From the NCBI GenBank assembly GCA_009694955.1, contig SIBZ01000005.1, positions 1-36,294 on the forward strand: DNA of 36,294 nucleotides, in the 5' to 3' direction. The notes below the pieces were generated by a model. It did not search any database and was not told the DNA's origin. It saw nothing but the letters and a program-made list of their open reading frames with translations. Below are positions 1-36,294 of the stretch, piece by piece. The stretch comes from Candidatus Tayloriibacteriota bacterium (GTDB lineage: Bacteria > Patescibacteriota > Minisyncoccia > Phycocordibacterales > UBA10002). Position numbers and translations under genes: made by a program. Numbering within the stretch: position 1 is the first letter of the stretch; every line of letters starts with the position of its first letter.

Positions 1-178
1 ATTTCGTGACCTCAATTTTGTGACCCCACGGGGAGATTCGGTCGCTACTCGACCAGTACATCTTTCCCATTTCTTCACGATATGAATCGCTCAGAAATAT
101 GGGAGAAGGTCTTCGACTCCACGACGCGACCATACGGGGAGGCGGTCACTGATAATTTTCCACTGAAAATTTCCGCGA

Positions 179-198
179 CCCCGACTAGCTAGTCGGGG
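179..198. repeat. 20-bp perfect palindrome, copy 1
   Basis: CCCCGACTAGCTAGTCGGGG is a perfect palindrome followed by a short T-containing tract, so it may act as a terminator for whatever lies to the left. The same palindrome recurs at 2015-2034, and the bases just downstream (GGTTT...GTTTGTT) are similar in both copies. The pair is therefore a direct repeat bracketing the first large ORF and the lemA-groL chimera. Confidence 0.7.
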
Positions 199-236
199 CG
201 GTTTAGCGTTTGTTATGTAAGGTGTATACTTATACT

Positions 237-1577
237 ATGAACCTGCGAATCTCATCACTTGCACTATTTTGGGCTGGTGTCCTTATGTTTGGCGTGATTA
301 TTCTTTTGGGAGGTCTGGCAGAGACAGTGAATAACTCCGTTTTCGATACGTTTTTTGCCGTTCTGGTTGCTTCAGGGATATTGTCGTTACTCGCAAGTTT
401 CGTCCAGGCGTGGAGGTCAAAAGACAATCGTATTCTCCTTTCGCTCGCCCTTCTTGGGGTGCTGGTTGATGTTATCTTTATCGCTGTCGCTTTTTCGGGT
501 GTTGCAGGTGAAGCAACGCTGATGATATTTTTCCTGGCCCTTCCTATTTCAGTCCTTACCACCCTCTTTTTCCTTATCCTATATCTACTCGCCCGGAGAC
601 GGGTAGCCAAAACAGTACCAACAGAGGCTACTTCCGCCCCTCTCTCACTGGATGAGGCTGTCAATTCGGGTCAAGCTCGGCCGACAGGGCATGGTCTCGG
701 AATGAAAGTTCTTGTAATCGTTTTTATATCGGGTCTTGTGGCATTGATTCTCGCGTTTGTATTTCGCGAACTTCCTTTTGTCGAAGGATATAGCAATCTA
801 TTCCTTCTCCGACTAACTCCATTGTTTGCCGGTATGGTCATAGCTTTCCATTACCTGAAGCGGGGAGTGTCTCCACTTGTCAGAGGTGCATCCGCAATTT
901 GTCTGGTACTCCTCTTCGCTCTTGCAGGTTATTTGTTTTATACGTTCCAAGTGCGCTGGAATGAGTTCAAGGCTGGAATACCCTATACACCGCAATTGCC
1001 TGCATCTATGTCTACGAATATATCTACAAACACAGATGTATTATCCGTAAAGGGACTACTTCCAGTCGAAGGTGCCCCGGTTGATGACCTTGAAAGATGG
1101 AAAACCTATCGCAATGAGAGGTATGGGTTCGCGATACAATATCCCTCGAGAGGGTGGGAGGTTACCATGAGGGGTAACGGCGAAGCCGTGCGAGCAACCA
1201 CTCAAGCCGAAGTCTTTACCATAACAACGACTGACGGCACTGAGGATAGTGTTGCTTTTGATATCGCTACGCTTGGTTCCGACCGACTTGGAAGTTATTA
1301 TGCGTCGGCAAAGAATGTGTCTGACTATCTAAAACTAATACCCGCAACAGACCAAAACGGAAGGACCTTACGAAAATTTATACAAATGATAACCGTTGAT
1401 GGACAGGAGGCGTATTGGTATCAGACCTATGTTTGGGCGGTTGCTAAACAGAAATATGTTTGGTCGTCGAAGGTTTATTGGCAGCATGGGAACGATATCT
1501 ACGAAGTCAGCATCAGCGACCCACTCGCCAACGCTGTTTCAAGTCAAATTCTATCAACATTCAAATTCACGAAATAA
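237..1577 (+). CDS. Polytopic membrane protein with C-terminal extracytoplasmic domain, hypothetical
   Basis: This encodes about 446 aa from the ATG at 237. The ORF-track start (TTG at 210) lies inside the promoter region, because TATACT boxes occur at 225-230 and 231-236, right before the ATG. The first ~260 residues hold several hydrophobic segments in two blocks separated by a polar linker (~125-160). The last ~160 residues form a soluble domain opening with WKTYRNERYGFAIQYP. This 'YGF..YP' opening is common in surface and lipoprotein-like domains of CPR bacteria and is partly shared with the ORF at 2300, so the tail probably faces outside. No enzymatic motif is visible and I do not recognise a named family. 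The gene is well supported by length and promoter. Confidence 0.75.
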   Translation: MNLRISSLALFWAGVLMFGVIILLGGLAETVNNSVFDTFFAVLVASGILSLLASFVQAWRSKDNRILLSLALLGVLVDVIFIAVAFSGVAGEATLMIFFLALPISVLTTLFFLILYLLARRRVAKTVPTEATSAPLSLDEAVNSGQARPTGHGLGMKVLVIVFISGLVALILAFVFRELPFVEGYSNLFLLRLTPLFAGMVIAFHYLKRGVSPLVRGASAICLVLLFALAGYLFYTFQVRWNEFKAGIPYTPQLPASMSTNISTNTDVLSVKGLLPVEGAPVDDLERWKTYRNERYGFAIQYPSRGWEVTMRGNGEAVRATTQAEVFTITTTDGTEDSVAFDIATLGSDRLGSYYASAKNVSDYLKLIPATDQNGRTLRKFIQMITVDGQEAYWYQTYVWAVAKQKYVWSSKVYWQHGNDIYEVSISDPLANAVSSQILSTFKFTK

Positions 1578-1591
1578 TTTCTTATTTTGAC

Positions 1592-1597
1592 TATAAT
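1592..1597 (+). promoter_or_regulatory. Possible -10 box upstream of the lemA-groL chimera
   Basis: TATAAT lies about 50 bases before the chimeric reading frame. It could be the surviving promoter of a former lemA paralogue. No clear -35 is visible. Confidence 0.35.
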
Positions 1598-1650
1598 TCC
1601 GCCTGCCGATTCCTCTCGTGTTAAAGATTAACAGTCAAGGATTTTTATAG

Positions 1651-1980
1651 GGATCCTCTCTTTTAATCATCATAGTCGTTGTTCTTCTCGTTCTGTGGCT
1701 TATCTTCGGCTATAACCGCTTTATCACGCTCGTTAACCGCGCCAAGGAGGCGTGGAGCGACATTGATGTCCAACTCAAGCGTCGTTACGACCTTATCCCG
1801 AACCTTGTCAGCACGGTCAAAGGCTATGCAGCGCATGAGAACAACGCATTTGAAAAGGTGACGCAAGCTCGCGCCGCTGCGATACTCCTTACGACCGAAG
1901 TTGCCGTCGCGGAAGAACCGAAGGAAGAAAAGGAAGCTGCGGGAATGCCGGGTGGCATGGGCGGAGGGATGGGATATTAA
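1651..1980 (+). pseudogene. In-frame chimera: lemA 5' part fused to groL 3' tail, no start codon
   Basis: An open frame of 109 codons runs from just after a TAG (1648-1650) to TAA at 1978-1980. Its first ~75 codons match the N-terminal part of the LemA encoded at 3470. About 91 bases (1682-1772) are identical, and the following stretch differs almost only at third codon positions. The last ~33 codons read [19 protein letters not shown] then [12 protein letters not shown], which is the characteristic C-terminus of the GroEL chaperonin. The junction falls in GCCGCTGCGAT, an Ala-rich spot that both genes could share, so microhomology joining in frame is plausible. No ATG, GTG or TTG precedes the LemA part in this frame. 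I call it a pseudogene, although the open frame and synonymous pattern mean a non-canonical start cannot be excluded. Confidence 0.8.
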
Positions 1981-2010
1981 GAAGAATATAGAATATAGAA
2001 TATAGAAAAA

Positions 2011-2038
2011 ACCTCCCCGACTAGCTAGTCGGGGAGGT
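2011..2038 (+). terminator. 28-bp palindrome, copy 2, likely terminator
   Basis: ACCTCCCCGACTAG and its perfect inverse form a 28-bp palindrome followed by TTTGCCGTTTG. The inner 20 bp are identical to the palindrome at 179-198. It follows an AGAATATAGAATATAGAA tract after the chimera. It is probably a terminator with only a modest T-tract. Confidence 0.6.
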
Positions 2039-2067
2039 TTGCCGTTTGTTCATGATACAATTTTCCT

Positions 2068-2232
2068 ATGAAAAGAAAGAAGCAGAGAAGACAAGTAGGC
2101 GAAGACGAGATTATGCGTTATATCGCCAAGTTGCTTCGGGAGAGTTTAGACGTCCTAAAGACTTTTTTAAGCCCAGAACGGATTGTTTTGCTTGAACGCA
2201 GAATTGTTCGCCTCGAATCAAAAGTCAGATAA
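2068..2232 (+). CDS. Small basic/coiled-coil protein, 54 aa, hypothetical
   Basis: This ORF is too short for the supplied track. It reads MKRKKQRRQVGEDEIMRY... and ends ...RRIVRLESKVR, then TAA. It starts strongly basic and continues as an amphipathic helix (AKLLRESLDVLKTFLSPERIVLLERR). An extended -10 (TGATACAAT, 2053-2061) lies six bases before the ATG, the leaderless arrangement seen before many genes here. Together the promoter placement and the lysine/arginine/leucine composition support a real gene. The family is not recognised. Confidence 0.55.
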   Translation: MKRKKQRRQVGEDEIMRYIAKLLRESLDVLKTFLSPERIVLLERRIVRLESKVR

Positions 2233-2299
2233 TTCACCCATACCCCGCCACAAGTTGAAAGGATTGCAATGGTTTCGTTTGAGATATAGGCTTTACTCC

Positions 2300-3400
2300 A
2301 TGAATAAAAGACAAGGCCTCGGGCCCGTCGCTATCATCGTTATTCTCGCCATACTTATTGGTGGTGGGTATGCGCTCTACAAATATTCCTCGCGCACATC
2401 GAGTGCCGCGAAGGACATAACTCTCTCGCAACTACGGAACGCCTCTATACCAGACTTTGCCTCGTCGGGTGAAGGAACTACCACATTAACGAACGGCAAG
2501 TGGAGTTATAACCAAGGCAACCTCCATTTTTCCACGGAATTGAATACAGCGACATCCTCATACGCATACGGCGATTTGAATGGAGACGGAGCGCTGGATA
2601 TGGCAGTGACCTTTGTTGAGAATACCGGGGGGAACGGATACTTTAATTACCTAGCGGTTTTTGTGAATCAAAAGGGCACCCCGCACTATATCGCATCGGC
2701 GTCTTTGGGAGACCGGGTCACCATCAACAAAATCTCAATTGATAACGGAACGATTTTAGCCGATATCCTTACTCAAGGACCAAACGAGGGGTTGTGTTGC
2801 CCCACGTTCCACGAGATTATCCAATATGCAGTAGTCACCAACTCACTTGTCGAAATCGGTGTCATTGCGCCAGAAAGTACACAGTCTTTCGGTGTCCCGA
2901 TTGTCACCGGAGCGCACGCAAAGAATGCGCCTACAAGCTGGATATATCATAACAACACCTACGGGTTTGAACTCGCTCTGCATCGACGTTTTTTTCTTGA
3001 GCCGAACAGCATAAATGATCACATCGATCTTTCCTTCAAGAGTTTTTCAAGTCCGGTTAGGCAGGGGATATATATTTCTCCGTTAGGTACTACATCCGCT
3101 CAAACGTTCGAAACGTATGTGAAGCAGCATCCGATCACCGAGCCGAATTCCGGCAAGGTAATCCCATTTTCAGGCTTCAAAGAGGAATCTCTCGGAGCCT
3201 ACACGTTCTATCATCTGCCGGGGGAATGGTATCTTGGTTTCGTTTCGCAGGATTACTATCTTCTTCATGGCGGCAATGTGTGGCGGTTTGGCGCGTCGGC
3301 ACAAGGAGTGGATTACGACAACCGTAGTCTCTACGGGGAAAATGATGAAGTTCATGTTGCGCTTAAAAAATCTCTTACGACTCTTAAATTTGCAAAATAA
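2300..3400 (+). CDS. Membrane-anchored surface protein with EF-hand-like DxNxDG repeat, hypothetical
   Basis: The ATG at 2300 gives 366 aa. The track start at 2183 would overlap the small gene at 2068 and lacks a signal. The N-terminus is MNKRQGLGPVAIIVILAILI, a typical type II signal anchor, so the bulk should be outside the cell. Residues ~85-115 contain YGDLNGDGALDMAVTF, which resembles the calcium-binding loop of FG-GAP/VCBS-type repeats. The C-terminal ~150 residues begin SWIYHNNTYGFELAL, the same kind of module as in the gene at 237. A cysteine pair (GLCCPT) lies in the middle. The function is unknown. The two surface genes sit on either side of the chimeric remnant. Confidence 0.7.
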   Translation: MNKRQGLGPVAIIVILAILIGGGYALYKYSSRTSSAAKDITLSQLRNASIPDFASSGEGTTTLTNGKWSYNQGNLHFSTELNTATSSYAYGDLNGDGALDMAVTFVENTGGNGYFNYLAVFVNQKGTPHYIASASLGDRVTINKISIDNGTILADILTQGPNEGLCCPTFHEIIQYAVVTNSLVEIGVIAPESTQSFGVPIVTGAHAKNAPTSWIYHNNTYGFELALHRRFFLEPNSINDHIDLSFKSFSSPVRQGIYISPLGTTSAQTFETYVKQHPITEPNSGKVIPFSGFKEESLGAYTFYHLPGEWYLGFVSQDYYLLHGGNVWRFGASAQGVDYDNRSLYGENDEVHVALKKSLTTLKFAK

Positions 3401-3426
3401 CTGAGGTGTAAAAGTGATTTTTGTGG

Positions 3427-3432
3427 TATACT
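3427..3432 (+). promoter_or_regulatory. -10 box of lemA promoter
   Basis: GTGGTATACT carries a TATACT hexamer 37 bases before the lemA ATG. No convincing -35 is seen. The leader is a short A+T-rich tract. Confidence 0.5.
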
Positions 3433-3469
3433 TTTAGCTGTTATATCCACTTACTAGTAACTATTAACT

Positions 3470-4024
3470 ATGAATCCTCTCTATATGGGCATCGGTATAA
3501 TCATTCTTCTCGTTCTGTGGCTTATCTTCGGCTATAACCGCTTTATCACGCTCGTTAACCGCGCCAAGGAGGCGTGGAGCGACATTGATGTCCAGCTGAA
3601 GCGCCGCTACGACCTTATCCCGAACCTTGTCAGCACGGTAAAGGGCTACGCCGCGCATGAGAATAATGCGTTTGAAAATGTCACTAAGGCGCGCGCGGCC
3701 GCGATGGGAGCGGGCAATCTTGCCGACAAATCACAGGCGGAGTTGGGACTTACCGGAGCTTTGAAATCTATCTTCGCCATTGCCGAAGCCTACCCGGAGC
3801 TCAAAGCCAACACGAACTTCCTTCAGCTTCAGGGAGAACTTTCTGACACGGAAGACAAGATTCAGGCTTCGCGTCGTTTCTACAACGGCACGGTGCGCGA
3901 CCTCAACACCTCGGTAGAGACCTTCCCGAATAATCTCATTGCGGGATTCTTTAAGTTTGAGAAGCTCGAATTCTTTGAATTGGAAAATGAAAACGCCAAA
4001 GAGCCGGTGGAAGTGAAGTTTTAA
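3470..4024 (+). CDS. lemA: LemA family membrane protein
   Basis: This 184-aa protein has the LemA layout: an N-terminal membrane helix ([20 protein letters not shown]), then the signature [18 protein letters not shown](Y)DLIPNLV and a long helical bundle with YPELKAN and RRFYN..VRDLN. The length is normal for the family. LemA proteins are membrane-anchored helical-bundle proteins of uncertain role, often encoded beside an HtpX-type protease. Here htpX follows after an inserted GxxExxY gene. The 5' part is duplicated in the chimeric fragment at 1651. Confidence 0.95.
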   Translation: MNPLYMGIGIIILLVLWLIFGYNRFITLVNRAKEAWSDIDVQLKRRYDLIPNLVSTVKGYAAHENNAFENVTKARAAAMGAGNLADKSQAELGLTGALKSIFAIAEAYPELKANTNFLQLQGELSDTEDKIQASRRFYNGTVRDLNTSVETFPNNLIAGFFKFEKLEFFELENENAKEPVEVKF

Positions 4025-4027
4025 TTG

Positions 4028-4037
4028 AATCTCTAAT
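4028..4037. repeat. Left arm of 10-bp inverted repeat around the GxxExxY gene
   Basis: AATCTCTAAT here and ATTAGAGATT at 4485-4494 are exact inverse complements. They lie just outside the gene at 4075, between lemA and htpX. This may mark the ends of an inserted cassette, or may be chance in A+T-rich sequence. Confidence 0.5.
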
Positions 4038-4074
4038 CAAGCGCGAACATAAGAGCTCTAATAGCACTAATAAG

Positions 4075-4473
4075 ATGGCCGACTTGGTTGAGAAGGAACT
4101 TAGTTATCAGGTTAACGGCGTTTTGTTCGATGTCTTCAATGAGTTAGGGGGAGGTTATCCTGAAAAGTATTATCAACGAGCTATTAGTCTTGCTTTAGGA
4201 AAAAAGAAAATTAAGTTTCAGGAACAGCTCATGGTGCCATTGGACTATGAAGGTTCTTCAATCGGTAGGTTCTTTATTGATTTTCTTATAGAAGGCAGAT
4301 TAATTCTTGAGATAAAATCAGCGCCGAAACTCTATCCTCGTGATCAAAAGCAAGTATTGTCATATCTTCAACGTCATAATATCCAGATTGGGATATTGGC
4401 AAATTTTCACCGGCAGGGCTTACAAGTCAAACGTATACTCCGTGGCTCCGTTCGAGATAATTCGAGTTCTTAA
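4075..4473 (+). CDS. GxxExxY family protein (PD-(D/E)XK nuclease-like)
   Basis: This 132-aa protein contains the name-giving motif as GYPEKYY near residue 30. It also has FFIDFLIEGRLILEIKSA, which carries the D...ExK pattern of the PD-(D/E)XK nuclease fold, and a C-terminal LSYLQRHNIQIGILANF segment typical of this family. The biochemical role of GxxExxY proteins is not established. The gene interrupts the usual lemA-htpX pairing, is flanked by a 10-bp inverted repeat, and looks more A+T-rich than its neighbours, all consistent with a later arrival. The start codon is the only reasonable ATG, with no strong ribosome binding site. Confidence 0.85.
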   Translation: MADLVEKELSYQVNGVLFDVFNELGGGYPEKYYQRAISLALGKKKIKFQEQLMVPLDYEGSSIGRFFIDFLIEGRLILEIKSAPKLYPRDQKQVLSYLQRHNIQIGILANFHRQGLQVKRILRGSVRDNSSS

Positions 4474-4494
4474 ATTCGAGTAGTATTAGAGATT

Positions 4495-5400
4495 ATGTCA
4501 AGCCTCTACACGCATCAATCTCAAAACGTCTTTAAGACATGGCTTCTCATGTCCGTCTTTTTCGTGATTATTATTTTCCTCGGTTGGTTTCTCTCCCAGT
4601 ATTACGGTAACCCCGCGATTCTCTACTGCTTCTTCATTTTCAGCATCGTGATGAATATCGCAAGCTACTGGTACTCCGACAAAATCGTACTCGCAATGAG
4701 CGGAGCGAAGCCAGCGGAGAGGGGAGAGTTCTTTGACCTCTATACCGTTACGGAAAATCTGTCCATCACGGCTGGACTTCCGATGCCTCGGCTCTATGTG
4801 ATTAACGACCCCGCGCCGAATGCATTCGCGACGGGACGCAACAAAGAACACGGTGTCGTCTGCGCGACAACAGGACTTCTGCAGATACTAGACCGGAAAG
4901 AGCTTGAAGGCGTCATTGCTCACGAGCTCTCCCATATCGGCAACCGCGACATTCTCATCTCGACAGTCGTCGTCGTGCTTGTCGGTTTCATCACACTGCT
5001 CGCCGATTTCTTTACACGCTCTATGTTTTTCGGAGGAGGGGACAGGGATAACCGCCCTGACGGCAGACTCGGAGCTATTCTGATGATTATCGGTATTGTT
5101 CTTACGATTCTTTCTCCGATTATCGCGACGCTGATGCAACTCGCCATTTCACGCAAACGAGAATTTCTCGCCGATGCTTCCGGTGCACTCCTCACTCGCT
5201 ATCCCGAAGGGCTCGCTTCAGCGCTCAAGAAGATTTCGGAGTATAGTCGCCCGATGGCGAAAGCGAATCATGCGACGGCACATCTTTTTATCGCCAATCC
5301 TTTCGGTAGGAAAGAAGATGGCTCCGTTGGTTTTTTCACAAAAATTTTCTCTACGCATCCTCCAGTAAAGGAACGCATTGAGGCACTGATTGGGCGATAA
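4495..5400 (+). CDS. htpX: HtpX-like membrane zinc metalloprotease
   Basis: This 301-aa protein has two N-terminal membrane helices and the metalloprotease motif HELSH (~143-147), with further membrane segments at ~155-175 and ~198-218. The third zinc ligand is in the motif KREFLADASG (~221-230). The C-terminus has STHPPVKERIEAL, typical of HtpX. These are M48-family proteases thought to degrade misfolded membrane proteins from the cytoplasmic face. The length matches the family. The ATG follows the right arm of the inverted repeat directly, so insertion of the GxxExxY gene probably changed its upstream region. Confidence 0.93.
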   Translation: MSSLYTHQSQNVFKTWLLMSVFFVIIIFLGWFLSQYYGNPAILYCFFIFSIVMNIASYWYSDKIVLAMSGAKPAERGEFFDLYTVTENLSITAGLPMPRLYVINDPAPNAFATGRNKEHGVVCATTGLLQILDRKELEGVIAHELSHIGNRDILISTVVVVLVGFITLLADFFTRSMFFGGGDRDNRPDGRLGAILMIIGIVLTILSPIIATLMQLAISRKREFLADASGALLTRYPEGLASALKKISEYSRPMAKANHATAHLFIANPFGRKEDGSVGFFTKIFSTHPPVKERIEALIGR

Positions 5401-5454
5401 GCCGATTAAGCTTTTTGCCAAAACTTGATACCACTTCTTTCTGGATTTACCAGA

Positions 5455-5482
5455 TTGACACCCTCCCAAACCCTTGTAAAAT
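5455..5482 (+). promoter_or_regulatory. Promoter TTGACA-16-TAAAAT
   Basis: TTGACA (5455-5460) and TAAAAT (5477-5482, preceded by TTG) are separated by 16 bases. This is one of the few promoters in the window with a consensus -35. It would give a leader of ~60 bases for the gene at 5552. Confidence 0.6.
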
Positions 5483-5551
5483 CTCTCCAGCGTTCTTTTG
5501 AAATATGGTTTTTCAGGCTGAACGCGTCGACCAAACCCACATAAGATTACT

Positions 5552-5869
5552 ATGATACAAAACTTACGCACCCTGTTTATCGCCCTGGACGGATGGCTCA
5601 CTTTTTTTGTGAAGTTGTGGGTATTCCTCGCAATCGACACGATCGTCGGCATCTTCATGGGAAAGTTGAATAACATGAAAGTGTTGGAGGAGATCATCCT
5701 TAGTCCCCGCGCTAGCTTTGCCGGGTGTTCAATTGGCCTCTTTCCCCTCAACTTCGTTCTAACCACAAAGGCGGAAGTGGTACTTGCGGTGTATAGCGCC
5801 GGTGTGCTTCTTGTCTGGTACTTCGTGGTTGGGGTGGATGCTCACGCGAAGGCTACCAGCGCTAAGTAA
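5552..5869 (+). CDS. Small membrane protein, hypothetical
   Basis: This 105-aa protein has hydrophobic segments at ~15-37 and ~78-96 and a weaker one around 55-72. I do not recognise a family. It has its own consensus promoter and is followed by a clear terminator, so it is probably a single-gene transcription unit. Confidence 0.65.
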   Translation: MIQNLRTLFIALDGWLTFFVKLWVFLAIDTIVGIFMGKLNNMKVLEEIILSPRASFAGCSIGLFPLNFVLTTKAEVVLAVYSAGVLLVWYFVVGVDAHAKATSAK

Positions 5870-5887
5870 AAGCCGAGGATTTCTCTT

Positions 5888-5915
5888 GCAGTGACTTCGG
5901 GTCGCTGCTTTTTTT
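5888..5915 (+). terminator. Rho-independent terminator of the gene at 5552
   Basis: GCAGTGAC, a short TTCG-containing loop and GTCGCTGC form an 8-bp stem followed by seven T. Confidence 0.85.
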
Positions 5916-5919
5916 ATAT

Positions 5920-5957
5920 AAAAAAACCACTCAAAACTTGGTAAACAAGTCTTGAGC
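5920..5957 (-). terminator. Rho-independent terminator of the minus-strand gene at 5980
   Basis: On the minus strand CTCAAGACTTG and CAAGTTTTGAG form an 11-bp stem with one G-U pair, followed by TGGTTTTTTTATA. It sits back to back with the terminator of the convergent + strand gene. Confidence 0.85.
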
Positions 5958-5979
5958 GATTCGACGCTTTCTTCATTCG

Positions 5980-6171
5980 TTACTTCTGAATCCTCGCGAT
6001 GGCAACCTTTGTTGCCTCAATGCCCTTTCCGGCAAGCTTGGCGCCCTCGGCGGCCTTTTCCGAGAGTTGGTTGCCGACCTTCCTCGCCGCTTTCGGTTCG
6101 TAAACCATAAAGATGGCAAAGCAGGCAGCAAAACCGATACCAAACCAACACAGTCTAGAAAACATCTTCAT
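5980..6171 (-). CDS. Small single-pass membrane protein, 63 aa, hypothetical
   Basis: I choose the start at 6171 (MKMFSRLCWFGIGF...) rather than the track start at 6255, because GGTGGGAG lies seven bases upstream as a good ribosome binding site. The upstream extension would run through a large hairpin. The protein has one membrane helix (FSRLCWFGIGFAACFAIFMVY), then a basic, alanine-rich amphipathic tail (AARKVGNQLSEKAAEGAKLAGKG). It is unrecognised. It has its own terminator. Confidence 0.6.
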   Translation of the reverse strand: MKMFSRLCWFGIGFAACFAIFMVYEPKAARKVGNQLSEKAAEGAKLAGKGIEATKVAIARIQK

Positions 6172-6209
6172 ATAAAATCTCCCACCAAGTTTATTGTTTA
6201 ATGAGTATG

Positions 6210-6254
6210 TGACGCAGGTTTTAGGCTCCGAAATAGGGCCTAAAACCTGCGTCA
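6210..6254. repeat. Perfect 17-bp inverted repeat with 11-base loop
   Basis: TGACGCAGGTTTTAGGC (6210-6226) and its exact inverse complement (6238-6254) would form a very stable hairpin. It lies upstream of the minus-strand gene starting at 6171, either in its 5' leader or as an upstream boundary. There is no T-run on either side, so it is not a standard terminator. Confidence 0.8.
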
Positions 6255-6369
6255 AACAACAACATAAACTTCGGCTCTACGCTAGGTCTAGCATATAACG
6301 ACATGAAAGTCAACGGATAGCAATAGTGACATGTGGATATCTTTATGATGATTCAGGACACTCTTTTTG

Positions 6370-6378
6370 TGCTACGAT
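6370..6378 (+). promoter_or_regulatory. Extended -10 promoter of the CDP-alcohol transferase gene
   Basis: TGCTACGAT ends nine bases before the ATG at 6388, so transcription is expected to start within a few bases of the start codon. This argues against the track start at 6367. Confidence 0.55.
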
Positions 6379-6387
6379 AGAGTCGTA

Positions 6388-7047
6388 ATGGAAGAAGAAA
6401 CGCCTAAGTTTTCCTCGGGTCCGCAAGCGCTCCAGTGGAAGCGTTTAAGACGACTAAATCTTGAAGGGGTACGTTTGCAGTACCTCACCAGTGTGACGGT
6501 GTTTGACCGGTTTTTCTCTGCGACGGTTCTCCCGCTTCTGCCCAGCTCTTTATCTCCCAACCGGATTACGATTTTTCGGTTTATCTCCATTCCGTTTATT
6601 CTCGTGCTCTTGATATTAGGATATGACCTCGCGGGGACGATTCTGTTTGTACTTGCGGCTCTTTCGGACGCGCTTGACGGCGCACTTGCGCGCACACGGC
6701 ATCGTATCACCAAATGGGGCATCGTCGCGGACCCGATTGCCGACAAATTGCTCATTGGCTCGGTGGCACTACTCGTACTGTGGAAACATCTTGGCTGGCC
6801 TTTGACGCTCGCGCTCGTATCCATTGAACTCGTCTTGGCCGGCTCGGCATATATCCGGTATAGCGGGAAGCTGATGCCCGCGAAGACGGTAGGGAAGATG
6901 AAAATGATTCTGCAATGCGTCGGTGTCAGCTTCGTCCTGCTCTACGGCATCATCCCGAATCCCTCCTACCTTCTCACCGGACAGTACATTCTGTACGTAG
7001 CGATTCTGTTCGGGTTGTTGTCGCTTTTTGTGTACCGGTCTATATAA
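6388..7047 (+). CDS. CDP-alcohol phosphatidyltransferase family protein (PgsA/CdsA-type)
   Basis: This encodes 219 aa from the ATG at 6388. It has the complete family signature D-x2-DG-x2-AR-x8-G-x3-D-x3-D, seen as DALDGALAR, then G, then DPIAD (~residues 91-120). Membrane helices surround it, including ISIPFILVLLILGY, LTLALVSIELVLAG and ILYVAILFGLLSLFVY. Such enzymes transfer a phosphatidyl group from CDP-diacylglycerol to an alcohol at the membrane. Phosphatidylglycerophosphate synthase is the commonest role, but the alcohol cannot be decided from sequence. The N-terminal ~45 residues are polar and longer than usual. A terminator follows. Confidence 0.88.
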   Translation: MEEETPKFSSGPQALQWKRLRRLNLEGVRLQYLTSVTVFDRFFSATVLPLLPSSLSPNRITIFRFISIPFILVLLILGYDLAGTILFVLAALSDALDGALARTRHRITKWGIVADPIADKLLIGSVALLVLWKHLGWPLTLALVSIELVLAGSAYIRYSGKLMPAKTVGKMKMILQCVGVSFVLLYGIIPNPSYLLTGQYILYVAILFGLLSLFVYRSI

Positions 7048-7091
7048 GTTGAAAGTAGAGCGATTTAAGTTTAGAGTGGAGTACATAGAGT

Positions 7092-7132
7092 TTCCCGACA
7101 CACTTTCGTGTCGGGAATACAGCTCTTTTTTC
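7092..7132 (+). terminator. Terminator after the CDP-alcohol transferase gene
   Basis: TTCCCGACAC and GTGTCGGGAA form a 10-bp stem. A T-run (TTTTTT) begins about seven bases after the stem, which is a little far, so efficiency is uncertain. Confidence 0.65.
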
Positions 7133-7169
7133 TTAACCTCAACCGGAAATGAAATGAAAGGAGTAGCTT

Positions 7170-7532
7170 ATGAGCTACCATAACGCGACAGATACATACC
7201 TTACAGAACACGGCGGGCCGCCGACATGCGGCGCATGTAACCAGGAAATGTTTGCGATGGACGACCATGGCAGGTTCGAATGCGAATGTGGTCAAGCACT
7301 CGAGACTTTTAGGCAGGTACCGCCTGTCCCGATTACGATTCCGCAAGTGGATGTTACCGGAATGAGCGACGCTGAAAAGGTAAGGATACCACCTATGAAC
7401 AGGCTTCGCGGCAAGCCAACCGCGGCCGAAGCCAGACTTTTTGAGTTCCTCCTCCAAGGACCGGCGGGGCTGGATGACCCAAAATATTTGGAAGCAACAA
7501 AGGCTCTTGAGCGGGAAAGAAGGGAAGGCTGA
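7170..7532 (+). CDS. Small zinc-ribbon-like protein, hypothetical
   Basis: This 120-aa protein is preceded by AAAGGAG, one of the best ribosome binding sites in the window. Residues ~19-42 contain CGAC and CEC (CxxC...CxC), a possible zinc-binding ribbon around a short acidic loop. The C-terminal half is polar and charged (RLRGKPTAAEARLFEFLLQG), probably helical. I recognise no family. It is flanked by terminators on both sides, so it is a single-gene unit. Confidence 0.7.
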   Translation: MSYHNATDTYLTEHGGPPTCGACNQEMFAMDDHGRFECECGQALETFRQVPPVPITIPQVDVTGMSDAEKVRIPPMNRLRGKPTAAEARLFEFLLQGPAGLDDPKYLEATKALERERREG

Positions 7533-7552
7533 ACAAGCCTCCCGGTTCATAA

Positions 7553-7583
7553 GGCGTCTTGAGTGAACCTCAAGACCCTTTTT
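7553..7583 (+). terminator. Terminator after the zinc-ribbon gene
   Basis: GTCTTGAG-TGAAC-CTCAAGAC plus a GG/CC extension forms the stem, followed by a T-run. Confidence 0.85.
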
Positions 7584-7653
7584 GTATTCAAGAAATCACA
7601 ATTTTATGTTAAGGTGGTCTTGTTTCGGGCTGTGTCTCTTTTGACCGCCCGAT

Positions 7654-7743
7654 GGAGAGATGCCAGAGCGGTCGAATGGGCCACCCTGGAAAGGTGGTAT
7701 ATCCGAAAGGGTATCGAGGGTTCGAATCCCTCTCTCTCCGCCA
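7654..7743 (+). tRNA. tRNA-Ser(GGA)
   Basis: The 7-bp acceptor stem is GGAGAGA/TCTCTCC. The anticodon loop CTGGAAA gives anticodon GGA. There is a long variable arm of class II type (ATATCCGAAAGGGTAT) and a T-arm GAGGG-TTCGAAT-CCCTC. The CCA end is encoded, unlike in the tRNA-Gly and tRNA-Arg of this window. A T-run follows shortly after. Confidence 0.97.
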
Positions 7744-7877
7744 AAATTCGAACTTTTTTTGAAGCCAATCCTGACGAAGAAATCTGAACTGCACCCCGCC
7801 ACAATAGGTCTGGCAAAGGAGGCTGGGTGATGGTCTCGCTTGGGCGGAGGAGGGGTCTGGGGAGGAATCCGCGCGGA

Positions 7878-7910
7878 CTGATTTCGGCGATTATTTCGTG
7901 CCAGAAGTCT
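7878..7910 (+). repeat. Left flank of four-gene cassette: inverted copy of KOW-like gene 3' end
   Basis: This 33-base segment matches, as inverse complement, 11500-11532 at 31 of 33 positions. It encodes a remnant, DFGDYFVPEV followed by TGA, which is the last part of the protein encoded on the minus strand at 11447-11683. An additional GAGGGGTCTG block is shared just upstream. The two copies bracket the cassette of genes 7935-11519. Confidence 0.8.
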
Positions 7911-7934
7911 GAAAAAGTGATAAAATGAAATCAA

Positions 7935-9395
7935 GTGAAAAAAAAGTTGTATTTATCATTGGGATTACTCCTTATTATTCTCCTATACGCAGGTTCTTTT
8001 GTTTTTTCATACAGCCGCATTTTGAAAAGCAGCGATCCCCTTCTTATTACAGACGTTGCTCGCCTTGTTCCTCTGAAAGTCCACCGAGTAGATACGTTAG
8101 ACAATGTTGAAGATTTGAAAAAAGTTCTTGTCGAAGCAAGAGAGAAAAAGTTAAAAGTTTCCATTTCCGGTAGCAAACATAGCCAAGGTGGTCATACTTA
8201 CTACCAAGACGCGATAGTTTTGGATATGTCCTCTTTTAATAAAATTCTTGACCTTGATATTGAAAATAAAATTATCCGAGTCCAAAGCGGTGCAAAATGG
8301 AAAGATGTTCAAAAATATATAAATCCTTACAAACTTGCCGTGAAAGTAATGCAGTCGTCATATGTTTTTACAATCGGCGGCACATTAAGCGCAAACGCTC
8401 ATGGTAGAGACTTAGATCGGTCTTCCGTAGTAGAAACCGTAAGATCATTTAGGCTCCTTAACGCCAATGGAGAAATTTTGAATGTTAGTCGAACAGAAAA
8501 TCCAGAATTGTTTAAGTTGGTTATTGGGGGTTACGGACTTTTCGGTGTAATTCTTGATGTTGACATTGAACTTACAGATAACGAAATCTACGAGCAAAAA
8601 TCGGTCGTAATGGACTATAAAGACCTTCCTGAATACTTTCAGAAAAATATTAAGGGTAATCCCGAGGAGGAAATGATGTTAGTAAGACCATCAATTACAA
8701 CTGATACATTTTTACGAGAGCTAGTGGTAGCTACATGGAATAAGACTGACAAAACTAAAGAAGGCATTTATGATCTTACTGAAGAAGAAAATGTGATGCG
8801 CGACAAATTTATTTTCGGTCTATCGCGTAAGTATACTTGGGCAAAAAATTGGAGGTGGGATTTACAAAAGAAAATTGAAACTGGTGTCGGAGAAGCGAGG
8901 ATTATGTCCAGAACTAATGCCATGCGCCCGCCACTTGCTCCCTTAGAATTGCTCGACTATTACTCTTCGGGTGACACAGATATACTTCAGGAGTATTTTA
9001 TCCCAGTCAAAAATTTCGTACCGTTTATGGATGAATTTCGAGATATCCTTTTGAAAGATAAGGTGAATACTATTAGCTTTACTATTCGCTATGTAAAAGC
9101 GAATAATGAGACCTACATGGCGTACGCTCCAACGGAGGATGCTTTTGCCATAATTTATATGAGCAATGTTGCTTTATCAAAAAAAGCTCAAGAAAAGATT
9201 GAACAGACAACTCAAAAAATTGTGGATACGGCGATAAATAATTCGGGCACCTATTATTTAACCTATCAGCTATATCCAACAAAAGAACAAATGAGAAAAG
9301 CATATCTGAACACAGATGTATTCTTTGCGAAAAAACTTCAATACGATCCAAGCGAAATGTTTGTGAACAAATTTTATGAAAAATATGCAAAATAA
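7935..9395 (+). CDS. Membrane-anchored FAD-linked oxidase (VAO/PCMH family, sugar-lactone oxidase-like)
   Basis: This encodes about 486 aa from the GTG at 7935. An extended -10 (TGATAAAAT, 7918-7926) lies eight bases before it, so a leaderless start is likely. Residues ~5-27 form a signal anchor (LYLSLGLLLIILLYAGSFVF), so the enzyme probably faces outside. The FAD-binding domain shows SGSKHSQGG (~78-86), where the His sits like the flavin-attachment His of related oxidases, and TIGGTLSANAHG (~146-157), very like the TIGG...HG motif of gulonolactone/arabinonolactone and alditol oxidases. It continues to GGYGLFGVILDVDIEL. The family is clear but the substrate is not. It overlaps the next gene by 20 bases. 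The A+T-rich codon use differs from the core genes of the window. Confidence 0.85.
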   Translation: MKKKLYLSLGLLLIILLYAGSFVFSYSRILKSSDPLLITDVARLVPLKVHRVDTLDNVEDLKKVLVEAREKKLKVSISGSKHSQGGHTYYQDAIVLDMSSFNKILDLDIENKIIRVQSGAKWKDVQKYINPYKLAVKVMQSSYVFTIGGTLSANAHGRDLDRSSVVETVRSFRLLNANGEILNVSRTENPELFKLVIGGYGLFGVILDVDIELTDNEIYEQKSVVMDYKDLPEYFQKNIKGNPEEEMMLVRPSITTDTFLRELVVATWNKTDKTKEGIYDLTEEENVMRDKFIFGLSRKYTWAKNWRWDLQKKIETGVGEARIMSRTNAMRPPLAPLELLDYYSSGDTDILQEYFIPVKNFVPFMDEFRDILLKDKVNTISFTIRYVKANNETYMAYAPTEDAFAIIYMSNVALSKKAQEKIEQTTQKIVDTAINNSGTYYLTYQLYPTKEQMRKAYLNTDVFFAKKLQYDPSEMFVNKFYEKYAK

Positions 9396-10302
9396 GAAGA
9401 GTATCCGTAAAAGAATTTTGTACGCTTTTCTCACTTTAATTATTTTGACATTGGGCTATTTTTCTCTTTATGAACCGAATTATGGCGGCCTGATTAAAAA
9501 ACAAGATAAGGTTCTCGTATTCGCTCATAGAGGTTTTGGTAATCTCGCGCCAGATAATAGTTTAGTAGCGGCTAAACTTGCCATGCAAAGTAATATGGAT
9601 GGTGTTGATGTTGATGGACAATTTAGTGCTGATAACGAAGTAGTCGTTTTTCACGATTTGAGTGTTGATCGACTTACAAATGGGACTGGAAAAGTAAGTA
9701 GCAAAACTATTGCTGAATTATTAAAATTAGATTTAGCAACAAAATACGGCAAGGGTTTTGAAAACGCTTACGTCGCGACCCTCGATGATTTTGCACGGGA
9801 AATAACTCCGAGTGGGATTCTGATGGTGGAGTTAAAAGTGCCAAGTAGTAAAGATACAGGGATAGAGAAACGCGCGGCAGAAATTATAAAAAAATACAAC
9901 GCATATGAAAATGTATATTTAAGCTCTTTCAACCCACTAGTTCTCTACCGTCTCAAAAAAATTGACCCTCGAATCCGAACCGTCTTTATTTTTATGGATA
10001 CCAATTGGAATCCTGAACTTATAGCTGAAATTAAAAAAGAAGATTTAGTTAACCTGCCGTGGTTTTTGCGTAACGAAACTATTAGGCGAGTAATTAGAAA
10101 TATTGTTAAACCTGATGCGTTGAGCGTGAACAATGAGGTAGACGAAGAGACCATTGATGCTCTCATTAAGAAGGGATACCCTATTTTCCTTTGGACGATT
10201 GATGAGGAAAGCCGTTTAGAGTGGGCGTTGAACAAAAAACCTTATGGGATAATTTCCGATGAACCAATAATCACTAAAAAATTACGCGATGGAAAAGAAT
10301 AA
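9376..10302 (+). CDS. Membrane-anchored glycerophosphodiester phosphodiesterase (GDPD) family protein
   Basis: This 308-aa protein has an N-terminal basic stretch and membrane helix (ILYAFLTLIILTLGYFSLY). The GDPD TIM-barrel follows: AHRG (~49-52), PDNS in place of the usual PENT, MDGVDVDGQFSADNEVVVFHD, then MVELK and, near the end, FLWTID and GIISDEP. The usual metal-binding E-x-D after the second strand appears as D-V-D, a conservative change worth noting. Such enzymes release glycerol-3-phosphate or an analogue from glycerophosphodiesters. The anchor suggests action outside the cytoplasmic membrane. It overlaps both neighbours (20 and 14 bases), so translation is probably coupled. An alternative start is the ATG at 9385. 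Confidence 0.88.
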   Translation: MKNMQNKKSIRKRILYAFLTLIILTLGYFSLYEPNYGGLIKKQDKVLVFAHRGFGNLAPDNSLVAAKLAMQSNMDGVDVDGQFSADNEVVVFHDLSVDRLTNGTGKVSSKTIAELLKLDLATKYGKGFENAYVATLDDFAREITPSGILMVELKVPSSKDTGIEKRAAEIIKKYNAYENVYLSSFNPLVLYRLKKIDPRIRTVFIFMDTNWNPELIAEIKKEDLVNLPWFLRNETIRRVIRNIVKPDALSVNNEVDEETIDALIKKGYPIFLWTIDEESRLEWALNKKPYGIISDEPIITKKLRDGKE

Positions 10303-10855
10303 TGGTTTGCAAATGCGATGGCTTCTTATCTCGCAGAATTTAATTCTGTTTGGTTCGAGTATGGTTTTTCCATTCTATGTGATTTTCATTAAAGAAGTTG
10401 GCGCAAGTTTCGCCCAGTTTGGTTTTTCTTATGCACTTTTTACGATTAGCTCCGCACTTATGCATAACTTTGCTGGACGCCTGACTGATCGTTTTGGGAA
10501 ATCACTTTTTCTTGCCATAAGCAGCTGGGGAACAGCTTTTGCTTTAGTATTTTTTCCGGCAGTAACAACAATTTATCAAATATATATCCTTCAAATCATT
10601 ATGGGGATTTTTGGTGCATTCCAAAAAACAGCAGAAAAAACACTTATCGCCGATATAACTGATTACAAAGGACGAGGAAAACAAATTGGTTGCTATCATG
10701 CATGGACAACATTGTTTTCTGGACTTGCGGTTATTGTAGCTGGATATGCGATTGATCTATTCACGCTCGATATAATCTTTTACGCTGGTTCATTATCTAT
10801 GTTTGTAAGTGGTTTTTTCGCGCTTAAAATCAATGACAAAAAATATGGCCTTTGA
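10289..10855 (+). CDS. Half-size major facilitator superfamily (MFS) membrane protein
   Basis: This 188-aa protein contains about six membrane helices and the MFS motif A, GRLTDRFGK, around residue 62. It then stops cleanly at TGA. A normal MFS carrier has twelve helices and ~400 aa, so only an N-terminal half is encoded. The downstream gene has different sequence, not the missing half. It could work as a dimer or be a stable truncated remnant. It overlaps the gene before by 14 bases and the next start by 11 bases, consistent with coupled translation in the cassette. Confidence 0.75.
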   Translation: MEKNNGLQMRWLLISQNLILFGSSMVFPFYVIFIKEVGASFAQFGFSYALFTISSALMHNFAGRLTDRFGKSLFLAISSWGTAFALVFFPAVTTIYQIYILQIIMGIFGAFQKTAEKTLIADITDYKGRGKQIGCYHAWTTLFSGLAVIVAGYAIDLFTLDIIFYAGSLSMFVSGFFALKINDKKYGL

Positions 10856-11519
10856 TCTCTTTGGAATCCCCATACATGAATTTGACGTTGCGATAACCGA
10901 CATTTTGCTTTTTATTGAGACGATTTTATTTTCATATTTTTTGTATCGAAGCCAATCAACTCAAATTATACTACGCCGTCTCCTTGTCTTGATGTCTTTT
11001 TCCCTTGGAATGTCTTCCTTAACGGGAGCTTTATTCCATGCTTTCTTTCCCGCAAAAGCGACCACGGCAGAAGGTTTTGCTGTCTGGATGTTTGTTGTGA
11101 CTTCGATAGGGATTACCGCTTGTTTTGTGTGGTGTATAAATGCGCTGATACTCAAAGGGGTAAAGTTTTTCAAAACGATACTGCCATTTGTTGTACTGTA
11201 TATGGTCGCTTTTATATATGTTATATTTTTTATAAATTATCAGTTCAAGACAATTATTCTTTTTTATGCGCCGCCGATGATTGTTCTCGCATTGGTATCA
11301 TTGGTGAAATTTTTACGAGATCACAATCTTGCTTGGATCGGTGTGTTTACCGGCGTAATACTTTCATTTGTTGCTGCCACGATTCAATATTTACAGATTG
11401 GTATTCACCCTGTGTATTTTAATTTCAATGCTGTATACCATGTGATTCAAGGTATCTCACTCGCAATAATTTTCTTATCCTTCCGTTCAGTATTGAGAGA
11501 GACTTCTGGCATGAAATAA
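10845..11519 (+). CDS. 7-TM integral membrane protein, hypothetical (possibly DUF6962/CREST-like)
   Basis: I place the start at ATG 10845 (MAFDLFGIP..., 224 aa), which overlaps the end of the MFS gene by 11 bases. The track start at 10809 is a GTG deeper in that gene. There are about seven hydrophobic segments. Histidines occur at LTGALFHAF and AVYHVIQ in the last helix, with TD near the N-terminus. This pattern recalls the CREST superfamily of 7-TM hydrolases and DUF6962-type proteins, but this is from memory and weak. If right, a lipid-amide or lipid-ester hydrolase would fit the GDPD neighbour. The 3' end overlaps the extended end of the minus-strand KOW-like gene. Confidence 0.65.
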   Translation: MAFDLFGIPIHEFDVAITDILLFIETILFSYFLYRSQSTQIILRRLLVLMSFSLGMSSLTGALFHAFFPAKATTAEGFAVWMFVVTSIGITACFVWCINALILKGVKFFKTILPFVVLYMVAFIYVIFFINYQFKTIILFYAPPMIVLALVSLVKFLRDHNLAWIGVFTGVILSFVAATIQYLQIGIHPVYFNFNAVYHVIQGISLAIIFLSFRSVLRETSGMK

Positions 11520-11683
11520 TCGCCAAAATCAGACCCCTCTCCGTTTGCCTGTACGACGGTAATCGTAATATGTCCCGTCTTACTGGTTTTTATGTCCCTC
11601 ACTGTGCCGGATTTGCCTGCATGCGTACCGTCAATAACTTTACATTGAGCACCATTTAGTTTATTTGATGCTTTGGTTATCAT
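11447..11683 (-). CDS. Small KOW-motif-like protein with altered C-terminus
   Basis: The 78-aa protein has CKVIDGTHAGKSGTVRDI and GHITITVVQANGE, which look like a KOW-type nucleic-acid-binding beta-barrel (inference from pattern). TATAAT (minus strand, 11694-11699) lies ten bases before the ATG, a short-leader arrangement. The other copy of its 3' end, at 7878-7910, stops after DYFVPEV. Here the frame runs on through 20 extra residues (SLNTERKDKKIIASEIP), encoded antisense to the end of the 7-TM gene. The original stop therefore seems to have been lost when the cassette boundary formed, and the tail is probably not native. Confidence 0.6.
   Translation of the reverse strand: MITKASNKLNGAQCKVIDGTHAGKSGTVRDIKTSKTGHITITVVQANGEGSDFGDYFMPEVSLNTERKDKKIIASEIP
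11500..11532 (-). repeat. Right flank of four-gene cassette: copy of KOW-like gene 3' end
   Basis: This is the inverse-complement partner of 7878-7910, with two mismatches in 33 bases. It lies within the KOW-like gene on the minus strand. Confidence 0.8.
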
Positions 11684-11773
11684 ATTTAATATGATTATAG
11701 CGCAGAACTCGGATCTGGGTTCGCCTCGGTTGCCGTGAGGGTGAAGAAATGAACAACGCTAATAAACCACAAA

Positions 11774-11782
11774 TGATATAAT
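11774..11782 (+). promoter_or_regulatory. Extended -10 promoter TGATATAAT
   Basis: A consensus TGNTATAAT lies ~137 bases upstream of the kinase-like gene at 11920. The leader it would create contains repeat copy A. A divergent promoter for the KOW-like gene lies ~80 bases to the left. Confidence 0.55.
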
Positions 11783-11840
11783 GAAAATGTTCTTTTCGTA
11801 GTCTGAAAAGGCGAAGCAAAACCAAAAAATTCCTCTCCAT

Positions 11841-11904
11841 ACGGCGGGAATTGTGTGTAAACGGGATGGCGGAGTCCGCATTGATAGTTTTAATGTATTG
11901 AAAA
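11841..11904 (+). repeat. Accessory-region boundary repeat, copy A (composite)
   Basis: This 64-base stretch has two parts, each repeated elsewhere. ACGGCGGGAATTGTG...GG (11841-11872) recurs at 14407-14438 with three mismatches. GAGTCCGCATTGATAG...AAAA (11872-11904) recurs identically over 33 bases at 13266-13298. The copies frame the kinase-like gene and the transglycosylase gene. Confidence 0.85.
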
Positions 11905-11919
11905 TTTTGAGGAAAATTT

Positions 11920-13074
11920 ATGCAACCAAAAAATCCGGAAGAGAAAAAACCAACCACGGAAATACCGCAAAGCGAGGTAGTTTCTAGTCAGCCACTACAA
12001 GAAGGAGGCACAGATAACACAAAACCGATAGAAACTATCCAGAGGAAAATTGATGATCGAAAGCAGATTGTGAAAGTAAGAGAACATCTCGGTATAGAAA
12101 GTGAAGATACGAAAATTAAATCCTTTATAGGCGAATTGCCAAATAAAGAAGGATTTATTGATTTTAGTAAGTTACAAAGAGTTGGAGATGGTGGCACTCA
12201 TGATGTTTTTATTTATCCGCAAAATCCAACTTTTGTTATTAAGCTAAATCGAGGTGCCTTAGAAAAAGCACGCAGTATTGGACAAACTGAATTACCCCCC
12301 GAAGTGCGAACGAGGGCAGATGAATATGTGGAAGGCGAAAACAGTAAAAACGAACAATTATATAAACATTTTGGACAAGAACACTGTTTGCGTGAAAAAG
12401 TAATGGTACAAAAAATATGCGTTGAGCAAGAAGGCCTCTCGCAAAATATTGAGAGTGTAGTTTCGATACAAGAGGCGAGTGATATTTTTAAAGACCCTAA
12501 TAGAAAAGATTTTAGTGCTGGCTATACCGAGCAAGACCCGTCAGTTGAAGAAAATAAAGAAGTATATGACAAAATGAATAGAGCCCTTTTAGGGGGTGGC
12601 GAATTTGATGAAAAAGACTTTTTGAAATTTAACGAAAAAGCGAAACCAATTTTTGAGTTGGTGGATAAGGATAGAGAATTTGCAGATTGCGTGAGGGAAT
12701 TTTTATTGAGATTTAAGGAATACTTTGAAGTAACGGGTAAATTTATTGATCTAGCTGGTCAGGAAAATGTTCTATTTCTTCAATAAGCCGGGAAGTGGAC
12801 TTTTAAACTTGGTAGTGTTGTTAAGGGCGAAAATAAACAAGTAATGGAAGAAGCTCTTGGTGCACTGGAAGAAAATCCAGAAATGTTGAATCAAGACGAA
12901 AAAATGCGAAATCAGCTTATGAATCAATTGACCTTCATCAGATTATTAAATGCTGCTGGGCAAAAAGTTGGCATGGGAAAGATTGTCGATGTAACATTAA
13001 CAGAAAGACAATTTGAAAATTTGGATAAGGTAAAGTTTAAGAAAGAAGTTGGTACAGATAAAGCAGATCCGTAG
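11920..13074 (+). pseudogene. Protein-kinase-like-fold gene interrupted by one in-frame TAA
   Basis: GAGG seven bases before the ATG at 11920 is a good ribosome binding site. The frame gives 288 aa, then TAA at 12784-12786, and continues open in the same frame for 95 more codons to 13072-13074 (the track's ORF at 12844 is its tail). Reading through, residues ~89-97 (GDGGTHDVF) resemble a glycine loop, followed by FVIKLNR (Lys) and LREK (helix-C Glu). FIDLAGQENVLFL, with D..N, resembles a kinase catalytic loop, and KWTFKLGS follows directly after the stop. This recalls YrbL-like kinase folds, which is an inference. The stop falls right after the catalytic-loop-like segment, so the 288-aa product would lack its end. 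A recent nonsense mutation (for example from AAA or GAA) is likely; readthrough or a sequencing error are alternatives. Confidence 0.75.
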
Positions 13075-13382
13075 TCTTGAGATTTTGGCGACACATTCTA
13101 AAACAAAATTCATTTCTGAAAAGAGGGTTTCGAATCTCGCCCGCATTCTTCCCCTACCAAAAGTATTTTTCTACTGAAAAATCTTTCAGTTCTGCCTCGC
13201 ATCTTGCTCCGGCCTTGCGCTTGTGCACCACACAAGCTCACCCTCCTCCGGGCGGGAAATCTGCCGAGTCCGCATTGATAGTTTTAATGTATTGAAAAGG
13301 GTAAGAAAGACCAATCATTGCGACAATTCAAAAATTGGCTAATGTGCTTCGGGTTTCTCCCGACAGCTTTTGAAATAATTTT
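13075..13382. other. Gene-free stretch between the kinase-like and transglycosylase genes
   Basis: No supported gene is visible in these 308 bases. They contain repeat copy B (13266-13298) and C-rich sequence before it. The ORF-track entry at 13077 has no family features and lies over this non-coding sequence. Confidence 0.6.
13266..13298 (+). repeat. Accessory-region boundary repeat, copy B
   Basis: GAGTCCGCATTGATAG... is identical over 33 bases to 11872-11904, in the same orientation. It is also preceded by GGCGGGAA, as copy A is. Confidence 0.9.
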
Positions 13383-14264
13383 ATGAAAAATAATCAAAAA
13401 GGTTTCATTGTCCTTTTGTTAATAGCCGTAATTGCAGTTCCTGCAATTATCTGGCTGGTCAGTTACAAAACACACCAGGCCAAGACTGTCACCACTAAAG
13501 TAGAAGTTGGTCTTCAGGCAAATACCACTTCTCGAAATGAAAATAACCCTATCACTATAAACGCACCCATTCCTGTAGTTAATCCGACTGTGGAAAGTGA
13601 CTCCGTCTCTATTAAAAATAATGAAGCGGCGGATGAAATCAGGGCGAGAAATTTTGAATTATTACAAGCACCATATCCAATTACTTTTGGAGAGGCTTTA
13701 GATATGGCAAATTATGTATCAAAGTTAACCAAAATCAGACCAGCTTTTTTGCTTGCGATATTTCAAGAAGAATTGGCACTAGAGAAATTTGATATGTGCT
13801 ATGTAACCAATCTTGAAACCGGTGATGGTATTAGGGTTACTGACAATCTAGTTAGACCAAAGACCATGCATCCAACCAGAGATGTTCCACCTTTTATTGA
13901 TATTATGAAGGAATTGGGAAGAGATCCTTTGAATACCCTAGTTACTTGTCCGATGAGTTTTGGGTGGGGAGGAGCAATGGGGCCAGCAGACTTTATTCCT
14001 TCCACATGGATATTGTATAAACAAAAAATAGAGAGTATCACCAAAAAACCTGCCGACCCTTGGAATAGCAGTGATGCTTTTCTTGCGGCGGGATTATTTT
14101 TATCGGACACGGGAGCAAAATCAAAGACGTATTCCGGAGAATGGAAGGCGGCAATGATATACTTCTCTGGTTCCGCAAGTTCTCCTCATCATTTTTATGC
14201 GGACGGTGCTCTTAAGATTGCCGAAAAAATTCAAAAAGATATAGTAGTAATTGAAGCTGAATAA
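13383..14264 (+). CDS. Membrane-anchored lytic transglycosylase-like protein
   Basis: This 293-aa protein has an N-terminal signal anchor (GFIVLLLIAVIAVPAIIWLV) and a low-complexity linker to ~85. A lysozyme-like domain follows, with FLLAIFQEEL (~residues 123-132, holding the candidate catalytic Glu) and GGAMGPADFIPSTW (~195-208). The latter closely resembles the GAMGPAQFMPSSW signature of MltB-type transglycosylases. These enzymes cleave peptidoglycan between MurNAc and GlcNAc, outside the membrane. The gene sits in the A+T-rich accessory region between boundary repeats B and C. In CPR bacteria such enzymes may serve wall remodelling or surface-structure assembly; which one applies here cannot be told. 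Confidence 0.85.
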   Translation: MKNNQKGFIVLLLIAVIAVPAIIWLVSYKTHQAKTVTTKVEVGLQANTTSRNENNPITINAPIPVVNPTVESDSVSIKNNEAADEIRARNFELLQAPYPITFGEALDMANYVSKLTKIRPAFLLAIFQEELALEKFDMCYVTNLETGDGIRVTDNLVRPKTMHPTRDVPPFIDIMKELGRDPLNTLVTCPMSFGWGGAMGPADFIPSTWILYKQKIESITKKPADPWNSSDAFLAAGLFLSDTGAKSKTYSGEWKAAMIYFSGSASSPHHFYADGALKIAEKIQKDIVVIEAE

Positions 14265-14406
14265 ATTTACCCAAGCATAAATTATCGTAAAGTAAGGGAT
14301 CAATCCCCGCTGTTTTATAGCACGTAGAGCGAGGGAAATGTGAATATCGGAATTTCCCCGTTTCCGAGCGAGGAGTTTATCTGTAATCATATACTATCTC
14401 CTCAAA

Positions 14407-14438
14407 ACGGCAGGAATTGTGCGTAAACGGGATGGTGG
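14407..14438 (+). repeat. Accessory-region boundary repeat, copy C
   Basis: ACGGCAGGAATTGTGCG... matches 11841-11872 at 29 of 32 positions, in the same orientation. It lies downstream of the transglycosylase gene. Confidence 0.8.
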
Positions 14439-14477
14439 GAACAAAACTATACAGTCAGCGGAGATTTTTCTAAATAA

Positions 14478-14663
14478 GAACGACCAGGTATCTTATGTGG
14501 CGGAATACCAATTAGCACAACTTCGGAAATTAAATCAACTGCTACGGACAAAAGTCAAATAACAATTGAGTATAACTCCACATATAACGGCGCGGCTGGA
14601 TGGTCTGATCCTGTAAAAGTCACTTACAAAATTGAGAATGGAAAACTGGTAAAAGCCCAGTAA
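14478..14663 (+). pseudogene. 3' fragment of an unidentified gene
   Basis: An open frame of 61 codons without any start codon ends at TAA 14661-14663. The peptide includes GGIPISTTSEIKSTATDKSQ and, near the end, GWSDPVKVTYKIENGKLVKAQ, which looks like the C-terminal strands of a secreted domain. It is bounded upstream by an in-frame TAA and sits just after repeat copy C, so it is probably the truncated end of a gene lost when the accessory region was rearranged. Confidence 0.55.
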
Positions 14664-14773
14664 TGAAGAATGTTAGGTATTCGTTTGGTGAATTCAGAAT
14701 TTAACGCCAAAGAAAAATTTAAAATTGTTAATATGCTATACTGTCGCCATTATTTAATTTTAGTGCTAGCTGT

Positions 14774-15319
14774 ATGCTTGAAGCGATGTACAAGAAATGT
14801 CCTCTTCACACCACGGACGCGGGACTGCTCGTCCTCCGAATCGGTGTCGGTCTCATTTTTATCGTGACGGGGTATATGAAGGTCTCTGACCTCGCGGGAA
14901 CCGTCGCGTTCTTTGGAACGCTAGGATTTGCTCCGTTTTGGGCGTACCTCGTTGCGTTCGTTGAACTTATCGGCGGAGTCATGGTGCTTCTCGGTGTCTA
15001 CACGCGCATTGCCAGCAAACTCCTCGCCATTATCATGATTGTGGCGGTCTATGTCATGAGGCATGACATGCAAACAGTTATGATGTCGTTCTCGGTTCTC
15101 TTCTCGACCTTAGCGCTCCATCTTGCGGGCGGCGGCAAGTACTCGCTTATGAAAGGTTGTTGTGGCGGCAAATGCGGCGGCTCCTGTGCTGAAGGTGGAA
15201 AGTCCTGCGGATGCAAAGGCGACTGCCAGTGCGGAAGCGGGACGTGTGAATCCAAGGAAGGTACCGACATGAAATGCGATGTCGGCGGAACCTGCGAAGC
15301 AACTCCCCACACACACTAA
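14774..15319 (+). CDS. DoxX-family membrane protein with cysteine-rich metal-binding-like tail
   Basis: This encodes 181 aa. Residues ~15-122 form a four-helix DoxX domain (LLVLRIGVGLIFIVTGYMKVSDLAG, FVELIGGVMVLLGVYTR). The last ~55 residues are a separate tail with eleven cysteines in CxxC, CxC and CC arrangements (CCGGKCGGSC, CGCKGDCQCGSGTC) and end in HTH. The tail looks like a small metallothionein-like or metal-sequestering segment. The -10 box TGCTATACT lies ~33 bases before the ATG, and a terminator follows. DoxX proteins have varied, poorly defined roles in membrane redox processes. Whether the tail is cytoplasmic or external depends on topology, which I cannot settle. Confidence 0.85.
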   Translation: MLEAMYKKCPLHTTDAGLLVLRIGVGLIFIVTGYMKVSDLAGTVAFFGTLGFAPFWAYLVAFVELIGGVMVLLGVYTRIASKLLAIIMIVAVYVMRHDMQTVMMSFSVLFSTLALHLAGGGKYSLMKGCCGGKCGGSCAEGGKSCGCKGDCQCGSGTCESKEGTDMKCDVGGTCEATPHTH

Positions 15320-15327
15320 CAAAAAAC

Positions 15328-15351
15328 AAAAAACGCCGAGAGGCGTTTTTT
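15328..15351. terminator. Bidirectional terminator between DoxX and the coiled-coil gene
   Basis: AAAAAACGCC-GAGA-GGCGTTTTTT has a T-run when read from either side. It therefore suits both the + strand DoxX gene and the converging minus-strand gene. Confidence 0.9.
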
Positions 15352-15352
15352 G

Positions 15353-15589
15353 TTATCTTACCCCTAATTTTGTCTTTACAAGTCGCATACTATCTTCAAG
15401 TTCAGTAATACGGTTATCATGCGCTCGGAGGAGAAGGTTTTCAATACGGTCAAGACGTTTATCAATACCATCAAATCGCTCATCAACGGCTTCAAACCGA
15501 GCATTCATCTCAGCTTTCTTCGCGGTCTCGTCAAAGCCCCTCTTCACCATTCCCGCAAGGTCATCAATTGTCATTGCCTTCTTTGCCAT
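15353..15589 (-). CDS. Small coiled-coil protein, 78 aa, hypothetical
   Basis: The sequence MAKKAMTIDDLAGMVKRGFDE is followed by heptad-like repeats (RFEAVDERFDGIDKRLDRIENLLL), predicting a coiled coil over most of its length. From memory, similar short 'MTxDDLAxMVKRGFDE' proteins are frequent in CPR genomes; the function is unknown. TATAAT on the minus strand (15596-15601) lies six bases before the ATG, so the transcript is probably leaderless. Confidence 0.75.
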   Translation of the reverse strand: MAKKAMTIDDLAGMVKRGFDETAKKAEMNARFEAVDERFDGIDKRLDRIENLLLRAHDNRITELEDSMRLVKTKLGVR

Positions 15590-15690
15590 AAGGGAATTAT
15601 ATCACCGTGCCTTCGACACGCAAACGTGAGTTGAAGAAACGGGAGGAGGGAGTAGTATAGATATGTGAAAAAGAGGCTAAGGAATTGCAT

Positions 15691-16188
15691 ATGGCTTTCA
15701 TGTATAAAGAATATCAAGGCGACTACTCTGACCACTTTCAAGAAATGAAAGAGAAGATTTTGGCGTTATCCAGACGGAAACTTCAGATTGAGCATATCGG
15801 CAGTACGGCGGTGAAAGGTCTTGGTGGTAAAGGCATTATTGATATTTCTATTGGTATCAGGCACTGGAGTGAATCCAGTGATGTTTTGAAGATTCTAAAC
15901 AAATTAGGTTTCAAGCATTTTCACGATAAAGAAAACAATACAATTTTTGTAAGTACCAAAGCGAGATGCGAAGAGGGGGAGTACCATGTTCACATCAGTA
16001 GAATTGGAACAATGAGATATACCCATACGCTGGAGTTTCGGGATTTTCTTCGCGCCCATCCTGCGGAAGTTAAGAACTACCAACAAATAAAGAAGGGAAT
16101 TTTCAAAAAATGCAAAGGCGACCGTAAGCTCTATAAACAACTGAAAAACAACTATTTCATTAACCTCAAAAACTGTTTTTTGCCCTAG
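15691..16188 (+). CDS. GrpB-like / UPF0157 nucleotidyltransferase-fold protein
   Basis: The start at ATG 15691 (165 aa) is supported by AAGGA seven bases upstream; the track start (TTG 15685) is less likely. The signature HIGSTAVKGLGGKGIIDISI (~residues 35-54) is the GrpB-family version of the nucleotidyltransferase GS...D-x-D/I motif. VHISRIGTM and FRDFLRAHPAEVKNYQQIK follow, as in GrpB proteins. Family members are putative nucleotidyltransferases with no settled substrate. Confidence 0.85.
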   Translation: MAFMYKEYQGDYSDHFQEMKEKILALSRRKLQIEHIGSTAVKGLGGKGIIDISIGIRHWSESSDVLKILNKLGFKHFHDKENNTIFVSTKARCEEGEYHVHISRIGTMRYTHTLEFRDFLRAHPAEVKNYQQIKKGIFKKCKGDRKLYKQLKNNYFINLKNCFLP

Positions 16189-16282
16189 TTGCTGACAAAA
16201 TTATTTGCTTATTCGCGAGAATAAGAAAATAGATATGGAATTAAAAGAGGGAAAAAGTTGAAGAAATAGAACAGGAGAGTAG

Positions 16283-16288
16283 TATAGT
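16283..16288 (+). promoter_or_regulatory. -10 box of leaderless PQ-loop-like gene
   Basis: TATAGT ends only five bases before the ATG at 16294, so transcription should begin at or next to the A of the start codon. Confidence 0.55.
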
Positions 16289-16293
16289 CCGTA

Positions 16294-16911
16294 ATGTCCG
16301 ACTATAAATCCATCATCAGCATTGTCGCGGTCATACTGACCATTGTCGGGTACGCGCCCTATATCCGAGATATCTTCCGGAGGAAGACGGTTCCGCACAC
16401 CTTCACCTTTTTCATTTGGGGATTCGCGAGCCTCATTACCTACGCTCTGCAGGTCTTGGGAGGAGCAGGTGTCGGCTCATGGGTAACACTCGCCGCTTCG
16501 CTCATCTGCATTTTCATTTTCTTCCTCGGCCTCAAGTATGGCAACAAAGAGATTACCCATTCCGATGTCGTATTTTTCGTACTCTCGCTCGTCGCGCTAT
16601 TCCTCTGGCTTGTGGTCAAACAGCCCGTTTGGTCTGTAATTCTTATAGTCCTCGTCGATATCCTCGGCTTCGTCCCGACGGTGCGCAAGTCGTGGAACAA
16701 ACCCTATTCCGAAACGCTGTTCCTCTACGAGACCTGTGTCGTCCGGCACGCCCTGAGCGTCTTTGCTCTCCAGCAGTTCAACACCCTCACGCTCCTCTAC
16801 CCAATCGTCTGGACCCTCGCCAATCTTATCTTTAGTGTTATTCTTGTCGTTCGCCGAGGGAAAATTTCTCCCTCCGTTCCGTCAATCGAAACCCCGATTC
16901 CTCTTATCTGA
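16294..16911 (+). CDS. PQ-loop/SemiSWEET-like membrane protein, paralogue 1
   Basis: This 205-aa polytopic protein has two similar halves. Each contains a P..RK/RD motif after a glycine-containing helix: GYAPYIRDIFRRKTVPHTFTF near the start and GFVPTVRKSWNKPYSETLF near residue 130. These resemble the repeat units of PQ-loop/SWEET-type transporters, an assignment by pattern only. A clear paralogue is encoded at 22897. The mRNA is probably leaderless. Transported substrate, if any, is unknown. Confidence 0.65.
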   Translation: MSDYKSIISIVAVILTIVGYAPYIRDIFRRKTVPHTFTFFIWGFASLITYALQVLGGAGVGSWVTLAASLICIFIFFLGLKYGNKEITHSDVVFFVLSLVALFLWLVVKQPVWSVILIVLVDILGFVPTVRKSWNKPYSETLFLYETCVVRHALSVFALQQFNTLTLLYPIVWTLANLIFSVILVVRRGKISPSVPSIETPIPLI

Positions 16912-16921
16912 TTTCGGTAAG

Positions 16922-16951
16922 AGCTCCTCTTTACTTGAGTAAAGAGGAGCT
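16922..16951. repeat. Perfect 14-bp inverted repeat with TG loop
   Basis: AGCTCCTCTTTACT-TG-AGTAAAGAGGAGCT lies downstream of the PQ-loop-like gene. It is followed by a G-run, not T, so it is not a standard terminator on this strand. The same architecture (14-bp stem, TG centre) occurs at 23866-23895 with different sequence. Confidence 0.8.
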
Positions 16952-16974
16952 GGGGGGGTAGAAGTGATGCACGT

Positions 16975-17262
16975 ATGAACACCACTAAGAAAGCGTTAAA
17001 TTTCTTTGACGAGTTTCATCAAGGCACGGTGAACCGAGTCGCCCATATCATCGGCTTTGCCGGGTTGTTTTGCAGTATCTACAAACTCGATTGGAAATTG
17101 TTCGCTCTGTTTCTTGTCGTCGTTGAGGGCGGACATATCTACAACCACTTCGCGGGTATCAAGCATTATGACTTCCGGCCACACGTTACTTTTTGGCGCG
17201 TTTTTATCTTCATCGCCATTGTGGGCGTATTTTACCTTTTCAGCGAATATCTTTTGAAATAG
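16975..17262 (+). CDS. DUF962 (Mpo1-like)-type small membrane protein
   Basis: This 95-aa protein has FFDEFHQGTVNRVAHIIGFAGL, then VVEGGHIYNHFAGIKHYDFRP, giving a spaced set of histidines (HxxG...GHxxxH). Three hydrophobic segments follow the DUF962 pattern. The eukaryotic relative Mpo1 is a fatty-acid alpha-oxidation dioxygenase that uses such histidines. Transfer of that activity to this short protein is inference. A terminator follows. Confidence 0.55.
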   Translation: MNTTKKALNFFDEFHQGTVNRVAHIIGFAGLFCSIYKLDWKLFALFLVVVEGGHIYNHFAGIKHYDFRPHVTFWRVFIFIAIVGVFYLFSEYLLK

Positions 17263-17277
17263 ATTTTCTTTTATGGA

Positions 17278-17302
17278 AAAACCAGCATCTGATTCTGGTT
17301 TT
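17278..17302 (+). terminator. Terminator after the DUF962-like gene
   Basis: AAAACCAG and CTGGTTTT form the stem, with the T-run forming its 3' arm. This also shows that the guaB ORF cannot sensibly start at 17273. Confidence 0.7.
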
Positions 17303-17335
17303 GTGCAGCGTATACCCTCACAGCTACAGCAACTT

Positions 17336-17364
17336 TTGCACAAAAGCTCTTGTCGGGGTATACT
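17336..17364 (+). promoter_or_regulatory. guaB promoter TTGCAC-17-TATACT
   Basis: TTGCAC (17336-17341) and TATACT (17359-17364) have an ideal 17-base spacer. Transcription should start ~10 bases before the ATG at 17381, which fixes the guaB start there. Confidence 0.8.
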
Positions 17365-17380
17365 CTTGCGATATATATTT

Positions 17381-18523
17381 ATGACCATACGACTGGGATT
17401 AACTTTTGATGACGTACTCCTTGAACCGCGCAGGACGGCGGTGAAGCGACAATGTGCCTTAGTTGCAACGCGCCTCTCTAAAGGGGTGCGTCTTGCTATC
17501 CCGCTTATTGCCGCCGCGTCCGATACCGTCTCGGACGCACGGTTTGCGATTGCTCTCGGAAAGCTTGGCGGCATGGCGGTACTCCATAGAAATGTCAGTC
17601 TCGAAGAGCAGGTACAAATGGTAAAGGAGGTGAAAGCGGCGGGAGTTACCGTTGGCGCGGCAGTTGGCCCGCTTGATGTTGCTCGCGCGGTGGCGCTCGC
17701 CGAGGCAGGAGCCTCGGTTATTTTTATCGACTGCGCGCACGCGCACGCTCCCGGCATTATCGCGGCGGCAAAGGAGATGAAAAAGAGATTTAAATCCCTC
17801 CACCCCCACTCAATCTCCCCCTCTAAAGAGGGGGAGAGGGTACCGACACAGCTTGTGGTGGGGAATGTGGCGACTAAAGAGGCAGCGAAGGATTTTCTCG
17901 GCATCGCAGATGCACTGAAGGTCGGTATCGGCCCCGGAGCGATTTGTACGACTCGCATCATAAGCGGTGTGGGCGTTCCGCAACTTACGGCGATTATGGA
18001 TGTTGTCTCGGTTGCACAAAAGAAAGGCATTCCTGTCATCGCTGATGGCGGCATTCGTTTTTCGGGAGATATCGTGAAGGCACTCGCGGCGGGCGCGTCC
18101 AGCGTCATGATGGGTTCGATGTTCGCCGGTACGGAAGAAACTCCGGGAGAAATAATCACGGAGAACGGAAAGCAGTACAAATCCTATCGCGGTATGGGAA
18201 GTAAGGAGGCGTTGGAGAAGAGGCATGCTACTGATAGATATGCGGCAGAATCGAAAGACAGCACCACCTCGGTCTCCGGCCACTCCTCCTCAACTGAGGA
18301 GGAGAAGAGAAAGAAGAGCCATGTTGTAGAAGGTGTCACGGGAAAAGTCCGCTACAAGGGACCGGTTGCGGGTATTGTCGAAGAAATGGTTGGCGGCATT
18401 ACAGCGGGCATGGGCTACATCGGCGCGGCAACTATAGAGGAGATGTGGAAGCAGGCGAGGTTCATCCAAATAACAGGCGCGGGTTTGCAAGAATCTCATC
18501 CGCATTCCGGATTTAAGCTGTAA
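17381..18523 (+). CDS. guaB: IMP dehydrogenase, CBS-less, with two in-frame repeat insertions
   Basis: This encodes 380 aa from ATG 17381 (MTIRLGLTFDDVLLEPR). GuaB oxidises IMP to XMP with NAD, the committed step to GMP. The catalytic loop GIGPGAICTTR places the active Cys at ~189. VIADGGIRFSGDIVKALAAGA and MMGSMFAGTEE are the phosphate-binding segments, and GKVRYKGPV follows the flap. The tandem CBS domains usual after the first ~90 residues are absent: HRNVSLEEQ runs straight into the barrel. Two non-family insertions are visible: SLHPHSISPSKEGERV (~139-154), in a loop before QLVVGN, and STTSVSGHSSSTEEEK (~294-309), in the flap just before VVEGVTG. Both coincide with palindromic repeat DNA. 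guaA follows after five bases, so the two form an operon. Confidence 0.95.
   Translation: MTIRLGLTFDDVLLEPRRTAVKRQCALVATRLSKGVRLAIPLIAAASDTVSDARFAIALGKLGGMAVLHRNVSLEEQVQMVKEVKAAGVTVGAAVGPLDVARAVALAEAGASVIFIDCAHAHAPGIIAAAKEMKKRFKSLHPHSISPSKEGERVPTQLVVGNVATKEAAKDFLGIADALKVGIGPGAICTTRIISGVGVPQLTAIMDVVSVAQKKGIPVIADGGIRFSGDIVKALAAGASSVMMGSMFAGTEETPGEIITENGKQYKSYRGMGSKEALEKRHATDRYAAESKDSTTSVSGHSSSTEEEKRKKSHVVEGVTGKVRYKGPVAGIVEEMVGGITAGMGYIGAATIEEMWKQARFIQITGAGLQESHPHSGFKL
17795..17839 (+). repeat. In-frame palindromic repeat inside guaB, family 1
   Basis: C-rich sequence then CCCCCTCTAAAGAGGGGG, a perfect palindrome, then GAGAGG. It is translated as HPHSISPSKEGER. Related copies are in guaA (18901), lepA (32756) and, inverted, in the intergenic stretch at 35541. 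Confidence 0.8.
18260..18306 (+). repeat. In-frame palindromic repeat inside guaB, family 2
   Basis: CACCTCGGTCTCCGGCCAC then CTCCTCAACTGAGGAG is translated as STTSVSGHSSSTEEEK. It is nearly identical to the guaA copy at 19573-19623 and is read in the same frame. Confidence 0.85.
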
Positions 18524-18528
18524 ACGAT

Positions 18529-20223
18529 ATGCAAAAGAGTGCGCACAAAGATACGATAGCGGTTTTGGATTTCGGCTCACAGTACAGTCACCTTATCGTG
18601 CGAAGAATCAGGGAGCTCGGCGTGTATGCCGAGCTTTTGGCTCCTGAGGTTTCTGCGGAAAAACTCGCGAAGTACAAAGCGATAGTGCTTTCCGGCGGTC
18701 CGCAAAACTTATCGGAATCTACGGCACTGAAGGCCGACCCGAAGGTGTATACACTCGGCGTCCCGATTCTCGGTGTCTGCTATGGATTACAACTGCTCGC
18801 GCATCAGCTTGGGGGAAAGGTAACAGCAGGGAAGAAGCGTGAGTACGGACCGGTGAGAGTTGAACTGTCGTCGAAGTCGGAGTTGTTTAGGGGGATGAAG
18901 ACCACAGAGCACCCCTTCGCCTCGCAGACTCGGCACTTCCCCTCTAAAGAGGGGCAGATGGGGGAGAGGAAAGAAGAAGGAGAACTCACGTGGATGTCAC
19001 ATGGCGACCAAGTGACGAAGATTCCCAAAGGCTTCGTCGTAACCGGTAAATCCGGCGCGTGTCCTATCGCGGCGATTGAAGATACGAAGCGTAAGATTTA
19101 CGGCATTCAGTTTCATCCGGAAGTGAAGCATACGTCCAACGGGATGAAAGTAATTGAGAACTTCTTGAAAATTGTCGGCGCAAAGAAGAGTTGGAGTATG
19201 GGCAAGGATTGGATTGCAAGCCAAGTGGCGGATATCAAAACCAAAGTGGGGAAGGGGCGCGCGCTCTGTGCGCTTTCGGGAGGCGTTGACTCCACCGTCG
19301 CGGCCTACCTCGTGCATCGTGCGATTGGGAAACAGCTCACCTGTATTTACGTGGACACCGGTCTTATGCGGCAGGGGGAGACGGAGCAGATTAAAAAGAC
19401 GTTTGCGAAACTTCCGGAGCTTGATTTCAGAGCGGTGGATGCGGAGAATGAGTTTTTGGACGCGCTACGGGGCGTCACCGAGCCGGAGAAGAAAAGGAAG
19501 ATTATAGGGGAGTTGTTTATACGGCTGTTTGAGAGGGAGACAGGGAAGAACTCCCACCAACCCGCTAAGAGGAACACCACCACCCCGGCCTCCGGCCACC
19601 CCTCCTCAACTGAGGAGGGGAAAACCGCCTTTGATTTTTTGGTACAGGGAACGCTCTACACCGACGCCATTACCTCCGGTGTTTCGGTCGGCGGGAAAGC
19701 GGCGGTGATTAAATCCCATCACAATGTCGGCGGGCTTCCCAAAGATGTGAAGTTTAAGCTTATCGAGCCGCTAAGGGATTTGTATAAAGATGAAGTGCGG
19801 GCGCTCGGGCGTGCCCTCGGCGTACCCGAAAAAATCGCCTCGCGCCAACCATTCCCCGGCCCCGGTCTTGCGGTGCGTGTCATCGGAGCCGTGAGCAAAG
19901 AAAAGCTCGTTATGCTACGCGCGGCCGATGCTATTTTTTGCGAAGAGATAGAAAAGGCGGGACTTCAGAAAGATATTCAGCAGTATCTTGCCGTGCTTCC
20001 CGACATTCGCTCTGTGGGTGTGCAGGGCGACGCACGCACGTACGGACACCCGATAATCCTCCGCGCCGTTACAACCGCCGACTTTATGACGGCAGACTGG
20101 GCGCGTATTCCTCATGAGCTTCTGGCTAAGGTTTCCGCCCGTATCACGAACGAGGTTGCGGGTATTAATCGCGTAGCGTACGATATTACTTCCAAACCGC
20201 CGGGAACGGTGGAGTGGGAGTAA
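18529..20223 (+). CDS. guaA: GMP synthase (glutamine-hydrolysing), with two in-frame repeat insertions
   Basis: This 564-aa protein is longer than the usual ~510-525 aa. It converts XMP to GMP using ATP and glutamine. In the class I amidotransferase domain the nucleophile Cys is ~84 in GVCYGLQLL, and FHPEV holds the His-Glu pair (~196-198). The PP-loop ATPase motif LSGGVDST is at ~249-256. The dimerisation domain ends in ITSKPPGTVEWE, as in all GuaA proteins. Two extra segments sit where homologues have short loops. The first is TTEHPFASQTRHFPSKEG...GER (~125-147), between LFRGMK and LTWMSHGD. The second is HQPAKRNTTTPASGHPSSTEEGK (~344-366), between FERETGK and FDFLVQGTLY. Both are encoded by palindromic repeats, and both flanks are intact, so the enzyme should still fold. 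Confidence 0.96.
   Translation: MQKSAHKDTIAVLDFGSQYSHLIVRRIRELGVYAELLAPEVSAEKLAKYKAIVLSGGPQNLSESTALKADPKVYTLGVPILGVCYGLQLLAHQLGGKVTAGKKREYGPVRVELSSKSELFRGMKTTEHPFASQTRHFPSKEGQMGERKEEGELTWMSHGDQVTKIPKGFVVTGKSGACPIAAIEDTKRKIYGIQFHPEVKHTSNGMKVIENFLKIVGAKKSWSMGKDWIASQVADIKTKVGKGRALCALSGGVDSTVAAYLVHRAIGKQLTCIYVDTGLMRQGETEQIKKTFAKLPELDFRAVDAENEFLDALRGVTEPEKKRKIIGELFIRLFERETGKNSHQPAKRNTTTPASGHPSSTEEGKTAFDFLVQGTLYTDAITSGVSVGGKAAVIKSHHNVGGLPKDVKFKLIEPLRDLYKDEVRALGRALGVPEKIASRQPFPGPGLAVRVIGAVSKEKLVMLRAADAIFCEEIEKAGLQKDIQQYLAVLPDIRSVGVQGDARTYGHPIILRAVTTADFMTADWARIPHELLAKVSARITNEVAGINRVAYDITSKPPGTVEWE
18901..18969 (+). repeat. In-frame palindromic repeat inside guaA, family 1
   Basis: CACCCC...CGGCACTT then the palindrome CCCCTCTAAAGAGGGG (18939-18954) and ...GGGGGAGAGG. 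It is translated as ...HFPSKEGQMGERK, sharing PSKEG and GER with the guaB copy, so both are read in the same frame. Confidence 0.8.
19549..19623 (+). repeat. In-frame palindromic repeat inside guaA, family 2
   Basis: CACCCCGGCCTCCGGCCAC then CCCTCCTCAACTGAGGAGGGG is translated as TTTPASGHPSSTEEGK. It matches the guaB element at 18260 almost base for base and uses the same reading frame. Confidence 0.85.
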
Positions 20224-20287
20224 AAGGAGAAGATAGAAGGTAGAAAAAACAGCACTAATTTTTTAGGAAGATATCAAGAAGTTCTAC

Positions 20288-20293
20288 TATAAT
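20288..20293 (+). promoter_or_regulatory. -10 box upstream of adenosine deaminase gene
   Basis: CTACTATAATAAT contains TATAAT, giving a leader of ~50 bases. The leader's TTCTACCCTCTACTATCT resembles the inverse complement of AGATAGAAGGTAGAA just after guaA. Confidence 0.5.
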
Positions 20294-20350
20294 AATCGAC
20301 ATATCCTTTTAGCTACTTTCTACCCTCTACTATCTACTTTCTCAAAAATT

Positions 20351-21361
20351 ATGGCCCAACGAACCACAACCCCCAGAGCAGAGCTTCATACCCACCTCGG
20401 TGCGGCGGTTGACCCCGTGATTATGTGGACCATTGCGCACCGGCAGGGAATCAGACTTCCCGTCAAAGACTACTGGGATTTCGAGGATATGATTACCATG
20501 GGTCCTGACAAGAAGAATCGGGGCATCGATGATATGGATAAGAATTACTACCATCTTACCGAACTCATTCAGTCGTCTCCCGAAGCCATGGAAGAAACGG
20601 TGCATTCCGTCATCGGCGGCGGATACCGCAAGTGTAATCTCGTCCTGCAAGAGCTTCGATTCGCGCCCATGAAGCGCAACCGTACCGGAGAACGCGACCT
20701 CGATTTCATTATCCTCGCGGCACTCTGGGGCATGCGCCGCGCCATGATTGAGTATTCCCAGGTGACGGCAGGACTCATCATCGGCCTCGACCGTACATTC
20801 ACGCCGGCTCAAAACGCGATTACCGTCGAAAAGGCGATACGCTACAAAACCGACGGTATCGTCGGTGTCGATATCCTCGGACCCGACCGCGACACGTTCT
20901 CCATGGAGGCGCATGCGCCACTCCTCAAGCATGCGCGCAAGGCAGGCCTCGGCCTCACGGTTCACGCGGGAGAAACGGGTAACCTCGAGGAACTTCGGTA
21001 CGTCGTCCGCACTATTCGTCCCGAGCGCATCGGACACGGACTCGCTGCTGTAAAAGACCAAAAACTTATGAAAGATATCGTGAAGCAGGGTATTGTGTTG
21101 GAACTCTGCCCAACCTCGAATCTTCGCAACAGCGTGGTAAAAGATATAGCCGAACTTCGCACCATTATCCGCACCTTTATCGACAACGGAGTTCGCTTCA
21201 CCATCAATACCGACGGGCCGGAGATGTATCGCACCAGCGTCATCAAAGAAGAAAAGTTTTTGCTCGCCCAGAACATTATGAATGAGAAGGAAATCGCACA
21301 GTGCATGGAGTGGGCATTTAAGGCGGCGTTTGTAAAACCAAAAGAGAACGGGAAAAAGTAA
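20351..21361 (+). CDS. add: Adenosine deaminase family protein
   Basis: This 336-aa protein has the ADA metal and active-site motifs in order: ELHTHLGA (~11-18, the HxH zinc ligands), TVHAGETG (~204-211, His and catalytic Glu), RIGHGLAA (~220-227, catalytic His), LCPTSNLRN, and TINTDGPEMYRT (~284-295). The last has DG where adenosine-specific enzymes usually have DDP, so the substrate could be another aminopurine nucleoside. Such enzymes hydrolyse adenosine to inosine. Next to guaB-guaA this suggests an adenosine-to-GMP salvage route, although a kinase or phosphorylase step would be needed elsewhere. It has its own -10 box. Confidence 0.88.
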   Translation: MAQRTTTPRAELHTHLGAAVDPVIMWTIAHRQGIRLPVKDYWDFEDMITMGPDKKNRGIDDMDKNYYHLTELIQSSPEAMEETVHSVIGGGYRKCNLVLQELRFAPMKRNRTGERDLDFIILAALWGMRRAMIEYSQVTAGLIIGLDRTFTPAQNAITVEKAIRYKTDGIVGVDILGPDRDTFSMEAHAPLLKHARKAGLGLTVHAGETGNLEELRYVVRTIRPERIGHGLAAVKDQKLMKDIVKQGIVLELCPTSNLRNSVVKDIAELRTIIRTFIDNGVRFTINTDGPEMYRTSVIKEEKFLLAQNIMNEKEIAQCMEWAFKAAFVKPKENGKK

Positions 21362-21542
21362 GAGGCTGAAACAGGGAAAAAGAAAAAGCGTTAGGGTATA
21401 GATTTGTCATTTTATGGTCTCCCATACGCCGTTGAAACCCTTAAGTACAAGGCCTACTTGAAACGCACTGCGCCACACCTTCTCCCTGAGAGCGTTACCA
21501 TAGACAGCTATTATACAGGGTTTTTTCTGATACAATCTACGT

Positions 21543-21794
21543 ATGTACTTTTCTTGGTTTAAGCGAAAGAAACATGGATTACGCTGGACGCCCGTTTCGT
21601 GGCAAGGCTGGCTTATCACGCTGATTTTTACCATCGCGATATTCCGCAATTTTCTTCGCATAGACGAGGATTCGCACTCTGTGAGCGATACGCTTATTAA
21701 TTTTATTCCGCAAACAATCGGTCTCGTGCTTATTCTGGCACTCGTTTGCTGGCTTACCTCGCCAAAACAGCAACCTCCCTCGGACATCAAGTAA
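21543..21794 (+). CDS. Small two-helix membrane protein, hypothetical
   Basis: This 83-aa protein has hydrophobic segments WQGWLITLIFTIAIFRNF and TIGLVLILALVCWL with a charged loop between. An extended -10 TGATACAAT (21528-21536) ends six bases before the ATG, so the mRNA is probably leaderless. The family is not recognised. The ~180 bases upstream show nothing else. Confidence 0.65.
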   Translation: MYFSWFKRKKHGLRWTPVSWQGWLITLIFTIAIFRNFLRIDEDSHSVSDTLINFIPQTIGLVLILALVCWLTSPKQQPPSDIK

Positions 21795-21837
21795 TATCTC
21801 TGTGGTACTATTGATATCGGAAGAGAAATGAAAAACT

Positions 21838-22407
21838 ATGTGGAAAAAAACTAAAGAGTTGGTTCTCTTCGCGTGGAACTGTGTGATCCACCCGATGCGT
21901 AATGCCTCTATCGTGCCGAGTTCCGCGAAAGCAGCGGAAGCTATGGTCGCTGGTATTGATTTTACAAAGATACGGACGGTCGTTGAACTTGGTCCTGGTA
22001 CAGGGGTCTTTACTGAGGAACTGCTGAAGCGGTGCATCCTCGGAACCAAAGTTGTTCTAGTTGAAATTGAGGAAAAATACGTTGCCCTTCTGCAGGAACG
22101 ATTTGGCGACAAAGTGATAGTGGAACATGCGAGTGTCGCAGACCTTGAAACACTTATTGGGAAGCACGGCGGAAGAGTCGACCTCATTGTTTCGGGCCTG
22201 CCCGTTCTAATTCCTTCGGTGACCGAGACACTTCTCGTGTCAATCAAGCGGCACACGGAGCGAGGGACTATCTATCGGTTTTTTTCATATGTACCTCCGC
22301 TCGTCAAGCGCGTCTACCGAGGGTTGCCGGTTCAAAAAATAGCCTTCGTGCTTTTGAATCTTCCGCCACTCTGGGTGTATGAGCTATCAGTATCCGAACA
22401 TACGTAA
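21838..22407 (+). CDS. SAM-dependent methyltransferase, phospholipid N-methyltransferase (PmtA)-like
   Basis: This 189-aa protein has HPMRNASIVPSSAKAAEAM (~18-37), the 'x-PSS-x-x-A' lead-in of PmtA-type enzymes. SAM motif I follows as VVELGPGTGVFTEELL (~49-64), then VLVEIEEKYVALLQERF and VSGLPVLIP. PmtA methylates phosphatidylethanolamine; rRNA adenine dimethyltransferases share the core but differ at the NPP/NLPY motif. Specificity here is inferred. The next gene (tspO) starts 29 bases before this one ends, so the two are coupled. Confidence 0.8.
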   Translation: MWKKTKELVLFAWNCVIHPMRNASIVPSSAKAAEAMVAGIDFTKIRTVVELGPGTGVFTEELLKRCILGTKVVLVEIEEKYVALLQERFGDKVIVEHASVADLETLIGKHGGRVDLIVSGLPVLIPSVTETLLVSIKRHTERGTIYRFFSYVPPLVKRVYRGLPVQKIAFVLLNLPPLWVYELSVSEHT

Positions 22408-22888
22408 AGCACTACAACTCGTCGTGTCGGTTGCGGTATCGGAACTCGCCGGCATCATCGGGGCGGCTTTTACCGCCCCGTCCATTCCGACATGGTACGC
22501 GGGACTCGTGAAGCCCGCACTCAATCCTCCTGCGTGGATATTCGGTCCCGTCTGGACGACGCTCTACGCGCTTATGGGCACCTCGCTCTTTCTCATCTGG
22601 TCCTCCTACGCCAAGGCTTCGGAAGGATTAGGAAAAACGAAGATTGTAAGGGCGAGTTGGATGTTCTTCATCCAACTCGCACTCACTATTTTCTGGTCCA
22701 TTTTCTTTTTCGGAATGCAGAACCCCGCGCTCGCGTTTGCGGATATTATTCTGCTGTGGCTCGCCATTCTCACAACCATAATTCTCTTTTACCGTATTTC
22801 CAAACCCGCCTCGTACCTGCTTCTTCCATATATTCTCTGGGTCAGCTTCGCGGTGTATCTCAACTACTCACTATGGATGCTTAATTAA
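22379..22888 (+). CDS. tspO: TspO/MBR family membrane protein
   Basis: This 169-aa protein has five hydrophobic helices and the aromatic-rich TspO signature: WYAGLVKPALNPPAWIFGPVWTTLYALMG (~36-64), then QLALTIFWSIFFFGM. TspO proteins bind porphyrins and related ligands and are linked to oxidative-stress responses. The loop between helices 2 and 3 is extended by SSYAKASEGLGK (~75-86), which coincides with a near-palindromic GC-rich DNA segment and is not a normal TspO feature. It overlaps the methyltransferase gene by 29 bases. Confidence 0.92.
   Translation: MSYQYPNIRKALQLVVSVAVSELAGIIGAAFTAPSIPTWYAGLVKPALNPPAWIFGPVWTTLYALMGTSLFLIWSSYAKASEGLGKTKIVRASWMFFIQLALTIFWSIFFFGMQNPALAFADIILLWLAILTTIILFYRISKPASYLLLPYILWVSFAVYLNYSLWMLN
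22601..22628 (+). repeat. Probable in-frame palindromic repeat inside tspO (AKASEG type)
   Basis: TCCTACGCCAAGGCTTCGG then AAGGA is an imperfect palindrome, translated as SYAKASEGL. It lies exactly in the loop that is too long for TspO. From memory the peptide YAKASEG recurs in unrelated CPR proteins; this needs checking. Confidence 0.6.
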
Positions 22889-22896
22889 AATTGGGT

Positions 22897-23481
22897 ATGA
22901 ACTTTTCTATACTTTTCGCAACAACTGCGGCACTACTCGGCATTGTCGGTGTGATTCCGTACCTTAGGGATATTTTTCGGCGGAAAACCACACCTCATAT
23001 ATACACCTGGTTTATCTGGATGACACTGCAGGCAACTGGGTTTTCCCTTATGGTAAGCGAAGGAGCGGGGGCAGGAGCGCTTTCAACCGGCATATGGGCG
23101 GGAATAAACGCTTTTATCTTCGTTCTGTCATTCAAGTATGGAACAACAAATATTAGGGTGTTTGATACCGTTTGCCTCATAGGAGCACTCCTTGCGACGG
23201 CGCTCTGGTTCTTACTTCATGACGCGCTTCTCTCCATAATCGTCGTATCCGTTATTGACGTATTGGCGTATATTCCGACATTTCGGAAAGCATACGTGGA
23301 GCCGTACAGTGAAACCATCTCAATGTACATTTTGGGAGGCATTTCATGCATTTTCTCTCTCCTTGCATTGTCCACGTTCAGCGTCACGACCTCTCTGTAC
23401 TTAATCGTTGTATGTGTTTCCAACTTTGCCGGCGTAGGCCTCGTGTGGTTTAGAAGGCGGGGACTCTATTTGCGAAAGTAA
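22897..23481 (+). CDS. PQ-loop/SemiSWEET-like membrane protein, paralogue 2
   Basis: ATG 22897 gives 194 aa; the track start is a TTG six bases upstream. It has the same two-repeat plan as the protein at 16294: VIPYLRDIFRRKTTPHIYTWFIW near the N-terminus and YIPTFRKAYVEPYSETIS near residue 128, with EGAGAGA and LSFKYG between. The shared PY-RDIFRRKT-PH and EPYSET motifs show common descent. It lies nine bases after tspO and seven before the cupin gene, so it is probably in the same operon. Confidence 0.7.
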   Translation: MNFSILFATTAALLGIVGVIPYLRDIFRRKTTPHIYTWFIWMTLQATGFSLMVSEGAGAGALSTGIWAGINAFIFVLSFKYGTTNIRVFDTVCLIGALLATALWFLLHDALLSIIVVSVIDVLAYIPTFRKAYVEPYSETISMYILGGISCIFSLLALSTFSVTTSLYLIVVCVSNFAGVGLVWFRRRGLYLRK

Positions 23482-23487
23482 TACTCT

Positions 23488-23850
23488 ATGTTTATTAAAG
23501 ACCTCAAAGACTGCAAAGAATTTCTCGCCGGAGACAACACAATTCTCCGCGAGCTTTTGAACGCACGGACGATAACCGATGCGGACTTTCGCTACAGTCT
23601 TGCACACGCAACGCTTAAAGCGGGAGATTCTTCGACGTCGCATGCGCTGAAGACTTCGGAGGTGTATTACATCTTGGAAGGCGAGGGAGAAATGCATATC
23701 GGTGAAGAAACGGCGGAAGTACGTGTGGGACAGGCGATTGTCATTCCACCGGACGCGAGGCAGTATATCCGGAACAGTGGCACGACCGATTTAACGTTTC
23801 TCTGTATTGTTGACCCCGCGTGGCGTAAGGAGGACGAAGTGGTCTTCTAA
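23488..23850 (+). CDS. Cupin-domain protein
   Basis: This 120-aa protein is a single cupin barrel: SHALKTSEVYYILEGEGEMHIGEE (~52-75) is motif 1, with His, Glu and Tyr near the metal site. VGQAIVIPPDARQYIRNSG (~83-101) is motif 2, with Gln where many cupins have His. Such small cupins include sugar isomerases, dioxygenases and ligand sensors, so the activity is open. Confidence 0.88.
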   Translation: MFIKDLKDCKEFLAGDNTILRELLNARTITDADFRYSLAHATLKAGDSSTSHALKTSEVYYILEGEGEMHIGEETAEVRVGQAIVIPPDARQYIRNSGTTDLTFLCIVDPAWRKEDEVVF

Positions 23851-23865
23851 TTGAAGCACATCGGT

Positions 23866-23895
23866 TATTCGCCAATTCGTGCGAATTGGCGAATA
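23866..23895. repeat. Perfect 14-bp inverted repeat with TG loop
   Basis: TATTCGCCAATTCG-TG-CGAATTGGCGAATA lies in the gap between the cupin and M24 peptidase genes. There is no T-run, so it is more likely an RNA-processing or attenuation hairpin, or a palindromic repeat, than a terminator. It has the same plan as 16922-16951. Confidence 0.85.
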
Positions 23896-23910
23896 GTCAT
23901 CATAAAAGAA

Positions 23911-25047
23911 ATGGACTCACGGATAGATAAAGTCAGGAAAGTGTTGCGCACCGAAAAAGCCGATGCGCTTTTAGTGTGGAATAGCGAGGGAAGCGGACAA
24001 CCGGCGACACAGTGGTTCTCGGGATTTTCGGGAAGCTCCTCCATGTTACTCATCACAGAAACAAAATGTGTGCTTGTTACTGACGGTCGGTATACCGCGC
24101 AGGCGAAAAGAGAAGCGAGAGGGTTTAAAATTTTGATTTCTTTGGCGCAGAAACCGACGTTTAAAATTTTATCGGAGATCATAAAGGGAAATAACGTACA
24201 CCGAATGCTTTTTGACGGGAGTGTGACGGCGTACGCGCTGGTGGAAGAATTAAAATCCTCCGTCACCTCGGAAGGTGACACCTCCTTTAGGAAAGGAGGA
24301 ATAAAGAAACTATCAATTGAACTTATTTCGCGGAAACGGATACTCCAGGAACTTCGTGTTGTCAAAGACAAAGAGGAGATACATTTGCTTAAGAAATCAG
24401 CAGAGATTGCCTGTAGAGCATTCACACGATTGCTTCCGGAAATTCACGCGGGAATAACGGAGAAAGGTATTGCAAAACGGTTGGAGGACTTGATGGCTGA
24501 AGAAGGTGCGGAAGGAATCGCGTTTCCAACTATCGTCGCGTCGGGGAAGAACGGCGCTCTTCCGCACGCACGCCCAAGTGATAAGAAAATTAAAAGTGGG
24601 GAACTGGTGACGATTGATTTCGGAGCGTGTTTTCACGGATATGTGTCGGATATGACGAGAACGATAGCGATAGGGAAGATTTCAACACGGCTCAAGAAAA
24701 TATATGAAGCGGTACGGAAAGCACAAGAACTCGGATGCACAAAAGCAAAGGCAGGGGTCACTGGAAGACAGATTGATGCGGTGTGCAGGGACTATTTAAC
24801 CAAACAAGGTCTCGGAAAGTATTTCGCGCATTCCACCGGACATGGAATCGGGATGGAGGTACACGAACTTCCGATTGTATCTTCCTACTCCGATACGCTG
24901 CTCATAGAAGGCTCGGTGATTACCTGCGAACCCGGCGTGTATATCCCGAATGTCGGCGGCGTGCGCATAGAGGACGCATTGGTGCTGACGAAAGGCGGGA
25001 ATACAAATCTATCCAAAAGTCTTTCGAAAGAATTGTTGACACTCTGA
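23911..25047 (+). CDS. M24 family metallopeptidase (Xaa-Pro aminopeptidase-like)
   Basis: ATG 23911 (MDSRIDKVRKVL..., 378 aa) is chosen because the track start would translate through a 14-bp hairpin. The N-terminal creatinase-like domain includes WFSGFSGS and LVTDGRYTAQA. The pita-bread catalytic domain has all five metal ligands in DFG, SDMTRT, STGHGIG, TCEPGVY and RIEDALV. It probably removes N-terminal residues preceding proline. The segment SSVTSEGDTSFRKGGIKK (~116-133), between the two domains, coincides with palindromic DNA and looks like another in-frame insertion. Confidence 0.9.
   Translation: MDSRIDKVRKVLRTEKADALLVWNSEGSGQPATQWFSGFSGSSSMLLITETKCVLVTDGRYTAQAKREARGFKILISLAQKPTFKILSEIIKGNNVHRMLFDGSVTAYALVEELKSSVTSEGDTSFRKGGIKKLSIELISRKRILQELRVVKDKEEIHLLKKSAEIACRAFTRLLPEIHAGITEKGIAKRLEDLMAEEGAEGIAFPTIVASGKNGALPHARPSDKKIKSGELVTIDFGACFHGYVSDMTRTIAIGKISTRLKKIYEAVRKAQELGCTKAKAGVTGRQIDAVCRDYLTKQGLGKYFAHSTGHGIGMEVHELPIVSSYSDTLLIEGSVITCEPGVYIPNVGGVRIEDALVLTKGGNTNLSKSLSKELLTL
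24256..24302 (+). repeat. In-frame palindromic repeat inside the M24 peptidase gene
   Basis: CCGTCACCTCGGAAGGTGAC then ACCTCCTTTAGGAAAGGAGG gives two consecutive small palindromes (GTCACC/GGTGAC and CCTCCTTT/AAAGGAGG). It is translated as SVTSEGDTSFRKGGI. The reading frame avoids the TAG present in the CTTTAGG core. Confidence 0.65.
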
Positions 25048-25055
25048 CGCTACTA

Positions 25056-25113
25056 TAAAAAACCAGGCCAAGAGAAACTCTTGGTCTTGGGTGAGGTGAA
25101 CCAGCGGGTTCAC
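25056..25113 (-). terminator. Terminator region of the desaturase-like gene
   Basis: On the minus strand CCAAGAG-TTT-CTCTTGG is followed by CCTGGTTTTTTATA. A second small hairpin (GTGAACC/GGTTCAC) precedes it, right at the gene's stop. Confidence 0.75.
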
Positions 25114-25706
25114 TGAAGAGCAGGCGCCTTTTGGACGGAGGAATCCTTTGGCTGAACATCGGGAATCATCGGGCCTTGCGGTTGAACGAAACGCATTTTT
25201 GATCTGAGTAGAAGTGTTCCGAGGCAAAAGTCGGCGAGGGGTAACACCACGTTGAAGTTCCGGTGCATGTACCGATGATGGAGAAGATGGTGCCCGTTCA
25301 ACCTGAAGAAGACCCCCGTTCGCTCTATATTCCGTTTTCGCGGAAGATGCATACACCAGTGAATATATTCATAGGTGCCGTAATACATACCGACGGTAAT
25401 TCTCGCAGTGAGTGGAATCGCCCACGTTCCGAAATACCAGCCCGCAACATCAAAGGGTATTCCCGAAATCAGGATGAGAAAGGGACCGTTCCACCACGCC
25501 ATAGGAATAGTGTGCTTGGTTTCCTCATCAATCAGATGATAGGTGTGGTCGGCTTTGAATATCCTGTGATGCGTTAGCGCGTGGGCGATATAAGCGTAGG
25601 TGAATCCTCCCAGAGGACGGTGCATCAAGAATCGGTGGAGTGTCCATTCAAAGAATGACGCGTAAGGAACGGTACAGAGTACTGTTGCTAGTATAAGAAG
25701 TAGCAT
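25110..25706 (-). CDS. Fatty acid hydroxylase/sterol desaturase superfamily protein
   Basis: This 198-aa integral membrane protein has the histidine clusters of the superfamily that hold a di-iron centre: HRFLMH (~24-29), HALTHHR (~42-48), HWCMH (~114-118) and HHLLHHRYMH (~138-147), with membrane helices between. Members hydroxylate or desaturate fatty acids, carotenoids or sterols using O2. The short length and HRFLMHRP opening resemble bacterial carotene or fatty-acid hydroxylases; the substrate is unknown. The minus-strand -10 box TATACT lies near 25759, beside the divergent promoter of the next gene. An O2-using enzyme would be notable if the organism is otherwise fermentative. Confidence 0.87.
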   Translation of the reverse strand: MLLLILATVLCTVPYASFFEWTLHRFLMHRPLGGFTYAYIAHALTHHRIFKADHTYHLIDEETKHTIPMAWWNGPFLILISGIPFDVAGWYFGTWAIPLTARITVGMYYGTYEYIHWCMHLPRKRNIERTGVFFRLNGHHLLHHRYMHRNFNVVLPLADFCLGTLLLRSKMRFVQPQGPMIPDVQPKDSSVQKAPALQ

Positions 25707-25800
25707 AGTTCAGGTTGGTTGAGGTTGATTGTGTTCGTGATTCAAAAAGCTCTGACATAAGTATACCTTGTTTATACCCCGCAACTCTTTTTCCAGGTTT

Positions 25801-25809
25801 TGCTATACT
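25801..25809 (+). promoter_or_regulatory. Extended -10 promoter TGCTATACT
   Basis: It lies eleven bases before the ATG at 25821 and fixes that start; the track start at 25800 lies within it. Confidence 0.65.
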
Positions 25810-25820
25810 TAATTCGTTCT

Positions 25821-26654
25821 ATGCCGAAGTTTACCCGGGAACAGCGGTTTCTCTATACACGCATCGCAATTCTGATTGCGAATGTGCTCTGGCTTGCGTT
25901 TGCGTTTGCCGGATTCAAAGGATTTCCGTTCTGGTATGGCGGATTTGTCTTCTTCTTTTGGATTGCGTTTGGACTCCTCAACTATACGTACAAGAGCTCA
26001 GTCTGGCTCATACACAAAAAGGTGTGGCTGTTTCTTCTTCTATACCTCGCCCTTGTGGGGACTTCGTATTTTGTGGATCGGTTCGGCCTAAACCATCATC
26101 TGTGGTTTTACCCGTTCTACCGTGGCGCGGGTATGCTGTGGGTTTGGTTTGTGCTCTATCCCTTTGCAGGACTTGCCGTCTTGGAGCTCTTATATTTTCT
26201 TGGTGGGTACCTTGGTGAACCGCTTACGTTTCGCCAGCATCCGATGACGAAGTGGCACGGATTCTTCGATGTCTTTGAGCAAGTGCTGTTTCTTACGGTA
26301 ACGGGCGTCATCGTCTTAGGAGCGCTCCGGTTGGGAGTTGAAATAGCTCTCCCGATAACCACCGCTCTCGTCCTCATCTGGCTAGGAGTGACACTCTTCA
26401 AACTCCATTTCCATATCCGTCATCTTGGGCACTATTCACTCGTCATTCTTTCCACGGTGTTGTTGGCTCTGCTTTCACACGAATTGCCGAATACCGTCGC
26501 GCGCGAATGGGTGTACCTCGAAGCTCCACTCTCGTCATTCTTTAACGTTATGTTGCTTGGTTTGCCGGTCTGGGTGTGGCTCGGGTGGTTCTGGCTCGTG
26601 CTTCTCCCGCTTCGGTTATGGATTTTCCTTGTACTGCATCCTAAAGTGAAGTAA
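25821..26654 (+). CDS. Polytopic membrane protein, hypothetical
   Basis: This 277-aa protein is rich in Trp, Phe and Leu, with about eight hydrophobic segments and a short basic N-terminus. A cluster HFHIRHLGHYS near residue 195 and DRFGLNHHLWFYP near 90 are the only polar features inside the hydrophobic core. I do not recognise a family. It is transcribed divergently from the desaturase-like gene, which may mean a shared membrane-lipid role, but that is only proximity. Confidence 0.7.
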   Translation: MPKFTREQRFLYTRIAILIANVLWLAFAFAGFKGFPFWYGGFVFFFWIAFGLLNYTYKSSVWLIHKKVWLFLLLYLALVGTSYFVDRFGLNHHLWFYPFYRGAGMLWVWFVLYPFAGLAVLELLYFLGGYLGEPLTFRQHPMTKWHGFFDVFEQVLFLTVTGVIVLGALRLGVEIALPITTALVLIWLGVTLFKLHFHIRHLGHYSLVILSTVLLALLSHELPNTVAREWVYLEAPLSSFFNVMLLGLPVWVWLGWFWLVLLPLRLWIFLVLHPKVK

Positions 26655-26699
26655 TCAGCAACCTTTTCTTTCGGGCGAATATGGTATTCGGTCGGCGGT

Positions 26700-26912
26700 A
26701 TGGCAAGCGTGTATTCGTCTCGGCTGGAGAAACGCAAACAGTGGTGGAAGACGCAGCTGCGTGAGGCAGAGGCAAACGGGCGAGGGGATTCCACCTCGCA
26801 ACGAACGAATGGCAAAGGTCTTATTTCGGGGCTCGATATCCTGCAGGTGCGCATACAGGCGGAAAGGGCTTTACGGAAAGCCCAAAAATGCCAAAATGAG
26901 CGCTCTCTGTGA
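26700..26912 (+). CDS. Small charged protein, 70 aa, tentative
   Basis: This ORF encodes a Lys/Arg/Gln-rich, mostly helical peptide (SRLEKRKQWWKTQLREAEANG...RIQAERALRKAQK). A weak extended -10 (TGGTATTCG, 26682-26690) lies nine bases upstream. The 3' end contains the inverted repeat GGGCTTT/AAAGCCC. No family is recognised. It could also be a chance ORF. Confidence 0.4.
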   Translation: MASVYSSRLEKRKQWWKTQLREAEANGRGDSTSQRTNGKGLISGLDILQVRIQAERALRKAQKCQNERSL

Positions 26913-26963
26913 TTGGCTGTGTCGGTTTTCAGGTGCGTCGGAGGGGTTTCTGGCGCGCTTTTT

Positions 26964-26972
26964 TGTTACAAT
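26964..26972 (+). promoter_or_regulatory. Extended -10 promoter of the DUF192 gene
   Basis: TTGTTACAAT ends three to six bases before tandem ATG codons at 26976 and 26979. The expected start of transcription coincides with 26979, supporting a leaderless mRNA. Confidence 0.55.
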
Positions 26973-26978
26973 GGGATG

Positions 26979-27428
26979 ATGCACAAGAAGCTCATAACGG
27001 TTGGCATCATTTTTATCGCCGGTGTTTTATTTCTTAATGCGTTTCCTCCCGTTTCTGCTCCGCCGATACACGGACCGAAACTCACGACTCCAACCGGAAC
27101 AGAAATCTCGCTTTTCATCGCCGATACGGATGCGGAGCGTGAGAAAGGGCTTGGAGGACGCGATTCGCTTGGAGCGGATGAAGGAATGCTTTTCATCTTT
27201 CCCGAGACCAGTGTGCATCCGTTTTGGATGAAGGGAATGCGGTTTCCGCTCGATATGATTTGGCTTAGTGACGAAATGGAAGTGGTGCATCTCGAGACAG
27301 ATGTCGCGGTAGACACCTATCCTGCTCTGTTCGGGCAGGGTATACAGGCTCGGTATGTGCTCGAATTGTCCGCCGGAATGGCAGAAAAAAGCGGTATTAC
27401 CCTAGGGAACGTGCTCTCTCTTGAATAG
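26979..27428 (+). CDS. DUF192 family protein, membrane-anchored
   Basis: The protein is 149 aa from ATG 26979; the tandem ATG at 26976 is an alternative. An N-terminal anchor (LITVGIIFIAGVLFLNAF) leads to the DUF192 domain: LFIADTDAEREKGLGGRDSL, DEGMLFIFPE, FWMKGMRFPLDMIWL and ARYVLELSAGMAEKSGI. This is a compact secreted domain found across bacteria, with no established function. The track's longer start runs through the promoter. Confidence 0.9.
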   Translation: MHKKLITVGIIFIAGVLFLNAFPPVSAPPIHGPKLTTPTGTEISLFIADTDAEREKGLGGRDSLGADEGMLFIFPETSVHPFWMKGMRFPLDMIWLSDEMEVVHLETDVAVDTYPALFGQGIQARYVLELSAGMAEKSGITLGNVLSLE

Positions 27429-27443
27429 TTTGTCGCGCTATTG

Positions 27444-27449
27444 TATAAT
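27444..27449 (+). promoter_or_regulatory. rnpB promoter -10
   Basis: TTGTATAATAATA contains a consensus TATAAT ten bases before the predicted RNA 5' end. Confidence 0.7.
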
Positions 27450-27458
27450 AATACGCAG

Positions 27459-27820
27459 TCTATATCAGGTAATTGCTCCAATCCGCCCCTGTGGCGGGTT
27501 GGAGAGGAAAGTCCGAACACTCGCCGGTGGCAACATCGCGCAGAAAGGTAGCGGGTAACGCCCGTCCGCCGTAAGGCGTGAGATGCGAACAGAGACGCCG
27601 AAATTCGAAAGGAAATCGGCTCCCCGATGCAAATCGGGGAGAGTCCCGGCAGTAATGCCGGGGTTGAAACGGCTAAATTCTTACCCGAGTGCAAGGCCGT
27701 GTCTTCCGACAGTACGTCGGGGGAAGTGCCGCTCGAGCTTTGCAGTAATGCAAGGCCTAGATAAATAATTACCCATCCTTCGTTAAGAAGGAGGACAGAA
27801 TTCGGCTTATAGATATAGAT
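27459..27820 (+). ncRNA. rnpB: RNase P RNA, bacterial type A
   Basis: The 5' universally conserved block GAGGAAAGTCCGAACAC is near 27503. The 3' block GGACAGAATTCGGCTTAT is near 27793. AGATAAATAATTACC lies between, matching the AGAUgAAUgA region. The ends pair as stem P1 (CTATATC/GATATAG). Internal hairpins such as CTCCCCGATGCAAATCGGGGAG and CCGGCAGTAATGCCGG are evident. This is the catalytic RNA that trims tRNA 5' ends. The ends are accurate to a few bases. Confidence 0.95.
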
Positions 27821-27830
27821 TGCGAAATAA

Positions 27831-27854
27831 CAAAGCCCCGGAAACGGGGCTTTG
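27831..27854 (+). terminator. Terminator of rnpB
   Basis: CAAAGCCCCG-GAAA-CGGGGCTTTG is a perfect 10-bp stem with a GNRA loop; the following T content is modest. Confidence 0.75.
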
Positions 27855-27894
27855 TTGCGTTCTCTCCAATACTGTTTTGCTTCTTGTACACAGA

Positions 27895-27922
27895 TTGCGC
27901 ACTTTCTCTAATCCCTTATAAT
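27895..27922 (+). promoter_or_regulatory. Promoter TTGCGC-16-TATAAT of the Wzy/TPR-murJ operon
   Basis: TTGCGC (27895-27900) and TATAAT (27917-27922) are 16 bases apart, giving an unusually long leader (~90 bases) for this genome. The leader includes GTGCGTATGTGTGTGCCTGTGC. Confidence 0.65.
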
Positions 27923-28022
27923 TGGGGAGATTAATAAAGAGATACAAACGAGAGTTTGCATTTTGACGTGCGTATGTGTGTGCCTGTGCAGAGGCGCGTC
28001 GTTTAACGGTAATTTTTAGCAT

Positions 28023-30470
28023 ATGGCAAAATTCGATTTTGGCACAGACTCGATACAAGAAGGAGGCGCGAAACCGAAGAAGGGAATTGAGAAGATAGCC
28101 TCGCAATGCATTTTGGCGCTCGCATTTCTCTTGCCGATATTCTTTATGCCGGCTATTTCGTTTCCGTTTCAATTCAGCAAGGCGCTTTTGCTCTCGCTTC
28201 TTGTGCTTGCAGCCTTCTGTATCTGGGCGATTGCCCGATTGAAGGATGGACAGTTTATGATACCGAGTTCTCCGATGCTCATCGCGCTCTCGGTCGTTGT
28301 CGGCATCTTCGCGCTTTCAGGACTCCTTTCCGGTTCGGTATCCGGCGCGCTTCTCGGTCAGGGTTTTGAAGTCGGTACGACATTCAGCATCCTCATTGCA
28401 TCCCTGCTCGCGTTCCTTGTCCCAATTTTGTTTCGTGGTAAAGAGCAGATTTTCGGAAGTTATCTCGCGTTTCTCGCTTCATTCTTCCTTATCGCCCTTT
28501 TCCATCTCCTTCGGCTCGTTTTCGGCCCCGATTTTCTTTCTGTCGGACTCTTTACCGAAACCGTTTCGAACACCATCGGAAAGTGGAACGACCTCGGCGT
28601 CTTCTTCGGTGTTTCGGCCCTTCTCTCGCTTGTGACGATTGAGTTCTTGAAGTTAAACAGGCTCTTTAGGGGACTCATCTATCTCTCCCTCCTTATCTCC
28701 CTGTTTTTCCTGGCAATCGTTAATTTCCCGACCGTCTGGTTCGTGCTCGGGCTCTTTTCGCTTATTTTCCTCGTCTACCTCATTTCATTTAGCAGGGAAG
28801 GAGTGATGGAGAGTACTACGGGAGAAAATGTTCCTCCCGATGCGTTACCGCTTCGCCGTATTCCCGTTCCTTCACTCACCGTACTCCTCATTTCCGTCAT
28901 CTTCATTCTTGCGGGGAATACCATCGGTGGACAGATTTCGGGAGCGCTGAATATTTCCCAGATTGAAGCGCGTCCGTCTTGGCAAGCTACGTTTGAGGTC
29001 GCACGGCAGACCCTCATCAAAGACCCGCTTCTTGGTTCAGGACCGAACCAGTTTGCGTCGGAGTGGCTGAAATACAAACCGGACGGCATTAATAACACCA
29101 TCTTCTGGAACACCGATTTCAGCTATGGTGTCGGTCTTATCCCAACCTTCCTTGCCACCACTGGCATTCTCGGAGTAATGGCGTGGTTGGCGTTTCTACT
29201 CGTGTTCTTGTACTCGGGTTTCAAGGCGATTCTTTCGAATGTAACCGATAAGTTCTCACAATATCTCATCACGTCGTCGTTCCTCGTGTCGCTGTTTCTC
29301 TGGATATTCAACATCTTCTATATTCCTTCGATTACCATCTTCACGCTCACATTCCTCTTTACGGGACTCTTTATCGCTTCGCTTATGGCCGAGAAGATGT
29401 CTCCTTCGAAGAATATTTCCTTCGTGAGCGACCCGCGTTCCGGATTTATCTCGGTGTTACTGCTTATTCTGCTTCTCATCGGAGGCGTGACGCTCGGATA
29501 CCTTCTGGTCCAGAAGTATGTCGCGTCCGTGTTCTTCCAAAGAGGAGTGATGACATTCAACACGCAAGGCAATCTTGATACCGCCGAGAAGCAAATCGGG
29601 AGAGCGGCGGCGATGAGCCCGATGGACATCTACTACCGTTTTCTTACCGAACTTTCGCTGATGCGGATAAACGCACTCCTCAGCCAGAAACCCGAAAGCG
29701 TATCGGCGGAATCCGTTCGCACCGAGTTCCAAAATCTCCTTGGTGTCGCGCTCGGGAACGCGCGTCAAGCGGTTGCGCTCAATCCTTTGAATTACGAGAA
29801 CTTTATGAATCTCGGGCGTGTGTATGAGGCGGTGACTCCGCTCAACATCGATGGCGCGTATGAAAGCGCCAAGGCGTCCTATGAACAGGCGCTAACGCTC
29901 AATCCGCGAAGTCCCGCCATTCACCTCACCCTCGCTCGGCTTGAAGTTGTGAAGAAAGATAATGCCAAGGCGCGTGAGAGCATCGCAAAGGCGCTTCGGG
30001 AAAAGAACAACTATACGGAAGCGATATTCCTTCTCTCTCAGATAGAAGCGCAGGAGGGAAACATAAAAGGAGCTATCCAGTCGGTTGAAGCCGCCGCGAC
30101 CATCGCTCCGAATGACGCAACGATATTCTTCCAGCTCGGACTTCTTAGGTTCAATGATAAGGATTACAAGGGAGCAACGGGAGCTCTCGAACGGGCTGTT
30201 TCTCTCAACTCGAATTACGCGAACGCAAAATACTTCTTGGGACTCTCGTATGAAAAGCTCCGCAAAGACGCCGAGGCTATCAAGCAGTTCACTGAGCTTC
30301 AGACTACTAATCCGGATAACAAAGAAATTGGCCTGATTCTCGCGAACCTCAAAGCCGGGCGCGACCCGTTCACCAATGCTGCGCCTCCGGTTGACGCTAC
30401 CCCCGAGAAGCGTTCTAAGCTCCCCGTGGAAGAGAAGGAGACCAAAAAGGCTCCGGTGGCCGAGGAGTAA
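28023..30470 (+). CDS. O-antigen ligase/Wzy-like polytopic protein with C-terminal TPR repeats
   Basis: This 815-aa protein has about twelve membrane helices in the first ~500 residues. The conserved periplasmic loop WQATFEVARQTLIKDPLLGSGPNQF (~residues 320-345) is characteristic of the O-antigen ligase/polymerase family. From ~500 to ~790 it has TPR-like helical pairs, such as ATIFFQLGLLRFNDKDYKGATGALERAV and ANAKYFLGLSYEKLRKDAEAIKQF, then a charged Lys/Glu/Pro tail. Such proteins ligate or polymerise lipid-linked glycans at the outer face of the membrane, and the TPRs likely recruit partners. murJ starts two bases after its stop, suggesting joint control of surface glycan and peptidoglycan export. 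Confidence 0.87.
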   Translation: MAKFDFGTDSIQEGGAKPKKGIEKIASQCILALAFLLPIFFMPAISFPFQFSKALLLSLLVLAAFCIWAIARLKDGQFMIPSSPMLIALSVVVGIFALSGLLSGSVSGALLGQGFEVGTTFSILIASLLAFLVPILFRGKEQIFGSYLAFLASFFLIALFHLLRLVFGPDFLSVGLFTETVSNTIGKWNDLGVFFGVSALLSLVTIEFLKLNRLFRGLIYLSLLISLFFLAIVNFPTVWFVLGLFSLIFLVYLISFSREGVMESTTGENVPPDALPLRRIPVPSLTVLLISVIFILAGNTIGGQISGALNISQIEARPSWQATFEVARQTLIKDPLLGSGPNQFASEWLKYKPDGINNTIFWNTDFSYGVGLIPTFLATTGILGVMAWLAFLLVFLYSGFKAILSNVTDKFSQYLITSSFLVSLFLWIFNIFYIPSITIFTLTFLFTGLFIASLMAEKMSPSKNISFVSDPRSGFISVLLLILLLIGGVTLGYLLVQKYVASVFFQRGVMTFNTQGNLDTAEKQIGRAAAMSPMDIYYRFLTELSLMRINALLSQKPESVSAESVRTEFQNLLGVALGNARQAVALNPLNYENFMNLGRVYEAVTPLNIDGAYESAKASYEQALTLNPRSPAIHLTLARLEVVKKDNAKARESIAKALREKNNYTEAIFLLSQIEAQEGNIKGAIQSVEAAATIAPNDATIFFQLGLLRFNDKDYKGATGALERAVSLNSNYANAKYFLGLSYEKLRKDAEAIKQFTELQTTNPDNKEIGLILANLKAGRDPFTNAAPPVDATPEKRSKLPVEEKETKKAPVAEE

Positions 30471-30472
30471 CA

Positions 30473-32155
30473 ATGGTTTCGAAAATCCTCCGATTTATAG
30501 GACGAGAGATAAGCGGACTCCATGAGGCCGCTTATCTTTTGGGCTTCTTCGCACTCCTCTCGCAACTCTTAGGGTTCTTGCGCGACCGCATGCTCGCGTC
30601 ACAGTTTGGCGCGGGAGAAGCGCTTGACGTGTATTTTGCCGCTTTCCGGGTGCCAGACCTTATCTTCATCTGGAGTGCATCAATGGTGTCGCTTTCGGTG
30701 CTGATTCCGTTTCTTTCGAAACGGCGGGCAGAAAACAAGGAAGAAGCGCGTCGTTTTCTCGACACGATTTTTTCCGCATTCTTCGTATTCATCGTTGCCG
30801 TAAGCGCCATCGCCTTTTTCTCCGCTCCCGGGCTCTTACAGCTCCTCTTTCCCGGATTTAGCGAAAGTATGCTCAGCACAACAGGTTTCCTTATGCGGAT
30901 TTTGCTTCTCCAACCGATATGCTTAGGCGTCTCGAATCTATTCGCGAGTGTTACCCAGCTTGAACGGCGGTTTTTCGTCTATGCCGTGAGCCCTATACTG
31001 TACAACTTCGGTATCATTATCGGCGTGTTCTTTTTCTATCCGGTTATGGGACTTTCGGGTCTCGCGTGGGGCGTAGTGCTTGGAGCGCTTCTCCATCTAG
31101 GGATCCAAATTCCCGTCATTGCGCGAGCAGGCCTCCTCCCCAGATTCCGGTTTGCAGTTGATTTTTCGCTTATCCGCGAAGTGCTTCTCGTGTCGCTTCC
31201 GCGCACACTCGCGCTTTCACTGCAGAACATTACAGTACTCCTCCTGACGACACTCGGCTCGCTTCTCGGTATTGGCTCAATTGCCATTTTCAATCTCTCG
31301 TGGAACTTACAGTCGGTTCCGCTTGCCATTGTGGGGGCAAGTTATTCGCTCGCGGCTTTCCCGACGCTCGCCGGACTCTGGACAAAAGGGGACAAGAGTA
31401 CATTCGTATCGACACTTTCAATCGCTATGCGTCATATTTTCTTCTGGTCGGTTCCGGCACTCGTCCTGTTCGTGGTCCTGCGCGCGCAGATTGTGCGCAC
31501 CGTTCTTGGAAGTGGAGCATTCGACTGGAGCGATACCCGCCTCACGGCCGCTTCGCTCGCGCTCTTCGCCGTATCGGTCGTCGCCCAGAGCGCGATACTG
31601 CTCCTTACGCGGGCGTATTACGCGGCGGGCAAGACCCGCGCTCCGCTTCTCATCGCGCTTGGCGGGGCGTGTATAACCGTATGCTCGGCCTTTCTCTTTT
31701 CAAAATGGTTTGCCGGCGAACCATTGGTGCGGTTTTTTCTCGAATCACTTCTCCGTGTGTCAGACCTTGTAAACACACAGGTACTCATTCTTCCTCTCTC
31801 GTATTCGGTCGGGACTATCGCGAGCGCTCTCATATTTTGGAAGCTCTACTCGCGAGACTTTGGGAAATTCGACTCGGCGGTGTCACGTATGTTCTGGCAA
31901 AGTTTCGCTTCATCGGTGCTTATGGGAACGGTTTCGTACGTACTCCTCAATGTCCTTGATACGGTGTTTGACTTGCACACGACACTCGGTGTGTTCCTCC
32001 AAGGACTCTGTGCCGGAGCGGGAGGTATTGTCGTCGGAGCCCTTGTCTTGTATCTCCTCGGCAATCTTGAAATCCGCGAAATCTGGAAGACACTGCATCA
32101 TAAAATCTGGAAGGCAAAATTCATCGGTCCCGACCCGACCGAGACGACGTTTTAA
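30473..32155 (+). CDS. murJ: MurJ/MviN-type lipid II flippase
   Basis: This 560-aa protein has ~14 membrane helices. The N-terminal signature QLLGFLRDRMLASQFGAGEALDVYFAAFRVPD carries the MurJ pattern of charged residues in the central cavity. Further family blocks are LFPGFSE, ARAGLLPRF and TRAYYAAGKTRAPL. MurJ flips undecaprenyl-linked peptidoglycan precursor across the membrane. GAGGAG just before the previous stop codon (GCCGAGGAGTAACAATGG) serves as ribosome binding site, so translation is coupled to the Wzy-like gene. Confidence 0.93.
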   Translation: MVSKILRFIGREISGLHEAAYLLGFFALLSQLLGFLRDRMLASQFGAGEALDVYFAAFRVPDLIFIWSASMVSLSVLIPFLSKRRAENKEEARRFLDTIFSAFFVFIVAVSAIAFFSAPGLLQLLFPGFSESMLSTTGFLMRILLLQPICLGVSNLFASVTQLERRFFVYAVSPILYNFGIIIGVFFFYPVMGLSGLAWGVVLGALLHLGIQIPVIARAGLLPRFRFAVDFSLIREVLLVSLPRTLALSLQNITVLLLTTLGSLLGIGSIAIFNLSWNLQSVPLAIVGASYSLAAFPTLAGLWTKGDKSTFVSTLSIAMRHIFFWSVPALVLFVVLRAQIVRTVLGSGAFDWSDTRLTAASLALFAVSVVAQSAILLLTRAYYAAGKTRAPLLIALGGACITVCSAFLFSKWFAGEPLVRFFLESLLRVSDLVNTQVLILPLSYSVGTIASALIFWKLYSRDFGKFDSAVSRMFWQSFASSVLMGTVSYVLLNVLDTVFDLHTTLGVFLQGLCAGAGGIVVGALVLYLLGNLEIREIWKTLHHKIWKAKFIGPDPTETTF

Positions 32156-32187
32156 GACACATTTAAGCTTTTTTATATCCCGTATTT

Positions 32188-32197
32188 CTGCTAGTAT
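32188..32197 (+). promoter_or_regulatory. Extended -10 promoter of lepA
   Basis: TGCTAGTAT ends six bases before the ATG at 32204, again the leaderless spacing. Confidence 0.55.
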
Positions 32198-32203
32198 GGC
32201 CGT

Positions 32204-34033
32204 ATGTCGCAGCAAAACATACGTAATTTCTGTATTATCGCCCATATAGACCACGGAAAGTCCACGCTCGCGGACCGGCTTCTTGAAATTACCGGCACGA
32301 TTGAGAAGCGAAAAATGCAGAATCAAGTACTCGACTCGATGGAACTTGAACGGGAGCGAGGCATCACTATCAAAATGACGCCGGTCCGGATGAAGTATAA
32401 AACAGGAGGTACGGACTATATTTTCAACCTTATTGACACCCCCGGGCATATAGATTTCGCGTATGAGGTCTCGCGCGCTATGAAGGCCGTGGAAGGGGCT
32501 ATCGTGCTCGTAGACGCGACGCAGGGTGTGCAAGCGCAGACGATATCGGTACTCGGCATGGCACAGGAAGCTGGACTCACGATTATTCCCGTGGTGAATA
32601 AAATCGATTCTCCGCTCGCGCAGGTGCCTGAGACAAAAAAGCAGATTGCCGAACTTTGTGGGGTGCCCGAGAGTGAAGTACTCTTGGTTTCTGGGAAGAC
32701 CGGTGCGGGGGTGGAGGAGCTATTGCAGGCGGTGATTGACCGCGTTCCTGCACCACACCCCCCCTCAAATCTCCCCTTAGAAAAGGAGGAAGGAAGACCC
32801 GATGGATTCCGTGGTCTTATTTTTGATTTTAAGTATTCCAATCATGCGGGCGTAATCGTCTATCTTCGCTCTTTTGATGGAAGCACGAAGCGAGGCGACA
32901 AACTTCGTTTTGCCGCTTCGGAACAGGATTTTACCGTGCTTGAAGCGGGCATTTTCACTCCCGAAGAAACTCCCGTCACTTCTCTCTCTGCTGGAGAAAT
33001 CGGATATTTGATTACCGGCGTTAAAGAGCCGGGTATCGCATCGGTTGGAGATACAATTCTTTCGGCAAAAGGAAGGGAGACGCCACTCCCCGGGTATGAC
33101 CGGCCGAAGCCGGTCGTATGGGCATCCATCTATCCCGAAAGCCAGGATGATTTCACGATGCTTCGTCAGGCGGTTGACCGGCTTCGCCTTTCCGACTCTT
33201 CGTTTACCTATGAAGAAGAATCGGGAGGACTTCTGGGGCGTGGCTTCCGGTGCGGTTTCCTTGGTATGCTTCACCTTGAAATTATCACCGAGCGTCTCCG
33301 ACGCGAATTCAGTCTGTCGCTTGTCGTTACGACACCTTCCATCACCTATGAGGTGGTGACGAAGCGGGGGAAACGTGAGGTGGTCTATTCCGCCGCGAGA
33401 TTTCCCGAGTATGGCGACATAGCGGAGGTATATGAGCCGTGGGTTGAAGCGAGAATTATCACACCCGGAGAATATATCGTGAAGCTGATGCCGATGCTCT
33501 ATGACCATGAGGCGTATCTCAAAGTGACCGAGGACTTCGGAAACAACCGGAATCTTTTGGTTATCGAGATGCCTCTGAGGGAACTGATGCGCGGTTTTTT
33601 TGACGACGTCAAAAGCCTTTCGTCTGGTTTCGCGTCGCTCTCATATAGGATTCTCGAACTCCGGAAAGCCGACGTGGTCAAACTCGAACTCTTGGTTGCT
33701 GAAGAGATTGTGCAGGCATTTTCACGTATCGTGTCCCGGAAGCGGGCGGAGCTTGAAGCGGAGACGGCGGTCGAGAAACTGCACGGGATTTTACCGGCTC
33801 AGCTCTTTGCAACCAAGATTCAAGGGCAAGCGCTCGGACGCATAATTTCTTCGCGCACTGTTCGCGCAACGCAAAAAACATTGGGGGATTTCGGCAAGAA
33901 CGGCGGTGACCGGACGAGAAAAATGAAGCTTTGGCAAAATCAAAAAGAAGGCAAAAAGCGCCTTGAGGAGCGTGGCGTAGGGAAAGTCCGCATCCCACAG
34001 GACGTGTTTTTGAAGATGGTCCGGAAAGATTAG
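32204..34033 (+). CDS. lepA: Translation elongation factor 4 (LepA/EF4)
   Basis: This 609-aa protein is near normal family length. GTPase motifs are AHIDHGKST (~13-21), RGIT, DTPGH (~79-83) and NKID (~133-136). The EF-G-like domains follow, with ESGGLLGRGFRCGFLGMLH. The LepA-specific C-terminal domain ends GKNGGDRTRKMKL, KQKEGKKR-like, and VRIPQDVF. LepA is a ribosome-associated GTPase thought to act on stalled or initiating ribosomes. The loop after the GTPase domain (APHPPSNLPLEKEEGRPDGFRG, ~184-205) is longer than usual and corresponds to a family 1 palindromic repeat, leaving GLIFDFKYS intact. Confidence 0.96.
   Translation: MSQQNIRNFCIIAHIDHGKSTLADRLLEITGTIEKRKMQNQVLDSMELERERGITIKMTPVRMKYKTGGTDYIFNLIDTPGHIDFAYEVSRAMKAVEGAIVLVDATQGVQAQTISVLGMAQEAGLTIIPVVNKIDSPLAQVPETKKQIAELCGVPESEVLLVSGKTGAGVEELLQAVIDRVPAPHPPSNLPLEKEEGRPDGFRGLIFDFKYSNHAGVIVYLRSFDGSTKRGDKLRFAASEQDFTVLEAGIFTPEETPVTSLSAGEIGYLITGVKEPGIASVGDTILSAKGRETPLPGYDRPKPVVWASIYPESQDDFTMLRQAVDRLRLSDSSFTYEEESGGLLGRGFRCGFLGMLHLEIITERLRREFSLSLVVTTPSITYEVVTKRGKREVVYSAARFPEYGDIAEVYEPWVEARIITPGEYIVKLMPMLYDHEAYLKVTEDFGNNRNLLVIEMPLRELMRGFFDDVKSLSSGFASLSYRILELRKADVVKLELLVAEEIVQAFSRIVSRKRAELEAETAVEKLHGILPAQLFATKIQGQALGRIISSRTVRATQKTLGDFGKNGGDRTRKMKLWQNQKEGKKRLEERGVGKVRIPQDVFLKMVRKD
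32756..32796 (+). repeat. In-frame palindromic repeat inside lepA, family 1
   Basis: CACCCCCCCTCAAATCTCCCC then TTAGAAAAGGAGGAAGG is translated as HPPSNLPLEKEEG. It shares the C-rich lead (CACCCC...TCAA-TCTCCCC) with the guaB copy and is read in the same frame. Confidence 0.7.
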
Positions 34034-34100
34034 TAATGTAGTTAGGAGGAAAAACCCTGAGCCTTTTCTTGTCGGTCCTACTTCCTACTTACTTTCCTCA

Positions 34101-34211
34101 CTATCTCCACAAAGCGGGGAAGTAGAGCAAAACCATGCTCACGATAATGAACATACAGACCACAGACCACGCGATACCAATCTTTCTTCGGTGTTTAGGG
34201 TTTAGAAACAT
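34101..34211 (-). CDS. Very small single-pass membrane protein, 36 aa
   Basis: This ORF is absent from the track because of its length. On the minus strand it reads MFLNPKHRRKIGIAWSVV, then a hydrophobic CMFIIVSMVLLYFPALW, then R and stop. It has a basic N-terminus and one membrane helix. The A+T-rich sequence at 34259-34272 contains TATAAT-like boxes on both strands, so it could be divergently transcribed from the FtsB-like gene. From memory similar MFLNPKxR peptides occur in other CPR genomes. The ribosome binding site is weak. Confidence 0.5.
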   Translation of the reverse strand: MFLNPKHRRKIGIAWSVVCMFIIVSMVLLYFPALWR

Positions 34212-34319
34212 ATCAATCCAGCTTTTAGCTGCTAAGTGTTAGCTGTTAGGTAAGAAAATGATATAATATAATCGTCGTCTTAACAAGTTAGCTAGAAACT
34301 AAAAGCTAACAGTTTCTGT

Positions 34320-34694
34320 ATGCGGGACTTCCAGCGAAAACGAAAAATCCGGAAAGTGCTTTACTCGAAAGGAGTAATGGCAGTTCTCCTCCTCCTTGTG
34401 GTACTCGTCGGTAAAGCAACGTGGAGCGTGTATTCCAAGGAACACGAGAGCAGGAATAGATTGAATAATGTTGAGACAGACCTTCAGGCGCTAACCCTGC
34501 GGGAACAAAAACTCCGGGCGGACATCGAACGACTGAAGACGCCCGAAGGTATCGAGTATGAGATTCGGGAACAGTTCCAGGTCGCGAAACCGGGTGAGCG
34601 GATGGTAGTGCTTGTCGACGAGAAGAAGGATGTCTCCGCTGAACAGGTAGTGGAGCGCTCGCTCGTGTCGAAATTTTTTGATATATTCCGTTGA
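34320..34694 (+). CDS. FtsB/DivIC-like septum formation initiator protein
   Basis: This 124-aa protein has a basic N-terminus, one membrane helix (GVMAVLLLLVVLVGKATW) and a coiled coil (~45-70, VETDLQALTLREQKLRADIERLK). It then has the family motif TPEGIEYEIREQFQVAKPGERMVVL. FtsB/DivIC-type proteins link early and late divisome components outside the membrane. The order and length fit well. The leader contains pieces inverse-complementary to the sequence upstream (AGCTTTTAG/CTAAAAGCT). Confidence 0.87.
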   Translation: MRDFQRKRKIRKVLYSKGVMAVLLLLVVLVGKATWSVYSKEHESRNRLNNVETDLQALTLREQKLRADIERLKTPEGIEYEIREQFQVAKPGERMVVLVDEKKDVSAEQVVERSLVSKFFDIFR

Positions 34695-34702
34695 CAAAAA
34701 GA

Positions 34703-34773
34703 GCGGGCATAGTATAGTGGCAATATGCGTGCTTCCCAAGCATGAGACGCGGGTCCGATTCCCGCTGCCCGCA
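34703..34773 (+). tRNA. tRNA-Gly(CCC)
   Basis: Acceptor stem GCGGGCA/TGCCCGC, anticodon loop TTCCCAA (anticodon CCC), and T-arm GCGGG-TCCGATT-CCCGC. CCA is not encoded. It begins eight bases after the end of the FtsB-like gene, so it may be processed from that transcript. Confidence 0.97.
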
Positions 34774-34797
34774 TTTAATAACTAAGACAAAGATATA

Positions 34798-35142
34798 ATG
34801 GTAGAAGAAATCCCAGAGAGTTATGTTGAACCGCAGGCACAGGAAGCGGTGAGAGCATTAGAAGCTAAGGGATATAGCGTTGGTTTGCTTGCGGGTTCTG
34901 CGGGTAATCCTGTTGATGGTAAGCAGGCTATCATATTCACACATCCAAAGTGGGAAGAAGGAAAGCCTACTTTTGACGAGACTACTGCCGACCGATTAAA
35001 GAGTGCCGGATTTGAAATGTATTCAGGAGCTGTTCCTGTTGGGACTATCGGTTTTGAGTTTAGGGTTGAAACGGGTGATGCGCGTGTCCTTGAGGCAAAA
35101 TGGCGAGAACTTGCCACTATTCTTCCGTCACTAAAAGGGTAG
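34798..35142 (+). CDS. Small soluble protein, hypothetical
   Basis: This 114-aa protein is acidic and without membrane segments, alternating predicted helices and strands (EAVRALEAKGYSVGLLAGSAG; KQAIIFTHPKW; VGTIGFEFRVE). No motif is recognised. It follows the tRNA-Gly by 24 bases. TATAATGG overlaps the start codon and so cannot be its -10. Confidence 0.6.
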   Translation: MVEEIPESYVEPQAQEAVRALEAKGYSVGLLAGSAGNPVDGKQAIIFTHPKWEEGKPTFDETTADRLKSAGFEMYSGAVPVGTIGFEFRVETGDARVLEAKWRELATILPSLKG

Positions 35143-35206
35143 TTGCACTACAACTTGTTTAACCATGTGGGAGATTATTCCGCAAGATTCTTTTCGCGAT
35201 TTATTT

Positions 35207-35214
35207 GTTATACT
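35207..35214 (+). promoter_or_regulatory. Extended -10 promoter of the glutaredoxin gene
   Basis: TGTTATACT with TATACT at 35209-35214 gives a ~38-base leader and shows that the track start at 35205 is too early. Confidence 0.55.
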
Positions 35215-35258
35215 GTTCCGACAAGGCGAGTATCTTATCAAAAATAATTTACAACATC

Positions 35259-35495
35259 ATGGCCCAAGTAACTATTTACTCAACTCCGGCCTGTGTCTAT
35301 TGCAACGCAGCGAAAGCGTTCTTCAAGGAGAAAGATGTTGCCTATACGGAACATAACGTTGCCATCGACCAGGACAAGCGCAAGGAAATGATAGAGAAAA
35401 GCGGGCAGATGGGTGTCCCCGTTATCGATATTGACGGACAGCTTGTCGTGGGATTCAACCAGCCGAAAATTAAACAGCTCTTGGGGATTAGTTAG
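35259..35495 (+). CDS. Glutaredoxin-like (NrdH/Grx) protein
   Basis: This 78-aa protein starts MAQVTIYSTPACVYC, carrying the redox motif CVYC (~12-15). MGVPVIDIDGQLVVGFNQPKIKQLL follows, with the cis-Pro (VPV) and glycine turn of the fold. It shuttles electrons between thiols and target enzymes such as ribonucleotide reductase. The partner reductase is not in the window. Confidence 0.93.
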   Translation: MAQVTIYSTPACVYCNAAKAFFKEKDVAYTEHNVAIDQDKRKEMIEKSGQMGVPVIDIDGQLVVGFNQPKIKQLLGIS

Positions 35496-35540
35496 TAGGT
35501 ACGTAGTAAAGTAGTAAGTAGGGAAGAGCGCAAGCCTATC

Positions 35541-35581
35541 TCTCCTCTCCTCTTTAGAGGTGGGGATTAAGGAGGGGTGTT
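35541..35581 (-). repeat. Intergenic copy of palindromic repeat family 1 (inverted)
   Basis: Read on the minus strand it is CACCCCTCCTTAATCCCCACC then CTCTAAAGAGG-AGAGG. This has the same C-rich lead and CTCTAAAGAG core as the in-gene copies in guaB and guaA. Confidence 0.75.
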
Positions 35582-35624
35582 TTTGCTTTAGGATTTTTGT
35601 TTTCTGTGTTACTTTGTAGCGGTA

Positions 35625-35645
35625 GCCCCCGTAGTTAAATGGATA
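35625..35645 (+). pseudogene. 5' fragment of a second tRNA-Arg-like gene
   Basis: GCCCCCGTAGTTAAATGGATA is the acceptor 5' strand and most of the D-arm of a tRNA, nearly identical in its D-arm to the intact tRNA-Arg at 35700. It stops abruptly and runs into a GC-rich hairpin. Its acceptor strand pairs perfectly over seven bases with the fragment ending at 35846. Confidence 0.8.
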
Positions 35646-35699
35646 CCTGCCCGACTCCCGTCCGCTTCGATAGCGAAGCGTGTCGGGCGGATGCATGAC
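35646..35699. repeat. GC-rich hairpin element between tRNA fragment and intact tRNA
   Basis: CGCTTCG-ATAG-CGAAGCG forms the inner stem, and CCCGAC/GTCGGG an outer one. This looks like a palindromic insertion interrupting the tRNA's D-arm. Confidence 0.65.
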
Positions 35700-35771
35700 G
35701 CCCTTATAGTTAAATGGATATAACAGCTCCGTCCTAAGGAGTAGTTGTCGGTTCGATTCCGGCTAAGGGCA
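35700..35771 (+). tRNA. tRNA-Arg(CCT)
   Basis: Acceptor GCCCTTA/TAAGGGC, D-arm with AGTTAAATGGATATAAC, anticodon loop GTCCTAA (anticodon CCT), and T-arm GTCGG-TTCGATT-CCGGC. CCA is not encoded. It lies between the two halves of another tRNA-like gene. Confidence 0.95.
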
Positions 35772-35797
35772 TACTATAGCAAGTCAGGCGGGCGGGG

Positions 35798-35847
35798 AAC
35801 GAGCCGTTCCTAAGGGATAGATGTCAGTTCGATTCTGGCCGGGGGCA
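35798..35847 (+). pseudogene. 3' fragment of the second tRNA-Arg-like gene
   Basis: AACGAGCCGTTCCTAAGGGATAG... gives an anticodon arm with loop TTCCTAA (CCT), then a T-arm GTCAG-TTCGATT-CTGGC and acceptor strand CGGGGGC plus A. It aligns without gaps to the intact tRNA-Arg. The anticodon stem has two mismatches, which suggests decay. Confidence 0.8.
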
Positions 35848-35910
35848 TATGAACAGTCCAAAGTCGAAAGTGTAAAGTGGAAAGTAGAAGATTGAAGACA
35901 AAGTAGTCCA

Positions 35911-35919
35911 TGATATACT
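35911..35919 (+). promoter_or_regulatory. Extended -10 promoter TGATATACT
   Basis: It lies ~45 bases before the ATG at 35965. It is flanked by a 12-bp inverted pair AAAGTGTAAAGT (35867-35878) and ACTTTACACTTT (35942-35953). Confidence 0.5.
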
Positions 35920-35964
35920 TGTTACTGACTTTTTACTTGTTACTTTACACTTTTAACTAACGCT

Positions 35965-36255
35965 ATGACTCCCGAAGAACGACAACTTTTGATTCAAACC
36001 CACCGCATGGTTGAGGAGAATACCAAGCTTCTGCGCAAAATGCACCGTGCAGCCCTCTGGGGACGTGCCTGGCACCTCCTGTATTGGACGGTCATTATAG
36101 GCGCTTCGGTCGGCACGTACTATTTCGTCCAGCCGTATGTCGAACAAGCGCAAAGTGTCTATGGCGGACTAAGAAGCGACGTGCAGAATGTGCGCGGGAC
36201 AGCCAGCCAAATAGGGGATATCGGGAAATTATTTAACGGAATGGGGAAACAATAA
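35965..36255 (+). CDS. Small single-pass membrane protein, hypothetical
   Basis: This 96-aa protein has a charged N-terminal helix (MTPEERQLLIQTHRMVEENTKLLRKMHR), one or two hydrophobic stretches (LLYWTVIIGASVGTYYFVQPYV) and a polar C-terminus. It resembles other short CPR membrane proteins with an N-terminal amphipathic helix, but I cannot name a family. It has its own -10 box and terminator. Confidence 0.7.
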   Translation: MTPEERQLLIQTHRMVEENTKLLRKMHRAALWGRAWHLLYWTVIIGASVGTYYFVQPYVEQAQSVYGGLRSDVQNVRGTASQIGDIGKLFNGMGKQ

Positions 36256-36260
36256 GCAAC

Positions 36261-36282
36261 AAAACCGCCGTTGGGCGGTTTT
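36261..36282 (+). terminator. Terminator at the right end of the window
   Basis: AAAACCGCC-GTTG-GGCGGTTTT is a 9-bp stem whose 3' arm is the T-run. Confidence 0.85.
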
Positions 36283-36294
36283 GTTTATCTATGC

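Follow-up and report, generated by a model that had tools for sequence, protein, structure and literature searches.

Several ways of interrupting genes for structural RNAs are known in bacteria: group I introns occur in tRNA genes, in the anticodon loop; hairpin intervening sequences (IVS) are inserted in loops of 23S rRNA, where the flanking helices of the structural RNA are kept; and genomic islands integrate in tRNA genes, whose 3' ends they restore. Disrupted tRNA genes have been reviewed as falling into intron-containing, split and permuted classes, and the same review describes the archaeal split tRNAs of Nanoarchaeum and Caldivirga as consisting of two parts with complementary extensions at the break (PMC4390854). 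Among mobile elements, those of the IS200/IS605 group move as single-stranded circles, their Y1 transposases bind hairpins, and enzymes related to these transposases have been linked to REPs (PMC6006769). REPs (repetitive extragenic palindromes) and IS200/IS605-derived elements are moved by Y1 (HUH) transposases (PMC6006769, PMC2817692, PMC8266576). No report of a tRNA nested within a tRNA in bacteria was found in the open-access literature, which is weak evidence of absence.

The window analyzed here (the whole stretch of 36,294 nucleotides) is contig C36 of an 869-kb draft genome (G000) that is 88.6% complete. Sequence and alignment place at 35625-35847 a tRNA-Arg(CCT) gene nested inside another tRNA-Arg(CCT) gene, with all parts on the forward strand. 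The 5' part of the outer gene (GCCCCCGTAGTTAAATGGATA, 35625-35645), which has uninterrupted homologues at loci L036, L038, and L042, contains the acceptor strand that pairs with 35840-35846, positions 8-9, the 5' strand of the D-stem, and the entire D-loop, and terminates in GGATA. Next comes the left arm of a palindromic element (CCTGCCC..GCATGAC, 35646-35699), delimited from the sequence and from relatives and enlarged by an extra hairpin seen upon folding (GCCCGAC..CGCTTCG-ATAG-CGAAGCG..GTCGGGC, 35649-35688), the stem of which pairs GCCCGAC at 35649-35655 with GTCGGGC at 35682-35688. The inner, intact tRNA-Arg(CCT) (35700-35771) was called by ARAGORN, scores 61.3 bits as an Rfam tRNA, and is identical at 72/72 positions to that of the relative G012. 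A 7-nt spacer (35772-35778) leads to the right arm (GCAAGTCAGGCGGGCGGG, 35779-35796), which is complementary to the left arm, identical to G012 at 18/18 positions, and paired with its partner in the G012 minimum free energy (MFE) structure. The outer 3' part (35797-35847) then supplies the 3' strand of the D-stem, the anticodon arm with two mismatches, the T-arm, the acceptor 3' strand, and the discriminator A. Upstream, a glutaredoxin gene (35259-35495, forward strand; Pfam PF00462, 7.7e-20) marks the orthologous locus and is a neighbour also in G012, G008, G001, and G010. Elsewhere in the window, Rfam detected a bacterial class A RNase P RNA gene (27457-27825, 127.5 bits).

The insert (35646-35796, 151 bp) precisely separates D-loop position 21 from D-stem position 22 of the outer gene, and when it is taken out the outer cloverleaf rejoins with no bases lost, gained, or duplicated. 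The rejoined acceptor is paired at 7/7 positions (GCCCCCG/CGGGGGC) and the T-stem at 5/5, with one mismatch in the D-stem and two in the anticodon stem (alignment columns 28-42 and 31-39). With TTCCTAA as its anticodon loop, the outer tRNA is also an Arg(CCT). At the nested locus both ARAGORN and Rfam called the inner tRNA alone and missed the outer, and ARAGORN with introns switched on still did not recover the nests. An earlier note, made from the sequence alone, had described an intact tRNA-Arg(CCT) between the halves of a second tRNA-Arg, with perfectly complementary 7-bp acceptor strands and halves some 150 bases apart, all of which is borne out. The 3' half does hold the T-arm and CGGGGGC, but it starts upstream of the anticodon arm given in that description, at GAAC, the 3' D-stem strand. 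Likewise, the GC-rich hairpin noted there is real, but it is the extra hairpin of the left arm; the left arm in G012 is without it.

The locus was then compared in relatives, as had been proposed, and holds either a single uninterrupted tRNA or a nest, with no tandem pair in those examined. One uninterrupted outer-type tRNA is found beside glutaredoxin in G001, G004, and G010, which belong to the same genus, the downstream neighbour gene in G004 and G001 being unlike that of the window. The orthologous locus of G012, an independent assembly (MHRI01000012.1), has the same nest with a left arm of only 19 nt (CCTGCCCGACTTGCCTGAC) that pairs with the right arm. The locus is nested in G008 too, where the 3' half of the outer tRNA is disrupted. 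The extra left-arm hairpin, absent from G012, is shared by G008 C2, G008 C28, and G000 C12. Structure prediction for the G012 nest (MFE -80.6, z -4.9) recovered the arms and the inner cloverleaf, whereas that for the window nest (z -2.3) retained the outer acceptor together with the extra hairpin and did not show the arms paired with each other. Pattern-based searches found no CCT tRNAs in G000, G012, and G085 other than the two that make up the nest, and in G001, G004, and G010 just the uninterrupted one; a search of the genome for a further functional copy of the outer tRNA therefore yielded, besides the outer itself, only the inner. From this distribution between nested and un-nested genomes, the inner tRNA seems to have taken the place of the outer as the working copy.

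Nearly identical arms, left CCTGCCCGACTTGCCTGAC and right GCAAGTCAGGCGGGCGGG, surround differing tRNA-Arg genes (CCT or CCG) across several families of one order of Patescibacteria. The short left arm occurs in G012, G060, G085, G093, G004, and L072. The cargo within the arms is Arg(CCT) in G012, G060, and G085 and Arg(CCG) in G004 and G093, the cargo types being an Arg(CCT) of GCCCTTA type, an Arg(CCT) of GTCCCCG type, and Arg(CCG). The insertion site also varies between the D-loop and the anticodon loop: at L072 it is the anticodon loop that holds the Arg(CCT), which separates positions 37 and 38 of the outer tRNA, and at L069 (Wolfebacteria) an Arg(CCT) occupies the same 37/38 site, with a changed left end. 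An order-wide scan with the arm pattern matched three genomes, and a tRNA-Arg was enclosed in every match. The arms are much more alike than the tRNAs that they enclose, which points to the spread of an element. Nests with other arms were also seen (Arg(CCG) in G761, G012 C20, and G275; Arg(TCT) at L069).

Palindromes with the same ends and no tRNA are present in G000 at L147 and L149, and 8 short palindromes occur among the loci examined. The L147 palindrome (CCTGCCCGCCATGGGCTTTGGCAGGCGGG) lies within a dispersed repeat, and its removal restores the repeat consensus (GTCCGAGCGAAG) exactly, so that the tRNA-free palindrome was likewise inserted without target duplication. Joining the outer halves of 7 nests was gap-free, i.e. 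there was no target site duplication. PF01797 (Y1 transposase) was detected in 11 of 13 genomes; the two in which it was not found, G012 and G760, are both nested. On its 5' side, the hairpin is preceded by GATA at the D-loop site, CCTA at the anticodon-loop site, and CCGA at L147, and the canonical REP guide GTAG/GTGG was not found at the hairpin foot at any of these sites. Because of this foot, and because PF01797 is missing in G012 and G760, the element is here only likened to REP/IS200-IS605: it would seem to work like an element of that type, with no claim of identity with the class. The left arm had no convincing match outside the order in a phylum sample, with two single-mismatch matches only. 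A phage origin of the element was set aside after a scan of viral contigs with a single exact arm pattern gave no match.

In G000, 2 of 39 tRNAs (the window Arg(CCT) and a tRNA-Ile(TAT) on C7) are flanked by complementary acceptor/T-arm halves, compared to 0.10 expected from shuffled flanks. A third nest in this genome, Arg(CCG) on C12, has most of its outer 3' half gone. More widely, a pattern requiring two T-arms at a distance too short for tandem tRNAs matched 88 of 394 genomes of the order, well above a reversed-pattern control, though many single matches are not nests. Within fetched loci, 46 of 168 tRNAs lie inside outer cloverleaf halves, 23 of the 46 being compatible with the same anticodon; these counts are estimates, because only loci already showing a second T-arm entered the set and, where the split falls in the anticodon loop, the criterion for an equal anticodon is lenient. 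When upstream flanks were exchanged among loci, the means were 15.8 (nested) and 3.1 (same anticodon), with maxima of 27 and 8. A chance origin of the nests is ruled out by the shuffled-flank and flank-swap controls together with the recurrence at the G012 orthologous locus. Beyond Arg, the wider screen produced candidate nests for Ile, Ala, Pro, Trp, Val, and Ser, with Ser(GGA) (L199), Ile(TAT), Ala, Pro, and Trp nests clear by eye; L242, with an inner Met(CAT) within a different outer tRNA, is an apparent exception. Inner and outer anticodons are the same in 8/8 D-loop Arg nests with a contiguous outer anticodon (window, G012, G060, G085, G093, G004, G281, and G275).

Several other features of these tRNA loci were observed. 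Three Arg(CCT) tRNAs form a triple nest in G281 (C2; L129/L166): the innermost occupies the D-loop of the middle one, which is perfect, and the middle one is in turn flanked by the two halves of the outermost. At L053, L069, and L117, the D-loop of the outer tRNA also contains a tRNA-free hairpin or two. The Ser(GGA) nests at L183, L185, L190, L191, and L199 have in common a conserved leader (TTCCCGATTTAC..GTAAATCGCAATCCC) that separates the outer 5' half from the inner tRNA. At L147, L059, and L037, the tRNA is followed by another tRNA-associated repeat, of ~100-130 nt, on the far side of which the 3' end of the tRNA recurs. Additionally, some tRNA-Arg(CCT) have G, not U, at T-loop position 55 (L037, L053, and L082; GTGCAATTC).

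At the Ile locus of G000 (L139, G000:C7:5016-5688, minus strand), one Ile tRNA carries a tRNA-Ile(TAT) within its anticodon loop, and the outer 3' half occurs twice. In G004 (L231) the two Ile(TAT) tRNAs have changed places relative to G000, the inner of one genome being the outer of the other, and both keep paired halves, a swap that would need explaining whether the outer is read as replaced or as put to dual use. A covarying hairpin core, with 18 of 22 pairs compensated, is common to the Ile nests, and a covariance model of this core matched 15 of 26 genomes, often in several copies, those inspected lying mostly between genes. The possibility that the core is a new self-splicing intron was dropped in view of this dispersal between genes in several copies per genome; it is more likely a second family of mobile palindromes. 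A dispersed palindromic repeat of ~110 nt (conserved core GCGAGGAGC / GTCCGAGCGAAG) was seen in several copies per genome, including within tRNA-Ile genes (its loci include L278, L279, L282, and L291-L294), and retrieved no Rfam family in the Ile loci tested.

The outer halves have been conserved to differing degrees. Seven joined Arg outers, including that of G085 after two tRNA-free D-loop hairpins were dropped from it, gave a gap-free alignment in which 95.2% of cells pair and 13 of 21 pairs are changed on both sides, a level of pairing and covariation reached by 0/500 shuffles. This shows that the halves are parts of one evolved cloverleaf, though some of that history may predate the insertion. 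Between the window and G012 the inner tRNA is unchanged, and the outer is identical at 64/72 positions (8/72 differ), its anticodon-stem changes in the window breaking pairs. All 24/24 acceptor and T-stem positions are unchanged, as is the right arm, compared to identities of 0.77 and 0.62 in the spacers and 0.71-0.78 in coding DNA. Such retention would exceed what is expected of a dead remnant, and the window outer has probably lost decoding while keeping its paired shell; it may also be a neutral remnant, or conserved via gene conversion. Across nests, outers range from perfect through partly decayed (L069 and the outermost of G281) to outers with one half lost (G008 C2), and at G001 C43 the outer is gone and an arm relic is left. 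Several outers in other genomes pair at 21/21. Perfect outers of other lineages, such as those of L199 (G023, Ser(GGA)) and L241 (G067, Ile(TAT)) and the middle tRNA of G281, may serve dual use.

The reading that we favour, with a probability of roughly 0.6, is that a palindromic element with a tRNA-Arg(CCT) broke the resident isoacceptor and replaced it, the outer halves being kept as a shell. An element with arms CCTGCCCGAC.. / ..GCAAGTCAGGCGGGCGGG would carry a complete tRNA-Arg(CCT) gene and insert exactly, without target duplication, into the resident tRNA-Arg(CCT), between D-loop position 21 and D-stem position 22, breaking that gene yet delivering a substitute with which the cell survives. 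The inner and outer anticodons would agree because only matching cargo would be viable. In the transcript the arms, and likewise the outer acceptor strands, would pair to form a base-paired shell; RNase P and 3' nucleases would then free the inner tRNA from it, and the outer acceptor, T-stem, and arms are perhaps retained to keep the inner tRNA folded and exposed. We infer this processing route and the identity of the charged tRNA, and mobilisation was presumably by a Y1/HUH transposase of IS200/IS605 or REP type. The insertion of a tRNA-carrying element into a tRNA gene had been among the origins suggested in the earlier note, and is supported by the uninterrupted relatives, the exact insertion, and the same ends elsewhere. 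Against it stand the lack of Y1 in G012 and G760, the atypical foot, the outer acceptor and T-stem left unchanged beyond what a dead remnant would be expected to keep, and the occurrence of one arm pair with different tRNAs, which it leaves unexplained.

Alternatively, the insert could be a removable intervening sequence, with one transcript giving both tRNAs and the outer being spliced or working in two pieces, the acceptor stem, D-stem, and arms holding its halves in place after excision of the inner. The pairing and compensatory changes of the seven outers, the acceptor and T-stem unchanged between G012 and G000, the 21/21 pairs of several outers elsewhere, and the Ile(TAT) pair that swapped roles with halves still paired would all suit this explanation, but the covariation may antedate the insertion, some outers are decayed or lost, and the anticodon-match rule would be unexplained were the outer functional. 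Moreover, RtcB (PF01139) had no match in 11 genomes, which are incomplete MAGs, compared to matches in 9/14 controls, and neither the window nor 12 other nested loci (E<=1) matched any Rfam intron or ribozyme family. A group I intron or other Rfam RNA as the insert was rejected on the latter grounds. The two anticodon-stem mismatches and the missing RtcB make a spliced or trans-assembled window outer unlikely, and the split tRNA assembled in trans that had once been raised for this locus is not supported, its halves also lying in cis, 151 bp apart. Overall we regard a removable insert as unlikely. It is distinctly unlikely that nested tRNAs are a general architecture of the order, with two functional tRNAs made from each transcript and the outer rejoined or used in two pieces after inner excision without known bacterial splicing machinery.

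At the other extreme, the outer halves could be purely neutral leftovers of gene replacement with no role, as the decay series of outers, the broken anticodon stem in the window, and the much better conservation of the inner would suggest; with 24/24 acceptor/T-stem and 18/18 right-arm positions unchanged against 0.62-0.77 in spacers, we consider this improbable. Recombination between tandem tRNA-Arg genes, which had also been proposed, deletion between them, or an artefact of metagenome assembly has in its favour that tandem tRNAs are known elsewhere and that the genomes are mostly MAGs. Nevertheless, either is highly improbable as the origin of the nest, given the same nest at the orthologous locus in an independent assembly and in further genomes, the exact rejoining at break points in several nests, and the single tRNA at the locus in relatives, none of those examined having a tandem pair here.

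A tRNA gene within an isoacceptor tRNA gene is a further class beside the intron-containing, split, and permuted ones, and suggests that essential single-copy RNA genes can be replaced in place by mobile DNA with its own rescue copy. Nested tRNA genes also mislead tRNA annotation, only the inner being called here, and they raise the testable question of whether the outer tRNA is dead, a folding shell, or a second product.

Compared to the known systems, the element resembles REP/IS200-IS605 in its palindromic hairpin ends, dispersed copies, and exact insertion free of duplication; Y1 family genes occur in most of these genomes, G012 and G760 being without a match. The element differs in having a whole tRNA gene in its loop, in sitting within tRNA genes, in a 5' tetranucleotide other than GTAG/GTGG, and in that no enzyme is linked to it here. 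Like an archaeal split tRNA, the window outer is in two parts with complementary arms at the break, but the halves are bacterial, lie in cis 151 bp apart, and enclose another tRNA, RtcB was not found in these genomes, and the anticodon stem of the window outer is broken. Exact insertion into a tRNA loop is shared with group I introns, from which the nest differs in having no Rfam group I core, a D-loop site, and an enclosed tRNA. The 23S rRNA IVS are similar as hairpin inserts in the loop of a structural RNA with flanking helices kept; here, however, both host and cargo are tRNAs, with no evidence for a working fragmented product. Finally, as with genomic islands, mobile DNA has entered tRNA genes without killing the host, but in this case a complete isoacceptor arrives and the host gene remains interrupted.
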